Source: an uncultured Ectothiorhodospiraceae bacterium (lineage in GTDB: Bacteria > Pseudomonadota > Gammaproteobacteria > CAMYNG01). Taken from it: a DNA stretch of 64,000 nt. The stretch covers positions 1-64,000 of the forward strand of contig CAMYNG010000005.1 in the NCBI GenBank assembly GCA_947259765.1, written 5' to 3'. The notes beneath the pieces are model-generated. The model was not told the DNA's origin. It did not search any database and saw only the letters and a program-made list of their open reading frames with translations. The position numbers and the translations under genes were made by a program. Of the stretch, positions 1 to 64,000 are shown one piece after another. Positions within the stretch are counted from its first letter, which is position 1. Each line of letters opens with the position of its first letter.

Positions 1-924
1 ACCGCGCATGACGGCGACGAGCTCAGCTGTTGCTACTACCGCGGTAGTTAGCGCAAAACTGTCAGCCGAGCTTTGCAGACTTGCCTTGATTTCCTCAGCG
101 TCTTTTTGCAGCTCTTCGGGCAGATTTAGCCGTTCCAGTAGTTGCGTCAGGTATTCGGCGGCAAGGCTATATCCGTCGGCGACACCTGGCATAGGCAATT
201 CGCTGGCCCCAACGGGCTCGGACGGAGCGGACGTTTGATTTTGCTGTGACTTTTGCTGCGGTTGCGGGACGTGATTTACAGTCTCGTTTTCTTGCGCCGG
301 ACCGGGCTCTGGTTTCACACCGTGCTTCGACTGCGGTGTTATTTCTGGCTCGGATTCCGGCTCCCCGGCCGTGTCACGCGCCAAAAGTCGTTTGAACAGG
401 CCGGGTTTTTCCTCCGCGGGCTCTTTACCTGGCGGTTTTTCGTTTTCGTTTTGTACCGCCAGCAACATGGCGTTTATTAACTGTCCGACTTCTTCGGTTA
501 GTTTTTCAGGGTCGCCGGAGTTACCGGAATCGAAAAGCTTCTGCCGAGTCGCACGCAACTGTTTGTTCAGGCTACGCGGCACACGCAGGTCATCCACCAG
601 CCGACCGAGGGTTTCCGCGGTATCGGGCAGTTTGGCGCGGGTCCTGCGCGCTTCATCAAGACGTGAAATATCTCCGTTAACGTCGTTTAACAGCGATTTT
701 AGTTGCAGCGTCTTATGGCCGTCCCGTATGGCCTTCCGAAGCTGGTCAAGTTTCTTAATGAGCTCCGGATATTCAGCATCGGCGACTAACGTCAGACGGG
801 ATACCGCCTGCCGCAGCATGTGTTCGATTTGCTGCGCTTGCTTTTCGCGGGTCTCCAGTTCCTCCAGGCCATCGTAATACTTTTGCTTCCAGCGCTGGAT
901 CTTCTGTTGGTCGGATTCAGGCAT
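1..924 (-). CDS. GGDEF-type diguanylate cyclase, N-terminal part (DgcH/PA5487-like), cut by window edge
   Basis: Reading the minus strand from an ATG at 924 gives 308 open codons with no stop, running off the left edge. The visible part starts MPESDQQKIQRWKQKYYDGL and continues as a charged helical domain (about residues 1-165), then a Pro/Glu/Gln-rich linker. This resembles the N-terminal cytoplasmic domain that precedes GGDEF in Pseudomonas PA5487-type proteins. The catalytic GGDEF domain would lie outside the window, so the enzyme activity is inferred. The neighbours support the call: EEP-family hydrolase 31 bp upstream and dsbA beyond, the same order as PA5487-PA5488-PA5489. No strong Shine-Dalgarno is visible. 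Another protein with this leader domain is possible. Confidence 0.72.
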   Translation of the reverse strand, partial: MPESDQQKIQRWKQKYYDGLEELETREKQAQQIEHMLRQAVSRLTLVADAEYPELIKKLDQLRKAIRDGHKTLQLKSLLNDVNGDISRLDEARRTRAKLPDTAETLGRLVDDLRVPRSLNKQLRATRQKLFDSGNSGDPEKLTEEVGQLINAMLLAVQNENEKPPGKEPAEEKPGLFKRLLARDTAGEPESEPEITPQSKHGVKPEPGPAQENETVNHVPQPQQKSQQNQTSAPSEPVGASELPMPGVADGYSLAAEYLTQLLERLNLPEELQKDAEEIKASLQSSADSFALTTAVVATAELVAVMRG

Positions 925-955
925 AGCGTCTTGAGCACCCTGAAGGAATTAGTGA

Positions 956-1786
956 TCAGAACCTGCGTGGTACTTCGGGTGTTAAATCGACGCCCCTGGG
1001 CAATTCGATTTCCATGGCGATGGGCAAGTGATCGGAATACGCATGTAACGAGGGAATGTGCACATCGTTTACTGCCAGGGCGGGCGTCACCAGGATGTGA
1101 TCTATCGTGCGCTGTGGACGCCAACTAGGGAAGGTATGAATTTGTTCCAGTGGCTCGTGTAGATGCGTTTGATTAAACAAGCGATTCATTTCCCGGCTGG
1201 CGGTCGGACAATTGAAATCGCCCATCAGGATGACATGGGGAAACGAATTAACCAGATCACTCAGGTAGTCAAGCTGGTTACTGCGTGCACGTCTTCCCAG
1301 GGCAAGATGTAAAATAGAGACCACAAGGGGTTCCTGTTCACTACCGTAGCGCGCCATGATGGCGCGACGGCCGGGGATCATACCTGGCAGTTTCAGATCG
1401 CTAATTTCCGACGGCCGTAGGCGGCTTAAGATACCGTTACTGTGCTGGGCGAAGTGGCCCAGGTTTCGATTGACCTGATGGTGCCAGTGCGTAAATCCAC
1501 CGACGTGGGCCATGTATTCGGTCAGGTTAATATAGTTGCTGCGTAAACTGCCGGCGTCGACTTCCTGCAAACCAACAATGTCAAAGTTTCGAAATTTTTG
1601 TGCAACACGTTCGATATTGTGCAGACGTTGAGTATGCGGCAGAACATGTTTCCAGCTATGCAAGACATAATGGTGCGGACGTGAGGTACTTATACCGACC
1701 TGTACGTTATAGCTGATCACGCGCAAACGGCGCGCAGGTTCGTCAATTGGCACGGCCAACTCTGCGCTTGCGGTTCCTGAATCCAT
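956..1786 (-). CDS. Endonuclease/exonuclease/phosphatase (EEP) family hydrolase
   Basis: A 276-residue protein with the complete EEP (DNase I-like) active-site set: SYN at 25-27, QEVD at 74-77, HLALG at 160-164, GDFN at 189-192, IDH at 228-230 and SDHLPIAMEI at 251-260. These supply the metal-binding Glu, the catalytic Asp/His pairs and the phosphate-contacting Asn. Members cleave phosphodiesters or phosphomonoesters in nucleic acids, inositol phosphates or sphingomyelin; the substrate cannot be read from sequence. There is no obvious signal peptide, so it is probably cytoplasmic. It lies 25 bp after alsS and 31 bp before the GGDEF-type gene, so the genes are probably co-transcribed. PA5488 in Pseudomonas occupies the equivalent place. 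Confidence 0.85.
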   Translation of the reverse strand: MDSGTASAELAVPIDEPARRLRVISYNVQVGISTSRPHHYVLHSWKHVLPHTQRLHNIERVAQKFRNFDIVGLQEVDAGSLRSNYINLTEYMAHVGGFTHWHHQVNRNLGHFAQHSNGILSRLRPSEISDLKLPGMIPGRRAIMARYGSEQEPLVVSILHLALGRRARSNQLDYLSDLVNSFPHVILMGDFNCPTASREMNRLFNQTHLHEPLEQIHTFPSWRPQRTIDHILVTPALAVNDVHIPSLHAYSDHLPIAMEIELPRGVDLTPEVPRRF

Positions 1787-1811
1787 CTCGATATATCAAT
1801 CCTAATTTAGT

Positions 1812-3443
1812 TTAGACGGGACAAACCATCTCGCCCAGTCTAGCAGTCAGTTTAAGGTTTTCGCTGTAGTCCACTGGACAATCGATAATACTTACAGTGT
1901 TGTCTTGTAACGCTGTTTTCAATGTCGGCAGCAAATCTTCGGCTGCTTCGATGCGATACCCTTTGGCACCAAACGATTCCGCGTACTGGACAAAATTGGG
2001 GTTGTTAAAATCCACGTGCGATTTACGCCCGAATTGGGTCATTTGTTTCCATTCAATCAGTCCGTAACCTGAATCATTCCAGATCAATATGACAATCGCG
2101 ATCCCTAAACGCATTGCGGTTTCAATTTCCTGCGAATTCATAAGAAAGCCGGCATCACCAGTAACCGCGACAACTTTCTGTTCGGGATTTGTAAGTTTCG
2201 CCGCGATCGCTCCAGGCACCGCAATACCCATGCTGGCGAAGCCATTGGATATTAAGCAAGTATTCGGATATTCACAGCGAAACATGCGTGCCATCCACAT
2301 CTTGTGCGCACCGACATCGCAGATGGCGATATCCTCCAGCGCCATTGCCGTGCGCAGATCCCAGATTATTTTCTGCGGCTTGATGGGCATACTGGTGTCT
2401 TCGTGATGAGCATTCATATCATCGATAAGCGCTTCACGCAGCGGGCGCATGGTAAACCCCGGGCGCGGCGTTGCCAATGCCGACATGCGGATCAGCGAGT
2501 GCTTGATGTCGCCGATCACGCCAACTGCCACCGGATAGTACGCATCAACCTCCGCCGGTGCGTTATCTATGTGGAGTATGGTGCGATCTTTGGTGGGGTG
2601 CCAAAGATAGGGGTGATATTCAACCAGGTCGAAGCCAACACAAATAATTACGTCGGCACGGCTGAATCCGCAACTAATGTAGTCGTTAGCCTGTAAGCCG
2701 GCACTGCCCAGCGCCATCGGATGTTTAAATGGAATAACACCTTTTGCCATAAAGGTATTGGCAACCGGAATATTCCACTTGGTGGCAAAATCAGCCAGTT
2801 GCTGCCAGGCTTCGCCGCGTATAACGCCATTTCCGGCAAGAATGATGGGGTGTTGCGCGTGTGCGATGATCTCTGCGGCCCGCTCGACCTTCTCGGTGGG
2901 TGGTTCCGGCAGGGTGGGATGCTTAATGATAAGAGGATCATCCTCGACATCCATTTCCGAAATGTTTTCCGGAAACTCGATAAAACAGGCACCCATTTTT
3001 TCCGTTTGCGCGACCTTGAACGCCTTGCGCACCACCTCAGCAATGATATTTGGTGTTAACAAGCGCGCAGAGTACTTGGTGACGCCACGAAACATTTCTT
3101 CCAGGTCCAGAACCTGGTGCGACTCCTTATGCAAACGCGTTGTACCGGCCTGTCCTGCAATAGCAACCAGCGGTGCATGATCCATGTTGGCATCGGCAAC
3201 ACCCGTGATAAGGTTGGTCGCGCCGGGGCCTAGCGTGGCCAGACACACACCGGCCTTGCCAGTCAGCCGCCCATACACATCCGCCATGAATGCCGCGCCC
3301 TGTTCGTGGCGTGTGGTGACAAATTTAATCGGGGAATCGAGCAGCGAATCCATGACATCCAGGTTTTCCTCACCCGGTATGCCAAAAACGTATTCCACGC
3401 TTTCATTTTCGAGGCACTTGACGAACAGGTCTGAGGCCTTCAT
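1812..3443 (-). CDS. alsS: Acetolactate synthase, catabolic (AlsS/BudB) type
   Basis: A 543-residue thiamine-diphosphate enzyme expected to condense two pyruvates to 2-acetolactate plus CO2. The N-terminal Pyr domain has the cofactor-activating Glu47 (TTRHEQGAAF). The C-terminal PP domain has the ThDP/Mg motif GDAGFLMNSQE near 428-440, ending in a WND. The central domain reads VGFDLVEYHP where FAD-dependent anabolic enzymes carry an RFDDR-type motif; this matches the FAD-independent acetoin-pathway enzymes of Bacillus and Klebsiella. No regulatory small subunit (ilvN) is adjacent, which also favours the catabolic type. No acetolactate decarboxylase gene is in the window. It sits between dsbA and the EEP gene, an insertion relative to Pseudomonas order. 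Confidence 0.88.
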   Translation of the reverse strand: MKASDLFVKCLENESVEYVFGIPGEENLDVMDSLLDSPIKFVTTRHEQGAAFMADVYGRLTGKAGVCLATLGPGATNLITGVADANMDHAPLVAIAGQAGTTRLHKESHQVLDLEEMFRGVTKYSARLLTPNIIAEVVRKAFKVAQTEKMGACFIEFPENISEMDVEDDPLIIKHPTLPEPPTEKVERAAEIIAHAQHPIILAGNGVIRGEAWQQLADFATKWNIPVANTFMAKGVIPFKHPMALGSAGLQANDYISCGFSRADVIICVGFDLVEYHPYLWHPTKDRTILHIDNAPAEVDAYYPVAVGVIGDIKHSLIRMSALATPRPGFTMRPLREALIDDMNAHHEDTSMPIKPQKIIWDLRTAMALEDIAICDVGAHKMWMARMFRCEYPNTCLISNGFASMGIAVPGAIAAKLTNPEQKVVAVTGDAGFLMNSQEIETAMRLGIAIVILIWNDSGYGLIEWKQMTQFGRKSHVDFNNPNFVQYAESFGAKGYRIEAAEDLLPTLKTALQDNTVSIIDCPVDYSENLKLTARLGEMVCPV

Positions 3444-3521
3444 CGGGTGTTCCTTGTTACGTATACAACTTTTCTATCGGCCGACACTGCTGATCCTTGA
3501 TGCGACGGGCGTTGGGAGGGA

Positions 3522-4172
3522 CTACTTTGCGCTTTTCGTACCCGACTCCTTGCGAACAAGATAATCCAGGACCTTTAACATTCCGTCGTGGCCGTTGGCG
3601 ATACTGCCGGTGGTGCGAAATTTGCCGTTAACTACCAGGGTCGGTACGCCGTCAATCTGATAGCGCCCGGTCAGATCCTTGGCGCGGCGAACTTTCGCGT
3701 CAACCGCAAACGAATTGTAGGTATCAAGAAAATCCTTCTCCGCTACACCAAACTTAGCAAAAATTTTCGCAAAATCCCCGGCATTGCGGAATTTCTGTTT
3801 TTTGACATGGATGGCCTCGAAAATAGCCTTGTGGGTCTTATCGAGTACACCTAGAAACTGAGCGGTGTAAAAAGCCCGCGCACCCGGGATCCAGCTATCA
3901 CGAAAAATTGCCGGAACACGAACTACCGCCACATTGTCCGGCTTGCCTGCGATCCATTTTTCCCAGCTGGGCTCAAAGTGGAAACAATGCGGGCAGCCAT
4001 ACCAAAACAATTCAACCACTTCGACCTTATCACCACTTCGAGTCGCAACCGGCGGATTGATGGGTATGTATTCGATTCCCTCGTCGAACTCCTGCGCGGT
4101 GACGTTCAACGCCAGTAAGGACATGAAGAAGGCAATGACAATGTTTGTTGTTCGAGTTCTGAAATGATGCAT
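3522..4172 (-). CDS. dsbA: Periplasmic thiol:disulfide oxidoreductase DsbA
   Basis: A 216-residue exported thioredoxin-fold protein that introduces disulfide bonds into periplasmic proteins. A signal peptide covers about residues 1-26 (hydrophobic stretch, cleavage after VTA). The active site CPHC is at 60-63 and the cis-proline loop follows in GVPTLV near residue 175. I use the ATG at 4172 because AAGGAG lies 6 bp before it; an upstream start (4247) would bury the signal peptide behind 25 extra residues. It leads a minus-strand group (dsbA, alsS, EEP, GGDEF-type gene) and is divergent from ccm, which also needs periplasmic thiol chemistry. Confidence 0.93.
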   Translation of the reverse strand: MHHFRTRTTNIVIAFFMSLLALNVTAQEFDEGIEYIPINPPVATRSGDKVEVVELFWYGCPHCFHFEPSWEKWIAGKPDNVAVVRVPAIFRDSWIPGARAFYTAQFLGVLDKTHKAIFEAIHVKKQKFRNAGDFAKIFAKFGVAEKDFLDTYNSFAVDAKVRRAKDLTGRYQIDGVPTLVVNGKFRTTGSIANGHDGMLKVLDYLVRKESGTKSAK

Positions 4173-4346
4173 GTAATTCTCCTTGAATTTACCCATCGAG
4201 CGTAGGCAATCCACAAATATGACGCAAGAGCCGGTGACAAGTTTCATATTGCATGCCGATGCTCTCGATTTTCTGTCGAATCAATGAACTATTTCCGCTC
4301 CGCTCACACTAAAGTGTGCCCCGACCGACAGTTTTCGGCACCGGGT

Positions 4347-4375
4347 TTGGTGCTGTAAGGCACCTCGGCTACAAT
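4347..4375 (+). promoter_or_regulatory. Candidate sigma-70 promoter of the ccm operon
   Basis: TTGGTG (4347-4352) and TACAAT (4370-4375) are separated by 17 bp. The -10 element matches consensus at five of six positions, the -35 at only three. It lies 43 bp before the ccmA start in the dsbA/ccmA divergent region. Confidence 0.45.
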
Positions 4376-4418
4376 AGCCGTCCTTTTTTTCCCAAAAGAT
4401 GTCATTCCGCACGTTCGC

Positions 4419-5078
4419 ATGATTGATTCCCCCCAAGCCGCCAGATCACTGCAGGCCCATTCGCTGAGTTGCGAGCGGGGCGACCGGGAACTCATTCGTG
4501 ACCTCAATCTCGAAATCAAGCCCGGCAAACTGGTGCTGGTTGAGGGCAGCAACGGTAGCGGAAAGACCACCCTGCTGCGGACCCTGTGCGGTCTGCGCAC
4601 ACCCGGGGCGGGCCGGATCACCTGGTGTGGTGAAGATATTCGCCATTTCCGCAGCGAGTATCACGCCGAGCTGAATTATATCGGTCACCTGCCCGGTATC
4701 AAGGACGATCTGAGCGCCATCGAGAATCTGCAGATTGGCTGCCAGCTACAGACCATGCATGCAGATATTGATCTCATGGATGTATTGGACAAAGTGGGCC
4801 TTTTCGGTTTCGAGGAACTGCCTTGCCGCACGTTGTCGGCGGGTCAACGCCGCCGGGTGGCGTTGGCACGATTGTGGGCCATCAAGGCGCCCCTCTGGAT
4901 CCTGGACGAGCCGTTTAACGCGATTGACAAAAAGGGCGTTGAACTGTTGCTTGGGTTGCTCGAATCACACATTAATAACAAGGGTCTGGTGGTGCTAACC
5001 ACCCACCAGCATCTTGATATCGGCGAAGGCCGTTTGCAGCGGCTGAACCTGAATGAACACCGGGCCCAACAGGCATGA
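4419..5078 (+). CDS. ccmA: Heme exporter ATP-binding protein CcmA
   Basis: A 219-residue ABC ATPase, the nucleotide-binding subunit of the CcmABCD complex that releases holo-CcmE for cytochrome c maturation. Walker A GSNGSGKTT is at 43-51, the signature LSAGQRRRV starts at 139, and Walker B LWILDEPFNAID runs from 159; a switch His follows in TTHQH. The short length is normal for CcmA. It is the first gene of ccmABCDEFGHI and its stop overlaps the ccmB start (ATGA). A candidate promoter lies just upstream. Confidence 0.96.
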   Translation: MIDSPQAARSLQAHSLSCERGDRELIRDLNLEIKPGKLVLVEGSNGSGKTTLLRTLCGLRTPGAGRITWCGEDIRHFRSEYHAELNYIGHLPGIKDDLSAIENLQIGCQLQTMHADIDLMDVLDKVGLFGFEELPCRTLSAGQRRRVALARLWAIKAPLWILDEPFNAIDKKGVELLLGLLESHINNKGLVVLTTHQHLDIGEGRLQRLNLNEHRAQQA

Positions 5079-5743
5079 TGCGGGCGGCCTTTATTCTGCT
5101 GCGGCGCGACCTGCTGCTGGCGTTCCGGCACCGCACCGAGCTGGTCAACCCGCTGTTATTCTTTCTCATAGTGGTCAGCTTGTTTGCTCTGAGCATGGAG
5201 CCCGACCCGCGAGTCCTGGCGACTATCGGCCCGGGCGTAATTTGGGTCGCGGCCCTACTGGCCGCCATGTTATCGCTGGACAGCATTTTCCGTGCCGATT
5301 TCGAAGACGGCACCCTCGAGCAGCTCATGCTGACCCCGCATTCCGCTGCGCTGTTAGCGCTGACCAAGGTACTGGCGCATTGGCTGGTGAGCGGTTTGCC
5401 GCTGATGCTCATGTCACCCTTGCTGGCCTTGCTCATGAATCTTCCGATCGAGGCCTTACCGGCGTTACTCGCCACCCTGGCAGTCGGTACGCCCGTGCTC
5501 AGCCTGATCGGTGCGATCGGTGTCGCCCTTACGGTAGCCTTGCGTCGCAGCGGGGTGCTACTGTCGCTGCTCGTGCTGCCGCTGTATATTCCGGTTTTAA
5601 TTTTCGGTTCCAGCGCAGTCGGTGACGCCGCGGCGGGCATCCCCTACAGTGGGGCATTGTTGCTCATTAGCGCACTTCTGGTGCTGACGCTTACCCTGGC
5701 GCCGTTTGCGATTGCAGCGGCTTTACGAATAAGTTTGGAGTAG
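5075..5743 (+). CDS. ccmB: Heme exporter permease CcmB
   Basis: A 222-residue inner-membrane protein with about six hydrophobic segments and the CcmB hallmark FRADFEDGTLEQLML near residues 68-82. It pairs with CcmA in the ABC part of the system I cytochrome c biogenesis machinery. Its ATG overlaps the ccmA stop by 4 bp, implying translational coupling; ccmC starts 2 bp after its stop. The length agrees with the family (about 220 residues). Confidence 0.95.
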   Translation: MMRAAFILLRRDLLLAFRHRTELVNPLLFFLIVVSLFALSMEPDPRVLATIGPGVIWVAALLAAMLSLDSIFRADFEDGTLEQLMLTPHSAALLALTKVLAHWLVSGLPLMLMSPLLALLMNLPIEALPALLATLAVGTPVLSLIGAIGVALTVALRRSGVLLSLLVLPLYIPVLIFGSSAVGDAAAGIPYSGALLLISALLVLTLTLAPFAIAAALRISLE

Positions 5744-5745
5744 TT

Positions 5746-6486
5746 ATGTGGGTTTGGTTCCATAAACTGGGTTCCCCCCGATATTTCTGGGGTTTTTCTC
5801 AAAAACTAATGCCGTGGCTTATAATGGCCTGTTGCCTGGCATTTCTCATCGGTCTGCCCTGGGCGTTGGTGTTTTCACCTGCTGACTACCAACAGGGGGA
5901 GACCGTGCGCATCATGTATATCCACGTACCCGCGGCGATGATGTCGATGATGATTTATGTGGTCATGGCCTCGGCTGGCGCGGTGAACCTGATTTGGCGG
6001 ATCAAGCTGGCCGAACTGGTCGCAGCCGCATCGGCGCCGATTGGCGCCTCATTCACGCTGCTGGCGCTTATTACCGGCTCCCTCTGGGGCAAACCTATGT
6101 GGGGGACCTGGTGGGCCTGGGACGCGCGGCTGACGTCGGAACTAATTCTGCTTTTCCTCTACCTGGGTTTTATCGCGTTATACAATGCTATCGAAGATCG
6201 GCGCTCCGCCGGGCGAGCGGCCGCCATTTTGGCCCTCGTGGGTGTGGTTAACATCCCTATAATCCATTATTCGGTAGAATGGTGGTTCACGCTACACCAG
6301 GGACCGACCACGCAGGGCATGCGGGTGGGCGGCAGTATCGATCCGAGCATGCGTTATCCACTTTTTACCATGATGATTGCCTTCAACCTATTCTATGTTA
6401 TGACGCTAATTAAACGCACCCGCACCCTCGTGCTGCAACAAGAACGCAACAGTGGCTGGGTTCGGGAAATGGTGGGCAGCCGATGA
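5746..6486 (+). CDS. ccmC: Heme-handling membrane protein CcmC
   Basis: A 246-residue protein with six predicted membrane helices and the tryptophan-rich WWD signature (WGTWWAWD at 119-126) that presents heme to CcmE. His60 (MYIHVP) and the later His in the WFTLHQGPT loop match the conserved axial heme ligands. It interacts with CcmE and CcmD. The upstream gene ccmB ends 2 bp before it, and the ATG of the small ccmD overlaps its stop codon. Confidence 0.96.
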   Translation: MWVWFHKLGSPRYFWGFSQKLMPWLIMACCLAFLIGLPWALVFSPADYQQGETVRIMYIHVPAAMMSMMIYVVMASAGAVNLIWRIKLAELVAAASAPIGASFTLLALITGSLWGKPMWGTWWAWDARLTSELILLFLYLGFIALYNAIEDRRSAGRAAAILALVGVVNIPIIHYSVEWWFTLHQGPTTQGMRVGGSIDPSMRYPLFTMMIAFNLFYVMTLIKRTRTLVLQQERNSGWVREMVGSR

Positions 6487-6656
6487 ATTGGGCCGAATTT
6501 TTTCATATGGGCGGTTATGCCCTGTATGTTTGGCCGGTGTACATCGTCACCGCCGTAATTCTAATTGCCAATGTCGTGATTCCGTTCCGGGCGGAACGCC
6601 GGATTTTACGCGATATTGCGCGCAACCTCAGACGCGAAAGCAGAGATGTGAAATGA
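6483..6656 (+). CDS. ccmD: Small membrane protein CcmD
   Basis: A 57-residue open frame that starts MNWAEFFHMGGYALYVWPVY, followed by one membrane segment and a basic C-terminal tail (RAERRILRDIARNLRRE). This is the standard CcmD layout: an aromatic N-terminus, one helix and a cytoplasmic positive tail. CcmD helps release holo-CcmE from CcmABC. The ATG overlaps the ccmC stop and its own TGA overlaps the ccmE ATG, so coupling is very tight. It is easily missed because of its size. Confidence 0.93.
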   Translation: MNWAEFFHMGGYALYVWPVYIVTAVILIANVVIPFRAERRILRDIARNLRRESRDVK

Positions 6657-7123
6657 GACCTAAACGTAAACGACGCTTGTATCTGGTGGCCCTGTTGCTC
6701 GTTGGTGTCGGCGGTGCCGCGGCACTCGCGCTGACGGCATTTGAGCAGAATCTGCGGTATTTTATCACGCCCACTGAAATCGTGGATGGCAAGGCCCCCA
6801 AGGACCGGGCTTTCCGCACCGGTGGTCTGGTCAAGCCGGGGACGGTCAAACGCGCCGAGGATGGCGTAACCGTCGGCTTCACCGTGACGGATAATGTCAA
6901 CGATACCCGTATTGCTTATAAAGGAATACTTCCGGATCTGTTCCGCGAGGGTCAGGGCATTGTCGCCAATGGCCGCATGCGCGCGGACGGTGTGTTTGTC
7001 GCCAACGAAGTTCTGGCCAAGCATGACGAGAATTACATGCCCCCGGAGGTTGCCCAGTCGCTGAAGCAGGCCGGTGCCATGCCCGAGCACGAAATGGGGC
7101 GCAAACAAGGAAACAAGTTATGA
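6653..7123 (+). CDS. ccmE: Periplasmic heme chaperone CcmE
   Basis: A 156-residue protein with a single N-terminal signal anchor (about residues 9-29) and a periplasmic OB-fold domain. The heme-binding histidine that forms the covalent bond to heme is His124 in LAKHDENYMP, with the conserved Tyr128 four residues on. I chose the ATG at 6653 because it overlaps the ccmD stop and places a basic MRPKRKRR leader before the anchor. It passes heme from CcmC to CcmF/CcmH. Its stop overlaps the ccmF start. Confidence 0.96.
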   Translation: MRPKRKRRLYLVALLLVGVGGAAALALTAFEQNLRYFITPTEIVDGKAPKDRAFRTGGLVKPGTVKRAEDGVTVGFTVTDNVNDTRIAYKGILPDLFREGQGIVANGRMRADGVFVANEVLAKHDENYMPPEVAQSLKQAGAMPEHEMGRKQGNKL

Positions 7124-9153
7124 TCGCGAATCTTGGACATTTCGCTCTGGTGCTGGGGCTGTGCATCGCTTTCGTGCAAGCCGTGCTACCTTTAGCTGGC
7201 GCCCAGACCGGTAATCTGCAATGGATGGCCGTCGCCCGCCCCGCAGCGCGCGCACAGTTTTTGCTACTCGCCATCGCCTTCGGCGCACTGACCTGGGCGT
7301 TTTTGAGCGACGATTTTTCCATTTTGTATGTCGCCGGCAACTCCAATTCCGCCATGCCGAACATATATAAGGTGAGCGCGGTGTGGGGAGCGCACGAAGG
7401 CTCTCTGCTGCTTTGGGTATTAATCCTCAGCACCTGGACGCTTGCCGTATCAATTTTCTCACGTAGCTTGCCAATAGAGTATGTCGCGCGGGTACTGGGC
7501 GTGATGGGCCTGATCAGCTGTGGCTTTCTTATGTTCATGCTGTTCACCTCCAATCCGTTCCAGGAGGTCTTTCCGGCACCCCTGGAAGGCCGAACTCTGA
7601 ACCCGCTACTACAGGACCCGGGGCTGGCCATACATCCGCCCATGCTGTACATGGGTTACGTCGGTTTTTCCGTCGCGTTTGCGTTCGCCATCGCTGCCTT
7701 GCTGGGCGGCAAGCTGGATGCCACCTGGGCGCGCTGGTCTCGCCCCTGGACCACAATTGCGTGGGTCTTTTTAACCGTCGGTATCACTCTCGGCAGCTGG
7801 TGGGCCTATTATGAACTGGGCTGGGGCGGCTGGTGGTTCTGGGACCCGGTGGAAAATGCGTCATTTATGCCCTGGCTGGTGGGCACCGCATTGATTCACT
7901 CATTGTCGGTCACGGAAAAACGCGGCAGCTTCAAGGCGTGGACGGTATTGCTGGCGATTTTTGCCTTCTCACTCAGTCTGCTCGGCACCTTCCTGGTACG
8001 CTCCGGCGTGCTCACCTCGGTGCATGCGTTTGCTACCGATCCGGAGCGCGGCCTGTTTATTCTCATCTTCCTGGTCGTTGTCGTAGGTGGCTCGCTGGCG
8101 TTGTACGCCTGGCGTGGCAGTCAGATACGTAGCACCGGCAACTTCGCACTGTTGTCGCGCGAAACACTGATGCTCGCCAACAACGTTCTGTTGGTGGTGG
8201 TCGCCTCGGCCGTACTATTGGGCACCTTATATCCCCTGGCGCTCGACGCGTTGACGGGCGACAAGATTTCTGTCGGCCCTCCTTATTTTAACGTGGTGTT
8301 TATCATCCTGATGATTCCGCTTGTCGTATTGGTCGCGATTGGACCGTTGGTGCGTTGGAAATCGCAGGACGCCGGCACGCTATTCAAGTCTCTGCGCGTA
8401 CCGTTAATCGTCACTGCTATCACATTTGTTCTCGCGCTCTCACTACTTGCGGCTGACCATTCAGGCAGCGTGCTAATGACCGCTGTAGGTATCACCTTGT
8501 CAGTCTGGGTATTGTCCGGTCTGGTGGTCGCCTTACGGGACAAGTTCCGCCACCGCAAGATCAGCCTTAAAGGTCTTGCCGGTTTGGGCTACGGCTTCTA
8601 CGGTATGTGGCTGGCACATCTGGGTGCCGCGACGTTTATCGTTGGCGTGACCTTCGTATCGGCCTATAGCATAGAGGACGATGTCGCCATTGCCTCCGGT
8701 GGCAGCATCGACATGGCCGGCTACCAGTTCCGTTTTGAAGGTGTGTCCAAGGCAAAGGGGCCCAATTACACTTCTGACCGCGGCACAGTTTTTGTTTACC
8801 GCGACGGCAAGCTGGTGGCTGAGCTGTATCCGGAAAAACGTAATTACGGCATGGAGACCATGCCCATGACAGAAGCGGCGATTGACGCCAACCTGCTGCG
8901 CGACCTGTATGTTTCCTTGGGTGAACCGGTTGGTTCGGGTCGTGACGGCACCTGGCTCATGCGTATTTACTACAAACCCTTCCAGCGCTGGATTTGGTTG
9001 GCGGGCATATTCATGTCCATTGGCGGCATACTGGCCGCAAGTGACAAACGTTATCGCCGAGTGCTGCAGCGTGAATCCAAGCAGCGCGAGGCCGACGCCG
9101 AGTTGCTGATAAAGGATCTGTTGGGACCGGACGCCGTAACCGGAAAAGCATAA
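7120..9153 (+). CDS. ccmF: Cytochrome c heme lyase subunit CcmF
   Basis: A 677-residue polytopic inner-membrane protein, the core of the lyase that attaches heme to apocytochromes. The WWD domain reads GWGGWWFWDPVENASFMPWL near residues 236-255, with conserved histidines in the neighbouring loops (AHEGSLLLW, AIHPPMLYMGY). Length and helix pattern fit CcmF. ATGA overlap with ccmE at the start and a one-base overlap with ccmG at the end place it inside the operon. Confidence 0.97.
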   Translation: MIANLGHFALVLGLCIAFVQAVLPLAGAQTGNLQWMAVARPAARAQFLLLAIAFGALTWAFLSDDFSILYVAGNSNSAMPNIYKVSAVWGAHEGSLLLWVLILSTWTLAVSIFSRSLPIEYVARVLGVMGLISCGFLMFMLFTSNPFQEVFPAPLEGRTLNPLLQDPGLAIHPPMLYMGYVGFSVAFAFAIAALLGGKLDATWARWSRPWTTIAWVFLTVGITLGSWWAYYELGWGGWWFWDPVENASFMPWLVGTALIHSLSVTEKRGSFKAWTVLLAIFAFSLSLLGTFLVRSGVLTSVHAFATDPERGLFILIFLVVVVGGSLALYAWRGSQIRSTGNFALLSRETLMLANNVLLVVVASAVLLGTLYPLALDALTGDKISVGPPYFNVVFIILMIPLVVLVAIGPLVRWKSQDAGTLFKSLRVPLIVTAITFVLALSLLAADHSGSVLMTAVGITLSVWVLSGLVVALRDKFRHRKISLKGLAGLGYGFYGMWLAHLGAATFIVGVTFVSAYSIEDDVAIASGGSIDMAGYQFRFEGVSKAKGPNYTSDRGTVFVYRDGKLVAELYPEKRNYGMETMPMTEAAIDANLLRDLYVSLGEPVGSGRDGTWLMRIYYKPFQRWIWLAGIFMSIGGILAASDKRYRRVLQRESKQREADAELLIKDLLGPDAVTGKA

Positions 9154-9686
9154 TGACACGTACGTTAATTCCCCTGGTGTTGTTCGCGATCCTGGTTGGC
9201 TTTTTGTACGTTGGCCTGAATCTGAAACCGCGCGAAATTCCCTCGCCCCTGATTGGCAAGCCGGCGCCGGAGTTTGATCTGCCACGCTTGCTGGATCCAC
9301 AGTCGCGCGTTGCTTCAAAAGATCTTCTGGGCAAGGTGACGCTGGTGAACGCGTGGGCATCCTGGTGTGTATCCTGCCGCGCCGAACACCAACTGCTGAT
9401 GGAACTGGCGAAAAACCAGAATACGCAAATTTATGGCATTAATTACAAAGATAACCGCAGCGATGCACTGCGTTACCTGCAGCGACTGGGCAACCCCTAT
9501 GTTGCCAACGGGCACGATCTCAATGGGCGTGTTGGTATCGACTGGGGCGTGATAGGCACGCCCGAAACCTTTGTCGTCGATAAACAGGGCACCATTCGCT
9601 ACAAGCAAATCGGTCCGATCAATGCGGATGTCTGGCGAACCACCATCGCACCGCTGTTACAGCAACTTGAGCAGGAGCAGGGATGA
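9153..9686 (+). CDS. ccmG: Thiol:disulfide interchange protein CcmG/DsbE
   Basis: A 177-residue membrane-anchored thioredoxin-fold protein (anchor about residues 5-23). The active site WCVSC is at 71-75 and the cis-Pro loop GTPETF follows. It keeps the CXXCH cysteines of apocytochrome c reduced, working with CcmH. The start overlaps the last base of the ccmF stop; its stop overlaps ccmH by 4 bp. Confidence 0.95.
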   Translation: MTRTLIPLVLFAILVGFLYVGLNLKPREIPSPLIGKPAPEFDLPRLLDPQSRVASKDLLGKVTLVNAWASWCVSCRAEHQLLMELAKNQNTQIYGINYKDNRSDALRYLQRLGNPYVANGHDLNGRVGIDWGVIGTPETFVVDKQGTIRYKQIGPINADVWRTTIAPLLQQLEQEQG

Positions 9687-10195
9687 GCCCCCATAGTCGT
9701 ACCACGTTATCGGTTCTTGTGTTGTTTTGTGTCCTGGTCATGCCGGCGCAGGCAATAGTTGAAAGCAAGGACATCATGCCTGAGGAATTTCAGAGCGAAG
9801 CAGAAAAACAGCGCTTTAAGGAGTTGGTCGCGGAACTGCGTTGCACGGTTTGCCAAAATCAAAACCTGGCCGACTCCAATGCGTCGCTGGCGGTTGACCT
9901 AAGACGTGAAGTTTTCGAAATGATCCAGGCGGGCAAAACAGATCAGGAAATTGCCGACTTTCTTGTCGCCCGCTACGGTGACTTTGTACTTTATAAACCA
10001 CCTTTCAAAAGCACTACGGCGGTCCTCTGGATTGGGCCCTTTGTTTTTTTCATTGTCGCCGTTTCGATTCTCATCGCGCTCATCATCCGGCGTAGCAGCG
10101 CGCCCGCACAACCCTTGAGCGGACAGGAGTCCAACGAGTTAAACCGTGTCCTGCAGCAAGCTGCCCATGATACGCAAAAAAAGGCAGACGAATAA
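9683..10195 (+). CDS. ccmH: Cytochrome c maturation protein CcmH
   Basis: A 170-residue protein with a signal peptide (about residues 1-24), a periplasmic helical domain with the redox motif LRCTVCQNQN (Cys54, Cys57) and one C-terminal membrane helix. It is the short, non-fused CcmH, so the TPR part found in E. coli CcmH is supplied here by the separate ccmI gene, as in Pseudomonas. It receives apocytochrome and exchanges thiols with CcmG. It overlaps ccmG by 4 bp and abuts ccmI. Confidence 0.95.
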   Translation: MSPHSRTTLSVLVLFCVLVMPAQAIVESKDIMPEEFQSEAEKQRFKELVAELRCTVCQNQNLADSNASLAVDLRREVFEMIQAGKTDQEIADFLVARYGDFVLYKPPFKSTTAVLWIGPFVFFIVAVSILIALIIRRSSAPAQPLSGQESNELNRVLQQAAHDTQKKADE

Positions 10196-11464
10196 ATGAT
10201 GTTCTGGATTGGAGTTTTGATTTTGGTTCTGGCCGCACTGGCGTGGCCACTTTATGCACTGCTCAAGCAACAGCACCGGCGCACGAACAGGAACACTACC
10301 CTCAACATCGCAATTTATCGCGACCGTCTCGACGAGCTTCAAGCCGATCTCGAAAACGGAACCCTCGACAAGAGTCAGTTTGAAACTGCCAAGAGCGAGC
10401 TCGCACGCTCGCTGTTGCAGGATCTTGGCCACGCACCGGAGGCTCCTGACGCACCGCGCACGCACAGATACGCAAACTGGGTTGGCGTTGGCTTATTGAT
10501 CCTGACTCCCCTTGTGGCGTTTGCGATATACGACCACATCAGAAAAGAGATCCATTTCGTCGATGTCGCGCCGAATAACCGTGGCGAAGAAGCGCAAATC
10601 GCACAACGTGAAGTACGTCGACAATTGTTCCAGCTACAAACCGACCCTGATCACGGCGAAGCTTGGGTAACCCTGGGACGTGCGTACATGATTATGGGAC
10701 TGCCGGCGGAGGCCTTGCAATCCTATGAGCGGGCGATCCGCCTGCAGGGTGAATCCGCAGAATTGCTTGTCAGCAAGGCACATGCGATGGCGCGGTTGCA
10801 CGATGGCAACCTTGAAGGTCAACCGGAAGAACTCATTCGCCGCGCCCTGGCGCTGGATCCTGACAGTCGCGGCGCGCTTACGTGGGCCGGCATGGTACGC
10901 TACCAACACGGTGACTACGCTGAAGCGATCCGTTACTGGGAGCGCTTGTTAGCGTTATTGCCCGAGAACGCTGAACCGGTCGGAGCCATACGTGGCCTCA
11001 TTGCCCAGGCCCGCAAGCAACAGGCGTCACCGGATACGACGGCGTCGACTGCAGGCACACCGGCCCAGGCGTCGCCAACACCACCTGCTACACCCACGCA
11101 GGATAAAGGCGCGGCAGCGGCTTCCATCAACGTTGCGGTAAGTCTCGATTCGGGCCTGCAGTCCAAGGTTAAACCGGAAGATACCGTCTTCATTCTTGCG
11201 CGTGCAAGCGAAGGTCCCCGCATGCCGCTTGCGATTGTGAAAAAGCAGGTACGCGATCTGCCGCTTACCGTCAAATTAGACGACAGTATGGCGATGATGC
11301 CGCAAATGAAATTGTCCGCATTTCCCAAGGTTACCGTGGTGGCGCGGGTATCCAAGGCCGGAACAGCGAAGCCACAGACCGGCGATCTGTATGGCGAAAA
11401 GGGCCCCTTAAGCCTTACGGATACCGAAAGCGTTGACGTAATCATCGGGTCGACAATACCCTGA
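10196..11464 (+). CDS. ccmI: Cytochrome c maturation TPR protein CcmI
   Basis: A 422-residue protein. Two membrane helices flank a cytoplasmic loop in the first 110 residues (MMFWIGVLILVLAALAWPLY and WVGVGLLILTPLVAFAIYDH). A periplasmic TPR region follows (about 140-265, with AWVTLGRAYMIMGLPAEAL), then a Pro/Thr/Ala linker and a C-terminal beta-rich domain. CcmI binds the C-terminal helix of apocytochromes and delivers them to the CcmFH lyase. It starts directly after the ccmH stop and is the last gene of the operon; a GC-rich hairpin follows. Confidence 0.93.
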   Translation: MMFWIGVLILVLAALAWPLYALLKQQHRRTNRNTTLNIAIYRDRLDELQADLENGTLDKSQFETAKSELARSLLQDLGHAPEAPDAPRTHRYANWVGVGLLILTPLVAFAIYDHIRKEIHFVDVAPNNRGEEAQIAQREVRRQLFQLQTDPDHGEAWVTLGRAYMIMGLPAEALQSYERAIRLQGESAELLVSKAHAMARLHDGNLEGQPEELIRRALALDPDSRGALTWAGMVRYQHGDYAEAIRYWERLLALLPENAEPVGAIRGLIAQARKQQASPDTTASTAGTPAQASPTPPATPTQDKGAAAASINVAVSLDSGLQSKVKPEDTVFILARASEGPRMPLAIVKKQVRDLPLTVKLDDSMAMMPQMKLSAFPKVTVVARVSKAGTAKPQTGDLYGEKGPLSLTDTESVDVIIGSTIP

Positions 11465-11469
11465 TACCC

Positions 11470-11493
11470 GGGCGCCCGCATTTCTGGGCGCCC
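11470..11493 (+). terminator. Hairpin after ccmI, weak terminator candidate
   Basis: GGGCGCCC (11470-11477) is repeated at 11486-11493 and pairs with itself, leaving an 8-nt loop, 5 bp after the ccmI stop. No U-run follows directly, so intrinsic termination is uncertain; it may protect the mRNA end. Confidence 0.35.
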
Positions 11494-11714
11494 TGATGAT
11501 TCCCCACGCGTTCAACGGCCAGCCATCAGTTTTTTCGGCTGCGGACAGGCCGCATGGTCCGGTTCGCGCAATCTGGCTTACCAATTTACCGTAGGGTCAT
11601 TTTCCTCCCTCGCGGAAGAGATTCTTAATATCCCCCGTTTTTTTTGCTACATTGCATTAGACTGTAGGCCTTCTCGCAAACAATAAATTACTAAAAATCG
11701 TAAGAATTTCAGGG

Positions 11715-12857
11715 ATGGCGAGCGAAACAGATTTTTGGCAGCGCTACCAGGACCAGGCCAGTGTCCTGGTCGTTGATGATGTGGCCGAAAACATAGACAT
11801 CGTTGTCGGGCTGTTACGCGACAGTTATAAAGTACGCGCTGCAACAAATGGCAAGCGCGCACTCGAGATTGCAGCATCTGAAAACCCGCCTGATTTAATT
11901 CTCCTGGATATCATGATGCCGGAAATGGACGGCATGGAGGTATGCCGGCAATTAAAACAGTCCCCCGATACGCGCGAGATTCCGGTCATTTTTCTCACCG
12001 CAAAGGGTGAAACCGCGGACATTGTTGCAGGCTTCGGACTCGGAGCAGTGGATTATGTCACCAAGCCGATCAACCCTGCGGTTCTCAAAGCCCGCGTACA
12101 AACCCATATCCGTTTAAAAATGGCCCATGAAGAATTAAAACGAGAAATGGAGCTGGTCATCGAGAACGCGCAACTACGCGATGATGTGGAACGTATTACT
12201 CGTCACGACCTGAAAAATCCTTTGGGTATTATTCTGGGTTATGCAAATTTTCTTGCCGAAGATACCGAGCTCTCGGATCAAAATAGAGAGGCGGGTCGGG
12301 TTATGGAAGAGTCTGCCTACAACATGCTCGATATGATTAACCGCTCGCTGGATTTGTATAAAATGGAGCAAGGCACCTACCAGCTTGATCCCCAACCTGT
12401 TGACGTGCACAAGGTCATTAACAGGGCGATGGCCGAAGTTAATCGACTGGCTACTCTACTGGAAATTAATGTTGTGTTCCAAAGTTCCCTCAGACAAAGC
12501 GTCGTCCTGGGGGATGAGCTGTTGTGTCATTCAATGATCGGCAATTTACTTAAAAATGCGGTAGAAGCCTCGCCCACCGGAGGTGAGGTTCTAATCTCCG
12601 AGCAAATAGCGAATGGCCTCTGTGTGTCCGTCCATAATACAGGCGTAATTCCAGATACGATTCGCGACACCTTTTTTGAAAAATATGTCACCTCCGGTAA
12701 ACAAAAGGGTACCGGACTGGGCACCTACTCCGCCAAGCTGATGGCGGAAACTCAAAAAGGCAGCATCGCGTTTGCGTCGACTAAAGCGGACGGCACAACA
12801 CTGACTGTGTGCTTACCGACTCCCGAACAACCCGCTACTCAAGTGCAAGAAGAGTAG
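11715..12857 (+). CDS. Response regulator-histidine kinase fusion (REC-HisKA-HATPase)
   Basis: A 380-residue soluble protein. An N-terminal receiver (about 16-133) has the DD pair at 21-22, phospho-acceptor Asp65 in LLDIMMPEMDG and Lys117. A short coiled-coil leads to a HisKA domain with His164 in RITRHDLKNPLG, and then an ATPase domain with NLLKNAVEASP (N box) and GTGLGTYSAK (G2). There is no membrane segment, so it reads the phosphorylation state of another protein, probably the hybrid kinase 6 bp downstream. Its receiver is very like that of the REC-HD-GYP protein in the same cluster, suggesting duplication. Confidence 0.9.
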   Translation: MASETDFWQRYQDQASVLVVDDVAENIDIVVGLLRDSYKVRAATNGKRALEIAASENPPDLILLDIMMPEMDGMEVCRQLKQSPDTREIPVIFLTAKGETADIVAGFGLGAVDYVTKPINPAVLKARVQTHIRLKMAHEELKREMELVIENAQLRDDVERITRHDLKNPLGIILGYANFLAEDTELSDQNREAGRVMEESAYNMLDMINRSLDLYKMEQGTYQLDPQPVDVHKVINRAMAEVNRLATLLEINVVFQSSLRQSVVLGDELLCHSMIGNLLKNAVEASPTGGEVLISEQIANGLCVSVHNTGVIPDTIRDTFFEKYVTSGKQKGTGLGTYSAKLMAETQKGSIAFASTKADGTTLTVCLPTPEQPATQVQEE

Positions 12858-12863
12858 CACCCC

Positions 12864-15800
12864 ATGTCGCTCTCCATCCGCGCCAAAATTCTTTTGTTTA
12901 TTGCAAGCCCCTTGTTGCTCATCTATGCAGCGCAACAAATCTATGAACTAAGACTTTTCAAAATATCCGCACAGCGAAGCGTGGAAGCCCGCATGAGCGA
13001 ACTGACGTCTCACGCCGCGTCGCGCCTGGATGCACATCTCAGGGAATTGGCCGAGACGGCACGTACGACTGCTCGGCATCTGCAGGTGGACTCCCAGCTC
13101 ACAGTGGAGCAACTCTCCCACCAATTGCAAAGTAATGTATCGGCCCACCCGTTGATCTACGGTGCAGCGATCGCGTTTGCACCGCATACATTTGAAAATC
13201 GCGACAGATTTGCGCCGTATGTTTTCCGCGACGGAGATCAATTGTCCGAAATCGACATTGGCGTTGACGGTTACGATTATACCGCCCCTCAATGGCAATG
13301 GTGGCACGCCCCGCGGAAGCTGGGACAGGGCGTCTGGACCGAGCCGTATTTTGACGAAGGTGCGGGAAATATCCTGATGAGTACCTATTCCGTACCCTTC
13401 AAACTCAACGGCGTGTTCGGTGGCGTTACCACTGTAGATATTCCGTTATTGGCGTTACGGGAAAAGCTCCCCGTTGAGGAGTTGCAAAATCGCGAACTCT
13501 ATTTATTGAGTTCCACCGGCCGTATCGCACTTCATCACCGGCCCGAGGTCATCGGACGCCACATTGACGAACTTGCTGACGAAGTAAATCGACCAAAACT
13601 AAAGGAGTTGGGGCGATTAATGCTGGCGGGTAAGCCCGGCATGATGCGTTTTCAGGCGGACAATGAATTTCCTGCACGCTGGATCTTTTTCGCCCCAGTA
13701 GACTCAAACGACTGGGTGCTTGCCCTAAGTGTAGATGAAGACGAAGTATTGGCACCGGTACATCGTCAGGTAATGTGGAACATCGCGACCTTCGTAATCC
13801 TGTTGTTAATGATAGGCGGCGCCGCCACGTGGATTTCAAGTTGGATAACGCGACCGATTGCGCGACTCGATTCGGCGGCGCGGGAAGTGGCATCTGGAAA
13901 TCTTTCCGTGCGCCCGGAGGTTAAGGGCAACGACGAACTGGGACGCCTTGCGCAGAGTTTTTCGGAGATGGCAAGCAAATTGTCTGAGCGCGAAACAGCA
14001 CTGCGGGACCTTAATGAAGCATTGGAAGAACGGGTCAGGGAGCGCACCGCTGAGCTGGAATTGGCGCAGCAAGCGGCCGAGGCCGCCACTCGGGCGAAGT
14101 CGGATTTTCTTGCCAATATGAGTCATGAGATCCGCACACCCATGAACGCCATCATGGGCATGTCACATCTCGCGCTCGGAACCGATCTATCTTCCAGGCA
14201 GCGCAACTACATCAATAAGGTATATAACTCCGCCCAGGCCTTACTTGGCATCATTAACGATATTCTCGATTTTTCCAAGATTGAAGCCGGTAAGCTGGAG
14301 ATGGAAAATATTCCGTTTCAACTTGAGGAGGTTTTAGAAAATCTGTCCAGTCTTATCGGCATGAAGGCACAGGAAAAGGACGTCGAGTTATTATTCTCCA
14401 CTGATCCGGAGGTGCCTACCGCCCTGGTGGGTGACCCGCTACGCCTCGGCCAGATCCTGATTAACCTTGCGAATAACGCTACCAAGTTTACCGAGGAGGG
14501 CGAAATCGTCGTCAGTACGCGAGTACTTACTCGCAAGGATGATAACGTCGAACTTGAATTTTCCGTAAAGGATTCCGGCATCGGCATGTCGCCTGAACAA
14601 CAAGCCAAGTTGTTTCAATCCTTTTCCCAGGCCGACACTTCAACGACCCGGAAGTACGGCGGTACCGGACTGGGTCTGACGATATGCAAGCGCCTAACTG
14701 AGATGATGCGCGGAGAAATTTCCGTGTCCAGCGAAACTGGAGCCGGTAGCACGTTTACCTTCACCGCATGGTTTGGTGTGCAGTCTGATGTCCACCAAAG
14801 CATACCCCGCCCAAGCGCGGATATTGAAGGCATGCGCGTTTTGGTTGTGGATGATAATGCGAGCGCACGCGAGATACTGAGCAATATGTTGCGCTCATTT
14901 GGCTTTACTGTGAAAACAACCACCTCCGGTGAAAAAAGTATCGACATGCTCAGAAACGCTAAGGCAGATCCATATCGACTTGTACTATTGGATTGGAAAA
15001 TGCCGGGTATGAACGGTGTACAGACTGCCCGCACTATTTTGTCTGACAGAACAATTCCGACTGCACCGAAGATTATCATCGTGACTGCCTTCGGCCGAGA
15101 GGAAGTTATGCATGAAGTTGAAAACGCGCAACTGGATGGCTTTTTAATCAAGCCTGTCAGCCCATCACTCATGTTTGACACCATCATGGAAGCGTTCGGC
15201 AAAGAAGTTTCAGGTCGCCGCGTGACGGCGAATAATGACGACAAACTCCAGGAGTCCATCAATCACCTACGGGGCGCACGCGTGTTATTGGTCGAGGACA
15301 ACGAGATCAACCGGGAGGTTGCCGTAGAGCTATTGGGTAACGCAGGTATTACTAGCGTCGTCACAACCAACGGCCAGGAAGCATTGGATGCCTTGGTCAA
15401 AAACGAATTTGATGGCGTGTTGATGGATGTACAAATGCCGGTGATGGATGGCTACACGGCAACCCGCGAGATTCGCAAGCAGGACACGTTCAAAGGTCTG
15501 CCCGTGATCGCGATGACCGCTAACGCCATGGCCGGCGATCGCGAGAAGTGCCTGGATGCCGGCATGAATGACCATATTTCCAAGCCCATAAACGTCGCTG
15601 AAATGTATGCGACCATGGCCAAATGGATTACGCCCGTCAATCCTGCCTCCGCGCCAGAGGCGACCGACGTGCCTTCGACGGCGTCCGCGATCGATTACGA
15701 ACTACCAGATTTCAAGGGCATCGATACTGCGGCCGGGCTGGCAACGGTGCAATATAATCGCGAATTGTACCGGCGCTTGCTGATTAAATTCCGCGATAAT

Positions 15801-16322
15801 CAGTGTGAATTTGAGCAGCAGTTTACACAAGCACTCGCAGACGGTGATCAGGACTTGACCACGCGTCTGGCCCATACACTCAAGGGTGTGGCCGGCAACG
15901 TGGGTGCAAAGGAAGTCCAGGCAGCTGCCGGCGAACTGGAGGCAGCCTGTGCGGATCGCCTGCCGACCGAGAAGCTCGAAGAAAATCTGTCTGTGCTGAT
16001 CAATGCATTGCTTCCGGTAATTCAGGAGCTTGAAGCGCTCGAGAACACATCTGCCACTCCTTCTGAGGACAGCCTTGGTGAAGAAGCGGACACAACCCGT
16101 TTAGCACCGCTTGTCCGTGAGTTGGCAAACCTGGTCGCAGACGACGATACGAGCGCCGCCGATATTTTGGATAAGCTTGAGGGTTCTGTGTCCGCAGCGG
16201 GCACCGGAGCAACAATCCGGCAACTGCAAAAATTAATCGGCGAATACGATTTTGAAGCGGCTCAAGCGCTGGTCGAACAGCTGGCCGATGCGCTGTCAAT
16301 TGACCTGAGTAAGAGTACATAG
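12864..16322 (+). CDS. Hybrid sensor histidine kinase (dCache-HAMP-HisKA-HATPase-REC-REC-HPt)
   Basis: An 1152-residue membrane kinase. Membrane helices at about 7-23 and 303-323 enclose a roughly 280-residue periplasmic sensor of double-Cache type. Then come HAMP (about 325-378), a coiled coil, HisKA (His near 421 in [15 protein letters not shown]), HATPase, a first receiver ([10 protein letters not shown]; Asp in LLDWKMPG near 709), a second receiver ([10 protein letters not shown]; Asp in [11 protein letters not shown] near 854) and a C-terminal HPt domain ([12 protein letters not shown], His near 1003). The full phosphorelay chain is therefore in one polypeptide. The ligand is unknown. 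It is 6 bp after the REC-kinase gene and 134 bp before REC-HD-GYP. Confidence 0.92.
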
Positions 16323-16456
16323 AGAACTCAAGCACGTATTGTTTAACTAGCGGTTTGTCATAGTTCCGGACACCGCAGGCAAGACCCGAAACCACTGAGT
16401 AGGCTAAAGGGATTCTACTTGTACCAAAAAATTGGCAACCCAAGCAGGAAACACAC

Positions 16457-17515
16457 ATGAATGAAAAGTCCGCGAAGCAAACCGTACTTGTTGTCGACGA
16501 CACCCCGGACAATATTGATGTACTCAGTGGTGTGCTACGCGGCGACTACAAGGTCAAGGCGGCTTTAAATGGAGAGAAGGCTCTACGTATCGTACGTTCG
16601 GACTCCCCGCCGGATATTGTACTGCTGGATATCATGATGCCGGGTATGGATGGCTATGAGGTCTGCCAACAACTCAAGGCCGATCCACTAACCAGCAGGA
16701 TTCCTATAATTTTTATTACGGCCAAAACCGAAATAGAGGACGAGCAAAAAGGCCTGGAGCTCGGCGCGGCCGATTACATAACCAAACCGATAAGTCCACC
16801 GATCGTACAGGCACGTGTTAAAACTCAACTTGCGCTTTACGATCAAAACCGTGAGCTGGAACGTAAGGTCAGGCTGCGTACAGAAGAACTCAACGAAACA
16901 CGGCTTGAGATTATCCGCCGGCTGGGTCGTGCTGCGGAGTATAAGGATAACGAAACCGGCCTGCACGTTATTCGCATGAGTTACTACTCCCGTCTAATTG
17001 CGGAAGCCAATGAAATGGACGAGGAATGGGTTGAACTGCTGTTTAATGCCGCACCGATGCATGATATCGGCAAGATCGGCATTCCGGATAATATTCTGCT
17101 CAAAAATGCCAAGCTGGACGACCAGGAATGGGAGCTCATGCGCAAACATCCGCTGTTTGGCGCGGAGATCATCGGTGAGCATGTCTCGCCACTGATGGCC
17201 ATGTCACGCGAAATCGCGCTCTCGCATCATGAAAAATGGGACGGCAGCGGTTATCCGAACAAACTGCGGGGAGAGGACATTCCAATCTCCGGTCGCATCG
17301 TGGCCATTGCTGATGTGTTCGACGCACTTACAACCGAACGACCCTATAAGAAAGCCTGGTCTGTTGAGGACGCACTTAAGCACATCGACGAGAGCAGTGG
17401 GTCGCATTTCGATCCGCAATTGGTACCGCTGTTACACGAAGTAATGCCAGACTTGCTTGATATTAAGGAGCAGTACGAAGAAGGTCATGAAAAAACAGGG
17501 ACGAGTGACGAGTAA
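16457..17515 (+). CDS. Response regulator with HD-GYP c-di-GMP phosphodiesterase domain
   Basis: A 352-residue two-domain protein. The receiver (about 8-127) has DD at 14-15 and Asp58 in LLDIMMPGMDG. The HD-GYP domain has HDIGKIGIP (His202, Asp203), HHEKWDGSGYP (257-267) and IADVFDALTTERPYKK, so all metal-binding and GYP residues are present. It should hydrolyse c-di-GMP to GMP when its receiver is in the right state. It is the probable output of the two kinases upstream. AGGAAAC lies before the ATG. The final codons (TGTSDE-stop) lie inside a heptamer repeat array, so the extreme C-terminus is of recent origin. Confidence 0.93.
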   Translation: MNEKSAKQTVLVVDDTPDNIDVLSGVLRGDYKVKAALNGEKALRIVRSDSPPDIVLLDIMMPGMDGYEVCQQLKADPLTSRIPIIFITAKTEIEDEQKGLELGAADYITKPISPPIVQARVKTQLALYDQNRELERKVRLRTEELNETRLEIIRRLGRAAEYKDNETGLHVIRMSYYSRLIAEANEMDEEWVELLFNAAPMHDIGKIGIPDNILLKNAKLDDQEWELMRKHPLFGAEIIGEHVSPLMAMSREIALSHHEKWDGSGYPNKLRGEDIPISGRIVAIADVFDALTTERPYKKAWSVEDALKHIDESSGSHFDPQLVPLLHEVMPDLLDIKEQYEEGHEKTGTSDE

Positions 17516-17615
17516 CAAGGGACGAGCAATCCTAGCCCGGTTTTATCAGACTTCAGTATTGCCAACAAACCCGCTGTCCCTGTTCCTAGAAGCTCGTCCC
17601 TCGTCTCTCGCCCCT
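17498..17615. repeat. Inverted pair of 7-bp tandem arrays (ACGAGNN type)
   Basis: The left arm, 17498-17528, has degenerate 7-bp units (ACGAGTG, ACGAGTA, ACAAGGG, ACGAGCA). The right arm, 17592-17615, has the same units on the other strand. GGGACGAG and CTCGTCCC can pair across about 65 bp of spacer. The element separates the convergent HD-GYP and cytochrome c4 genes and overlaps the end of the former. A third array is at 28711-28739. Confidence 0.75.
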
Positions 17616-17619
17616 AATT

Positions 17620-18225
17620 TCAATGCAAGCCCTGAATGTAAGAGGCCACAGCTGCAATTTCTTCGTCGGTCATTTTCGCGGCGATGTTACGCATCATCTT
17701 ACCGGCGTCATTCGCACGCGCGCCACTACGAAAATCTTTCAGGGTTTTTTCCGTGTAGGCTGCGTGCTGACTACTCAATGCAGGAAACTTTGCCATCGGG
17801 TTACCGGCACCGGTCGGACCATGACAACCGATGCAGGCGGCCACGCCGCTGGCACTGTTGCCGCCACGGTATATCTTTTCACCCAGGGCGACCTTTTCTT
17901 TATCAGCACTTCCCGCGCTGGTTTTCTGGCTAGCAAAGAATGCACCCAGGTTGGCCATGTCTGCATCACTTAATGCCGCCGACTGACCCACCATGATGGG
18001 GTCGTTACGCTTACTGGATTTAAAATCCGCCAACTGCTTGGCCAAATAATCGGCGTGTTGTCCGGCGCGTTTGCGCCAGACGGGATTGGCGCTGTTACCA
18101 TCGGTACCGTGGCATCCGGCGCACACACCGGCCTTTTCCTTGCCGGCATTGGCATCAGCGGCAGCCTGCGCGTTCATCGCCCAAAATACGCTCAGCACAA
18201 CGATCGCTGCTCGAAAAATATTCAT
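17620..18225 (-). CDS. Diheme cytochrome c4
   Basis: A 201-residue periplasmic cytochrome. The signal peptide covers about residues 1-22 (cleavage near AQAA-ADANAG). Two class I heme sites follow: CAGCH at 35-39 and CIGCH at 131-135, each in a domain with a distal Met, giving the tandem c4 architecture. These proteins shuttle electrons to terminal oxidases. They need the Ccm system encoded upstream. PA5490 (cc4) occupies the equivalent place in Pseudomonas, next to a small monoheme cytochrome and engB, as here. It is convergent with the HD-GYP gene across a repeat element. Confidence 0.94.
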   Translation of the reverse strand: MNIFRAAIVVLSVFWAMNAQAAADANAGKEKAGVCAGCHGTDGNSANPVWRKRAGQHADYLAKQLADFKSSKRNDPIMVGQSAALSDADMANLGAFFASQKTSAGSADKEKVALGEKIYRGGNSASGVAACIGCHGPTGAGNPMAKFPALSSQHAAYTEKTLKDFRSGARANDAGKMMRNIAAKMTDEEIAAVASYIQGLH

Positions 18226-18271
18226 ACTCAGAAGACCTTCACTTGAATTTACAAAACTGGACAGTCAAAAA

Positions 18272-18308
18272 CAAATCAGGGTGCTGACCGAAGTCGCACC
18301 CTGATTTG
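18272..18308 (-). terminator. Rho-independent terminator of the cytochrome c5 gene
   Basis: A 13-bp perfect stem (CAAATCAGGGTGC with its complement at 18296-18308) continues into GAC-TTCG-GTC, a UUCG tetraloop, with one bulged base. On the minus strand it is followed by TTTTT (18267-18271). It lies 15 bp after the cytochrome c5 stop and before c4, so the two cytochrome genes are probably separate transcripts. Confidence 0.85.
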
Positions 18309-18323
18309 AGATTCTGTCGAGGC

Positions 18324-18638
18324 TTACTTCGATTTTGAAACCATGTAATCGACAGCAGCCTTGACGTCGTCGTCACTCAGGTTCGCGAATCCACCCTTGG
18401 GCGGCATCATGCCGGTCTTACCTTTGAAACCCTTGATAGCATGCTCATACATCGTCGCATTACCCTGCGCGATGCGATCCTTCCATGCTGCCGTATCACC
18501 CGTTTTGGGCGCACCCGCAGCACCGGTGCCATGACATGCATTACAGGACTTCATATAGGTATCCTGACCACCCGCAACAGCGACACCCGCTGCACCTGAT
18601 AGCGCCAACACCGACGCCAGAGCAATCATCTTCTTCAT
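18324..18638 (-). CDS. Small monoheme cytochrome c (c5 family)
   Basis: A 104-residue exported cytochrome. Residues 1-23 form a signal peptide ending AVA-GG. The single heme site is CNACH at 32-36 and the distal Met ligand is probably in KTGMMPPKGG. AAGGAGAG lies just upstream of the ATG at 18638, which decides the start; upstream in-frame codons would hide the signal peptide. It is expected to carry electrons in the periplasm with c4. It has its own strong terminator. Confidence 0.92.
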   Translation of the reverse strand: MKKMIALASVLALSGAAGVAVAGGQDTYMKSCNACHGTGAAGAPKTGDTAAWKDRIAQGNATMYEHAIKGFKGKTGMMPPKGGFANLSDDDVKAAVDYMVSKSK

Positions 18639-18722
18639 ACTAAATCTCTCCTTAACAATTGAAACCTGTTTCTTCGCCCCGTTCCCTCCGCGCGCCATGC
18701 TAGTATTGACCGCGCGGAATCC

Positions 18723-18740
18723 ACGGGGTTCAAACCCCGT
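18723..18740. promoter_or_regulatory. Perfect 8+2+8 palindrome in the cytochrome c5/engB divergent region
   Basis: ACGGGGTT-CA-AACCCCGT is a perfect inverted repeat midway between the divergent cytochrome c5 and engB starts. It could be an operator for a dimeric regulator or a small hairpin. The motif resembles a tRNA T-arm, but no tRNA body surrounds it. Confidence 0.35.
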
Positions 18741-18847
18741 CGGAGCACTCAAATATCCGGGCCACCTTTATACCGGCGGCGGCGCGGCGGGTCAAGCTGT
18801 GAAGCCCCGTCCGACCCCACAGAACCGCGTATAACTTAGTGAATTAA

Positions 18848-19465
18848 ATGGAAAATAATGAAAATCTGGCGGGCCTGTTTCAGGCCGCCGAGTTCCTTTT
18901 GAGTGTCCCGGATCCGACTCGTGCACCCGACGATCAGGGCGCCGAGGTGGCCTTCGCGGGCCGTTCCAACGCAGGCAAGTCCAGCGCCCTCAACTGCATC
19001 ACGGGACGCAAATCGCTGGCCCGCACCAGTAAAACACCCGGACGTACCCAGCACCTGGTGTTTTTTCGCCTGGACAACGAACACCGGCTGGTGGATTTAC
19101 CCGGTTACGGCTTTGCCCGTGTGCCGGACAAGGTCCGGCGTCAATGGGGGCTGGCCATGGAGCAGTACCTGGCGGCACGGCAGTCGCTGAAAGGCCTTGT
19201 TCTTTTAATGGATATACGTCATCCACTGACCGATTTCGATCGACAAATGCTGGCGTACTCTGCGCATCGCCGCTTGCCGGTCCACGTACTGCTCACCAAG
19301 GCCGACAAACTAAAACGAGGGCCCGCCAGCAACACTCTGTTGGCCGTGCAGCGGGAACTGGCGAGCCAACCGGAAGTGAGCGTACAGCTGTTCTCCGCCC
19401 TTAAGCGCACCGGACTGCAAACCGCCCGCGAGCAGGTCGCCCGTTGGCTCAAATACCCAACCTAG
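18848..19465 (+). CDS. engB: Ribosome-biogenesis GTPase EngB (YihA/YsxC)
   Basis: A 205-residue single-domain GTPase needed for assembly of the large ribosomal subunit. The G motifs are clear: G1 GRSNAGKSS at 38-46, the conserved Thr of G2 in [12 protein letters not shown]3 DLPGYG near 80-85, G4 TKADK near 149. The length matches the family. It is divergent from cytochrome c5. In Pseudomonas and E. coli engB neighbours polA with a small RNA between them; here the candidate sRNA is still next to engB but polA has moved about 6 kb away. Confidence 0.96.
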
Positions 19466-19536
19466 TATTATAATCCATTGAAAAATTAGTATTTTTTTAT
19501 AACCGGGAGTTTTTTAACGGTGACTTTCTAACAGGC

Positions 19537-19660
19537 AAAAAAAAGCCCCGGATTAGACGTGGGGGATAAAAACGTCCGGGGCCAACAGTTACCCGGCTTG
19601 GGGAACCGGGCAAGACCTTTCCGCCAAGGAGAAGAAGCGGAATCGTTCAACTACAAATTC
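19537..19660 (-). ncRNA. Candidate small regulatory RNA with three C-rich loops (sX13/ErsA/Spot 42 position)
   Basis: On the minus strand three hairpins follow each other. The first is 19642-19619, stem TTCCGC/GCGGAA with loop TTCTTCTCCTTG. The second is 19610-19592, stem CCCGG/CCGGG with loop TTCCCCAAG. The third is 19582-19545, stem GCCCCGGA/TCCGGGGC with CCCCC in its loop, followed by eight T. A terminator at the end and pyrimidine-rich loops able to pair with Shine-Dalgarno-like sequences are the design of Xanthomonas sX13. The location downstream of engB, in the ancestral polA-engB gap, is that of Spot 42 (E. coli) and ErsA (Pseudomonas). The 5' end is an estimate; I could not settle a promoter. 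No protein is encoded. Confidence 0.68.
19545..19582 (-). terminator. Intrinsic terminator of the candidate sRNA
   Basis: GCCCCGGA (19545-19552) pairs with TCCGGGGC (19575-19582); an inner CGT/ACG step extends the stem. Eight A on the plus strand at 19537-19544 are a U-run on the minus-strand RNA. No such run follows the hairpin in the plus direction, so orientation is clear. Confidence 0.85.
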
Positions 19661-19861
19661 TCTGACCGATTAAGTAAGTAATAGTTCAATCGGGGTGGAA
19701 TGCATTATTTCAAGGGTCGGAAACGTAAGAAATATCGAAACACGCCAGACTGCTGTCCTGGCGCGCCGCAGACACGCGGTTCCCGCGTAACAGGCCATCC
19801 ACGTAATTGCATGTCCATTCTCCGGTGGCACGTGTTTTCTGTCTCCGTAGAATAGGCGGAC

Positions 19862-20941
19862 ATGAAACGGGCACCTCTACCAACGGAAAAAAATATGCTT
19901 CGGGCAATGCTGAACCGGGACAGCAACTACGAAGGCGTTTTCTTTTTCGCGGTTAAGACTACCGGTATTTTTTGTCGCCCAACCTGCGCCGCGCGTAAAC
20001 CAAAACCGGAAAACGTCGTTTACTTTGCCACGCCTGACGAGGCGTTGGCGGCCGGCTTTCGCCCGTGCAAACGTTGCCAACCCCTGGCGCATCAAAACGA
20101 CACACCCGAGTGGGCACGCGCACTGCTACACGAACTTGATCAGGCTCCCGAAAAACGCTGGACTGACGGACAACTTCGAGTTCGTTCAATCGATCCCACC
20201 CGTGCGCGGCGGTGGTTCAAAAACCAATTCGGAATGACCTTCCATAATTATGCGCGCGCACGCCGGCTTGGCCTTGCATTCAAGCATCTAATCGCCGGTG
20301 AAAATCTGGACGTGGCGGCATTTGACCACGGCTACGAGTCGGTAAGTGGATTTCGCGACGCGTTTCAACAGCGGTTTGGAACGACACCGGGCCGTGGACG
20401 CTCCTCAAAAATGATTGTCTTTACCCGAATTCCGACTTGCCTGGGTCCGATGATCGCGGGTGCAACACACGAAGGCATATGCCTGTTGGAGTTTGTTGAT
20501 CGTCCTTCACTGACAAAGGAAATTGAACAACTGAAATCACGTTATCGCTATGCACTTTGTCCCGGAGAAAACCGGCACCTGGAACAGTTACGAGAAGAGC
20601 TGGAAAGCTATTTCTTGGGGCGCTTGCAAAAATTTACAGTGGGCCTGTCACTTCCAGGTACCAAATTTCAGCGTTCGGTGTGGTACGCGCTTCAATCCAT
20701 TCCATATGGAACAACCTGCTCTTATAAGCAACTCGCCAACGCAATTGGCCACCCCAACGCAGCGCGCGCCGTGGGGCGTGCCAATGGTGAAAACCGTGTT
20801 GCCATTCTGGTTCCATGCCATCGCGTCATTAAGTCGGACGGCTCTTTATCCGGATATGGTGGAGGAAAGGTTCGCAAACGCTTTTTGCTTGATCATGAGC
20901 GTAACGTGGTGCAACTCGAACAGCAGTACAGTATTGCCTGA
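19862..20941 (+). CDS. ada: Bifunctional alkylation-response regulator / O6-alkylguanine-DNA alkyltransferase Ada
   Basis: A 359-residue three-part Ada. The N-terminal zinc domain has Cys38, Cys42, Cys69 and Cys72 (FCRPTC, FRPCKRC); Cys38 is the expected methyl-phosphotriester acceptor. An AraC-type helix-turn-helix follows (about 90-175). The C-terminal suicide transferase has PCHRV near 318 and the preceding GTTCSYKQLA. It repairs methylated DNA and, once methylated at the N-terminus, activates repair genes. No alkB or alkA gene is adjacent, and no convincing Ada box was found upstream. It lies between engB and the PNAG-like locus, an insertion in the ancestral engB-polA order. Confidence 0.95.
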   Translation: MKRAPLPTEKNMLRAMLNRDSNYEGVFFFAVKTTGIFCRPTCAARKPKPENVVYFATPDEALAAGFRPCKRCQPLAHQNDTPEWARALLHELDQAPEKRWTDGQLRVRSIDPTRARRWFKNQFGMTFHNYARARRLGLAFKHLIAGENLDVAAFDHGYESVSGFRDAFQQRFGTTPGRGRSSKMIVFTRIPTCLGPMIAGATHEGICLLEFVDRPSLTKEIEQLKSRYRYALCPGENRHLEQLREELESYFLGRLQKFTVGLSLPGTKFQRSVWYALQSIPYGTTCSYKQLANAIGHPNAARAVGRANGENRVAILVPCHRVIKSDGSLSGYGGGKVRKRFLLDHERNVVQLEQQYSIA

Positions 20942-20988
20942 AGTGAGAATTCCTAGACTACTATCATTGTACGCTGGCAAAAAATATT

Positions 20989-21006
20989 CTGACGTGCAGG
21001 ATCTCT
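20989..21006 (+). repeat. Left copy of 18-bp perfect direct repeat
   Basis: CTGACGTGCAGGATCTCT here is identical to 25746-25763. The following GAT also matches after one mismatch, and the preceding 20-50 bp show weaker similarity. The two copies bracket the PNAG-like locus. This could be an attachment site, a target duplication or a dispersed repeat. Confidence 0.85.
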
Positions 21007-21098
21007 GGATTCCCACGGCAATACACGCTACAAATACTTTTTTTACTGCGCTACGCAATCCTGCTTCGATTGCAGGCCAGCCCGCTCCGCAAAGTAAG

Positions 21099-21149
21099 TA
21101 CAGGGCGTACATCCCCGTTCGTTTCGGGAGCGCCGAAACTCGCCCTGTA
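21099..21149. repeat. Nested palindrome, 51 bp
   Basis: The outer arms TACAGGGCG (21099-21107) and CGCCCTGTA (21141-21149) enclose an inner perfect hairpin GTTTCGG-GAGCG-CCGAAAC (21121-21139). It lies about 115 bp after the 3' end of the divergent small outer-membrane gene. No U-run follows, so it reads more like a mobile palindromic repeat than an intrinsic terminator. Confidence 0.6.
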
Positions 21150-21264
21150 AACTTCACGGCTGGGGCACAGACGCTTTGGCTGGTGCCGTTACGCATTAAT
21201 ACGTTGCAGTAAGGATGAGCTTTTCAAACGGTTGTCGTTCAATAAGCATGTGATCCTGATAGGG

Positions 21265-21735
21265 CTACTGCTTCCAATCTCCGCCAAGACCAAAGTTGAC
21301 AAAAATAACGCCTCTTGTGTCAGTATTGGAACCTTCCGGATTGTTGTTGTACTGCTTATAAGAAATCCTCGCTCCGATCTTTGCATTGCCCCAGTACAGT
21401 GACCCACTGGTTGGGAAATCGAACCGAAATTGCACACCGCCGGATATCTCTTCAGAGTCATTCCACCAGTCTCTGAGCGGGTCGCCGCCTTTGATAATAT
21501 ACGTATTAGCGAACACATTAAAAACAGCGTTTTTTACTCTCGATATATCCATTCCCTGTTCGGCAAATAGATCAAAATAGGTGCCGTCCTCGATTGCGTT
21601 TTCAGTCCCGCTCGTATTGCGTATCTCGCCAAACACTTCGTAGGGAAAACCCAGTGGTTCCCAGGCGTAGGCTTGCGAACCATATAATCCGAATGTCAGG
21701 AAAGCGACAGGAAGTAATACGGTTGAAATATTCAT
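21265..21735 (-). CDS. Exported small protein, possible outer-membrane barrel, of the PNAG-like locus
   Basis: A 156-residue protein that I do not recognise. A signal peptide is clear (residues 1-24, ending AYA-WEP). The mature part alternates polar and aromatic residues (FRFDFPTSGSLYWGNAKIGA) and ends GLGGDWKQ, as expected for beta strands of an outer-membrane protein. TGGAGGTGGAC precedes the ATG at 21735 and fixes the start; the divergent deacetylase gene has almost the same leader (GAGGTGGAC). It may take the outer-membrane role that PgaA plays in E. coli, but it is far too short to be a PgaA (about 800 residues with TPR and barrel). That role is inference from position only. Confidence 0.65.
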   Translation of the reverse strand: MNISTVLLPVAFLTFGLYGSQAYAWEPLGFPYEVFGEIRNTSGTENAIEDGTYFDLFAEQGMDISRVKNAVFNVFANTYIIKGGDPLRDWWNDSEEISGGVQFRFDFPTSGSLYWGNAKIGARISYKQYNNNPEGSNTDTRGVIFVNFGLGGDWKQ

Positions 21736-22046
21736 AGTTGTCCACCTCCAGATGGGCGTGTTCAGAAGGCTGTTTGTGCAGTTTTCTGGCATCTGAGCGA
21801 GAGGACGACGTAGCCTCGCTGCGAAAAGCGACGCAACTCACGCAATTCAAACATATGTGTCTTGATCATTAGATACCCTCTGCAGCGAAAAATGTTGATC
21901 AGGATCACAACTGGAGGATGCGCAATTCTTCACCATGCTGTCTACGTTGTGGCGAACTTCCTTGACGCCAGTATTTGCGGTAGTGTGGAATCTCCATAGC
22001 AAATCCGGTTCGGCCATTTACGTCATTGTCTCCTTAGAGGTGGACG
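21736..22046. other. Divergent control region of the PNAG-like locus
   Basis: About 310 bp between the divergent small exported protein and the deacetylase/hydrolase gene. Promoters for both sides must lie here. I could not pick a convincing -35/-10 pair. Both genes have near-identical ribosome-binding leaders containing GAGGTGGAC. Confidence 0.5.
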
Positions 22047-24038
22047 ATGCAAAAACCGCAAAAACAATTATTAATAAGGGCGATAGTAGGAATTGCCGTG
22101 GTCGGTTTGTTAATCCGTTTTGGTTTGCAAACAGAATCCAGCTACGAACCGCAAACTCACTATCAGGGCCTAAGCATTTTGGTCCGTACGCCACCCCACC
22201 TTGAGGGCCGGGATAACATCACACCGCTAGTCGATCGCTTTGTGTCATACGGCGTGCGACGAGTTTGGGTTCAGGTCAAGCAGGACGAGACGGATGAACA
22301 CCTCGCAGGCAGTGTCTTTTATCCCAGCAAACTGGCGCCGATCGCCGAGGGTTATGATGACGGCCGCCTGGGTCGTTTCATTCAAGAATTGACTGTTAGA
22401 GATATTCAAGTAATGGCATGGATGCCGGTACTGCACGACTATCAAGCCGGCGAACGCCACCCACAATGGCGTTCACGGTGGATTGATGAAAAGGGCGGCA
22501 TTGAGATTCAGGAGGACTGGCTTTGTCCCTACTACGCAGAAGTCGCTGACTATCAGGCCGCGCTTGCCCGCGAGGTCGTTGCGCGCTACCCCGAGCTGCA
22601 AGGTCTTTATATCGACTTCATTCGTTATGACGATGATTTCGCCTGTGCCTGTCCAAGCTGCCTTGCTGAATTGGAAGCACGCACTCAATGGCGCGAACGT
22701 ATGGGCCGACCACTCAGGCCCCTTGACGTGCGACGTGCCGCTCAGGCCAGCGACTGGCTTTGGCACGCATGGATTGATCTCCGTGCGGAAAAAATAGTGG
22801 ACGTGGTCAATGTCATTCGCGACGCGGTTGAAGAAGTCCGTCCCGATTTCCACATCGGTGCCTTTGTATTGCCGTTTAGTAGCGAACACTACACGCTGAA
22901 TAGCCAGGCCGGCCAGGATTTGTATCGGCTCGCCCGTGCCGGATTGGATGAGATCGTGTTGATGGGCTACTGGGATGATTGGGACCTGAGCCCACGATGG
23001 GTACGTAATGGACTCGACACCGCGGCTGAGCTGGTCGGTGAGGAGGCTGAACTCAGTTTTGTACTGGACGGTGATATGGGTGTACGACGCACCCGCCTCA
23101 CCTTGGAAGCGATGACCAACAGGGCACTGGACGCCGGCTGGTTTCATTACGGATTTTGGTCGGAGACGGAATTCAAGCGTTTGACTCGGGCGGTCGACAG
23201 CTATCGGCGCGAGGGTTCGATGCCCAGGCCGGAGTATGTTTCGTTAGTGATCCGCGTTGACACGGAGCCGGATTACCAACCAAGTTACGATGCAGTAAAA
23301 CCGGAGATGATCGAGACACTGCTTCAGCTGTTTGCGGAGGAGGAAATCAAAGCAACCTTCGTCACGGTAAGCAAGCTTGCGGAAATACAGACTGAGGTAC
23401 TGCGCCGTGCGGTAGCACAGGGACATGAGATCGCGTCGCATGCATACGACCACGAACAAATCGATGCGCTCGATCCTGATCAACAAGTCAAGGTGGTGGA
23501 CCGTGCGTTACGCACAATGGGGAAGCTCGGTTTTAACGTCTACGGATTCGGCGCGCCACGCAACAGTATCACCGATGAGTCACGGGACCGTTTGATGAGC
23601 TGGAACCTGGAGTACGATGCATCGGCGGCCTACGATCCGCTGCAAAGTTTGCTTGACGTTCACTACGCCGGACATTCCAACGGCGAAAATGCCAGGATTG
23701 TAGTGATTCCCTTTGTCATGCCGAATGACTGGGACGCACGTTATGTCGCCAAGATGTCTGCAGATGAGATGCTCGAGGCCTGGAAATCACGGCTCGACCG
23801 CGTCATAGAAATCGGCGAACCAAGCTTTGTTTTGGATATCCATCAATGGCTAATCAGTCGACCGGAAAATCTCGCCGCACTGCGTGCTTTCATAGACTAT
23901 GCCAGAGCCCGGCCGGAAGTCCGTTTCGTTACGCTACGGGAAGCGGCAAGGCAGGCACGGGCGATCCTCGACCGCGATGAATTTCCTGTGCCCACCAGCG
24001 GCGACAAAAAACCACCTCTAGCCGCGCCCAAAAGGTAA
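22047..24038 (+). CDS. PgaB-like fusion with reversed order: glycoside-hydrolase-like domain then NodB polysaccharide deacetylase
   Basis: A 663-residue protein with an N-terminal membrane anchor (about residues 8-26). Residues 40-380 form a TIM-barrel glycoside-hydrolase-like domain like the C-terminal half of PgaB (GLYIDFIRYDDDF near 187-199, EIVLMGYWDDWD). Residues 395-640 form a NodB deacetylase domain: VDTEPD near 403, SHAYDH near 463-468 and the GAPRNS motif. The catalytic Asp and the metal-binding HxxxH are present; the first motif is DTE rather than DDG, as in several deacetylase subfamilies. E. coli PgaB has the deacetylase first and the hydrolase second. The likely task is partial de-N-acetylation and trimming of a secreted aminosugar polymer. 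GAGGTGG precedes the ATG. Confidence 0.8.
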   Translation: MQKPQKQLLIRAIVGIAVVGLLIRFGLQTESSYEPQTHYQGLSILVRTPPHLEGRDNITPLVDRFVSYGVRRVWVQVKQDETDEHLAGSVFYPSKLAPIAEGYDDGRLGRFIQELTVRDIQVMAWMPVLHDYQAGERHPQWRSRWIDEKGGIEIQEDWLCPYYAEVADYQAALAREVVARYPELQGLYIDFIRYDDDFACACPSCLAELEARTQWRERMGRPLRPLDVRRAAQASDWLWHAWIDLRAEKIVDVVNVIRDAVEEVRPDFHIGAFVLPFSSEHYTLNSQAGQDLYRLARAGLDEIVLMGYWDDWDLSPRWVRNGLDTAAELVGEEAELSFVLDGDMGVRRTRLTLEAMTNRALDAGWFHYGFWSETEFKRLTRAVDSYRREGSMPRPEYVSLVIRVDTEPDYQPSYDAVKPEMIETLLQLFAEEEIKATFVTVSKLAEIQTEVLRRAVAQGHEIASHAYDHEQIDALDPDQQVKVVDRALRTMGKLGFNVYGFGAPRNSITDESRDRLMSWNLEYDASAAYDPLQSLLDVHYAGHSNGENARIVVIPFVMPNDWDARYVAKMSADEMLEAWKSRLDRVIEIGEPSFVLDIHQWLISRPENLAALRAFIDYARARPEVRFVTLREAARQARAILDRDEFPVPTSGDKKPPLAAPKR

Positions 24039-24053
24039 TCCAAAAGTTTAACG

Positions 24054-24290
24054 ATGCGACTGCAAAATCCCTTACGTCCTATTGTGAATATCCTTATGAC
24101 GGCCGGCTACCTCTCTGGTCTTTTGTTGGTCTGGATTGGCCTAGAAACGTTGACGATTGAGCGCGGCTGGTTTTTGTTGGGCATTTTCCAAATCACTTGC
24201 GGGCTTGTCCTCTGGACCATGCTTAACCTGGTCGGGCGTTTCCTTGCTGGCGTAGGACCGCCTCAAGATAAACATGAGGTCGGACCATGA
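24054..24290 (+). CDS. Small two-helix membrane protein, PgaD-like by position
   Basis: A 78-residue protein with two hydrophobic segments (about 13-29 and 37-65) and short polar ends. It lies 15 bp after the deacetylase gene and overlaps the glycosyltransferase start by 4 bp (ATGA), so it should be made with the synthase. In E. coli the two-helix PgaD pairs with the PgaC synthase and helps bind c-di-GMP. Size, topology and place fit that role, but I cannot claim sequence homology. Confidence 0.7.
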   Translation: MRLQNPLRPIVNILMTAGYLSGLLLVWIGLETLTIERGWFLLGIFQITCGLVLWTMLNLVGRFLAGVGPPQDKHEVGP

Positions 24291-25609
24291 GACGGATGAT
24301 CAACGTACTGGAGTCGTTGATAAATGGAATGGTTGAACACCTCCAAGAGGAAATGAATCATTTCACTTCACTATCAGGTGCCTGGATGGAGTTGACCGAG
24401 TTTGTCGTTTTATATCCCGCGGCCATGGCACTGCTCTGGATCGTTTTTGGCTTTTTCTTTGCGCTTCAGCGCGAATGGCGGTTACCACTTGATCCAAATT
24501 CCAGATTGTCTGTGGCTGTAGTGATACCTGCCCATAACGAGGAACAGGTTATCGCTCGCGCCATCGAATATTTACTGCAGCAGAATTACCAAAACATGCA
24601 GATCCACGTGGTTTCTGACGGTAGTGGGGATGCAACTGTTGAAATTACCCGTCGGTATGAAAATAAAGGCGTCATACTGCATGTCCTTGCACGTAACCGT
24701 GGTAAAAGCGTTGCCTTGCAGTATGTTTTGGAGCGAGTTAATACCGACCTGTTCATGGTCGTCGATGCAGATACAGAAGCAGAACCTGACGCGATTGAAT
24801 TTATGGTTCAACAATTTATTGATCCCCGGGTGGGTGCCGTGACCGGCCATCCTCGTGTCCGCAATGTCACGAATCTGCTAACCGCGATTCAAAAGATGGA
24901 ATATGCAGTAATTGTAAGTCTTGCAAAACGGGCTGAGCAGTTCTGGGGAGGGCTTTACACGGTGAGCGGTGCAGCGGCCTGTTTCAGAACAAGCGCACTG
25001 CGTGGCATTGGGGGCTGGTCGGAAAGATCCGTAACGGAAGATATCGAGGTCAGCTGGCGAATGCAGAAAGCTGGATGGTTACTGTCCTACGAGCCGCGTG
25101 CGCTGTTCCATATCCAAGCTCCTGTAAAACTCTTGTCATTATATCGTCAGCGGACGCGGTGGGCGCAGGGCATGGCGGAAGTCGTTCGGCTGCACTGGAA
25201 TATCGCCTTTACCCGCAATACTGCACTCATTCCAATCGCTGTACAGGTATTTGCAACTGCCTTGTGGATGCTGTTGATGACCTTGGTTGTTGTCAAATTG
25301 TTAATAGCAATTTTAGTTGGCGCAATTGACATGAGTGCTTTGCAAAGTTCCAGTCTATTAGACTGGCATATTGTTTTCTACTGGACCTTCGCACTGTTTG
25401 CCTTGCAGGCGTTTACAGCATGCGTCCTTGATGCCAACTACATACGTGGAGTCTGGAAAACGTTCCCGTTGTTTATTGTCTACCCACTGTACTATTGGAT
25501 TGTAATTTATCCAAGCTTCCTGTTTGGGGTCACCCGTGGTTTGATATCGAAGGGTTCAGGGCGATGGAAACGTACCGAACGTACTGTTTCGGATTCTTAC
25601 CAAGACTGA
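24287..25609 (+). CDS. Membrane glycosyltransferase family 2, PgaC-like polysaccharide synthase
   Basis: A 440-residue processive synthase. One membrane segment lies near residue 50. The GT-A domain follows with VVIPAHNEE, DxD-type VDADTE near 164, TEDIE (catalytic base region) near 249, and RQRTRW (QxxRW) near 287. Then come about three to four C-terminal membrane helices. This set is shared by PgaC/IcaA and cellulose or hyaluronan synthases; the PgaB-like partner favours poly-beta-1,6-GlcNAc or a related aminosugar polymer. There is no PilZ domain, so any c-di-GMP control would be through the helix partner as in PgaCD. The ATG overlaps the stop of the 78-residue gene. Confidence 0.85.
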   Translation: MRRMINVLESLINGMVEHLQEEMNHFTSLSGAWMELTEFVVLYPAAMALLWIVFGFFFALQREWRLPLDPNSRLSVAVVIPAHNEEQVIARAIEYLLQQNYQNMQIHVVSDGSGDATVEITRRYENKGVILHVLARNRGKSVALQYVLERVNTDLFMVVDADTEAEPDAIEFMVQQFIDPRVGAVTGHPRVRNVTNLLTAIQKMEYAVIVSLAKRAEQFWGGLYTVSGAAACFRTSALRGIGGWSERSVTEDIEVSWRMQKAGWLLSYEPRALFHIQAPVKLLSLYRQRTRWAQGMAEVVRLHWNIAFTRNTALIPIAVQVFATALWMLLMTLVVVKLLIAILVGAIDMSALQSSSLLDWHIVFYWTFALFALQAFTACVLDANYIRGVWKTFPLFIVYPLYYWIVIYPSFLFGVTRGLISKGSGRWKRTERTVSDSYQD

Positions 25610-25745
25610 AGAAATTGACTGCAAAATTGCATCAGGAAATAAAAATAAAGCCCTGGGGGCAAAAGTAACATTTGGCCAACTGTAAAAACCACGTTAACAA
25701 GCCAAGGGTAATGATTGTAGTCGTTGCAACGTTGCCAGAAGCATA

Positions 25746-25763
25746 CTGACGTGCAGGATCTCT
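25746..25763 (+). repeat. Right copy of 18-bp perfect direct repeat
   Basis: Identical to 20989-21006, in the same orientation. It lies between the glycosyltransferase stop and the polA stop, so the two copies enclose the PNAG-like locus and little else. Confidence 0.85.
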
Positions 25764-25821
25764 AGATCTTAATGATCAAACTTCAGAACAAGCCAATCAG
25801 CATTCCAGTGAATGAATTTGC

Positions 25822-28542
25822 TTAATGCGCTTCGTCCCAGTTATCACCTACTCCAACATCCACGACCAGCGGCACGGATAGCTCTGCCGCACCAGCCATG
25901 CAGTTGCGGATGATATCCACCGCTTCTGTTAGCACATCGGCCTGGATCTCGAATACCAGTTCGTCATGGACCTGCATAATCATGCGCACATCAAGTTTAG
26001 TATCGCGAAGGACCTGATCGACCGCGATCATGGCGCGCTTGATAATATCCGCAGCAGTACCCTGCATGGGTGCATTAATGGCAGTTCGCTCCGCGTATTG
26101 CCGACGCTGTGCGTTGGCCGCCTTGATCTCAGGAAGGTAAAGCCGCCGGCCGAAAACCGTTTCGACATAGCCCTGCTCGCGCGCAAGCTCGCGTGTTTGA
26201 TCCATGTATTGCTTTACGCCGGGGTAACGTGTGAAATAGAGATCCACATATTGTTGTGCCTCACCGCGCTGGATTCCCAGCTGACGCGCCAGGCCGAAAG
26301 CAGACATGCCGTAAATCAAGCCGAAATTTATTGCCTTTGCCGAACGCCGTTGATCCGTTGAGACTCTTTCCGGTGCGACGCCGAAGACTTCAGAGGCGGT
26401 TGCACGGTGCACATCAGCACCCTCGCTAAAGGCGCGCAACAATCCTGGATCCTTGGACAAGTGCGCCATAATACGCAGCTCAATCTGTGAGTAATCTGCA
26501 GCCACCAAGCGATAGCCTTTTTGCGCCACAAATGCTTGCCGTATACGTCGGCCTTCCTCGGTACGTACCGGAATGTTTTGTAAATTCGGATCCGTAGACG
26601 ATAGGCGCCCCGTGGCTGCCACGGCCTGATGATAAGAGGTGTGTACCCGACCGGTCTGTGCATCGACCTGCAGGGGTAGCTTGTCCGTATACGTTGATTT
26701 GAGCTTGCTCAAACTGCGGTGGCTAAGAATGACTTGCGGCAGTTCGTGGCCCTGCTCCGCCAACTCCTGCATGACAGCCTCGGCAGTAGAAGGTTGGCCT
26801 TTGGGCGTTTTGGAAATAACGGGTAAGCCAAGTTTCTCAAACAAAATGGCCTGCAGTTGTTTAGGCGAACCGAGATTAAAGTTTTCACCAGCAACATTGT
26901 AAGCCGTTTCCTCCAGCTCAAGAATGCGTTTTGCCAGTTGCTTGCTCTGCTTTGCCAGCATCTTGGTGTCAATCAGCACGCCGGTACGCTCCACGCGCGA
27001 AAGCACCGGGACCAAAGGCATTTCGATATCACGGAACACATTAATGAGTTTTTTATGCTGCTCAAGTTTTGGCCACAACGCTTCGTGCAAACGCAGCGTG
27101 ATATCGGCGTCCTCCGCGGCATACGGCGCGGCTTGCTCCAGCGGCACCTCGTTGAAGCTCAATTGCTTCGCACCCTTACCGGCAACGTCTTCATAGTGAA
27201 TGGTATTGAGAGATAGATACTTCAGCGCCAGGGAATCCATGTCATGCCGGCTGCCGGTTGAATCCAGCACATAGGACTCGAGCATGGTGTCATAGGCGAT
27301 GCCACGCAGTTCAATGCCGTAGCGCGCCAACACGCTCATATCGTATTTAAGATTCTGACCCACCTTTTCTTGTTTTGGGTCTTCCAGTAACGGTCTTAGT
27401 TTTTCCAATAGCCGATCACGTGCGATTTGATCCGGCGCGTCCGGGTAGTCATGGCCCACCGGTACATACGCAGCCTGTCCGGTTTCAACCGCGAAGGACA
27501 CGCCGACCAACTCAGCCTGCATATAATTAAGGCTGGTGGTTTCCGTATCAAAAGCAAACAGCTTTGCCGCGGACAAGCGCTTGAGCCATTTATCAAGATC
27601 TTTTTCTGCCAAAATGGTTTCGTAGCACGAATTGGGAGCAACGTTAGCATCCGCGGTTTCGTTGGTATCTACTTGATCCTCATGGCGCAGGATCTCTGCC
27701 AGCCAGGTCTTGAATTCCAGTCTGCTGAATAATTGTCGTAACGCGTCAGTGTCCACCGGCTGCCTATCCAGTGTCTCGGGTGTGTAGTCAAGATCAACAT
27801 CACGCTTGATGGTGACCAACTTACGCGACAGCGGCAGTTGGTCGAGGCTGTCACGCAAATATTCCCCAACCTTGCCTTTAAACGCGTCGGCATGCGTAAT
27901 GATATCTTCCAGGCTGTCATACTCGTTCAACCATTTGGCTGCCGTTTTGGGTCCGACCTTGGGTACGCCGGGTACGTTGTCAACGGTGTCGCCCATCAGC
28001 GCGAGGTAGTCGATGATACGTTCCGGCGGTACACCGAATTTTTCTTTTACGCCTTCGCGGTCCATGACCGTGTCGTTCATCGTATTGACCAGGCTGACGT
28101 GGCCGTTAACAAGCTGAGCCATATCCTTATCGCCGGTGGAAACGACAGTATCAATGCCCTGATCCCCTGCTTGCGTTGCCAGCGTGCCGATGACATCGTC
28201 GGCTTCAACGCCGGGGACGCACAACAACGGCAAACCCATGGCACGCACGATTTCATGTATGGGTTCGATCTGTTGGCGCAATTCATCCGGCATGGGTGGG
28301 CGATGCGCCTTGTATTCCGGATAGAGATCATTACGAAAGGTTTTACCTTTGGCATCGAACACCACCGCAATGCGCTCGGGTTCGTAGTCAGCCAGCAGTC
28401 TACGCAACATATTCGTGACCCCGTATGCGGCGCCGGTATGCTCGCCTTTTGAATTGGTCAACGAAGGCATGGCGTGAAAGGCCCGAAACAGATAGGACGA
28501 ACCATCGACCAACACAAGGGGTTTTATATTTTTATTCGTCAT
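25822..28542 (-). CDS. polA: DNA polymerase I
   Basis: A 906-residue three-domain Pol I. The N-terminal 5'-3' exonuclease has the acidic cluster ([29 protein letters not shown]). The 3'-5' proofreading domain is intact, with FDTETTSLN near 333. The polymerase domain has [13 protein letters not shown] (motif A), [14 protein letters not shown] (motif B) and [10 protein letters not shown] (motif C). It fills gaps in repair and removes Okazaki primers. The length is typical. polA is convergent with the PNAG-like locus; in Pseudomonas its next gene is engB. No strong ribosome-binding site precedes the ATG. Confidence 0.98.
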
Positions 28543-28710
28543 GAGAAATAGTTAAAAATATTCTGGTCGGCAGAGGCAAGTTGTTCCCGCAACTTCACCC
28601 GCAAAAGCCAAAATTATGTCTTATGCAGCGAATTTATGCTAAATAGTGAGAAAACATCACGTCTAGCCGACTCACGCGGCGCGGTTTTAAGTAAACTTGC
28701 CTGTATTCTA

Positions 28711-28739
28711 CTCGCACCTCGTACCTCGTCCCTAGTTAC
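28711..28739. repeat. 7-bp tandem array between polA and the LOG gene
   Basis: On the minus strand the units read AGGGACG, AGGTACG, AGGTGCG: the same degenerate heptamer family as the arrays at 17498-17615. It sits in the polA/LOG divergent region, ending about 14 bp before the LOG start codon. Confidence 0.7.
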
Positions 28740-28753
28740 TTTTTTATAATGTT

Positions 28754-29479
28754 ATGGATGATAAAACCGACACCCTGCATCCCGGCCTGTCGCCTATTAA
28801 TGACACCGCACTCACGCGTGAGTCCTGGAAAATTTTCCAGATCATGGCGGAGTTCGTCGAAGGCTTCGAGCGACTTGCCCAAATCAAGCCGTCGGTGAGC
28901 ATCTTTGGCTCGGCGCGCACGCAGCCCGATCACCCCTATTATCAGTTAACAGTGGACATCGCCCGCGAACTCTCAGACGCCGGCTTTTCCGTCGTCAGCG
29001 GCGGCGGGCCGGGCATTATGGAAGCCGCAAACAAGGGCGCCTTTGAAGGCAAGTCCCCCAGCATCGGCCTGAATATCCAACTGCCGCATGAACAGTCGTC
29101 GAACCCGTATCAAGATATTGGCCTGAATTTCCGGCACTTTTTTTCACGTAAGGTAATGTTTGTTAAATATGCCGCGGCCTACGTCGTTTTACCCGGCGGC
29201 TTTGGTACACTCGACGAACTGGCGGAAATACTGACCCTGGTGCAGACCGGTAAAACGCGGCGCATCCCCATCATCCTGGTGCAGGAAAAATTCTGGCGCG
29301 GGCTCTTAAAATGGCTGGAGGACACCATGGTACCGGAAGGGACGATTGCGGCCGCAGACCTGGAGCTGGTACAACTCATCGACCAGCCCCGAGAGATTTT
29401 GGACGCGATTTTCGATCACTACGAACACCGTGGCTTTGAGCCGTCGCCTGAAGAAACCCGAATCATGCTTGACCTATAA
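28754..29479 (+). CDS. LOG-family (TIGR00730-like) nucleotide phosphoribohydrolase
   Basis: A 241-residue Rossmann-type protein with the family hallmark PGGFGTLDELAE near 153-164 and GGGPGIMEAANKGAF near 85-99. Characterised relatives cleave nucleoside 5'-monophosphates to base and ribose 5-phosphate (cytokinin-activating LOG; PpnN in E. coli). The true substrate here is unknown. There is no Shine-Dalgarno; a TATAAT hexamer (28745-28750) ends 3 bp before the ATG, so the message may be leaderless or the start may be further in (next Met is residue 31). It lies between polA and the DUF2782 gene, an addition to the Pseudomonas order. Confidence 0.88.
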   Translation: MDDKTDTLHPGLSPINDTALTRESWKIFQIMAEFVEGFERLAQIKPSVSIFGSARTQPDHPYYQLTVDIARELSDAGFSVVSGGGPGIMEAANKGAFEGKSPSIGLNIQLPHEQSSNPYQDIGLNFRHFFSRKVMFVKYAAAYVVLPGGFGTLDELAEILTLVQTGKTRRIPIILVQEKFWRGLLKWLEDTMVPEGTIAAADLELVQLIDQPREILDAIFDHYEHRGFEPSPEETRIMLDL

Positions 29480-29491
29480 GCGAGCCCTACC

Positions 29492-29869
29492 ATGCACAAG
29501 CTCACCTCATTCCGTATTCTCGTTGGCACAACGCTGTTTTTCCTTGCCCTAAGCGCCCCGGCTATTGCCGCTGAGGTTCCGGACGCGCCTCCGCCGCCAC
29601 CGCTGAACGAACAGGCCACACAGCAGCAACAGAAGGAACCGCAACCGGGCTCCGAAGAACTCACCGAGCCCGAAGTCACCATCATCCGGCGCGAGGACCG
29701 AACCATCGAGGAGTATCGTGTCAACGGCCAACTGCGCTATGCCAAGATCACTCCGTCGCATGGACCCGCTTATTATATGATTGATACCGACGGTGACGGT
29801 GTGCTGGACCGACGCGATAACAATATCGATAATCCACCTATCAACCAGTGGATTTTGTTGCGCTGGTAA
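29492..29869 (+). CDS. Exported DUF2782 protein
   Basis: A 125-residue protein with a signal peptide (residues 1-27, ending AIAA-EVPD), a Pro/Gln-rich linker and a C-terminal DUF2782 domain (VTIIRREDRTIEEYRVNGQL, then YYMIDTDGDGVLDRR). The DTDGDGVLD stretch resembles a calcium-binding loop. Function is unknown. Genes of this type lie between polA and thrB in Pseudomonas and relatives, as here. It starts 12 bp after the LOG gene. Confidence 0.85.
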   Translation: MHKLTSFRILVGTTLFFLALSAPAIAAEVPDAPPPPPLNEQATQQQQKEPQPGSEELTEPEVTIIRREDRTIEEYRVNGQLRYAKITPSHGPAYYMIDTDGDGVLDRRDNNIDNPPINQWILLRW

Positions 29870-29932
29870 TGTTTCGCGTGGCGGCACGCCGTGCGGCATC
29901 AATAATTTAAAACAAGTAAGTATTGGGGATTC

Positions 29933-30877
29933 ATGTCGGTTTACACCACAGTCGAGCATGCAGAGCTTGAAGCGTTTCTGCGTGAATATTCCCTCGGCCA
30001 GTTGGTCAGTTACGCGGGCATTTCCGCCGGCATAGAAAACACCAATTACTTTGTCACGACCACGCAGGGTGAGTATGTGCTTACTCTTTTCGAAGAACTC
30101 GGTGCCGAGGAGCTGCCTTACTTTCTCGAATTAACCGCCCACCTTGCCGAACACCAGGTGCCGTGTGCCCACCCCGAGGCGGACAATAATCACCACTACC
30201 TACGTGAACTCAAGGGCAAACCGGCTGCGCTGGTCCGCCGGCTGCACGGCGATCACATCAGTGAAGCCAACCTGCAACAGTGCGCCGCCATTGGCCGCGC
30301 CATGGCCATAATGCATCGTGAAGGCGAGTCGTTCGGGCCCGTGCGGCACAACCCCCGCGGTGCGGTCTGGTGGCGGCAAACTGCGCGACGGGTTCTGCCG
30401 GAGCTCGATAGCGACGACAAAGAATTATTGGAGGAAGAGCTTCGATTCCAGGCGTTGCACAAGCTGCCGGATGTGCCCCGCGGACTGATCCATGCTGACC
30501 TTTTCCGCGATAACGCATTATTTGCCGGTGACGAGCTCACCGGAATCATCGACTTTTATTACGCCTGTCATGACGTCTGGCTGCTGGATATTGGCATCAC
30601 CGTCAATGACTGGTGCAGTTTGGAGGACGGCGGTTTGGATGAAGCGCGCACCGTGGCCATACTGGAAGCCTATGCGCATGAACGGCCGTTTACCTCCCTC
30701 GAACGGGGTGCGTGGCCCGTCATGCTGCGGGCTGCGGCGCTGAGGTTCTGGCTTTCGCGGCTGCAAGACTTGTACTTTCCCAAGCAAGGCGAGATCACGC
30801 ACACCAAAGATCCCGCCGTGTTTCGCCGCATACTCGCCAATCGCGTTGAACAGCACGAACAGTTGCGTCACATTTGA
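29933..30877 (+). CDS. thrB: Homoserine kinase (ThrB, phosphotransferase-fold type)
   Basis: A 314-residue kinase that phosphorylates homoserine in threonine biosynthesis. It belongs to the aminoglycoside-phosphotransferase fold used by Pseudomonas ThrB, not the GHMP type of E. coli. Key motifs are GIENTNYFV (nucleotide loop), LIHADLFRDNALF near 183-195 (catalytic Asp and Asn) and IIDFYYACHDVWLLD near 204-218 (metal-binding Asp). Place after polA and DUF2782 matches Pseudomonas. No other thr gene is in the window. Confidence 0.93.
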   Translation: MSVYTTVEHAELEAFLREYSLGQLVSYAGISAGIENTNYFVTTTQGEYVLTLFEELGAEELPYFLELTAHLAEHQVPCAHPEADNNHHYLRELKGKPAALVRRLHGDHISEANLQQCAAIGRAMAIMHREGESFGPVRHNPRGAVWWRQTARRVLPELDSDDKELLEEELRFQALHKLPDVPRGLIHADLFRDNALFAGDELTGIIDFYYACHDVWLLDIGITVNDWCSLEDGGLDEARTVAILEAYAHERPFTSLERGAWPVMLRAAALRFWLSRLQDLYFPKQGEITHTKDPAVFRRILANRVEQHEQLRHI

Positions 30878-30898
30878 GCGGTTTTTCGGTCTCCGGCC

Positions 30899-30907
30899 TG
30901 TGGATAA
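30899..30907 (-). promoter_or_regulatory. DnaA box (perfect TTATCCACA)
   Basis: TGTGGATAA on the plus strand is the exact complement of the strong DnaA box. A related 9-mer, TGTGGACGA, follows at 30911-30919 in the same orientation, two mismatches from consensus. Confidence 0.6.
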
Positions 30908-31002
30908 CTCTGTGGACGAATACGTGCTTCGGGTCCGCCGGACGTAAAAATGCCGGGGAAGCACGCAAATTGTCATTAAAAAGCAATAATAAAACTCTTT
31001 TT

Positions 31003-31015
31003 AATCAATATGTTG
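31003..31015 (+). promoter_or_regulatory. IHF-type binding site
   Basis: AATCAATATGTTG matches the IHF consensus WATCAANNNNTTR at every fixed position and lies in a strongly AT-rich stretch between the DnaA boxes. Confidence 0.5.
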
Positions 31016-31084
31016 TGCTATTTTTGCTTTGCCAAATAGCCCTGAGCGTAATACTGGGGAAATAAATGATTGATTTATAACGAC

Positions 31085-31093
31085 TGTGCATAA
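31085..31093 (-). promoter_or_regulatory. DnaA box (TTATGCACA)
   Basis: TGTGCATAA on the plus strand is the complement of TTATGCACA and fits the consensus TTWTNCACA. It lies on the other side of the AT-rich core from the box at 30899, in the same orientation. Confidence 0.5.
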
Positions 31094-31271
31094 CCTGGCT
31101 GACGCTAGTCCGCGCGATCTCCGCCGGTTAAACCGGGAAAAGGCCTCCCGGAGACGGAATCAACCCCATCCTGGGCGGGTAATTTAGATATAATTTTGGG
31201 CTTCTTTCGCGCCCGGCTACAGCCCAAACAACAACGAAGTCTAAACGAGCCACTCAAGTAAGCCCCCTGTT

Positions 31272-31826
31272 ATGACTCGAATTCTGCTCACAATCAGCAT
31301 CGGCCTGTCCCAGCTCAACGAATGGATCGGCCGCGGCGTGGCCTGGCTGACGCTGGCGCTGGTGCTGGTGACCTTTGGGGTCGTGGTGGCGCGCTACGGC
31401 TTTGACCTGGGTTCGATCGCCGTGCAGGAGTCCATCACCTACCTGCACGCGCTCATCTTCATGCTCGGCGCCGCCTACACACTCCGGCACGACGCGCACG
31501 TGCGGGTCGATATCTTCTACCGTCGCATGTCACCGCGTGGTCAGCAATGGGTAGACCTTGCGGGGACTCTGCTGCTGCTGTTCCCGGTGTGCCTGTTCAT
31601 ACTCTGGTCCAGCTGGGCGGACGTCATGGAATCCTGGCGCATTCAGGAAGGCTCACAGGAAGCCGGTGGGTTGCCGTGGTTCTTCGTCCTGAAAACAGCC
31701 GTGTTGATCATGCCTATTTTGCTGATGGTCCAGGGCGCATCAATCGCGCTCAATGCGCTGCTGGTTATCACCGGCCGCATCCCGGCGACGGCAGGCGAAA
31801 CGGCGCCGGAACATCGAGAGCTCTGA
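31272..31826 (+). CDS. TRAP transporter small permease (DctQ type)
   Basis: A 184-residue protein with four hydrophobic segments and the DctQ hallmark ESITYLHALIFMLGAAYTLR followed by HVRVDIFYRRM. TRAP systems import organic acids using a Na+ or H+ gradient. This subunit scaffolds the large permease, whose ATG begins 1 bp after its stop. No binding-protein gene is next to it; the only one in the window is at 37528-38607. No Shine-Dalgarno is visible at the ATG. Confidence 0.93.
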   Translation: MTRILLTISIGLSQLNEWIGRGVAWLTLALVLVTFGVVVARYGFDLGSIAVQESITYLHALIFMLGAAYTLRHDAHVRVDIFYRRMSPRGQQWVDLAGTLLLLFPVCLFILWSSWADVMESWRIQEGSQEAGGLPWFFVLKTAVLIMPILLMVQGASIALNALLVITGRIPATAGETAPEHREL

Positions 31827-31827
31827 C

Positions 31828-33207
31828 ATGGAGTACATGGCACTACTCATGTTTCTGTGCGTATTTCTGGTGTTGCTGGCCGGTTATCCCGTGGCGTTTT
31901 CACTGGCGGGCACCGCGTTGCTGTTCGCCTTCATCGGCAACCTGACCGGCCATTTTGATAACACGCTCGGCTTTCTACCCGACCGGCTGGAAGGCATCAT
32001 GACCAACGGCATCCTGATTGCTGTGCCGTTGTTTGTTTTTATGGGGGTCATGCTGGAGCGATCACGGGTGGCAGAAAAGCTGCTCGACACCATGGGGCTT
32101 TTGTTTGGTCCCTTGCCGGGCGGTCTCGGGATTTCGGTAACGGTAGTTGGTATGTTGCTCGCCGCCAGTACCGGCATCGTCGGCGCCACCGTGGTGACCA
32201 TGGGGCTGTTGTCCCTGCCGACCATGCTTCGGCGCGGTTATGACCCGGCGATTGCCAGCGGCACCATCTGCGCCTCGGGTACCCTGGGTCAGATCATTCC
32301 ACCCTCCATCGTTTTGGTACTGCTGGGCGATGTGCTGTCGACAGCCTACCAGCAGGCACAACTGGACATGGGCTTGTTCTCTCCGGACACTGTTTCGGTC
32401 GCAGACCTGTTTGTCGGCGCACTGATCCCAGGGCTGCTACTGGTCAGCCTGTACATTGCTTATCTGGTGATGGTGGCCCTAACCCGACCCGAACGGGTAC
32501 CGGCCATTCCCCGCGCAGAACGTAACATCAGCGGTACGGAATTAAGCCGTCGTATCCTGCAGGCCTTGCTGCCACCCGTGGTGCTCATTGTTGCCGTGCT
32601 CGGCTCCATCATGGGCGGCCTGGCGACCCCCACGGAGGCCGCCTCCATCGGCGCGGTGGGCGCCATCGTGCTGGCCGCCGTGCAACGGCAGCTGAATTTG
32701 GTGGTACTGCGCGAAGTTATGCAAACCACGGTCAAGGTCACCAGTATGGTGTTCCTGATTTTCATCGGTGCGGCGATTTTTTCACTGGTGTTTCGTGGTT
32801 TCGAAGGCGACGAGATGGTGCGCAGTCTGCTCACCGATCTTCCCGGTGGCGTGATCGGTGCCATGATCGTCGTTATGCTGATAATGTTTTTACTCGGCTT
32901 CATGCTCGACTTTATCGAGATCACATTTGTCGTTGTGCCCATTGTCGGTCCGATCCTGCTCAGCATGGGGCTCGATCCGGTTTGGCTCGGCGTCATGATC
33001 GCGGTCAACCTGCAGACTTCCTTTCTAACCCCGCCGTTCGGCTTTTCATTATTCTATTTGCGCGGTGTCGCGCCCGATTCTGTACGCACCATGCAGATTT
33101 ATCGTGGCGTCATGCCGTTTATTTTTATCCAGTTGCTGGTGCTGGGACTCTTGGCGGTATGGCCGGAGCTGGCCACGTGGTTACCGGATCAGGTTTACGG
33201 CAACTGA
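31828..33207 (+). CDS. TRAP transporter large permease (DctM type)
   Basis: A 459-residue protein with about 12 or more membrane segments, of the ion-transporter superfamily. Characteristic stretches are GILIAVPLFVFMGVMLERS, ASTGIVGATVVTMGLLSLP and LGQIIPPSIVLVLLGD, each with the helix-breaking Gly/Pro of the transport core. I use the ATG at 31828 because it follows the dctQ stop directly; upstream extension would run inside dctQ. It transports the solute delivered by a periplasmic binding protein. Confidence 0.95.
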   Translation: MEYMALLMFLCVFLVLLAGYPVAFSLAGTALLFAFIGNLTGHFDNTLGFLPDRLEGIMTNGILIAVPLFVFMGVMLERSRVAEKLLDTMGLLFGPLPGGLGISVTVVGMLLAASTGIVGATVVTMGLLSLPTMLRRGYDPAIASGTICASGTLGQIIPPSIVLVLLGDVLSTAYQQAQLDMGLFSPDTVSVADLFVGALIPGLLLVSLYIAYLVMVALTRPERVPAIPRAERNISGTELSRRILQALLPPVVLIVAVLGSIMGGLATPTEAASIGAVGAIVLAAVQRQLNLVVLREVMQTTVKVTSMVFLIFIGAAIFSLVFRGFEGDEMVRSLLTDLPGGVIGAMIVVMLIMFLLGFMLDFIEITFVVVPIVGPILLSMGLDPVWLGVMIAVNLQTSFLTPPFGFSLFYLRGVAPDSVRTMQIYRGVMPFIFIQLLVLGLLAVWPELATWLPDQVYGN

Positions 33208-33677
33208 ACACAATTGGAGCGCGCTGTCGGATTTTTATCCTGACGCGTCAATTCGGCTAGAATTTTGTCTTTTGTAGTCTGCAGTTGTTTTGAAACTTCG
33301 GGCATAATATTTTCCGCGCTCATTGTTTGTAGATAATCCAAAGCGTCATCAGACTCAATAAATCGAAAATCCTGTTGCTTAACAGGTATCACCGGAAAAT
33401 TGTTTTGCACCTCCTGCAATGGAATGTTTCGATAAACCACGACCTTGACGTCGTAGGTTTTGCCCGGATCGGAATCGCCATGAGCTTGCCACTGCCACCA
33501 CTCCTTTCCTATATGCTCCCAAGCCAAAACTTGCGGGCCAAAGTCCTTGTAGGGCAGAACGACACAATTCCCCGCCGGGTGACTGCAACTCGTTAAAAGC
33601 AACAAGCCTAATGAGACGATTAAACGGTAGCTAATTCTGTAACGCTGCGACCTGGGCAAACCGGCGGCACGCAGCAA
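33195..33677 (-). CDS. Hypothetical lipoprotein downstream of carbonic anhydrase
   Basis: A protein of about 160 residues with a lipobox (LLLLTSC) after a hydrophobic leader, so it is probably lipid-anchored. The mature part is soluble with WEHIGKEWWQWQAHGDSDPG. No family is recognised. There is no ATG; I use TTG at 33677 because AGGTGA lies 5 bp before it. TTG at 33722, overlapping the carbonic anhydrase stop, is the alternative. Its 3' end overlaps the dctM end by 13 bp, tail to tail. It is probably co-transcribed with carbonic anhydrase. Confidence 0.65.
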   Translation of the reverse strand: MLRAAGLPRSQRYRISYRLIVSLGLLLLTSCSHPAGNCVVLPYKDFGPQVLAWEHIGKEWWQWQAHGDSDPGKTYDVKVVVYRNIPLQEVQNNFPVIPVKQQDFRFIESDDALDYLQTMSAENIMPEVSKQLQTTKDKILAELTRQDKNPTARSNCVQLP

Positions 33678-33718
33678 AAAATCACCTGGCTGACTCGCAC
33701 CCGGATAATTTGCTTGGA

Positions 33719-34303
33719 TCAATTTGCCTTGCCGGCCTCGGTCGCCGAAGGTACCTCAAGCAGTTTTCCGGATTTACAATCGTAAATATACCCGTAGATC
33801 GGAATTTCAGCGGGAACCATCGAACTACCCCGTATCCGCTTAACGTCTTCCGTGACACTTTGCTCCGGATCACTGATGGTCAACCACTGCACAAATTTTC
33901 CCTCGTACGTGCCCGGTCCGTCACCGCTATCATGCCAGCCGGAGGCATCAATGCTCGCCGTCTTCAAGCTACTTTCCAATAGTTTACCCATTACTTCATT
34001 GTTGAACGTCAACATGCCACACCCCGTGTGATGGATAACAAACCACTCCTTAGTACCCAACAATTTATACGAGATCACCAGCGAACGGATCGCATCTTCA
34101 CTCGCCCGGCCGCCTGCGTTTCTGATGACATGCGCATCACCTTCTGCCAAACCCGCATATTTTGCCGGGTCAAGGCGTGCATCCATGCAGGTCAGAATTG
34201 CAAAACTCCTGGCGGGCGGTAAGGGCAGCTCGCCCTTGTCACCAAAATCAGCCGCGTATGCAGCATTTGCAGACAACACCTCTTCAACTATTTTGCTCAT
34301 CAT
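33719..34303 (-). CDS. Beta-class carbonic anhydrase
   Basis: A 194-residue enzyme for CO2/bicarbonate interconversion. The zinc ligands and catalytic dyad are visible: CMDARLD near 39-45 (Cys, Asp, Arg) and HHTGCGM near 91-97 (His and Cys ligands). [17 protein letters not shown] matches the family core. There is no signal peptide, so it is cytoplasmic. GGAGG lies 5 bp before the first of two adjacent ATGs. The compact form lacks the longer C-terminal part of plant-type enzymes. Confidence 0.92.
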
Positions 34304-34470
34304 CGTGTCCTCCGTTGACTCACGCTAAGTTAATTTTGAGGCTTAGTTATATTGACTATATTGAGAACAACTTCTGTTTAAAATAGCCTGTGCGATAGCA
34401 CCAACCTGCGGGGGCTTGATTGCGTAGAAAGGCGGTAAATGTGAGACCAAACGAACCGCTTGTCAGTTCG

Positions 34471-34869
34471 CTAACCATGGTCTTTTTCTCGGTAAGGATA
34501 TCGGCTGTGACCAAAACGGATTACCAGGATAGCGACGGCAATAAGTAAAGCTGTACCGGCCACACCTAACATTCTCCAGGTGTCCAGGTTCTTCATGTCT
34601 AAAATCAGATAGCGGGCTAGTGCAACGATTGCGATGTACAAAGGCATACGCACAGGAAGTTTTCCTGAATCAAGGTAGATCGCCACCATCGCGAACACTT
34701 CAAGATAAATAAACAAAAGAAGAAGATCAGCTAAGGTAACAATCTTCGCCTCAACCATCGAAGAAACCTCAAATCCTACAGCGATCAACGTAGAAACCGC
34801 AATAATCAAAAGACCCACGTCCTGTGTCCAGGTGAGCGCTTTGTGTCCGATATTTCTTATGTTATTCAC
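34471..34869 (-). CDS. PsiE-like (phosphate-starvation-inducible E family) membrane protein
   Basis: A 132-residue protein with four hydrophobic helices and the PsiE core LADLLLLFIYLEVFAMVAIY plus PLYIAIVALARYLILDMK. Function in the cell is unknown beyond phosphate-linked expression in E. coli. I use GTG at 34869 (FVNNIRNIGHKAL), because AGGAG lies 10 bp upstream and the length then equals E. coli PsiE (about 136). An ATG at 34896 adds nine residues and has no ribosome-binding site. No Pho box was identified. Confidence 0.8.
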   Translation of the reverse strand: MNNIRNIGHKALTWTQDVGLLIIAVSTLIAVGFEVSSMVEAKIVTLADLLLLFIYLEVFAMVAIYLDSGKLPVRMPLYIAIVALARYLILDMKNLDTWRMLGVAGTALLIAVAILVIRFGHSRYPYREKDHG

Positions 34870-35379
34870 GAATGATGGTCTCCTACTTTGCAGCATGCGG
34901 GTATTGACTAAACCCTGCAAAAAATCAACAAAATATTGGCGCTCCCTAAACCAGGGCCGAATTACCAACTTTGTCAGTTTAGCACGCTCCGTCGGGGCCG
35001 ACTTTGTCGGCCGGTTTCTACCGCTATTGTTTAGGCAGATTAACGCGGAGAAATAAACCTATAGTTTAACCAACACAAAATTTAAGGTTGAAGCGATGGC
35101 CTCTCTATTGCTGTTGCTTAGCACACATTAATACGAATCAACTCTCATTATGAAACACCGTTTGCAGAAACGCAGTGCGGATTCGATTCCGTGATCCGGG
35201 TCCTTGATCGGGACGAAAACTTGCTCGAGACCTGCACAACCGCAAGTTTGTATTACGCCTGTAACAAACGCGGCGTATTGTCGGCCTTCCAAAATGTGAC
35301 CTGGGCAGCCGCCACAATCGACAAAGCCTGCTTTAATGCGCGCCGTTACAAAGCCACGACAGGGATGCCGTAGAATCAA
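34870..35379. other. 510-bp gap between psiE-like gene and globin
   Basis: I see no secure gene. A Cys-rich reading frame on the minus strand (35128-35421; HPCRGF, DCGGCPG, TCGCAG, RFCKRC) and a 60-codon plus-strand frame (35191-35373) overlap here; neither has a ribosome-binding site or a recognisable family. The minus-strand frame also runs 42 bp into the globin gene. Confidence 0.45.
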
Positions 35380-35793
35380 ATGCAACCAAAACATACTGAA
35401 CTCGTACAGGCAAGCTGGCAAAAGGTCCTACCTATTGCCGAACAGTTTGCTGAAACCTTTTATGGCAAACTTTTCGCATTGGATCCGAAACTCAATCCGT
35501 TGTTTACTACGGATATGGACAAACAGGGCCGCAAGCTAATAAGCGCTCTGCATGTTCTTGTACTAACACTGGGTAATTTCGATGCCTTTACCGTACAGGT
35601 ACGCACCATCAGTCAACGACATCGCGCCTATGGCGTCACGAACAGTGATTACGCTACTTTTGGTGAGGCCTTGCTCTGGACACTGGAGCAAGGCCTTGAT
35701 GAAGACTTCAGTTTAGAAGTTGAACTTGCCTGGCGAAAAGCCTATGACCTGGTTACTGAAGTGATGCGCACAACGGCGGAACGTGCGGCATAA
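35380..35793 (+). CDS. Single-domain globin (Vitreoscilla hemoglobin type)
   Basis: A 137-residue globin without reductase domain. The proximal heme His is in TISQRHRAYGV (about residue 83), and DMDKQGRKLISAL supplies the E-helix with Gln at the distal position as in Vitreoscilla hemoglobin. The C-terminal helix ends ELAWRKAYDLVTEVM. Likely roles are oxygen binding or NO detoxification with a separate reductase. The neighbour on the other strand is a CDGSH/FMN fusion (6 bp between stops), but no operon link exists because the genes converge. No clear Shine-Dalgarno. Confidence 0.88.
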   Translation: MQPKHTELVQASWQKVLPIAEQFAETFYGKLFALDPKLNPLFTTDMDKQGRKLISALHVLVLTLGNFDAFTVQVRTISQRHRAYGVTNSDYATFGEALLWTLEQGLDEDFSLEVELAWRKAYDLVTEVMRTTAERAA

Positions 35794-35799
35794 GACGGG

Positions 35800-37326
35800 C
35801 TAACGTTCTGAGCTGAACCCCGCGAAGTTGATGCCGCTGAGTTCGGTCATGTCTTTCTTCCAGGTAGTGATATCGTTGTAGTTAAACTCACTCAGGTGGC
35901 TATGCCCGCAAGCGCGCGCCATAACCTGCATAAGTTCTACCGAGGCGGTTAGAAAACGTTGTAGGCGCCGGGCCGATTCTTCGACATCAATGTTTTTCCT
36001 CAACTCCGGTTTTTGCGTTGCCACGCCGGCCGGGCACTGGTTGGTGTTACACATGCGTGCGGCAACACAACCGATTGCTTGCAGCGCGCTGTTCGATAAG
36101 GCGACGCCGTCCGCGCCCAATGCCATGGCCTTGATGAAATCCTCGGCCACGCGCAAGCCACCGGTAATAATTAACGTCACGTCCTGGCTATCGCGTTTAT
36201 CGAGATGATAACGGGCGCGCGCCAGTGCCGGAATGGTGGGTACCGAAATATGGTCGCGAAACAACCGCGGTGCAGCGCCCGTGCCACCGCCGCGACCATC
36301 GAGAATGATGTAATCGGCGCCGGCGGCGAGCGCGAAATCAATGTCTTTCTCGATGTGGTTTGCTGATAGTTTCATGCCGATAGGGATTCCACCCGTCAAC
36401 TCGCGTACGCGATCCGAGAACTGCTTAAAATCCGCCGGGGTGCTTAAGTCTGTAAACGTTGGCGGTGAAATAGCATCCTGTCCGGATTGCAGTTTGCGCA
36501 CTGCCGCGATCTTCTCGGTGACCTTGGCGCCCGGCAGGTGACCGCCGGTACCGGTTTTGGCGCCTTGTCCACCTTTGAAATGAAACGCCTGGACTTTACC
36601 GAGCAGTGCTTCCTCGTAACCGAACATGGCCGAAGCGAGCTCATAGAAATAGTGGGAGTTCGCCTGCTGCTCCTCAGGCAACATACCGCCCTCACCGGAA
36701 CAAATGCCGGTGCCGGCTAGCTCCGCTCCCGTTGCCAGCGCGATCTTCGCCTCTTGTGACAACGCACCAAAACTCATGTCGGACACCAGCAGCGGGATGT
36801 CCAGTACCAACGGCTTTTTCGCCCGCGGCCCGATGACCAGCTCCGTGCCTACCGCGGCGTCTTCAAAGAGCGGCTTGGTGTCAAATTGGGCGGTCAGTAC
36901 CTGAATGTCATCCCACTGGGGTAAGGTGGTTCGCGGCACCCCCATGGCGGTCATCTCACCATGATGACCGGTTTTATCGAGGCCATGTCTCGCGAGATCA
37001 TGGATACGTTTGACCGTAGGCTCTTCCGGGGTGGGCTGAATTCCGGCCGAAGCCGGAGCCGAATCCATATCCATCGAGTCGCCTGCGGTCAAAGTTGCAT
37101 GCGTGCCATCACAATACGGCGGATTCGACGTGTGTTTGCACATGCACAGCCACGTCTCGCCGGATTTGTCCGGAGTAAAGGCTACGGGCGTAAATTCCGT
37201 GCCACGATGCGAGCCATCGCAGAATGGTTGGTTTTTCGATCGACCGCAGGCACACCAATAGTACTCGTCACCCGACTTGACCTGCACAGCAATGGGTTTG
37301 CGATCCGCGATATGGGGTTTGCTCAT
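35800..37326 (-). CDS. Fusion of two CDGSH iron-sulfur motifs with a glutamate-synthase-type FMN domain
   Basis: A 508-residue protein. Residues 1-70 hold two CDGSH motifs (CACGRSKNQPFCDGSH near 25-40 and CMCKHTSNPPYCDGTH near 61-76), each a three-Cys/one-His [2Fe-2S] site. From about 115 it is the FMN-binding domain of glutamate synthase (GGQGAKTGTGGHLPG; LDGRGGGTGAAP; CNTNQCPAGVATQ with cysteines for a 3Fe-4S cluster). It lacks the glutaminase domain and NADPH subunit, so it is not a complete glutamate synthase; a redox role with an unknown substrate is likelier. AGGAA precedes the ATG at 37326. A longer frame would start inside a nonamer repeat. Confidence 0.85.
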   Translation of the reverse strand: MSKPHIADRKPIAVQVKSGDEYYWCACGRSKNQPFCDGSHRGTEFTPVAFTPDKSGETWLCMCKHTSNPPYCDGTHATLTAGDSMDMDSAPASAGIQPTPEEPTVKRIHDLARHGLDKTGHHGEMTAMGVPRTTLPQWDDIQVLTAQFDTKPLFEDAAVGTELVIGPRAKKPLVLDIPLLVSDMSFGALSQEAKIALATGAELAGTGICSGEGGMLPEEQQANSHYFYELASAMFGYEEALLGKVQAFHFKGGQGAKTGTGGHLPGAKVTEKIAAVRKLQSGQDAISPPTFTDLSTPADFKQFSDRVRELTGGIPIGMKLSANHIEKDIDFALAAGADYIILDGRGGGTGAAPRLFRDHISVPTIPALARARYHLDKRDSQDVTLIITGGLRVAEDFIKAMALGADGVALSNSALQAIGCVAARMCNTNQCPAGVATQKPELRKNIDVEESARRLQRFLTASVELMQVMARACGHSHLSEFNYNDITTWKKDMTELSGINFAGFSSER

Positions 37327-37368
37327 GGGATTTCCTGTTTTCGGCGTGGTACGAAAAGTTTGATTCAC

Positions 37369-37504
37369 CACAGAGTACACAGAGAAATAGCAATTCAAAA
37401 ACCTTAACTAAAATTGTCACACCGGTGAATGACTTCAAGGGTCGAGGAGTAAAGGCCGCTTTCGAATTGAATTTTAAAACTCTGTTTACACTGTGCCCTC
37501 TGTG
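37369..37504. repeat. Inverted pair of CACAGAGNN nonamer arrays
   Basis: The left arm has two units at 37369-37386 (CACAGAGTA, CACAGAGAA). The right arm has three units in the opposite strand at 37480-37504, one perfect and two with one mismatch, spaced exactly 9 bp. The element fills the gap between the TRAP binding-protein stop and the leader of the CDGSH/FMN gene. No gene is inside. Confidence 0.75.
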
Positions 37505-37527
37505 ATTAAATTTAATTCAAGACGGTT

Positions 37528-38607
37528 TTATCCACGCGCCTTGAGAAACGCAAGCTCGGAGATATCATGCCAGGCGCGCACCTGGTCGCGAAACTTGCGA
37601 AATGAGTCGAACACCTGCTGAGCCGACTTGTCCTTTTTGGCCAGTTCGCCGACGACTTCGTCCGAAAGTGTGCGCAATTTTTGCAGCACGTCATCCGGGA
37701 ACGCCCTTAGTTGAACCTTATGCGTGGTTACCAGATCATGCAGCGCGGCGTTATTGCGCGCCGTGTATTCGGCGAGCATGTCCTGATTCACCACACTACA
37801 GGCGTTACGCACGATGGCTTGCAGATCTTTTGGCAATCCATCGAATGCTTTCTTATTAATGATAGCTTCCAGGGTAGTGCCGGGCTCATGCCAGCCGGGG
37901 TAGTAATAGTATTTGGCCACCTTGTACAACCCAAACGCCAGATCATTGTAAGGCCCGACCCACTCAGTGGCATCAATGGCACCCGATTGCAGCGAGGTAT
38001 ACAGCTCGCCACCGGGCAGATTGACCGGCGTGCCACCGGCGCGCTTGAGCACCTCACCGCCCAGACCCGGAATGCGCATTTTCAGACCCTTGAGATCCGC
38101 CAATGACTTTATTTCCTTGTTAAACCAGCCGCCCATTTGTACGCCGGTATTGCCTGCCGCCGCCGGCACCAGATTAAAGCCGGCGTACATCTGCTCCCAC
38201 AGCTCCATGCCGCCGCCATGATATAGCCAGCCATTCATTTCGTTAGCGGTCAGACCGAAGGGCACGGCAGAGAAAAATTGCGCGGCCTCGATCTTACCTT
38301 TCCAGTAATACGCCGCGCCGTGTCCCATCTGTGCCGTGCCACGCGACACCGCATCAAACACACCGAACGCCGGTACCAGTTCTTTGGCGCCATACACCCT
38401 GACCGAAAGCCGGCCACCGCTCATCTCCGTGATCAGTTTGGCGAGATTATTCGCGCCGGTTCCAAGGCCAGGAAAATTCTTCGGCCAGGTGGTCACCATT
38501 TTCCATTTGATTTTCGTTTCTGCCCGAACTGCTGGGCTGCCTGCGATAGCCGTACCCGCAAGCAGCGAACCGGCGCTCGCACCTTTTAAAAAATCACGTC
38601 GTTTCAT
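37528..38607 (-). CDS. TRAP transporter substrate-binding protein (DctP family, TakP-like)
   Basis: A 359-residue periplasmic receptor. The N-terminus MKRRDFLKGASAG is a twin-arginine signal, followed by a hydrophobic segment and an Ala-x-Ala site, so it is probably exported folded. The mature part has GLKMRIPGLGGEVLKRAGG, with the Arg that contacts substrate carboxylate, and DATEWVGPYNDLAFGLYK. This combination resembles receptors for 2-oxo acids or lactate (TakP group). I use the ATG at 38607 since upstream extension breaks the Tat signal. It is 4.3 kb from, and opposite in strand to, the only TRAP permeases in the window. Confidence 0.9.
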   Translation of the reverse strand: MKRRDFLKGASAGSLLAGTAIAGSPAVRAETKIKWKMVTTWPKNFPGLGTGANNLAKLITEMSGGRLSVRVYGAKELVPAFGVFDAVSRGTAQMGHGAAYYWKGKIEAAQFFSAVPFGLTANEMNGWLYHGGGMELWEQMYAGFNLVPAAAGNTGVQMGGWFNKEIKSLADLKGLKMRIPGLGGEVLKRAGGTPVNLPGGELYTSLQSGAIDATEWVGPYNDLAFGLYKVAKYYYYPGWHEPGTTLEAIINKKAFDGLPKDLQAIVRNACSVVNQDMLAEYTARNNAALHDLVTTHKVQLRAFPDDVLQKLRTLSDEVVGELAKKDKSAQQVFDSFRKFRDQVRAWHDISELAFLKARG

Positions 38608-38908
38608 AATGGATCCTTTTTTTGATCTTGTAAGGTTTCGATGATTTCGCTTGAACCGGCAAACCCCGCACGCCACTGCGCCACCGTCCGTTTAAAAAAT
38701 TTCTTTGTTAATTAATTGGCTGGATCAGTTTGATCGAAGTTTACATTAAAAATCACGCGCAACTTACACTCTTTAGCAAATCGAGTTTTCCACAATTTGC
38801 TCACTGGTAAGCTCGGATTGGATCTGCCATGATTATTGCGGTCAAAAAAATTCTTATAATGTTACGTTTGGCCAGCGTGACTATGACAACAATACGACCG
38901 CTGCACCG
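38608..38908. other. Divergent control region, TRAP receptor / GGDEF-EAL gene
   Basis: About 300 bp with no gene. A perfect TATAAT (38855-38860) lies 48 bp before the GGDEF-EAL start and is a likely -10 element; the best upstream hexamer is TTATTG at 16-bp spacing, which is weak. AAGGATCC precedes the receptor ATG on the other strand. Confidence 0.45.
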
Positions 38909-41791
38909 ATGGAACAAGCCCTTACGCGCATCACTCATCGTCTGATTCGTATCGTTGTCCTCAGCTTCGCTATTACGCCCGTAATCGGTTACGGGGTTGC
39001 CTTTAATTTTGGCCTGCTGGACCTTGATCAGTTCCTGCACACCGCCGCCGTACCGTTGGGATTTGTTTATCTCGCATTACTCGGCGGTCTGGTAATCCAT
39101 CTTCACCGCTATACGCGCCCGTTTGTTAACTGGTTCCAAACCGCGCCTCGCAGGGCACCGCTGCCCGCGCGCCTGACCGATCAATTAGCGGCCTTTAGTA
39201 ATAACTACTGGGCATTTTTTCTTCTTTATGTCCTGCTCATGCCGACTGTGCAACACTGGCTCGGTGCGGGCAGCCCGAACATGAGCGGCAGCAGCAGTTT
39301 GCTGCAGTTCATGTTGCTGCAGCTGGTTATTGCGACACTGGTCGGCATGCCGGGTTACCTGCTCTCACTTAATGTAGTGGGTCAGTTAGTGCGCTATACC
39401 GGGCTGGATCGGGTACAGGTCAGTATGCGCACCAAAGTCATGATCATTGGCGCCTACGTACCGCTGCTAACAACCGGCGCACTTTTAAAGTACTTTTGGT
39501 GGCAAACCGGAAAGTTGCCATTCGAGATTGTCGTGGCCTGGGCGCTGCTGGGTCTGCTCGGCGTGGTCGTCAGTGTGCTGGCCGTCCGCGGCTTGACTCA
39601 GGCGCTACGACCCCTGTCCAGAATCAGCCGGGCCGGCGGGGCGTCGTCACATTCCGAGCTGGCACGCCGTTTACGACCGAGTTCAAATGACGAATTCGGT
39701 TACTTGTTGAACACCCTCGGGCGTCTGTTCCAACGCCTTGGCGAGCAAGATGCCACCGTGCGCGCCATTGTCGACAACGTCGCCGAAGGTATTCTGGTAG
39801 TGAATGCCGACGGTGAGATTCAACTCGCCAACCCCGCTGCTGAACGAATATTTGGGTACCCGGTGCAGGAAATGCACGGTCGCGCGCTGGCCTGGCTGTT
39901 ACCAGACATGGCGCGATTGCTGGAAACACCCGAAAAACTCGAGTCCGGCAACGAGTTTGAAATGGCCTATACCGGTCCCGACAACAAGAACCGCGTAATC
40001 GCATCCTGTATTAGCCAAATGGAGATCGACCACGAGTCGTACTTTGTCTGTCTCACCGCCGATGTGACCGCTCGCAAACACGCAGAGGAAAAGTTGCGTG
40101 ACGCCGAGTCCCGCTACCGCAACCTGGTGGAGACCGCGCATGATCTGGTGTGGAGCATGAACACCGAGGGCCACTGGACCTATCTCAACCGCGCGGCCAA
40201 TGCGATTTACGGCTTTTCACCGGAGGCGATGCTGGGACGGCATTTCAGCGAATTTCAAACCACCGGATCGGCTGAGCGTGACAAGGAGGCCTTTGCCCGG
40301 CTGCTGACAGGGTTTGAATTGGTGCATTACGAAACCGTGCATGCAGATGCGCAGGGCCGCGCCCACCACATCAGCTTTAACGCCCGACCCGTGTTTGATG
40401 AGCGCGGCAAGATCAACGCCATAACTGGTACCGCACGCGATATCACCGAACAAAAGGCATTTGAGCAGGAACTGACCTATCAGGCGCAACACGACACGCT
40501 GACGGGTTTGTATAATCGCACCTACTTTTATCAGGAGCTCACCCGCGTGATCGCGCGCGTGGCTCGCAGCGGTGCGGACTGTGCGCTTTTCTATATCGAC
40601 CTCGATCAGTTCAAGTATATCAATGACACGCTGGGCCACGCCGCCGGCGACCAATTGCTGCAGGAATGCACCCAGATGCTGAAGTCACATATTCGTGAGG
40701 GTGACTTACTGGCGCGCTTCGGCGGTGATGAATTCACCATTCTGCTGTATAACGTCAACGGCACAGAAGCTATTAACGCCGCCGAAAACCTGCGCAGCTT
40801 GTTCGAGAAATTCTCGTTTTTCTATTCGGAAAAAAGTTTTAATGTCACCTGCAGCATCGGTGCAGCGCTGATCAACAGTAGAATTGAATCACCCGACGAC
40901 GTACTTTCGCAGGCCGACCTGGCCTGTAATCTGGCCAAATCGGAAGGGCGCAACCGGGTTCACTTGTATACGCCAAAGGATCCCGCCAAGGCCGGTATGG
41001 CCGAAGACATGGGCTGGGCCGCACGCGTCCGCGAGGCCTGCGAACAAGATGGATTTACGCTTGTCTACCAACCAATTATGTCGGTTGCCGGCGGCACGGT
41101 ACGCGATTATGAAGTCCTGTTGCGTATGAAACTGGACAACGGTGACGTCATATTGCCCGGTGGATTCATGCCAGCGGCGGAGCGGTTTGGTCTAATTCAC
41201 AACGTCGATCGCTGGACCGTTCGCCATGCCATAGCGGAACTGGCAGACGTACACCAGACTAATCCTGAAGTGAGTTTTGCGATTAACCTGTCGGGACGGG
41301 CGTTTGAAGACTCCGGTTTGGTGCAGCTCATCAAGGATCGGCTACGCCATTACGCCGTTTCGCCTGACCGGGTGACGTTTGAAATTACCGAGACAGCCGC
41401 CATTTCCAATCTGACGGCGGCGGTGGACTTCATTACCAGCCTGAGAGATCTTGGCTGCCAGTTTGCACTTGACGACTTTGGCTCGGGCTTTTGTTCCTTC
41501 GCTTATCTCAAGCACCTGCCGGTGGACAAACTGAAGATCGATGGTTCGTTTATTCAGGGGCTAACCGGCGGGCGGGTCGATCAGGCTATGGTACAGTCCA
41601 TGGCACACGTGGCCCATGCGCTGGGCAAACAAACGATTGCCGAGTTTGTCGAGAACGAGGAAACCCTGGAAATACTGCGCGGTTTCGATGTTGATTACGC
41701 ACAAGGTCATTTTGTGGGTGAACCTGGAACTCAGCTACCGGGAAAAACTGACAACGCCGCAACAGACGTTGAGTCGCAACTGGTCAGCTGA
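38909..41791 (+). CDS. Membrane PAS-PAS-GGDEF-EAL protein (c-di-GMP turnover)
   Basis: A 960-residue protein. Residues 1-230 contain about six membrane helices of unknown sensor type, then a HAMP-like linker, two PAS domains (about 285-395 and 400-520), a GGDEF domain (DTLTGLYNR, then FGGDEFTILL near 607-616) and an EAL domain (YEVLLRMK, NLSGRAFED, ETAAISNL, DDFGSGFCSFAYL, KIDGSFI). The GGDEF motif is intact. The EAL triad reads EVL, a substitution also seen in active enzymes; other metal ligands are present. It could both make and break c-di-GMP. Its 3' end overlaps uvrD tail to tail by 8 bp. Confidence 0.92.
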   Translation: MEQALTRITHRLIRIVVLSFAITPVIGYGVAFNFGLLDLDQFLHTAAVPLGFVYLALLGGLVIHLHRYTRPFVNWFQTAPRRAPLPARLTDQLAAFSNNYWAFFLLYVLLMPTVQHWLGAGSPNMSGSSSLLQFMLLQLVIATLVGMPGYLLSLNVVGQLVRYTGLDRVQVSMRTKVMIIGAYVPLLTTGALLKYFWWQTGKLPFEIVVAWALLGLLGVVVSVLAVRGLTQALRPLSRISRAGGASSHSELARRLRPSSNDEFGYLLNTLGRLFQRLGEQDATVRAIVDNVAEGILVVNADGEIQLANPAAERIFGYPVQEMHGRALAWLLPDMARLLETPEKLESGNEFEMAYTGPDNKNRVIASCISQMEIDHESYFVCLTADVTARKHAEEKLRDAESRYRNLVETAHDLVWSMNTEGHWTYLNRAANAIYGFSPEAMLGRHFSEFQTTGSAERDKEAFARLLTGFELVHYETVHADAQGRAHHISFNARPVFDERGKINAITGTARDITEQKAFEQELTYQAQHDTLTGLYNRTYFYQELTRVIARVARSGADCALFYIDLDQFKYINDTLGHAAGDQLLQECTQMLKSHIREGDLLARFGGDEFTILLYNVNGTEAINAAENLRSLFEKFSFFYSEKSFNVTCSIGAALINSRIESPDDVLSQADLACNLAKSEGRNRVHLYTPKDPAKAGMAEDMGWAARVREACEQDGFTLVYQPIMSVAGGTVRDYEVLLRMKLDNGDVILPGGFMPAAERFGLIHNVDRWTVRHAIAELADVHQTNPEVSFAINLSGRAFEDSGLVQLIKDRLRHYAVSPDRVTFEITETAAISNLTAAVDFITSLRDLGCQFALDDFGSGFCSFAYLKHLPVDKLKIDGSFIQGLTGGRVDQAMVQSMAHVAHALGKQTIAEFVENEETLEILRGFDVDYAQGHFVGEPGTQLPGKTDNAATDVESQLVS

Positions 41792-43967
41792 TTCGTAATC
41801 GCGCGAATTCCACCACCAACCACTTGGTACCGGCGAGATCGAAATTGACCTGCACGCGGGAATGCCGGCCAGCGCCCTCATAATTCAGCACAATACCTTC
41901 ACCAAACTTATCATGTACCACGCGCTGTCCCAGCGCCAGGTCCGTGCCACTATCGGTCGCACTTGAGTCTGCAGAATGCTGGTCCCATTGGTTTACGAGG
42001 GGCTCGGAAACGCTGCCCGCCAGACGCACGGCCTCGACAAATTCGAGCGGAAGTTCTGCGATAAAGCGTGACGGCCGGGCATAGGTCTCATTACCGTAGA
42101 GTCGTCGTTTTTCCGCGTAGCTGAGTGTCAATTGTTGCTTGGCACGGGTCATACCCACGTAGCAAAGCCTGCGCTCTTCCTCCAGCCGGCCCGGCTCTTC
42201 CACCGACAAGCGATGCGGGAACAGACCCTCTTCAACACCCGCCAGAAATACCAGCTCAAATTCCAGACCCTTTGCCGAGTGCAAGGTCATGAGCTGCACG
42301 CAGTCATCCCACTCACCAGCCTGTCGCTCACCCGCCTCAAGTGCGGCATGGGAAAGAAAAGCGGACAGGTCGTCCATTTGCTGTACGTCGTCTTCCGGAT
42401 CATCGTATGCAAACAATTGCGCGGCGCTGATTAATTCGTCCAGGTTTTCCAGACGCGCCTGACCTTTTTCACCCTTTTCCTTGCGATAATGATCACGCAA
42501 ACCGCTGGCGTGAATCGTGTGCTCGACCTGCTCGTGGAGTTCCAGGCCCTGGGTATGCAAACCAAGTTGCTCGATCAGGTCGACGAACGCCTGCAGCGAA
42601 CTCAAAGCGCGCGCAGATAATGTCTTTTCTTCCAGCAGAGTGTGTATGGATTGCCACAAGGCCACTCCGGAGTGACGGGCATGTTCACGCACAAGTTCCA
42701 CCGTGCGATTGCCAATACCGCGTGTCGGCACATTGATGACACGCTCCAGCGAGGCATCGTCCAGCCGATTGGACACCACGCGCATGTACGCCAGCGCGTC
42801 TTTTATTTCCTGGCGTTCAAAAAAACGCAGTCCTCCATATACCCGGTAGGGAATAGCATGCTGTATCAGGACTTCTTCAAACACGCGCGACTGTGCGTTG
42901 GAGCGATACAGGATCGCGGTTTCGTTGTAGCGATTACCCTGATCCATCCAGTCGCGGATTCGGTCGACAACAAAATGCGCCTCGTCAATTTCGTTAAAGG
43001 CGTTATAAACCCGCACCGGTTCACCGCTATCACCCGCGGTCCAAAGATTCTTGCCCATGCGATCGGCGTTATGGGCGATCAACGCGTTGGCCGCATTAAG
43101 TATGTTGCTCGTGGAACGGTAGTTTTGTTCCAGACGAATGATGGTGTTATCCGGAAAATCCTGCGAGAGTTGCTGGATATTCTCTACCCGCGCACCACGC
43201 CAGCCATATATGGACTGGTCATCGTCGCCGACCGCAAACATCTTGCCGCTCGCACCGGCCAGTTGGCGCAGCCACGCATACTGGATGGTGTTGGTGTCCT
43301 GGAATTCGTCGACCAACAGATGTCCAAAGCGCTGTTGATAGTGCTGCAGAATGTCCGGTCGGTCGCGCCACAGCTCATGTGCACGCAACAGCAGCTCGGC
43401 GAAATCCACCAGTGCCGAACGTTTGCAGAAAACCTCATAGTTTTCATAAATTGCGATGAGGTGCTGCAGGCGCGGATCACCCTGGTGCGCAAGATGCCCC
43501 GGCCGTTTGCCTTCATCCTTACGTGCATTGATATACCACTGCGCCTCGCGGGGTTGCCACTGGCTTTCATCCAACCCCATTTCCCGAATCACGCGCTTGA
43601 TTACCCGCTGCTGATCATCGCTGTCGAGGATCTGAAAATCCTTCGCCAGCCCACATTCTTGCCAATGGGCACGCAATAGCCTGTGGGCAATGCCATGAAA
43701 CGTACCCACCCAGAGCGCGCCGGCGGGACGCCCCAGCAGTTGTTCAATCCGCCCCCGCATCTCACCCGCGGCCTTGTTGGTAAAGGTCACCGCGAGTATT
43801 CCGTACGGCGAGACCTGCTCGGCCTCCTGTAACCAGGCGATACGGTGCACCAGTACCCGTGTTTTGCCGCTACCGGCGCCGGCCAGCACCAATACATGGC
43901 CGGCAGGCGCACAGACCGCCTGGCGTTGGGCATCGTTGAGGGGATCAAGAATATGCGAGACATCCAT
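41784..43967 (-). CDS. uvrD: DNA helicase II UvrD
   Basis: A 727-residue SF1A helicase acting in nucleotide excision and mismatch repair. Walker A GAGSGKTR is at 30-37, followed by TFTNKAAGEM (Ia), VDEFQDTN (II), GDDDQSIYGWRGA (III), LEQNYRST (IV), LMTLHSAKGLEFE (V) and YVGMTRAKQQL (VI). The C-terminal tail (VVHDKFGEGIVLNYEGAG) is the UvrD/PcrA-type Tudor-like fold that contacts RNA polymerase. Length and tail distinguish it from Rep. It is divergent from the HPt-GGEEF gene. Confidence 0.96.
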   Translation of the reverse strand: MDVSHILDPLNDAQRQAVCAPAGHVLVLAGAGSGKTRVLVHRIAWLQEAEQVSPYGILAVTFTNKAAGEMRGRIEQLLGRPAGALWVGTFHGIAHRLLRAHWQECGLAKDFQILDSDDQQRVIKRVIREMGLDESQWQPREAQWYINARKDEGKRPGHLAHQGDPRLQHLIAIYENYEVFCKRSALVDFAELLLRAHELWRDRPDILQHYQQRFGHLLVDEFQDTNTIQYAWLRQLAGASGKMFAVGDDDQSIYGWRGARVENIQQLSQDFPDNTIIRLEQNYRSTSNILNAANALIAHNADRMGKNLWTAGDSGEPVRVYNAFNEIDEAHFVVDRIRDWMDQGNRYNETAILYRSNAQSRVFEEVLIQHAIPYRVYGGLRFFERQEIKDALAYMRVVSNRLDDASLERVINVPTRGIGNRTVELVREHARHSGVALWQSIHTLLEEKTLSARALSSLQAFVDLIEQLGLHTQGLELHEQVEHTIHASGLRDHYRKEKGEKGQARLENLDELISAAQLFAYDDPEDDVQQMDDLSAFLSHAALEAGERQAGEWDDCVQLMTLHSAKGLEFELVFLAGVEEGLFPHRLSVEEPGRLEEERRLCYVGMTRAKQQLTLSYAEKRRLYGNETYARPSRFIAELPLEFVEAVRLAGSVSEPLVNQWDQHSADSSATDSGTDLALGQRVVHDKFGEGIVLNYEGAGRHSRVQVNFDLAGTKWLVVEFARLRIS

Positions 43968-44090
43968 ATCGGCACGATCTTAGCAGATACGCCCGTGCAG
44001 CCCTATTCAACCGCCGTTTACATTGCCAGCGGTACGGGCTTGCACCGCCTATCGGGTTTATACTTAGCTCACGGGCATGGAACAAAAACG

Positions 44091-45743
44091 ATGAAATCAA
44101 GCAACCCCGCCATTCAGGCCAAACTCGCCGAACTCCGGGCGCACTATCACCAAACGCTGCCAAGGCAACTGCGGGAATTGAGGGCGCTCTGGGACACGGC
44201 CACCGCCGGGCGAGGTAACGCCGACGCGCTGCGTGACTTCGTTCGCCACTGCCATTCACTTGCGGGTTCCGGCACCACGTTCGGCTTTCCGGCAATCACC
44301 CGCATTGCGCAAAACATGGAGACCTTGCTGCGACCGCAATTGGACGTCGAACCGCTTCCGATGGAAGATCTCGGTGGAAAACTGGCCACATTTCTCGACG
44401 AGTTGGAAGAGGCTGCGCGGGAAAAACCGCTGACCGAATCGTCCGCACCAGAACCACTACCGCCACCCAGACCTCCGGATAAACAATTAATCTATGTGAC
44501 CAGCGAGAACGAGCGACTCCGTGACGAACTGAAATCCAGGCTGAAACAATACCGTTACGATCTTCAGGCGATGACCACAATGGACGCGCTGGTTGACGCC
44601 GTAAACGACACGCCTTCGTCGGTGGTCATCGTGGATATTGACATGCCGGGACTTGAGCGTATTGTCGCATTGCACGACAGCGTTCGGATCAGCGGCGCGC
44701 GTCTTCCGACTATCGTGGTCTCCGAAGAAAACTCACTTGAGCAGCGACTGCGTGCCGTTCGCACCGCTGCCGCAGATATATTTTTTGCCATGCCTGTTGA
44801 TACGACGCAATTGGTTGATGCCATCGACAGCCTTGGCGAATACCAAGACGTCGAACCTTATCGTGTATTGATCATCGACGACGATCAACCGCTCGCCCAG
44901 TTCATCGCGATAACGCTGGAGCAGGCGGGCATGCGCACACACGTGGTCCAGGACCTGGAACAGGTTTTAAACGCTATTGAGTCATTTTCACCGGAAATTC
45001 TGCTGACTGACGTTTACATGCCTGACTATACCGGAGTTGAGCTCGCAGCAATTATTCGACAACACGCCGGTTACATTGGTTTTCCGATCGTATTTGTGTC
45101 AACGGAAACGAATATTGAAAAACAACTTTCAGCTATGAGCCATGGCGCAGATGATTTTATATCCAAGCCGATCGTTACTGATCATTTAATCGCCACGGTT
45201 GCGAACCGGGTGGAACGTTTTCGACGACTGAATTCCCTCATGGTTAGGGATGGGCTCACGGGCTTACTCAATCAGACCGCAACGCGAGAATGCCTGGAGA
45301 CCGAGATTAATCGCGCGCAACGCAGCGAATTGCCGTTTTGTTACGCCATGCTTGATATCGACCACTTCAAGTCAGTCAACGATAAATACGGTCATGCCAC
45401 TGGTGATTTTATTCTCAAGACCTTGGCACGTACGCTTTCGCATCGACTGCGCCGACTTGATTGTATTGGCCGTTACGGCGGTGAGGAGTTCGCTGTCGTC
45501 ATGCCCAATACACTTATTGAGGATGGACTCAGCGTGCTCAACTTTATTTGTAAGGAGTTTGCTGAAACCGAGCACGAATTCAACGGCCAAAAACTGAAAT
45601 GTTCCTTCAGCGCCGGGCTGGCCCAGTTCCCCGAGTTTGAAACGGTCGCAAGCATACACGACGCCGCAGATCGTGCTCTGTACGCTGCAAAACACAAAGG
45701 CCGTAACTGTGTTTGTACCGAACGTCCCTGTTTCTCTAAATAG
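44091..45743 (+). CDS. HPt - pseudo-receiver - receiver - GGEEF diguanylate cyclase
   Basis: A 550-residue soluble protein. The HPt domain has His55 in HCHSLAGSGTTFG (the usual Lys after the His is Ala). The first receiver-like domain (about 125-245) keeps VDIDMPG but reads YVTSENER where the acidic pair should be, so it is probably not phosphorylated. The second (about 258-380) is complete (LIIDDDQP; Asp near 307 in LLTDVYMPDYTG; Lys in SKPI). The output domain has RDGLTGLLN and RYGGEEFAVVMP near 461-472. It should make c-di-GMP under phosphorelay control. I use the ATG at 44091; a longer frame would overlap uvrD's start. Confidence 0.9.
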   Translation: MKSSNPAIQAKLAELRAHYHQTLPRQLRELRALWDTATAGRGNADALRDFVRHCHSLAGSGTTFGFPAITRIAQNMETLLRPQLDVEPLPMEDLGGKLATFLDELEEAAREKPLTESSAPEPLPPPRPPDKQLIYVTSENERLRDELKSRLKQYRYDLQAMTTMDALVDAVNDTPSSVVIVDIDMPGLERIVALHDSVRISGARLPTIVVSEENSLEQRLRAVRTAAADIFFAMPVDTTQLVDAIDSLGEYQDVEPYRVLIIDDDQPLAQFIAITLEQAGMRTHVVQDLEQVLNAIESFSPEILLTDVYMPDYTGVELAAIIRQHAGYIGFPIVFVSTETNIEKQLSAMSHGADDFISKPIVTDHLIATVANRVERFRRLNSLMVRDGLTGLLNQTATRECLETEINRAQRSELPFCYAMLDIDHFKSVNDKYGHATGDFILKTLARTLSHRLRRLDCIGRYGGEEFAVVMPNTLIEDGLSVLNFICKEFAETEHEFNGQKLKCSFSAGLAQFPEFETVASIHDAADRALYAAKHKGRNCVCTERPCFSK

Positions 45744-45763
45744 TCTTAACTTCGGGAATCGAT

Positions 45764-47059
45764 TTGCAGCATCACGTGGTTAAAGCGCAGCCAACTACCC
45801 GCCACCGGTTGGCTAAAATATTCCCGTTGGCCTGCCTGCTGGTAGTCGTTGCGGCCCAGCCCGCAAACGCCCGTGAGCTATCGCTGCAATTTGGGCAAAC
45901 CGAAGTCGTCGTTGACGTTAGTCCCGCGAACGGCAATACGCTCGTGCTCTGGCTGCCTTCGGAACACGGCCTGCCCGCTACAGTTAATAACATCGCCGGC
46001 AATCTTGCTAAACGGGGCGTGGAGGTCTGGAGTGCGGATCTGCTGTCGGCGCTGTTTTTACCTATACAGGGTAGTAGCCTGGACCAAATCCCCGATCAAC
46101 TCGTAGCCGAGCTAATCAACAAAGCCCACTCGCAAACCGGCAAAACGATCTACCTGCTAGGTAGCGGCCGCGGCGCCATTACCGTACTACGGGGTGCGCG
46201 CCGTTGGCAGGAACAGAATTCACATAAGTCTGCGCTCGGTGGTGCCGTACTACTGCATCCTAATCTTTACGTCGAAACCCCGGAGCCCGGAGAGTCCGCA
46301 GCTTATCTACCGATTGCGTCTGCTACCAATTTACCTTTGTTTATTATACAGCCCGCGTTGTCACCGTGGCGCTGGCAATTGGACAAACTGGTTGCGGAAC
46401 TATCGCTAGGCGGTAGTTCGACTTTTGTACAGGTGTTACCCGGCATTCGTGATCGTTTCTTTTTTCGTCCGGACGCCAGTGAGATTGAGTTGTACGCCCA
46501 GCGATCTCTGCCAGACCCGGTTCAGCACGCATTGACGGCGCTCGCCTGGCACATTGGTTCTCGTCAAGCTCGACCCCTGAATAAGCGCGTTGCCGGCGGC
46601 CAATTGAAAAAAGAGGCCCGCCTGAAGCCGGTATTCAATCAGCCCACCCCGGAACTGTTGCTGGCAACACTGGATGGAACGGAGCTTGGTTTAAGCCAAC
46701 TCAATGGTCAGGTCGTGGTCGTCAACTTCTGGGCGAGCTGGTGTCCGCCGTGCGTGCATGAAATGCCCTCCATGCAGCGCCTACAGGATCAATTTGCCAA
46801 TCGACCCTTCACCATCCTTGCCGTGAACATGGCGGAAACGGAAAGTGAGATTAAACGCTTCCTGACGGAAAAAGTGCGTGTACAATTTCCGATCCTGCTG
46901 GACAAAGACGGCACCGCACTCAAACGCTGGAAGGTGTTTGCTTTTCCCACCAGTTACGTCATCGATAAAAAGGGCTCAATTCGTTACGCGCTGTTTGGTG
47001 CCGTAGAGTGGGATAACGCAGAAATTGTTTCCATAATGGAGAGATTGCTTGCTGAGTAG
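45764..47059 (+). CDS. Exported fusion of an inactive alpha/beta-hydrolase-like domain with a TlpA-type thioredoxin
   Basis: A 431-residue protein. A signal sequence is at about 15-36. Residues 40-270 resemble an alpha/beta-hydrolase fold (VLWLPSEHGLP, then a nucleophile-elbow-like LLGSGRGA near 131-138), but the nucleophile position is Gly rather than Ser. Residues 300-431 are a TlpA/ResA-like thioredoxin with WCPPC at 325-329 and the FPTSYVID loop. The thioredoxin part probably reduces periplasmic disulfides; the first part may bind a partner. There is no ATG near the signal peptide: TTG at 45764 is used (GTG at 45776 is an alternative). It follows the GGEEF gene by 20 bp. Confidence 0.82.
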   Translation: MQHHVVKAQPTTRHRLAKIFPLACLLVVVAAQPANARELSLQFGQTEVVVDVSPANGNTLVLWLPSEHGLPATVNNIAGNLAKRGVEVWSADLLSALFLPIQGSSLDQIPDQLVAELINKAHSQTGKTIYLLGSGRGAITVLRGARRWQEQNSHKSALGGAVLLHPNLYVETPEPGESAAYLPIASATNLPLFIIQPALSPWRWQLDKLVAELSLGGSSTFVQVLPGIRDRFFFRPDASEIELYAQRSLPDPVQHALTALAWHIGSRQARPLNKRVAGGQLKKEARLKPVFNQPTPELLLATLDGTELGLSQLNGQVVVVNFWASWCPPCVHEMPSMQRLQDQFANRPFTILAVNMAETESEIKRFLTEKVRVQFPILLDKDGTALKRWKVFAFPTSYVIDKKGSIRYALFGAVEWDNAEIVSIMERLLAE

Positions 47060-47066
47060 GTGATCG

Positions 47067-47483
47067 TCAAAGAATCGTTTTCGCACCAGCAGGTAAAGTG
47101 AAGAAGAATGTTGCGCCCTTGTCGATCTCCGCTTCTACCCAGATTCGACCGCCATGGCGATGAATAATGCGCTGTACGGTCGCCAAACCAATGCCCGTGC
47201 CTTCAAATTCTCCCTCCTTGCGTAGCCGCTCAAAAGCACCGAACAGCTTGTCGGCGTAACACATATCAAAACCTGTACCGTTGTCCTTTATGAAAAATAC
47301 GGTGTCACCCGCTTGCTCACGTAAACCGAATTCAATCGCAGCGTGTTCCTGCCTGGCGGTGTACTTCCACGCGTTACCCAGTAAATTATCCAACACGGCC
47401 CGCATTAGATTTTGATCCGCATTCGCGTAGGACGCAGGTAGCAGGCCCAGACTCAAAACCAATATCAGTAGAAAATACTGCAC
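47067..47483 (-). CDS. Orphan histidine-kinase ATPase domain behind a signal-like leader (gene fragment)
   Basis: A 138-residue frame starting with GTG. Residues 1-22 look like a signal peptide (MQYFLLILVLSLGLLPASYA). The rest is a HATPase_c domain only: DNLLGNAWKYT (N box), DNGTGFD (G1), FERLRKEGEFEGTGIGLATV (F/G2), ending in FTLPAG. There is no HisKA, sensor or receiver. An exported ATPase domain would meet no ATP, so this is best read as a remnant of a larger kinase joined to a leader, or the leader is an uncleaved anchor. It is convergent with the thioredoxin fusion (7 bp between stops). Confidence 0.6.
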   Translation of the reverse strand: MQYFLLILVLSLGLLPASYANADQNLMRAVLDNLLGNAWKYTARQEHAAIEFGLREQAGDTVFFIKDNGTGFDMCYADKLFGAFERLRKEGEFEGTGIGLATVQRIIHRHGGRIWVEAEIDKGATFFFTLPAGAKTIL

Positions 47484-47549
47484 TGTTGCCCCGAATTCCT
47501 ACCCTCTTACACACTTCAGGATAGCACTTCAGGCGATGGTCGTTTTGCG

Positions 47550-48365
47550 TTACAACGTCGCGAAGATATACAGCTGCCAGCCGGAAAGCGTGTTGGTAAA
47601 CTCGCCGCGAAAATCACCGTCGTCTCCTTCGACATCCGTTGCAATTCGGTTGAAACCAAAACCGAAACCGACATTTTTGAAGGTGTGATGCTCAACATTG
47701 ATCCGCATATCGGTAAGCGCCCCCTCAAAATTGTCGAACTTGAGCGCGAAAATCTCGCCCTTGCCTACAAAGCGCCAGCGGTTTGATATCTGATAACGAA
47801 ACATCGCACCCACCACAGGCAACGGTATGGTCGGCTGCGGATCCTCCTGTTGCCTGCTGCTGCTTATACCAATTCCGAATTTGGTGACATGTAAACCGAC
47901 CAGTAATCCCAGTTCTGCCTTGGGTACGTTATAGAACGAAAAACCGTAGGAAAGTTTAATCAACTCCTCATTGAAAAAACTGTTCACCGGCGTTCCCTTT
48001 GGAATGCTAATGTCTCCGAAGTCGATATCAAACGGCGTTTCCGTTGTGCCACTACGATCAACATTGAACCAGGTAAAATGCACACTGCTGCGTGGCGTGA
48101 AGCGGTAGTAACCGTCAATCCGCGGTACGGTCTCCCGGTCCGAGAGTTGCAAATCTTTATCAAAGTCGAGGCGCGTTCCAGCCGAAATGGGACCCACGCT
48201 AGCGGAAAGTGCGACCGAGGTAGAAGCGTTGGTTACAAAGAACGAGCCAAAACTGATGTTAAAACGATCGGACTGTAGCGGCTCCTGACCCAACACCAGC
48301 GCAGGTTGATAAAAAATTATGCCAAGCAGAAGCAACCCTCTTAGCCTGTGAAACAAACACTTCAT
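47550..48365 (-). CDS. Outer-membrane beta-barrel protein of unknown function
   Basis: A 271-residue protein with a signal peptide (residues 1-26, ending VLG-QEP). The mature part is a series of amphipathic strands (YYRFTPRSSVHFTWFNVD, KLSYGFSFYNV, LGLLVGLHVTKFGIGIS, FKNVGFGFGFNRIAT) and ends in an aromatic-rich terminal strand (GWQLYIFATL). This is a typical small barrel of about ten strands. No named family is recognised. GAGGTGATTAAC precedes the ATG at 48365, which fixes the start. It lies 73 bp after the patatin gene on the same strand and may share its transcript. Confidence 0.75.
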   Translation of the reverse strand: MKCLFHRLRGLLLLGIIFYQPALVLGQEPLQSDRFNISFGSFFVTNASTSVALSASVGPISAGTRLDFDKDLQLSDRETVPRIDGYYRFTPRSSVHFTWFNVDRSGTTETPFDIDFGDISIPKGTPVNSFFNEELIKLSYGFSFYNVPKAELGLLVGLHVTKFGIGISSSRQQEDPQPTIPLPVVGAMFRYQISNRWRFVGKGEIFALKFDNFEGALTDMRINVEHHTFKNVGFGFGFNRIATDVEGDDGDFRGEFTNTLSGWQLYIFATL

Positions 48366-48438
48366 GTTAATCACCTCACGAACACAGCAGCCAGTTTTCT
48401 GCCGATAGAGACACCGTCGGCATTCATTGCATACCACC

Positions 48439-49329
48439 TTAACTCCAGTTTCGATTCGCCAACTTTTCCCTAGCCAATGCGTATCCTTTGGCGATCATTT
48501 CATCGGCGCGATCAAACTCTAGCGTTCCGCATAGGTTTCGGGGCAATTCCAGCGTGACGTCGGGTGGATAGGCCGCCAGCTTTTGCCGCGCAATCGTGCC
48601 TTGCATAGCATCAAAGGACTGGTCCGGGATATCCAGCATGCCCAGTGTGCCACTACCTTCCGGCGGTTTTGCTACATGCATGGCGTCAATAAACCGGCTG
48701 ACTTTTGATTTAATTTCCGATTCTGTAGCTGCGGGTTTTTTTGCTGGCGACTCCAGAGACTTGTCGATCGGACCACCCAGATTAACTGCAATCTTGATAT
48801 CGGTGTCGTCAATAAACGTCGGCGCTATCGGTACCGGGTTTAAAATACCGCCATCGATGAGCAATACGCCATTGTACTCAAATGGCGTAAAAAACAGCGG
48901 CAGCGAGATCGACGCCCGGATGGCATCAAACAGCGGCCCCTTGGTCAACCAGACTTCCTTTTCGTTGACAATATCTGACGCGACCGCCGTGAAGGAGATC
49001 GGCAGATTTTCAATTAACTGTTCGCCGACAAACTCTTTCAGCGTGTTGATAATTTTTTCGCCTTTCACCATACCCGCGTGACCAAAGGAAATATCCAGTA
49101 ACTTCAGCATATCTCCCTTGGTTATCGCACGGACCCACTCGGTATAGGCATCCAGCTTTCCGGCGGCGTAAATTCCGCCGATCAGCGCGCCCATAGAGCA
49201 ACCGGCTACAGACTTTATATGAAAGTCGCTTTCTTCAAGGTATTTAATAATACCGATATGAGCCAGGCCTCGCGCACCACCGCTACCCAGGATAAGTGAA
49301 ACCGACACATCAGCATTACTCACCGACAT
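48439..49329 (-). CDS. Patatin-like phospholipase (RssA-like)
   Basis: A 296-residue protein with the patatin catalytic set: oxyanion loop GSGGARGLAHIG near 15-26, nucleophile Ser in GCSMGALIGG near 43-52, and the dyad Asp in LIDGGILNPVP near 164. Relatives hydrolyse phospholipid or other acyl esters. There is no signal peptide, so it is probably cytoplasmic or peripheral. The next gene on the strand is an outer-membrane barrel; fused patatin-barrel proteins (PlpD) exist, so a functional pair is conceivable though unproven. Confidence 0.88.
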   Translation of the reverse strand: MSVSNADVSVSLILGSGGARGLAHIGIIKYLEESDFHIKSVAGCSMGALIGGIYAAGKLDAYTEWVRAITKGDMLKLLDISFGHAGMVKGEKIINTLKEFVGEQLIENLPISFTAVASDIVNEKEVWLTKGPLFDAIRASISLPLFFTPFEYNGVLLIDGGILNPVPIAPTFIDDTDIKIAVNLGGPIDKSLESPAKKPAATESEIKSKVSRFIDAMHVAKPPEGSGTLGMLDIPDQSFDAMQGTIARQKLAAYPPDVTLELPRNLCGTLEFDRADEMIAKGYALAREKLANRNWS

Positions 49330-49383
49330 CGCATTTTCTTATTCGCTGGTCGGTATGTTCTGTAACTGCACACACCAACACCG

Positions 49384-50400
<1,017 letters not shown>

Positions 50401-50407
50401 TTACTGG

Positions 50408-50427
50408 ATTCCGGCCTGCGCCGGAAT
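50408..50427. repeat. REP-like palindrome upstream of hemF
   Basis: ATTCCGGC-CTGC-GCCGGAAT is a perfect 8-bp stem with a 4-nt loop, preceded by CTGG and followed by GAC. The form TGGATTCC...GGAATGAC is a common dispersed intergenic repeat of Gammaproteobacteria. A partial CTGGATTCC also occurs at 21005. Confidence 0.6.
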
Positions 50428-50478
50428 GACATCGTAGGAATTAATCGGCACTTTCTTAGGTGTTTATGTAAAACATGA

Positions 50479-51042
50479 TCACGCGGGGCGGATGACACGT
50501 GACGACAGTGCGTCGCGTATTTCGCTGGGTCGTCCACGGCGATTCACCTCGCCGTGCAATACAAAGTCAAGTTGCTCACCAAAGTAACGCCGCACGGTCA
50601 AGGGTGTGCGTGCCGGAGCTGCACCTGCCGGGTTGGCGCTGGTAGAAACCAGTGCCCCACCAAAGCTTTCGCATAATGCATGGGCAACGGGGTGTCCGGT
50701 AACGCGCACCGCCAGGGTATCGTGTTCGCCACGCAACCACGTTGGCACCCACTTTGCGGCCGGCAGTAACCAGGTTACCGGACCGGGCCACGAACGTTGC
50801 ACACGTTGTTGAATGTCGGCCTGGAGCGGCACAAGAAAAGGTAATAATTGTTCGAGCTTGCTGCCGATAAGGATCAAACCTTTGTGCTCAGGTCGACTCT
50901 TTAACTCTAACAGCCGCGCCACGGCAACATCGTTGAGCGGATCACAGCCCAGACCATAAACGGCTTCCGTTGGGTAGGCGATTACACCGCCGTGTCGAAG
51001 GAGGTGGGCCGCATGTCTTAACCGCCACGCGTTGACCTGCAT
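50479..51042 (-). CDS. tsaC: Threonylcarbamoyl-AMP synthase TsaC (YrdC/Sua5 family)
   Basis: A 187-residue YrdC-fold enzyme that makes threonylcarbamoyl-adenylate for the t6A37 modification of tRNAs reading ANN codons. Motifs are GGVIAYPTEAVYGLGCDP (17-34), LKSRPEHKGLILI, PGPVTWLLPA, LAVRVTGHP and STSANPAGAAPA. It has no C-terminal Sua5 domain, matching TsaC. It lies 12 bp after topA and leads on to hemF. In E. coli the order smf-smg-yrdD-tsaC is the same, with yrdD where topA stands here. Confidence 0.94.
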   Translation of the reverse strand: MQVNAWRLRHAAHLLRHGGVIAYPTEAVYGLGCDPLNDVAVARLLELKSRPEHKGLILIGSKLEQLLPFLVPLQADIQQRVQRSWPGPVTWLLPAAKWVPTWLRGEHDTLAVRVTGHPVAHALCESFGGALVSTSANPAGAAPARTPLTVRRYFGEQLDFVLHGEVNRRGRPSEIRDALSSRVIRPA

Positions 51043-51054
51043 TTGATTCCGGAC

Positions 51055-53388
51055 TCAGGAAGAAGCGGCCTGATCCGAGTCCGCATCGGAGTCTGTGTCA
51101 GATTCGGGTGTTTCCACCGGCTCTGAGTAACCGCATTCCTTTTGCGGACAGATCTTTTCCGTGCCCTTACGCTTGGTCGTTTTCAAAGTCAGCATCGGAA
51201 AACCACAATCGGGACAGGCTTCGTTGACGGGTTCGTTCCATACCGCGTAGGTACAATCGGGGTAGCGCGCACAGGAAAAGAAAATCTTACCGCTGCGTGT
51301 TTTTCGCTTCAGCATGGACGCCTGCTTGCATTCGGGACATTCGACGCCCGTGTCCTGGGGTTTTTCCAGCGGCTCGATGTAACGACAGTCCGGATAACCG
51401 CTACAGCCGATAAACTTTCCGTAACGTCCATGACGGATGATCAGGTCAGAGTTGCACTCGGGGCACTTGCGATCTTCGATAACTTCCGGCTCTGCATTGG
51501 CGTCTTCGTTGACGTTTCGGGTGTAATCACATTCCGGATAATTATCACAACCGATAAATCTGCCACGACGACCCAGTCGAATCGCCAGGCTGCCGCCGCA
51601 CTTGGGACACTTCTCCTCCAGCGGCTCATGGGTAACGTCTTTGCGATCGACATTCTTCTCTTTGTCGTCAACCAGAGTTTTGAACGGAAACCAAAAATCC
51701 TTCATCAGCGGGATCCAGTCTTTCTCACCGCGCGAGATTTCATCCAACTCGTCTTCCAGACGGGCGGTAAAATCGTAGTCGACATACTGGGTAAAATGTT
51801 CGGTCAGAAACTTGTTCACAATACGGCCTACGTCCGTCGGGAAAAATCGGCGTTTTTCCAGCAGTACGTATTCACGGTCCTGTAACGTGGAGATAATCGA
51901 GGCATAGGTCGAAGGCCGGCCGATACCGTGTTCTTCCAGTGTCTTAACGAGTGATGCTTCTGTATAGCGCGGCGGTGGTTCGGTGAAGTGTTGCTCGGGA
52001 CGAATTTGCTTGAGCAACACATCGTCACCTTCTTTCAATGGTGGCAGCATTCGCTCGTCGTCGGCAGTGTCAGCTTTTTTGGTTTCATCGGCGCTTTCCT
52101 GATACACCGCCATGAAACCGGGGTCGACGATTGTCGAACCATTGGCTCGAAACATATTAGTATCGCCCGCACTAAGATCCACCGCGACAGTGTCCAGGGT
52201 GGCATGCACCATCTGAGACGCGATAGTACGCTTCCAGATCAAATCATAGAGACGAAACTGATCCTTACTGAGGTGGGTCTTAACTTCCCGCGGTGTGTGG
52301 TACACCGATGTTGGACGGATCGCCTCATGCGCCTCCTGCGCATTGCGCGCTTTGGTCTTGTAGACGCGCGGTTCGTCCGGAACTTTACTCTTACCGTAGA
52401 TGTCAGCGATAAAGGTTCGAATTTCATCCAGCGCATCGTTTGCCAGGGTTACCGAGTCGGTACGCATGTAGGTGATGAGGCCCACCGTTTCACCGCCAAC
52501 ATCAATACCTTCGTAAAGCTGCTGCGCAACGCGCATGGTTCGACTTGCGGAGAACCCCAGTTTGCGTGATGCTTCCTGTTGCAATGTGGAGGTGGTGAAC
52601 GGTGCCGTCGGATTACGCTTGCGCTGTTTTTTCTGCACCTTGGTGATGTGCAGCTTGCCTTTGGCTGCATCCAGCAAAGTCTTTTCAGCCGCCTTGGCTT
52701 TGTCTTCGGTGTTAATAGCAAACTGCGTAAGCTTGGTGCCCTCCAGCTGCACAAGCCGCGCAATGAACGGATGCTCTTCGCTCTCAACATCTGCATCTAC
52801 AGTCCAGTATTCTTTGGGCTTGAACTTTTCGATGTCGAGTTCACGTTCAACAATCAATCTTAAGGCCGGGCTTTGTACTCGTCCGGCAGACAGGCCCCGG
52901 CGTATCTTTTTCCACAGCAGGGGCGACAGATTAAAACCAACCAGATAGTCCAGGGCACGTCGCGCCTGTTGTGCGTTAATCAAATCCTGGGAGAGTTCGC
53001 GAGGGTGTTCAACCGCATCCTTGATGGCGCGCTTGGTGATTTCGTGAAAAACCACGCGGCCGACAGTTTTGTCTTTTAGAAGACCACGATCCTTTAGCAA
53101 TTCGAAAAGATGCCACGAAATCGCCTCGCCTTCGCGATCCGGGTCAGTTGCGAGATATAAAGATTCAGATTTTTTTAGCGCCTTTGCGATGGCATCTACA
53201 TGTTTTTCGTTTTTTTCAATGACTTCATAGGTCATCGTGAAGTCATGCTCCGGATCCACCGCGCCCTCTTTCGGGCGCAGATCGCGAACATGTCCATAGG
53301 ACGCAAGCACCTCAAAGCCGCGACCAAGATACTTCTTGATGGTCTTGGCCTTGGCCGGTGATTCAACTATTACCAGGTTTTTTGCCAT
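51055..53388 (-). CDS. topA: DNA topoisomerase I
   Basis: A 777-residue type IA topoisomerase that relaxes negative supercoils. The N-terminal Toprim domain has VIVESPAKAKTI and ATDPDREGEAISWH; the active-site Tyr is in GLITYMRTDS near 308-317. Four C-terminal Cys4 zinc-ribbon repeats are visible, beginning CPKCGG, CPECNS, CPECKQ and CPDCGF, then an acidic tail. The length is somewhat below the E. coli enzyme (865). It is in the smg-tsaC interval of the dprA operon. Confidence 0.97.
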   Translation of the reverse strand: MAKNLVIVESPAKAKTIKKYLGRGFEVLASYGHVRDLRPKEGAVDPEHDFTMTYEVIEKNEKHVDAIAKALKKSESLYLATDPDREGEAISWHLFELLKDRGLLKDKTVGRVVFHEITKRAIKDAVEHPRELSQDLINAQQARRALDYLVGFNLSPLLWKKIRRGLSAGRVQSPALRLIVERELDIEKFKPKEYWTVDADVESEEHPFIARLVQLEGTKLTQFAINTEDKAKAAEKTLLDAAKGKLHITKVQKKQRKRNPTAPFTTSTLQQEASRKLGFSASRTMRVAQQLYEGIDVGGETVGLITYMRTDSVTLANDALDEIRTFIADIYGKSKVPDEPRVYKTKARNAQEAHEAIRPTSVYHTPREVKTHLSKDQFRLYDLIWKRTIASQMVHATLDTVAVDLSAGDTNMFRANGSTIVDPGFMAVYQESADETKKADTADDERMLPPLKEGDDVLLKQIRPEQHFTEPPPRYTEASLVKTLEEHGIGRPSTYASIISTLQDREYVLLEKRRFFPTDVGRIVNKFLTEHFTQYVDYDFTARLEDELDEISRGEKDWIPLMKDFWFPFKTLVDDKEKNVDRKDVTHEPLEEKCPKCGGSLAIRLGRRGRFIGCDNYPECDYTRNVNEDANAEPEVIEDRKCPECNSDLIIRHGRYGKFIGCSGYPDCRYIEPLEKPQDTGVECPECKQASMLKRKTRSGKIFFSCARYPDCTYAVWNEPVNEACPDCGFPMLTLKTTKRKGTEKICPQKECGYSEPVETPESDTDSDADSDQAASS

Positions 53389-53470
53389 TGTCTTCAGTAA
53401 CCAATATCCAATTCCTTAAACGAGAAATGCCCGCAGTTGGCGGGCACTGGTCACGCATGCCTGCAAGTCT

Positions 53471-53950
53471 TCAGTGCAAACTACTCGCGGCCTCCTCGAA
53501 AACCAAATCTTCCATCCAGGCAAACGCCGCTTCACCGCCGGGTTGATTAAACAATACCATCAACACAACCCACTTCAGCTGGTCCAAATCAATCTCTTCG
53601 GATTCCAGCGCCATAACCCGATCAATGACCACTTCACGAGTAGCATGGTCCAGAACTCCGGATTGTTCCAGGAACAACAAGAAACCACGACAATCCGGAT
53701 CAAGTTTTTCGATTTCCAAATCCGTATAAATTCGCATGGAAACGGGATTCGGCGGTGCGTCGCCCTTGGCGTTCCCTTGCTGACGTGCTAACCCATCAAG
53801 CCAGTCAAACGCCTTGCTAATTTCGGTGCTCCGAAATCCGGCCTGTTGTAACTCTACACGCAGTGCTTCCTCGTCCGTATTGAATTCGATCTCATCATTC
53901 ATGTAATTTTCGAAAAGATACATCAGCACGTCGAGTACGTTTTCTTTCAT
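53471..53950 (-). CDS. smg: Smg family protein (DUF494)
   Basis: A 159-residue acidic protein of the Smg family, with MKENVLDVLMYLFENYMN at the start and an all-helical core (ALESEEIDLDQLKWVVLMVL). Function is not established; the gene is nearly always linked to dprA/smf and topA or tsaC, as here. I use the ATG at 53950, which gives the standard N-terminus; an upstream start at 53983 would overlap dprA. Confidence 0.92.
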   Translation of the reverse strand: MKENVLDVLMYLFENYMNDEIEFNTDEEALRVELQQAGFRSTEISKAFDWLDGLARQQGNAKGDAPPNPVSMRIYTDLEIEKLDPDCRGFLLFLEQSGVLDHATREVVIDRVMALESEEIDLDQLKWVVLMVLFNQPGGEAAFAWMEDLVFEEAASSLH

Positions 53951-53961
53951 CACGGGCCCTC

Positions 53962-55086
53962 TTAAGCGGTCCGGCAATAACACCCGCCGGGAGCAGATAC
54001 CACCAAACCTTGCAATTCCAACATCAAGAGAATGGAGGAAACCGCCTCCGGCGTCAATCCACTCCGTTCCACGACCGAGTCTACGGGAGTCGGCTCAAAG
54101 CCGGTATTTTCCAGCACCGCACGCTGGCTCGAATCCGCTGTAATCGATTTATTGTCAATCGTTTCGGCTCGCCGGACCTCTTTTCGCGAAGTTTGTCTTA
54201 CGGTCGCCGTCCAACCCATCTCCATCTGAATGTCGTCAGCCGTCTCTACCAAAGCCGCACCCTGTCGAAGCAGGGCGTTGCACCCGCGCGAACGCGGATT
54301 ATACGGTGCGCCGGGTACGGCCATCACGTCACGGCCCTGTTCCAGCGCACACCTGGCGGTAATCAACGAACCGCTGCGCGCCGCGGCCTCCACCACCAGT
54401 ACCGCCTGAGCGAGTCCACTAATGATTCGGTTACGGCGCGGAAAGTGGTCACGGGCCGGCGGGGTGCCGGGCGGGAATTCGGATACCAAGGTACCGTGTT
54501 CGACTATTTCGTGCGCCAGCTCACGGTTGCGTGCCGGGTAAACCCGGTCCAATCCACAACCTGCAACGGCGATGGTCCAGCCCCCACCGCGCAACGTGCC
54601 GCGATGCGCTGCAGCGTCGATACCCAATGCCAGACCGCTGGTGATAGTGACACCACGACCCGCCATCTGTTCCGTGATATCTGCCGCCAAGACCTCTCCG
54701 CCATGGGTGGGATTTCGGCTGCCGACAACCGCCAGTTGGGGTTGCTGTGCAATGCATTGTTGTCGGCCGCGCAGGAATAGCACTGGGGGTGGATCGGGAA
54801 TTTCACGCAGCCGCTCCGGGTAATCCGGGTCGTGCAGGGTTAGCACGCTGTTGCCGTCGCCCTCCAGCCAGCGCAAATCTCGTTGCACCGCGGACCAATC
54901 GGGCTGTTGTAGAAAATTCACGGTGTGCGCAGGTAAACCCAGGGCGGTCATGGTTGCCGCAGATTCATCGAACACCGCGCGCGGCTCACCGAGATGTTCG
55001 AGTAACAGGGAAAAGGTGCGGGTACCCACACCGGGAGTCCGGTTCAGCGCCAACCAAAAGCGCAGCTCGTCCTTGATCGTTTGCAT
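53962..55086 (-). CDS. dprA: DNA-processing protein DprA (Smf)
   Basis: A 374-residue Rossmann-fold protein that loads RecA on incoming single-stranded DNA during transformation. Motifs are VGSRNPTHGG near 122-131, TSGLALGIDAAAHRGTL near 143-159, GCGLDRVYPARN, SEFPPGTPP, FPRRNRIISGLA and SLITARCALEQGRDVMAVPG. A C-terminal winged-helix (DprA-WH) region ends the protein. DprA is also kept in bacteria not known to be competent, so competence is not proven. It starts the dprA-smg-topA-tsaC-hemF group. Confidence 0.95.
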   Translation of the reverse strand: MQTIKDELRFWLALNRTPGVGTRTFSLLLEHLGEPRAVFDESAATMTALGLPAHTVNFLQQPDWSAVQRDLRWLEGDGNSVLTLHDPDYPERLREIPDPPPVLFLRGRQQCIAQQPQLAVVGSRNPTHGGEVLAADITEQMAGRGVTITSGLALGIDAAAHRGTLRGGGWTIAVAGCGLDRVYPARNRELAHEIVEHGTLVSEFPPGTPPARDHFPRRNRIISGLAQAVLVVEAAARSGSLITARCALEQGRDVMAVPGAPYNPRSRGCNALLRQGAALVETADDIQMEMGWTATVRQTSRKEVRRAETIDNKSITADSSQRAVLENTGFEPTPVDSVVERSGLTPEAVSSILLMLELQGLVVSAPGGCYCRTA

Positions 55087-55203
55087 GCTTTAGCCTGCCA
55101 ATCCGTTGTCAGGTGGATCCCGCCAGGAAAGCCGATTGGTAGCGGACTCCTTGGCGGAAATTAATGTGCAGTATACGTAAGTTTTTTTTCGGGGCAAAAC
55201 AAA

Positions 55204-55226
55204 AACGACCGCGGATAGCGGTCGTT
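55204..55226 (-). terminator. Rho-independent terminator of the LysM gene
   Basis: AACGACCGC (55204-55212) pairs with GCGGTCGTT (55218-55226) around a 5-nt loop. On the minus strand it is followed by TTTGTTTT. It lies 26 bp after the LysM stop and before dprA, so the two are separately terminated. Confidence 0.85.
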
Positions 55227-55252
55227 ATTTGTCAGTTAAACTTCAAAGTGCG

Positions 55253-56458
55253 TTAACGCGGCGTGACCACATTATCGTACAAATGCAGGGTGCGGTAGGC
55301 CTCCATGACCAGTGCGTAGCTGGTTTTCTCGTAGGTCTTGAACACCATGACCAGGCCACCACGTTCGTCCGGCTGAGTGAAATAATCCCGCTTGAAAATG
55401 TCACGTTGGCGTTTGCCACCCTGTGTTACCGCCAGGACATGGCCAACTTTAAGTCCGTTACGCTCGCCACGATCGAGAATTACAATATGGTATTGACCGA
55501 TATGCACACCACCATTGGCAACCGCGATGATGTGACCACGCACGTCGTTCTCCGGCGGATGCGGGAAGAAGTTAAGCGCAATCTCTTCTTCGGTTGCCGG
55601 CAACAGCCGGTCACCAAGTACCACCTGCTGTGCAGCCCGGGTCACACGCAGTGTAGACGGATCGCCCGTCTTGAGCAGATTGGCCACACCGACGAAATCG
55701 ACCTGAATACCCAGTATTTCCTTAGACTCCGGATCTTTTAATTGCTGCCCCTTACGCACCACATAATAGGCACCAATGGAGTCGTCGAACTCACCCCGCG
55801 CGTAAATCTTGCCGCCGGTTCCGGTGATCAGGTGGTCTTCATAGGTGGAAACAATATACGGCGATCGATTCAGTACGTCTTCCGGCACCGACACCGGCCG
55901 GGTCAGGAACGGCGCAATCAACTCCCGCGGGATCGTATCAATGGCTGAGTCGAGTTTTTCGTAACGGATCTGCGGTTTTAGCTTCACAGTAGGCCGCTTG
56001 GGCCCGGCGTCCGGAGGGGGCTCGCCACCGGCACCCTCAAGCGTGAGATAGGGCTGTCCACCGGCGTAATAGAGGACGATGACGTCGCCCGGGAAAATTA
56101 AATGCGGATTACGGATCTCCGGGTTGGTATGCCAAACTTCCGGCCAGCGCCAGGGGTCCTTAAGAAAGCGCTCTGAAATACCCCACAGCGTATCGCCACG
56201 CTGCACCACGTAACGCTCTGGAGGAGCAGGCTCCGCGACACGAATGGGTTCGCGCTCGGTTTCTTCAAAAACGGGCGTGGTGGCTTCGGGAGGCGGCGTT
56301 TGTCTAGTGGTCGCCGGCTCCAGGGCGGGCTCGTCCTGCTTGGGCGATGAGCCGCAACCCGTGAGGGTAAGCCCCAAGGCCAACCCCAGCGTTATTCCGG
56401 GCAGCACAATACGGCAAAAATGGCGTAGCTCGATTCCAGGGATATTTTTCTTTATCAT
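55253..56458 (-). CDS. LysM-domain protein linked to dprA/def (PA0020-like)
   Basis: A 401-residue exported protein. A hydrophobic leader ends in a lipobox-like LTGC (about residue 36), so it may be a lipoprotein. After a Pro/Thr/Glu linker there is one LysM domain (YVVQRGDTLWGISERFLKDP, about 83-130), which binds peptidoglycan, then a long beta-rich region with LAVTQGGKRQRDIF. Genes of this type sit between def and dprA in Pseudomonas and many relatives; function is probably envelope-related but unknown. AAGG precedes the ATG. Confidence 0.9.
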   Translation of the reverse strand: MIKKNIPGIELRHFCRIVLPGITLGLALGLTLTGCGSSPKQDEPALEPATTRQTPPPEATTPVFEETEREPIRVAEPAPPERYVVQRGDTLWGISERFLKDPWRWPEVWHTNPEIRNPHLIFPGDVIVLYYAGGQPYLTLEGAGGEPPPDAGPKRPTVKLKPQIRYEKLDSAIDTIPRELIAPFLTRPVSVPEDVLNRSPYIVSTYEDHLITGTGGKIYARGEFDDSIGAYYVVRKGQQLKDPESKEILGIQVDFVGVANLLKTGDPSTLRVTRAAQQVVLGDRLLPATEEEIALNFFPHPPENDVRGHIIAVANGGVHIGQYHIVILDRGERNGLKVGHVLAVTQGGKRQRDIFKRDYFTQPDERGGLVMVFKTYEKTSYALVMEAYRTLHLYDNVVTPR

Positions 56459-56605
56459 TAGCTTACCTTGGCGGCCGTGAGTGTAAACGGTGATTTTGCA
56501 GCCTGTTTTCGCCAGATCTGCTGCCGTTTTGCACCTAGGTTATCCAGTACGATCATAATGTTAGCAGCTTTTTCTAGAGTTGTACTATAAATTTACCTTA
56601 AGCCT

Positions 56606-57121
56606 ATGGCAATTCGTGAAATTCTTCACTTTCCTGACGAAAGGTTACGCACCCGCGCCAAATCTGTTGTCGCGGTCGACGACGAGATACGTCTTTTGGT
56701 CGCGGACATGTTCGAAACCATGTACGCGGCACCGGGTATCGGCCTGGCCGCCACCCAGATTAATGTGCATAAGCGCATTATCGTAATTGATGTATCGGAA
56801 GATCGGGGCACACCCTTAGTTTTGATTAATCCGGAAATCATCGAAAAGGACGGCCAGCAGTTCGGCGAGGAGGGCTGCCTGTCTGTGCCGGGCGTGTACG
56901 AGCCAGTCGAGCGGGCAGAACACGTGCTGGTGACGACCCTGGACCTGCAGGGTCAGGAACAGAGACTGGAAGCGCGGGACCTTCTGGCCGTGTGTATCCA
57001 GCACGAAATGGACCACCTTGAGGGCAAATTGTTCGTTGACTACCTGTCGGGGCTGAAACGCCAGCGAATCAAAAAAAAGTTGCAGAAGCAGCAGAAAATC
57101 CACCAGCCCGTGACGCTCTAG
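56606..57121 (+). CDS. def: Peptide deformylase
   Basis: A 171-residue metalloprotease that removes the formyl group from nascent N-terminal methionine. All three motifs are present: GIGLAATQ near 44-51, EEGCLSVPG near 88-96 and QHEMDHLEG near 131-139 (metal-binding HExxH and Cys). The basic Lys-rich C-terminus suits ribosome docking. It is divergent from the LysM gene and followed by fmt, with which it forms the formylation/deformylation pair. Confidence 0.97.
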
Positions 57122-57173
57122 CCAGTAAACCCGGGACCGGGTCTAGACCGCGGGCAACACCAAACAAGCTCTC

Positions 57174-58118
57174 TTGAAACCACTTAAGATCATTTTCGCA
57201 GGCACGCCCGAATTTGCCGCCGTTGCCCTGGACGCGCTGTTGGCCTCGGATCACGAGATTGTTGCAGCGTACACCCAGCCGGACCGACCTGCCGGTCGGG
57301 GCCGTAAACTCCGCGCCAGCGAGGTCAAACAACTCGCCACGCGCCATGGAATACCGGTTTTTCAGCCAACGAGCCTGAAAACAGCCGAGGTCCAGGCCCA
57401 GATCCGGCAACACGCGGCCGACATCATGATTGTTGCGGCCTATGGGCTGCTGCTGCCCGGCAGCGTACTCGATATACCCCGTTTGGGTTGTCTCAATATT
57501 CATGCTTCGCTGTTGCCCCGTTGGCGCGGCGCGGCGCCGATCCAGCGCGCGATCCTGGCCGGTGACGCGCAAACCGGGATCACAATCATGCAGATGGACG
57601 AGGGACTGGATACCGGCGATATGCTCGTTAAATTGGACTGTCCCGTTTCAGCAACGACCACTGCGGGGGAACTGCACGACAAGCTGGCCAAACTGGGCGC
57701 CGAGGCCATTCTGGCGGCGTTTCAACAACTGGCAGACAACACACTGCACGCTACACCGCAGGATAACGCGCAGGCCTGCTACGCTAAAAAAATTGATAAA
57801 CAGGAGGCGCGAATTGAATGGGCCCGACCCGCGACTGTCCTCGACAGACAAGTTCGGGCCTTCAATCCCTGGCCGGTGGCTTACACCACGCTGGGAGAAC
57901 AAACCATCCGTGTCTGGTCGGCCCGGCCACTCGATAGCACCACATCCGCGCTGGCGGGAACCATTTTAGCGCTAAGCGCCGACGGAATTTCTGTCGCGTG
58001 CGGTGAGAGCGGACTGCTGCTCACCCGTATACAGTTGCCAGGCGGTAAACCGATGGCCGTAGACCGTGTACTCAACGGCCACCCGGAGTTGTTTACCCCG
58101 GGACAGGTTTTTAGTTAG
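57174..58118 (+). CDS. fmt: Methionyl-tRNA formyltransferase
   Basis: A 314-residue enzyme that formylates initiator Met-tRNA using 10-formyl-THF. The start MKPLKIIFAGTPEFAA, then NIHASLLPRWRGAAPIQRA (catalytic Asn/His) and MDEGLDTGDML (Asp), match the family; a C-terminal OB-type domain binds tRNA. The start codon is TTG (57174), since the conserved N-terminus begins there. It lies 52 bp after def and 42 bp before rsmB. Confidence 0.96.
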   Translation: MKPLKIIFAGTPEFAAVALDALLASDHEIVAAYTQPDRPAGRGRKLRASEVKQLATRHGIPVFQPTSLKTAEVQAQIRQHAADIMIVAAYGLLLPGSVLDIPRLGCLNIHASLLPRWRGAAPIQRAILAGDAQTGITIMQMDEGLDTGDMLVKLDCPVSATTTAGELHDKLAKLGAEAILAAFQQLADNTLHATPQDNAQACYAKKIDKQEARIEWARPATVLDRQVRAFNPWPVAYTTLGEQTIRVWSARPLDSTTSALAGTILALSADGISVACGESGLLLTRIQLPGGKPMAVDRVLNGHPELFTPGQVFS

Positions 58119-58160
58119 CTACTCGAGCTCACCCGCAACAAAAGAGAACTTTGCGCCAGA

Positions 58161-59462
58161 ATGAAACCCCGCCACGCCGCCGTTGTTGTGCTCACCGGTC
58201 TCCTTGCGGAACGACGTTCCCTGACCGAGCTGCTAGAGCATGCGGATTGGACCGCGATGCCCGCTTCTGACCGTGCATTGGCACGTGCGCTCTGCTTTGG
58301 CGTGGCGCGTTTTTATTATCGTTATGATTTTGTGCTGCGTGAACTATTGCAAAAACCGCTGAAAGCCCGCGATACAGATATAAAGGCGCTTGTACTGGTC
58401 GGTTTACACCAATTGTGCGAACTGCGTATACCCGACCACGCCGCAATTGCCGAAACCGTTGACGTCACCAAGGCACTGGGTAAGCCCTGGGCGCGTGGAC
58501 TTACCAACGCCCTGCTGCGAAATTTTCAACGCCGCCGCGACGAATTTGATGCCGCTGTCGCTGCCAATGCAGTTGCGGCAACCGCACACCCGCGCTGGTT
58601 GCTTGACGCGTTTCAGGAATACTGGCCCACCGAGCTTGACGCCATTGTCGCCGCCAACAACCGGCAGGCACCCATGGTGCTACGGATCAACGCCCAGCGG
58701 CTGACTCGCGCCGCCTATCTCAAGCGCCTGCGCTTAAAAGGCATCGAAGCCGAGCCGACACTCCGTTCTGAGTTCGGTATTGAACTCACCTCGGCCGTAA
58801 ACGTCGAGCTGCTGCCCGGTTTCGCCGAGGGAGACGTTTCCGTGCAGGACACCGCCGCGCAGCTCGCCGCAGATCTGGTCGCGCCGCAGGCTGGCGAGCG
58901 CCTCCTCGACGCCTGCGCGGCACCCGGTGGCAAAACGGCGCACTTGCTGGAGAGGGCGCCGGGTGCCCTGGACCTGCTCGCACTGGACAGTCAGCCGCAA
59001 CGCCTGACGCGCATTCGGGACAACCTGGACCGGCTCGGTTTGCAGGCTCAGATTGCGGTGGGTGACGCCGGAGACCCGGCAGGTTGGTGGGACGGCCAAC
59101 CGTTCGATCGCATTCTACTTGACGTGCCGTGCTCCGCCTCTGGCGTAATCCGCCGCCATCCCGATATTAAATTCCTGCGCAATGCCGCGGATCTCAAGGA
59201 ATTGACCGCAACCCAGGCCCGCCTGCTAAATGCCCTGTGGCCCTTACTCAAAACCGGAGGTATCCTTTTATATTCAACATGTTCTGTATTACCGCCCGAG
59301 AACGCGCTACAAATCGAGCGGTTTCTTGCGCAACAAGCGGATGCGGAGCTGACTGCCATACCGGTGGAATGGGGTCGTGATACAGGATTCGGCCGTCAAA
59401 TCCTGCCGGGTGAGGACAATATGGATGGGTTCTTTTACGCACTGCTGCACAAAACCCGCTAG
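58161..59462 (+). CDS. rsmB: 16S rRNA m5C967 methyltransferase RsmB
   Basis: A 433-residue two-part enzyme. The N-terminal NusB-like domain (about 1-135) is followed by a SAM-dependent methyltransferase with LLDACAAPGGKTAHLLE (SAM loop and motif I), LLDVPCSASGVIRRHPD (motif IV Pro-Cys, with Cys near 322) and the second catalytic Cys in LLYSTCSVLPPEN near 374. The length is normal for RsmB/Sun. The next gene overlaps its 3' end. Confidence 0.96.
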   Translation: MKPRHAAVVVLTGLLAERRSLTELLEHADWTAMPASDRALARALCFGVARFYYRYDFVLRELLQKPLKARDTDIKALVLVGLHQLCELRIPDHAAIAETVDVTKALGKPWARGLTNALLRNFQRRRDEFDAAVAANAVAATAHPRWLLDAFQEYWPTELDAIVAANNRQAPMVLRINAQRLTRAAYLKRLRLKGIEAEPTLRSEFGIELTSAVNVELLPGFAEGDVSVQDTAAQLAADLVAPQAGERLLDACAAPGGKTAHLLERAPGALDLLALDSQPQRLTRIRDNLDRLGLQAQIAVGDAGDPAGWWDGQPFDRILLDVPCSASGVIRRHPDIKFLRNAADLKELTATQARLLNALWPLLKTGGILLYSTCSVLPPENALQIERFLAQQADAELTAIPVEWGRDTGFGRQILPGEDNMDGFFYALLHKTR

Positions 59463-60039
59463 CGAGCCCCGCTCGCCGGCGGACTTTCGGTGGACAGCGC
59501 GGATACTGTTCCTGTGGCTGGTTTTGCTGGCACCGTTGCCGGCCGCCGCGGCGGAATTTCGCATTCTTGAGGCAGGCACCCAAGTGGTCGACGGTGTTCT
59601 GGTGATGTCGGCACGCGCCGAGTATCAGCTCAATGACGACGTGCTCGAAGCGCTGGACAGCGGAGTACCCGTGTTTTTTGTACTTAGTATCGAGGTTGAG
59701 CGTGAGCGCAAATGGTGGTGGAACAGCACGATCGCTAAGTTGGAGCAGCGCTACATGCTCCTGTTTCATGCCCTGAGCGAAAAATATGTCGTCCACAATC
59801 TCAACAGCGGTGCGCAAGAGAATTTCAGCACGCTCGGCGCTGCGCTGGAATCACTGGGCAAGGTCGACAAGCTGCCTCTGATTGACGAAAATCTACTCCG
59901 CGCCGGCAAGCGTTACTGGGTCCGCCTGAGGACCAGCCTTGATATTGAAGCACTGCCGGCGCCCATCCGGCCGCTGGCGTATTTATCTCCTAGCTGGCGC
60001 CTGGAAAGCGAGTGGCACGAATGGTCTCTAAATCCTTAA
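59425..60039 (+). CDS. Exported DUF4390 protein
   Basis: A protein of about 204 residues. A signal segment (ILFLWLVLLAPLPAAAA) precedes a DUF4390 domain with AEYQLNDDVLEALDSGVPVF and RERKWWWNSTIAKLEQRYML. It is probably periplasmic, of unknown function; genes of this type stand between rsmB and the NtrY-like kinase in many Gammaproteobacteria and Betaproteobacteria. I use ATG 59425, which lies 38 bp inside rsmB with GAGG upstream, because no later ATG, GTG or TTG precedes the signal segment. Its own end overlaps the kinase start. Confidence 0.85.
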   Translation: MGSFTHCCTKPASEPRSPADFRWTARILFLWLVLLAPLPAAAAEFRILEAGTQVVDGVLVMSARAEYQLNDDVLEALDSGVPVFFVLSIEVERERKWWWNSTIAKLEQRYMLLFHALSEKYVVHNLNSGAQENFSTLGAALESLGKVDKLPLIDENLLRAGKRYWVRLRTSLDIEALPAPIRPLAYLSPSWRLESEWHEWSLNP

Positions 60040-62255
60040 AGCGCCTATGGTCCGGCAGTAAACCGCTCATCGTCCTGGCGGGCTTGCTGCTAACATCGCT
60101 CTACCTGCTTGGCAACGCGCTGCACCAGTCGGCACGCTTCGGCGAAATTTACTCGTTGTTGCTGGTGGTTAATGCACTCACCGTTGTTGTTCTAGTCATC
60201 CTCATTGGTCAACATCTGGTGCGCCTGGTGCGCTCATATCGCGCGAAAGAACCGGGTTCCCGGCTAACGGTGCGCCTGGTCGTGATTTTGGTGGTGGTGT
60301 CAGTCACGCCGGTTTCCGTCATGTACTACTTTGCGTTTGATTTCCTGCAACGCGGCATCGATAGTTGGTTTGACGTTCGAGTTGAAAACGCTCTGCAGGA
60401 CGCACTGGATTTGTCGCGCACCTCGCTGGACATTCGCATGCGACACCTGCTTCGGCAGACGGAAATTTTAAGCACCGATTTGATAGACACGCCGAATGAA
60501 TTTTCCGCCATTGCCCTGCACGACCTGCGCAGGCAAACGGATGCCTCCGAGCTGACACTTTTTACTGCGAATGGTCGCATCATTGCCTCGAGTATTCGTA
60601 ACCCGGTACAACTTGTACCACAGCGCCTCGACAGCACCACCGAGCGACTGGTGCGCGAGGGCCGCAACGAAGTAGGCCTGGTTCCGCTGCAGGATAAGGA
60701 CCTTTTCATCCGCGTTGCCGTCAGTGTTGCAAGCACGGATCCCGGCACCGAAGCGCGCATCCTGCAGGCACTTTTCCCGGTCTCGGACCGTATTAACGTG
60801 CTGGCGGACGGCGTACAGGCGGCCTTCAGTCACTACCGTGAACTGGCCTACCTGCGTAAACCGCTAAAATACAGTTTCCTGCTGACACTCTCACTGGTGC
60901 TTTTTCTCGGCGTATTCACCGCCGTGCTGGCCGCTCTGTATTCTGCGCGGCGGTTGGTCGCACCGATCTCGGATCTGGCTGAAGGTACCCGCGCGGTTGC
61001 CGAAGGCGACTACGCCAAGCGACTCCCGGTTCCCGGCAAGGACGAACTGGGCTTCCTGGTGCGTTCTTTCAACGATATGACGCGACGTATTGCGCGCGCG
61101 CAGCGCCAGGCCGCGCGCAGCCAGAAAGATGCCGAAGAGCAACGCACCTATCTCGAGGTTGTACTGGCCAACCTTTCATCCGGTGTGCTCACTCTCGATA
61201 CCGAGTTGTGCTTGCAGACAAGTAACACCGCCGCAAGCCAGATGCTGGGCGTCCCGCTGGCGGATTACTACGGTAAACAATTCATCAACATCGTAGATGA
61301 CCACACCCAATTGCATTTCTTGATTGATGCCATCACGCCGCACCTGTCGGCTGAAGAAGCCGACTGGTCTGAAGAGGTCGTGCTGTTTGGCGCCGGTGGC
61401 CGCAGAATGTTTATCTGGCGGGGAACCAGCCTGCGTACAGAAGAAAATGCACCCAGCGGTTATGTTATCGTGTTTGATGACATTACCGCGCTCATGCAGG
61501 CCGAACGGGATGCGGCCTGGGGTGAAGTCGCACGCCGCCTGGCGCATGAAATCAAGAATCCCTTGACGCCCATCCAGTTGTCGGCTGAGCGACTGCGGCA
61601 TAAGTACCTGGGAAAAATGGACGCCGATGACGCCGAATTACTGGATCGCTCAACGCGCACCATTGTACAGCAGGTGGAAAACCTCAAAGAAATGGTCAAG
61701 GCATTCAGCGAGTACGCCCGCATGCCACGTATAAATCTGTCTGACGTTGATCTTAACCAATTGGTTCAAGAAGTTATCGATCTGTATCAGCAACAGGGTG
61801 GCGGCGCGCGGTTCAAAACGCGGCTTGACCCAAGTATGCCGCACATCGAGGCCGATGACGGACGCCTGCGACAATTACTGCACAATTTGTTTAAAAACGC
61901 GCTGGAGGCCGTAGACTACCAGCCGAAGGTGCCGGTGGAGGTCAGTACCCGTTGTATGGAAGAATCCAATTGCCACTTTGTCGAGTTGCGGGTGCGGGAC
62001 TCTGGCCCAGGGATTCCCGATGATATGCTCGGTAGTCTGTTCGAGCCCTACGTGACGACCAAACCAAAAGGCACCGGACTTGGACTGGCTATTGTGAAGA
62101 AGATAGTGGAGGAACACGGCGGTATGCTTTGGGCGGAAAACAACAAGAAGGGCGGCGCCTGTCTGGTGATACGCCTGCCGGTGCTTCGCCCCGAAGAGAC
62201 CGGCCAGGACGCAACAGGGATGGAGCTCGATGACAACAAGCACAATGCAGCCTGA
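60021..62255 (+). CDS. ntrY: NtrY-like sensor histidine kinase
   Basis: A 744-residue membrane kinase. Several N-terminal helices and a periplasmic segment (about 100-285) precede a HAMP (RRLVAPISDLAEGTRAVAEG), a PAS domain (about 380-490), HisKA with RRLAHEIKNPLTPIQLSAER near 510-529 and HATPase (NLFKNALEAVD, DSGPGIPDD, GTGLGLAIVKKI). The HEIKNPLTPIQ box is typical of NtrY. It partners NtrX, encoded 26 bp overlapping downstream. I use ATG 60021; GTG at 60012 is the alternative. The signal sensed is unknown; NtrY relatives respond to nitrogen or redox state. Confidence 0.92.
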   Translation: MVSKSLKRLWSGSKPLIVLAGLLLTSLYLLGNALHQSARFGEIYSLLLVVNALTVVVLVILIGQHLVRLVRSYRAKEPGSRLTVRLVVILVVVSVTPVSVMYYFAFDFLQRGIDSWFDVRVENALQDALDLSRTSLDIRMRHLLRQTEILSTDLIDTPNEFSAIALHDLRRQTDASELTLFTANGRIIASSIRNPVQLVPQRLDSTTERLVREGRNEVGLVPLQDKDLFIRVAVSVASTDPGTEARILQALFPVSDRINVLADGVQAAFSHYRELAYLRKPLKYSFLLTLSLVLFLGVFTAVLAALYSARRLVAPISDLAEGTRAVAEGDYAKRLPVPGKDELGFLVRSFNDMTRRIARAQRQAARSQKDAEEQRTYLEVVLANLSSGVLTLDTELCLQTSNTAASQMLGVPLADYYGKQFINIVDDHTQLHFLIDAITPHLSAEEADWSEEVVLFGAGGRRMFIWRGTSLRTEENAPSGYVIVFDDITALMQAERDAAWGEVARRLAHEIKNPLTPIQLSAERLRHKYLGKMDADDAELLDRSTRTIVQQVENLKEMVKAFSEYARMPRINLSDVDLNQLVQEVIDLYQQQGGGARFKTRLDPSMPHIEADDGRLRQLLHNLFKNALEAVDYQPKVPVEVSTRCMEESNCHFVELRVRDSGPGIPDDMLGSLFEPYVTTKPKGTGLGLAIVKKIVEEHGGMLWAENNKKGGACLVIRLPVLRPEETGQDATGMELDDNKHNAA

Positions 62256-63678
62256 GACAGAACAATCCAACGACCCGGAAGCCGCGCTTACGGCGTTACA
62301 ATCGGCGCCGTTTATCCTGGTTGTCGATGACGAACCGGACATCCGCGAATTACTCCGCGAAATCCTTGAGGATGAGGGTTATACAGTAGAAACAGCGGAA
62401 AACGGCGCAACCGCTCGGGAGGCACACCGCCAGCGCCGTGCCGATCTGGTGCTGCTGGATATCTGGATGCCCGACATTGACGGCATTTCCCTGCTCAAAG
62501 AGTGGTCCGTAGACGGCCAGCCGCCCATGCCCGTGATTATGATGTCCGGCCACGGCACAGTGGAAACCGCAGTCGAAGCCACTCGGCTGGGGGCGTATGA
62601 CTTTATTGAGAAGCCCCTGTCACTGGCCAAGTTGTTGCTTACGATTGAGCACGCCCTGGAAGCCGACAAGTTGGCGCGTGAAAATCGTGGCCTGCGCGCG
62701 ATCAGTGATGCCATCTCCGAACCTATTGGCAAAAGCGCCGTCATGCAGCGTCTCAAGGAGCAGGTGCGGAAACTGGCGGAGCATGAAACCTGGGTATTGA
62801 TGATCGGTGAGCCGGGAAGCGGCCAGAGGATTCTTGCGCGCTATCTGCATACCAACAGCCCGCAACATGAACGCCCCTTTCTGGAGGTACATGCCGGCTC
62901 GCTAAACGGAGCACATGCCCAGGAGGAACTGTTCGGCGTGGAAACCCGCGAAGGCAAAATCAATTACGGGATACTTGAACAGGTCAACGGCGGTACGCTT
63001 TACCTAAATGAAGTTGCGGAGATGAATGAGCAGGTTCAGGCCAGTTTGTTTTCTGCACTCGAATCCAACCAATTTTATCGTGTCGGCGGGAAACAACCGG
63101 TCGCGCTCAACGTGCGCATCGTCGCCGCTACCCGTGAGGAACTGGAACAGTTGGTCGAAGCTGGCAAGTTTCGTCGCGACTTGTTTTACCTTCTGAATGT
63201 CGTGCCGGTACAGGTACCCCCGTTGCGAGATCATCGTGAGGACGTGCCGGAACTGCTCAGTTTTTTCACCAACCTGTATGTAAATAAGGAGAGTTTACCT
63301 TATCGACATTTTACCGTTGCCGCGCAAAACCGTTTGCGTAACTATGACTGGCCGGGCAACATTCGCGAATTGTGTAACCTGGTGCAACGTTTGTTAATCG
63401 TCGGTTCGGGCACCGAGATCGACGCCGATGAAGTTGATACTGCGCTGGGTTCACAGAAGCAGATGTTTGAAACCGGAGGCTTTCGTGCCGGGTTCGATTT
63501 GCCACTTCGCGATGCGCGTGAGAATTTCGAGCGCGCCTATTTCGAATTTCAGCTGGAAAAAGCCGGCGGCAGTGTCGGCAAGGTGGCCGAGCTTTCCGGA
63601 CTTGAGCGCACTCACCTTTATCGCAAGCTCAAGTCATTGGGTATTGAGACAAAGAAGCGCGGCAAGGAAAAAGTCTGA
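62230..63678 (+). CDS. ntrX: NtrX-like response regulator with degenerate AAA+ domain
   Basis: A 482-residue NtrC-family layout: receiver (DD at 33-34, Asp77 in LLDIWMPDIDG, Lys128), AAA+ domain (about 163-390) and a C-terminal Fis-type helix-turn-helix (GKVAELSGLERTHLYRKL). The AAA+ part is unusual. Walker A reads GEPGSGQR at 193-200, with Gln at the Lys position. The segment after ELFG (VETREGKINYG) has no GAFTGA loop. Walker B is LYLNEV with Asn260 for Asp. The protein therefore should not hydrolyse ATP normally nor remodel sigma-54 holoenzyme, and probably works as a phosphorylation-dependent DNA-binding regulator. It is followed by trkA 26 bp on. Confidence 0.92.
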   Translation: MTTSTMQPETEQSNDPEAALTALQSAPFILVVDDEPDIRELLREILEDEGYTVETAENGATAREAHRQRRADLVLLDIWMPDIDGISLLKEWSVDGQPPMPVIMMSGHGTVETAVEATRLGAYDFIEKPLSLAKLLLTIEHALEADKLARENRGLRAISDAISEPIGKSAVMQRLKEQVRKLAEHETWVLMIGEPGSGQRILARYLHTNSPQHERPFLEVHAGSLNGAHAQEELFGVETREGKINYGILEQVNGGTLYLNEVAEMNEQVQASLFSALESNQFYRVGGKQPVALNVRIVAATREELEQLVEAGKFRRDLFYLLNVVPVQVPPLRDHREDVPELLSFFTNLYVNKESLPYRHFTVAAQNRLRNYDWPGNIRELCNLVQRLLIVGSGTEIDADEVDTALGSQKQMFETGGFRAGFDLPLRDARENFERAYFEFQLEKAGGSVGKVAELSGLERTHLYRKLKSLGIETKKRGKEKV

Positions 63679-63704
63679 ATTTATTTCTATATAAAGATTA
63701 AGCA

Positions 63705-64000
63705 ATGAAAATTCTTATTCTCGGTGCCGGCCAGGTCGGTTCCTCGCTGGCCGCGAATCTGGCCAGTGAAGCCAACGATATTACTGTCGTGGACTCTGAC
63801 GAGTTCGTTTTGCGCTCGCTGCAGGATCGTCTTGATATCGGTACGGTTTATGGCGCCGCTTCCCATCCGGACATATTGCGTCGCGCCGGTGCCGATGATG
63901 CGGAGATGATCATTGCCGTGACCGATAACGATGAGACCAACATGGTGGCCTGCCAGGTTGCCTACACAATTTTTCATACCCCCACCAAGATCGCACGCGT
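63705..64000 (+). CDS. trkA: Trk potassium uptake regulatory protein TrkA, N-terminal part (cut by window edge)
   Basis: The frame opens at ATG 63705 and stays open to the window end (98 codons). It is the first RCK/TrkA-N Rossmann domain: [20 protein letters not shown] (dinucleotide loop), the acidic VVDSDE end of beta-2 and [20 protein letters not shown]. TrkA gates the TrkH/TrkG potassium channel in response to NAD(H) and ATP. Location after ntrYX and rsmB matches Pseudomonas and E. coli neighbours. The second half lies outside the window. Confidence 0.95.

Follow-up and report, generated by a model that had tools for sequence, protein, structure and literature searches.

The window, by which we mean the whole 64,000-nucleotide stretch of DNA that was analysed, contains three closely spaced genes on one strand. 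A fusion ORF of 663 aa (22047..24038, +) encodes a membrane-anchored protein with a GHL10/GHL13-type barrel followed by a CE4/NodB deacetylase domain. It is followed after a 15-bp gap by a gene for a 78-aa membrane protein (24054..24290, +) of PgaD/IcaD-like position and topology, which overlaps by 4 bp the gene for a 440-aa membrane GT2 synthase (24287..25609, +) that is PgaC/IcaA-like by TIGR03937 score and alignment and in a tree forms its own clade with the Actinomycetota copies. A divergent gene (21265..21735, -) encodes a 156-aa protein with a signal-like N-terminus, assigned by eye as exported; translation probably begins at the ATG 21735, inside the ORF 21265-21792. The arrangement of three same-strand genes and a divergent 156-aa gene given in the original prediction was recovered at these coordinates, and two hydrophobic helices were found by hydropathy in the 78-residue protein, as had been claimed. 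The synthase has membrane helices and the catalytic motifs DxD, TED and QxxRW; the DxD, ED and QxxRW motifs noted earlier lie at D160-A-D162, E251-D252 and Q288-RTR-W292.

Exact short peptides of the fusion were used as seeds to scan 84,980 species genomes, and three loci were found, all in metagenome-assembled genomes of Actinomycetota (L035, L036 and L037). L035 (Thermoleophilia) and L036 (Kineosporiaceae) encode the fusion, a small two-helix protein (L035:4463 and L036:7976) and the GT2 in identical order and on the same strand, with identities to the window of 61% (L035) and 53% (L036) for the fusion and 58% (L035) and 54% (L036) for the GT2. L037 contains a partial fusion, and a GT2 fragment 62% identical to that of the window starts another contig of the same genome. 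The hydrolase-then-deacetylase order beside a GT2, proposed as something to look for in other genomes, was thus found twice, and this recurrence in two Actinomycetota contigs indicates that the gene arrangement is not due to chance. No other full-length fusion was detected in 299 Pseudomonadota genomes or 397 from the L036 phylum (both by fusion profile), in 274 genomes of the window's class (by single-protein search; the three genome sets overlap in part), or among viral contigs, phages and plasmids. Within the six genomes of the host family, a close GT2 was present in G000 only. Given so few copies in the genome sets searched, the cassette is rare and patchy; its true spread may be wider, since short exact seeds would miss diverged copies.

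The cassette and the 156-aa gene lie in a 6.36-kb stretch (6,356 bp, 19466..25821) between yihA/engB and polA. The polA-yihA distance is 305 bp in a relative from the same family (G276), compared with 6,356 bp here, and the locus is therefore regarded as an acquired island, to which the 156-aa protein possibly belongs. Actinobacterial contamination of the bin was considered and rejected, as the genes on either side share 59-85% identity with those of same-family relatives and the GC content of the locus and cassette is 0.48-0.55. The latter value is host-like, compared with 0.72-0.77 in the actinobacterial contigs, and hence the cassette is neither a contaminant nor a recent arrival. An exact 18-bp direct repeat (CTGACGTGCAGGATCTCT), with its left copy at 20989..21006 (+) and its right copy at 25746..25763 (+), encloses the cassette together with the 156-aa gene. 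It is the longest found for any 6.6-kb stretch tested in the window, the other stretches giving 11-14 bp, and the similarity between the copies extends over 47 nt at 74% overall. The repeat is a possible scar of integration; the relative's empty site showed no stretch resembling it.

Two further features were recorded in the same interval. The inserted stretch includes an ada-ogt gene (19862-20941) for an Ada/Ogt-type methyltransferase (Ada_Zn_binding, HTH_18 and DNA_binding_1 domains). Next to yihA, a structured intergenic block (19535-19633; Rfam match 19537-19642, -) is 88% identical to G276 (L105) and 77% to G035 (L103) and matches Rfam RF02837 anti-hemB over the full length but weakly (27.7 bits, and 26.5 for L105, with a gathering cut-off of 49.5). 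This conserved block is probably a small RNA; in E. coli, spf occupies the corresponding interval.

The fusion protein consists of a helix (residues 8-26), the barrel (about 42-390) and the CE4/NodB domain (about 395-640). In Pfam, the N-terminal half matched GHL10 (PF02638) with 38.2 bits over residues 87-310, above the gathering cut-off of 27.9 (33.1 for L035 and 28.1 for L036), and GHL13, the hydrolase family of PgaB itself (GHL13/GH153), with 25.8 bits, slightly under the cut-off of 27. The NCBIfam PgaB model (TIGR03938) covers just the hydrolase part of the fusion, and hhalign aligned the N-half with PgaB GH domains across 199 columns with a probability of 96.9. The PgaB catalytic HD pair is without a clear counterpart in the N-half (the hhalign alignment is off by one), and the PgaB beta-1 Asp pair was found to be absent on inspection. 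The AF2 model of the fusion (pLDDT 69.5) folds the N-half as a barrel, which in Foldseek was most like GH42 enzymes and Cwp19 (5oq3), a GHL10 enzyme whose GHL10 domain has been shown to cleave peptidoglycan (PMC6016235). The GH-type barrel that had been predicted for this half is thus of the TIM-barrel glycosidase type by structure prediction and by alignment to the PgaB GH profile, and, judged from these profile comparisons, the N-half appears homologous to the PgaB hydrolase domain.

The C-terminal half matched Polysacc_deac_1 in Pfam with 50.9 bits (residues 414-521, cut-off 23.1), and in NCBIfam TIGR03006, the XrtA-system deacetylase, with 58.7 bits, which is under that model's own cut-off, as well as PdaB, PuuE and NodB. 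The metal-binding D/E, HxxxH and C-terminal His motifs that mark CE4/NodB membership are all present, at D405-T-E407, H465/H469, R505 and lastly H599, and the CE4 motifs are kept in the full-length copies of the fusion (window, L035 and L036). The half is collinear with the CE4-fold structures 3rxz, 3cl6 and 1z7a, which were also Foldseek matches, and hhalign aligned it to NodB with a probability of 96.0. The motif 5 His (H599) stands at the C-terminal end, as in the canonical motif order, which runs 404-464-502-597 here. PgaB and the related PNAG deacetylases (PgaB/IcaB) are circularly permuted, a trait specific to that CE4 subfamily (PMC5855634), and in the E. coli PgaB and S. aureus IcaB sequences the 'WHN/YHR' motif precedes 'FDD', the opposite of the window's fusion. 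Neither the plain PgaB/IcaB deacetylase profile nor a tandem-duplicated one, which allows for circular permutation, gave an hhalign alignment to the C-half; a PgaB deacetylase likeness masked by permutation was rejected on the result with the duplicated profile.

The description of the fusion as a domain-reversed PgaB therefore holds for the N-half, which appears related to the PgaB hydrolase, and fails for the deacetylase, which is a canonical, unpermuted CE4 of the NodB/PuuE/XrtA type. Since it joins a canonical CE4 where PgaB and IcaB have a permuted one, the protein would be a separate fusion and not a PgaB with swapped halves; going by the order of the motifs, rotation of a PgaB gene could not yield it. 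A genuine, much diverged PgaBCD operon, with the halves of PgaB swapped and pgaA lost or located elsewhere, would account for the long alignment of the N-half to PgaB and for the PgaC-like GT2, and the genome is only 72.6% complete. We consider this very improbable, because the CE4 is not permuted and shows no profile similarity to PgaB/IcaB even after tandem duplication, the motif order disfavours it, and the closest kin are found in Actinomycetota and not among proteobacterial pga operons. The best reading of the fusion is a PgaB-related barrel independently joined to another CE4 subfamily.

For the GT2, the best NCBIfam family was TIGR03937 PgaC_IcaA (300 bits, E=2.6e-89), under the equivalog cut-off of 422.3 yet far above MftF (95.5), NodC (86.5) and cellulose synthase (CelA, 63.7 bits), which bears out the earlier view of the enzyme as PgaC/IcaA-like rather than a cellulose synthase. 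The alignment of the catalytic region ('TVSG' and 'TEDIxVSW...PRAL...QRxRWAQG..EV') is likewise PgaC/IcaA-like and unlike NodC or BcsA. A maximum-likelihood tree, in which the root is uncertain, hyaluronan synthase was left out and the long branches of BcsA and NodC limit the reading, grouped the window's GT2 with those of the two actinobacterial cassettes (100/100). This clade sits on a long branch and stands apart from a 17-row set (96/95) containing PgaC, IcaA and their nearest relatives. The expected clustering with PgaC/IcaA is thus seen in the family score and not in the tree, where the synthase appears to branch separately, next to PgaC/IcaA. Among solved structures, none of a close GT2 relative was found. 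The 78-aa protein reached the cut-off of no family in Pfam or NCBIfam, and no similarity to PgaD was detected in it.

Several of these results weaken a PNAG reading: the GT2 scores under the equivalog cut-off and falls outside the PgaC/IcaA clade, the CE4 half lies outside the PNAG-deacetylase subfamily, the catalytic residues of PgaB are without a clear match in the N-half, and no PgaD similarity was detected in the 78-aa protein. One alternative is a different HexNAc polymer, for example a chitin/chitosan-like beta-1,4 chain or a mixed one. Aminosugar chains with beta-1,4 linkage are substrates of GHL10 and NodB/PgdA-type CE4 enzymes; GHL10 is the best family of the N-half and one of its top fold matches, Cwp19, is a peptidoglycan lytic transglycosylase, the C-half is nearest to canonical CE4s and NodB, and the GT2 is a separate lineage. 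We regard such a product as rather unlikely, but as the foremost alternative, since the GT2 scores 3.5x higher for PgaC_IcaA than for NodC and the canonical CE4 domain of MatB still works in a PNAG system. Streptomyces MatB makes PNAG from a PgaC-like GT2 and a PgdA/NodB-like CE4 (PMC5972031), so that there is an actinomycetotal precedent for PNAG made by a PgaC-like GT2 paired with a canonical CE4.

As had been observed, no PgaA-size porin accompanies the cassette: in the 72.6%-complete assembly, the search for a PgaA-type TPR porin gave only weak TPR matches, the best of 30.9 bits compared with a cut-off of 366.65. The gap is unremarkable for a cassette common to monoderms, which need no outer-membrane pore, and kinship with monoderm Actinomycetota explains it at least as well as the different export route suggested before. 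The 156-aa protein had no Pfam or NCBIfam match and no relatives among the 274 class genomes or plasmids, and its AF2 model (no alignment, pLDDT 40) was unusable. It was rejected as a piece of a PgaA, NfrA or BcsC barrel, since it resembles none of these E. coli proteins and has no relatives in the sets searched, and an export role for it is a guess. In L036, a divergent lipoprotein gene (LLAGC lipobox, - strand from about 3907) lies upstream of the cassette. A bolder reading, in which a porin-free cassette of monoderm type works in a diderm with the 156-aa protein as its outer-membrane or periplasmic export component, a new GHL-CE4 class and a new aminosugar polymer, seems to us improbable. 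Similarly little credit is due to the view that nothing reaches the surface without a pore and that the fusion serves to remodel the envelope or the island was acquired but does not function. That view fits the lack of a recognised porin at the locus or in the incomplete genome and the absence of the cassette from every other family member and sampled class genome, but after long divergence the three frames are still intact and closely spaced, their motifs are conserved and their composition is like the host's, which argues for selection.

We therefore favour, as the probable reading, a self-contained cassette, shared by horizontal transfer, that makes a PNAG-like exopolysaccharide by the synthase-dependent route, in whichever direction the transfer may have run. 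The minimal aminosugar-polymer synthase locus first proposed is in keeping with the gene content, the PgaC/IcaA-like synthase and the barrel in the N-half. The GT2 would polymerise a UDP-HexNAc, most likely UDP-GlcNAc, into a presumably beta-1,6-linked chain and thread it across the cytoplasmic membrane, with the two-helix protein as its putative partner in the manner of PgaD/IcaD. The fusion, tethered by helix 8-26 on the outer face of the cytoplasmic membrane, would partly deacetylate the chain through its CE4 half and bind or cut it through its GHL half. In a monoderm, what the three genes provide would be enough; in this diderm, the polymer may stay periplasmic, or may be displayed at the surface after exit through an unlinked or unrecognised outer-membrane pore. 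In this respect, the locus offers a naturally occurring case for asking if a synthase cassette of monoderm type is able to work behind an outer membrane.

Compared with known systems, the cassette shares with E. coli pgaABCD a PgaC-like GT2, a small two-helix partner and an exported protein combining a deacetylase with a GHL-type hydrolase, but the domain order of PgaB is opposite, its CE4 is permuted, PgaA is present, and the gene order is pgaA-B-C-D instead of fusion, small protein and GT2. Staphylococcus icaADBC resembles it in the IcaA-like GT2, small membrane protein, exported deacetylase and freedom from a porin; IcaB, however, is without a hydrolase domain and belongs to the permuted CE4 subfamily, and neither an icaC-like gene nor an IcaB-type deacetylase occurs in the window's cassette. 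Streptomyces matAB (PNAG) likewise combines a PgaC-like GT2 with a CE4 domain of the canonical NodB/PgdA-like kind, although MatB fuses the two, whereas in the window the CE4 is joined to the GHL barrel and the GT2 is a protein of its own. MatB-like pairing was also seen in the gammaproteobacterial L083 (G116) and L084 (G199), in frames of 1158 and 1175 aa, respectively, with NodB-like and GT2 domains; on a Natrinema plasmid (L118), a haloarchaeal DUF2334 protein adjoins a related GT2 on one strand, a deacetylase-like/synthase pairing. GHL10 enzymes such as Cwp19 and DigH belong to the best Pfam family of the N-half, and Cwp19 is among its top fold matches, but these enzymes are without a CE4 domain and act on peptidoglycan. 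The hydrolase-then-deacetylase order has a precedent in PelA (PMC12022489). Pseudomonas PelA (Pel) has an N-terminal hydrolase and a C-terminal deacetylase, homology having been examined by family scans only, and differs as a GalNAc-polymer protein of four domains whose deacetylase is CE21 and which works within the pel operon. Our verdict is that the cassette is a variant of the synthase-dependent PNAG-like exopolysaccharide systems. In Actinomycetota and one gammaproteobacterium, a PgaC/IcaA-like synthase stands beside a fusion in which a related hydrolase precedes a different deacetylase, the reverse of the PgaB order, which suggests that chain-cutting and deacetylating domains have been joined more than once.
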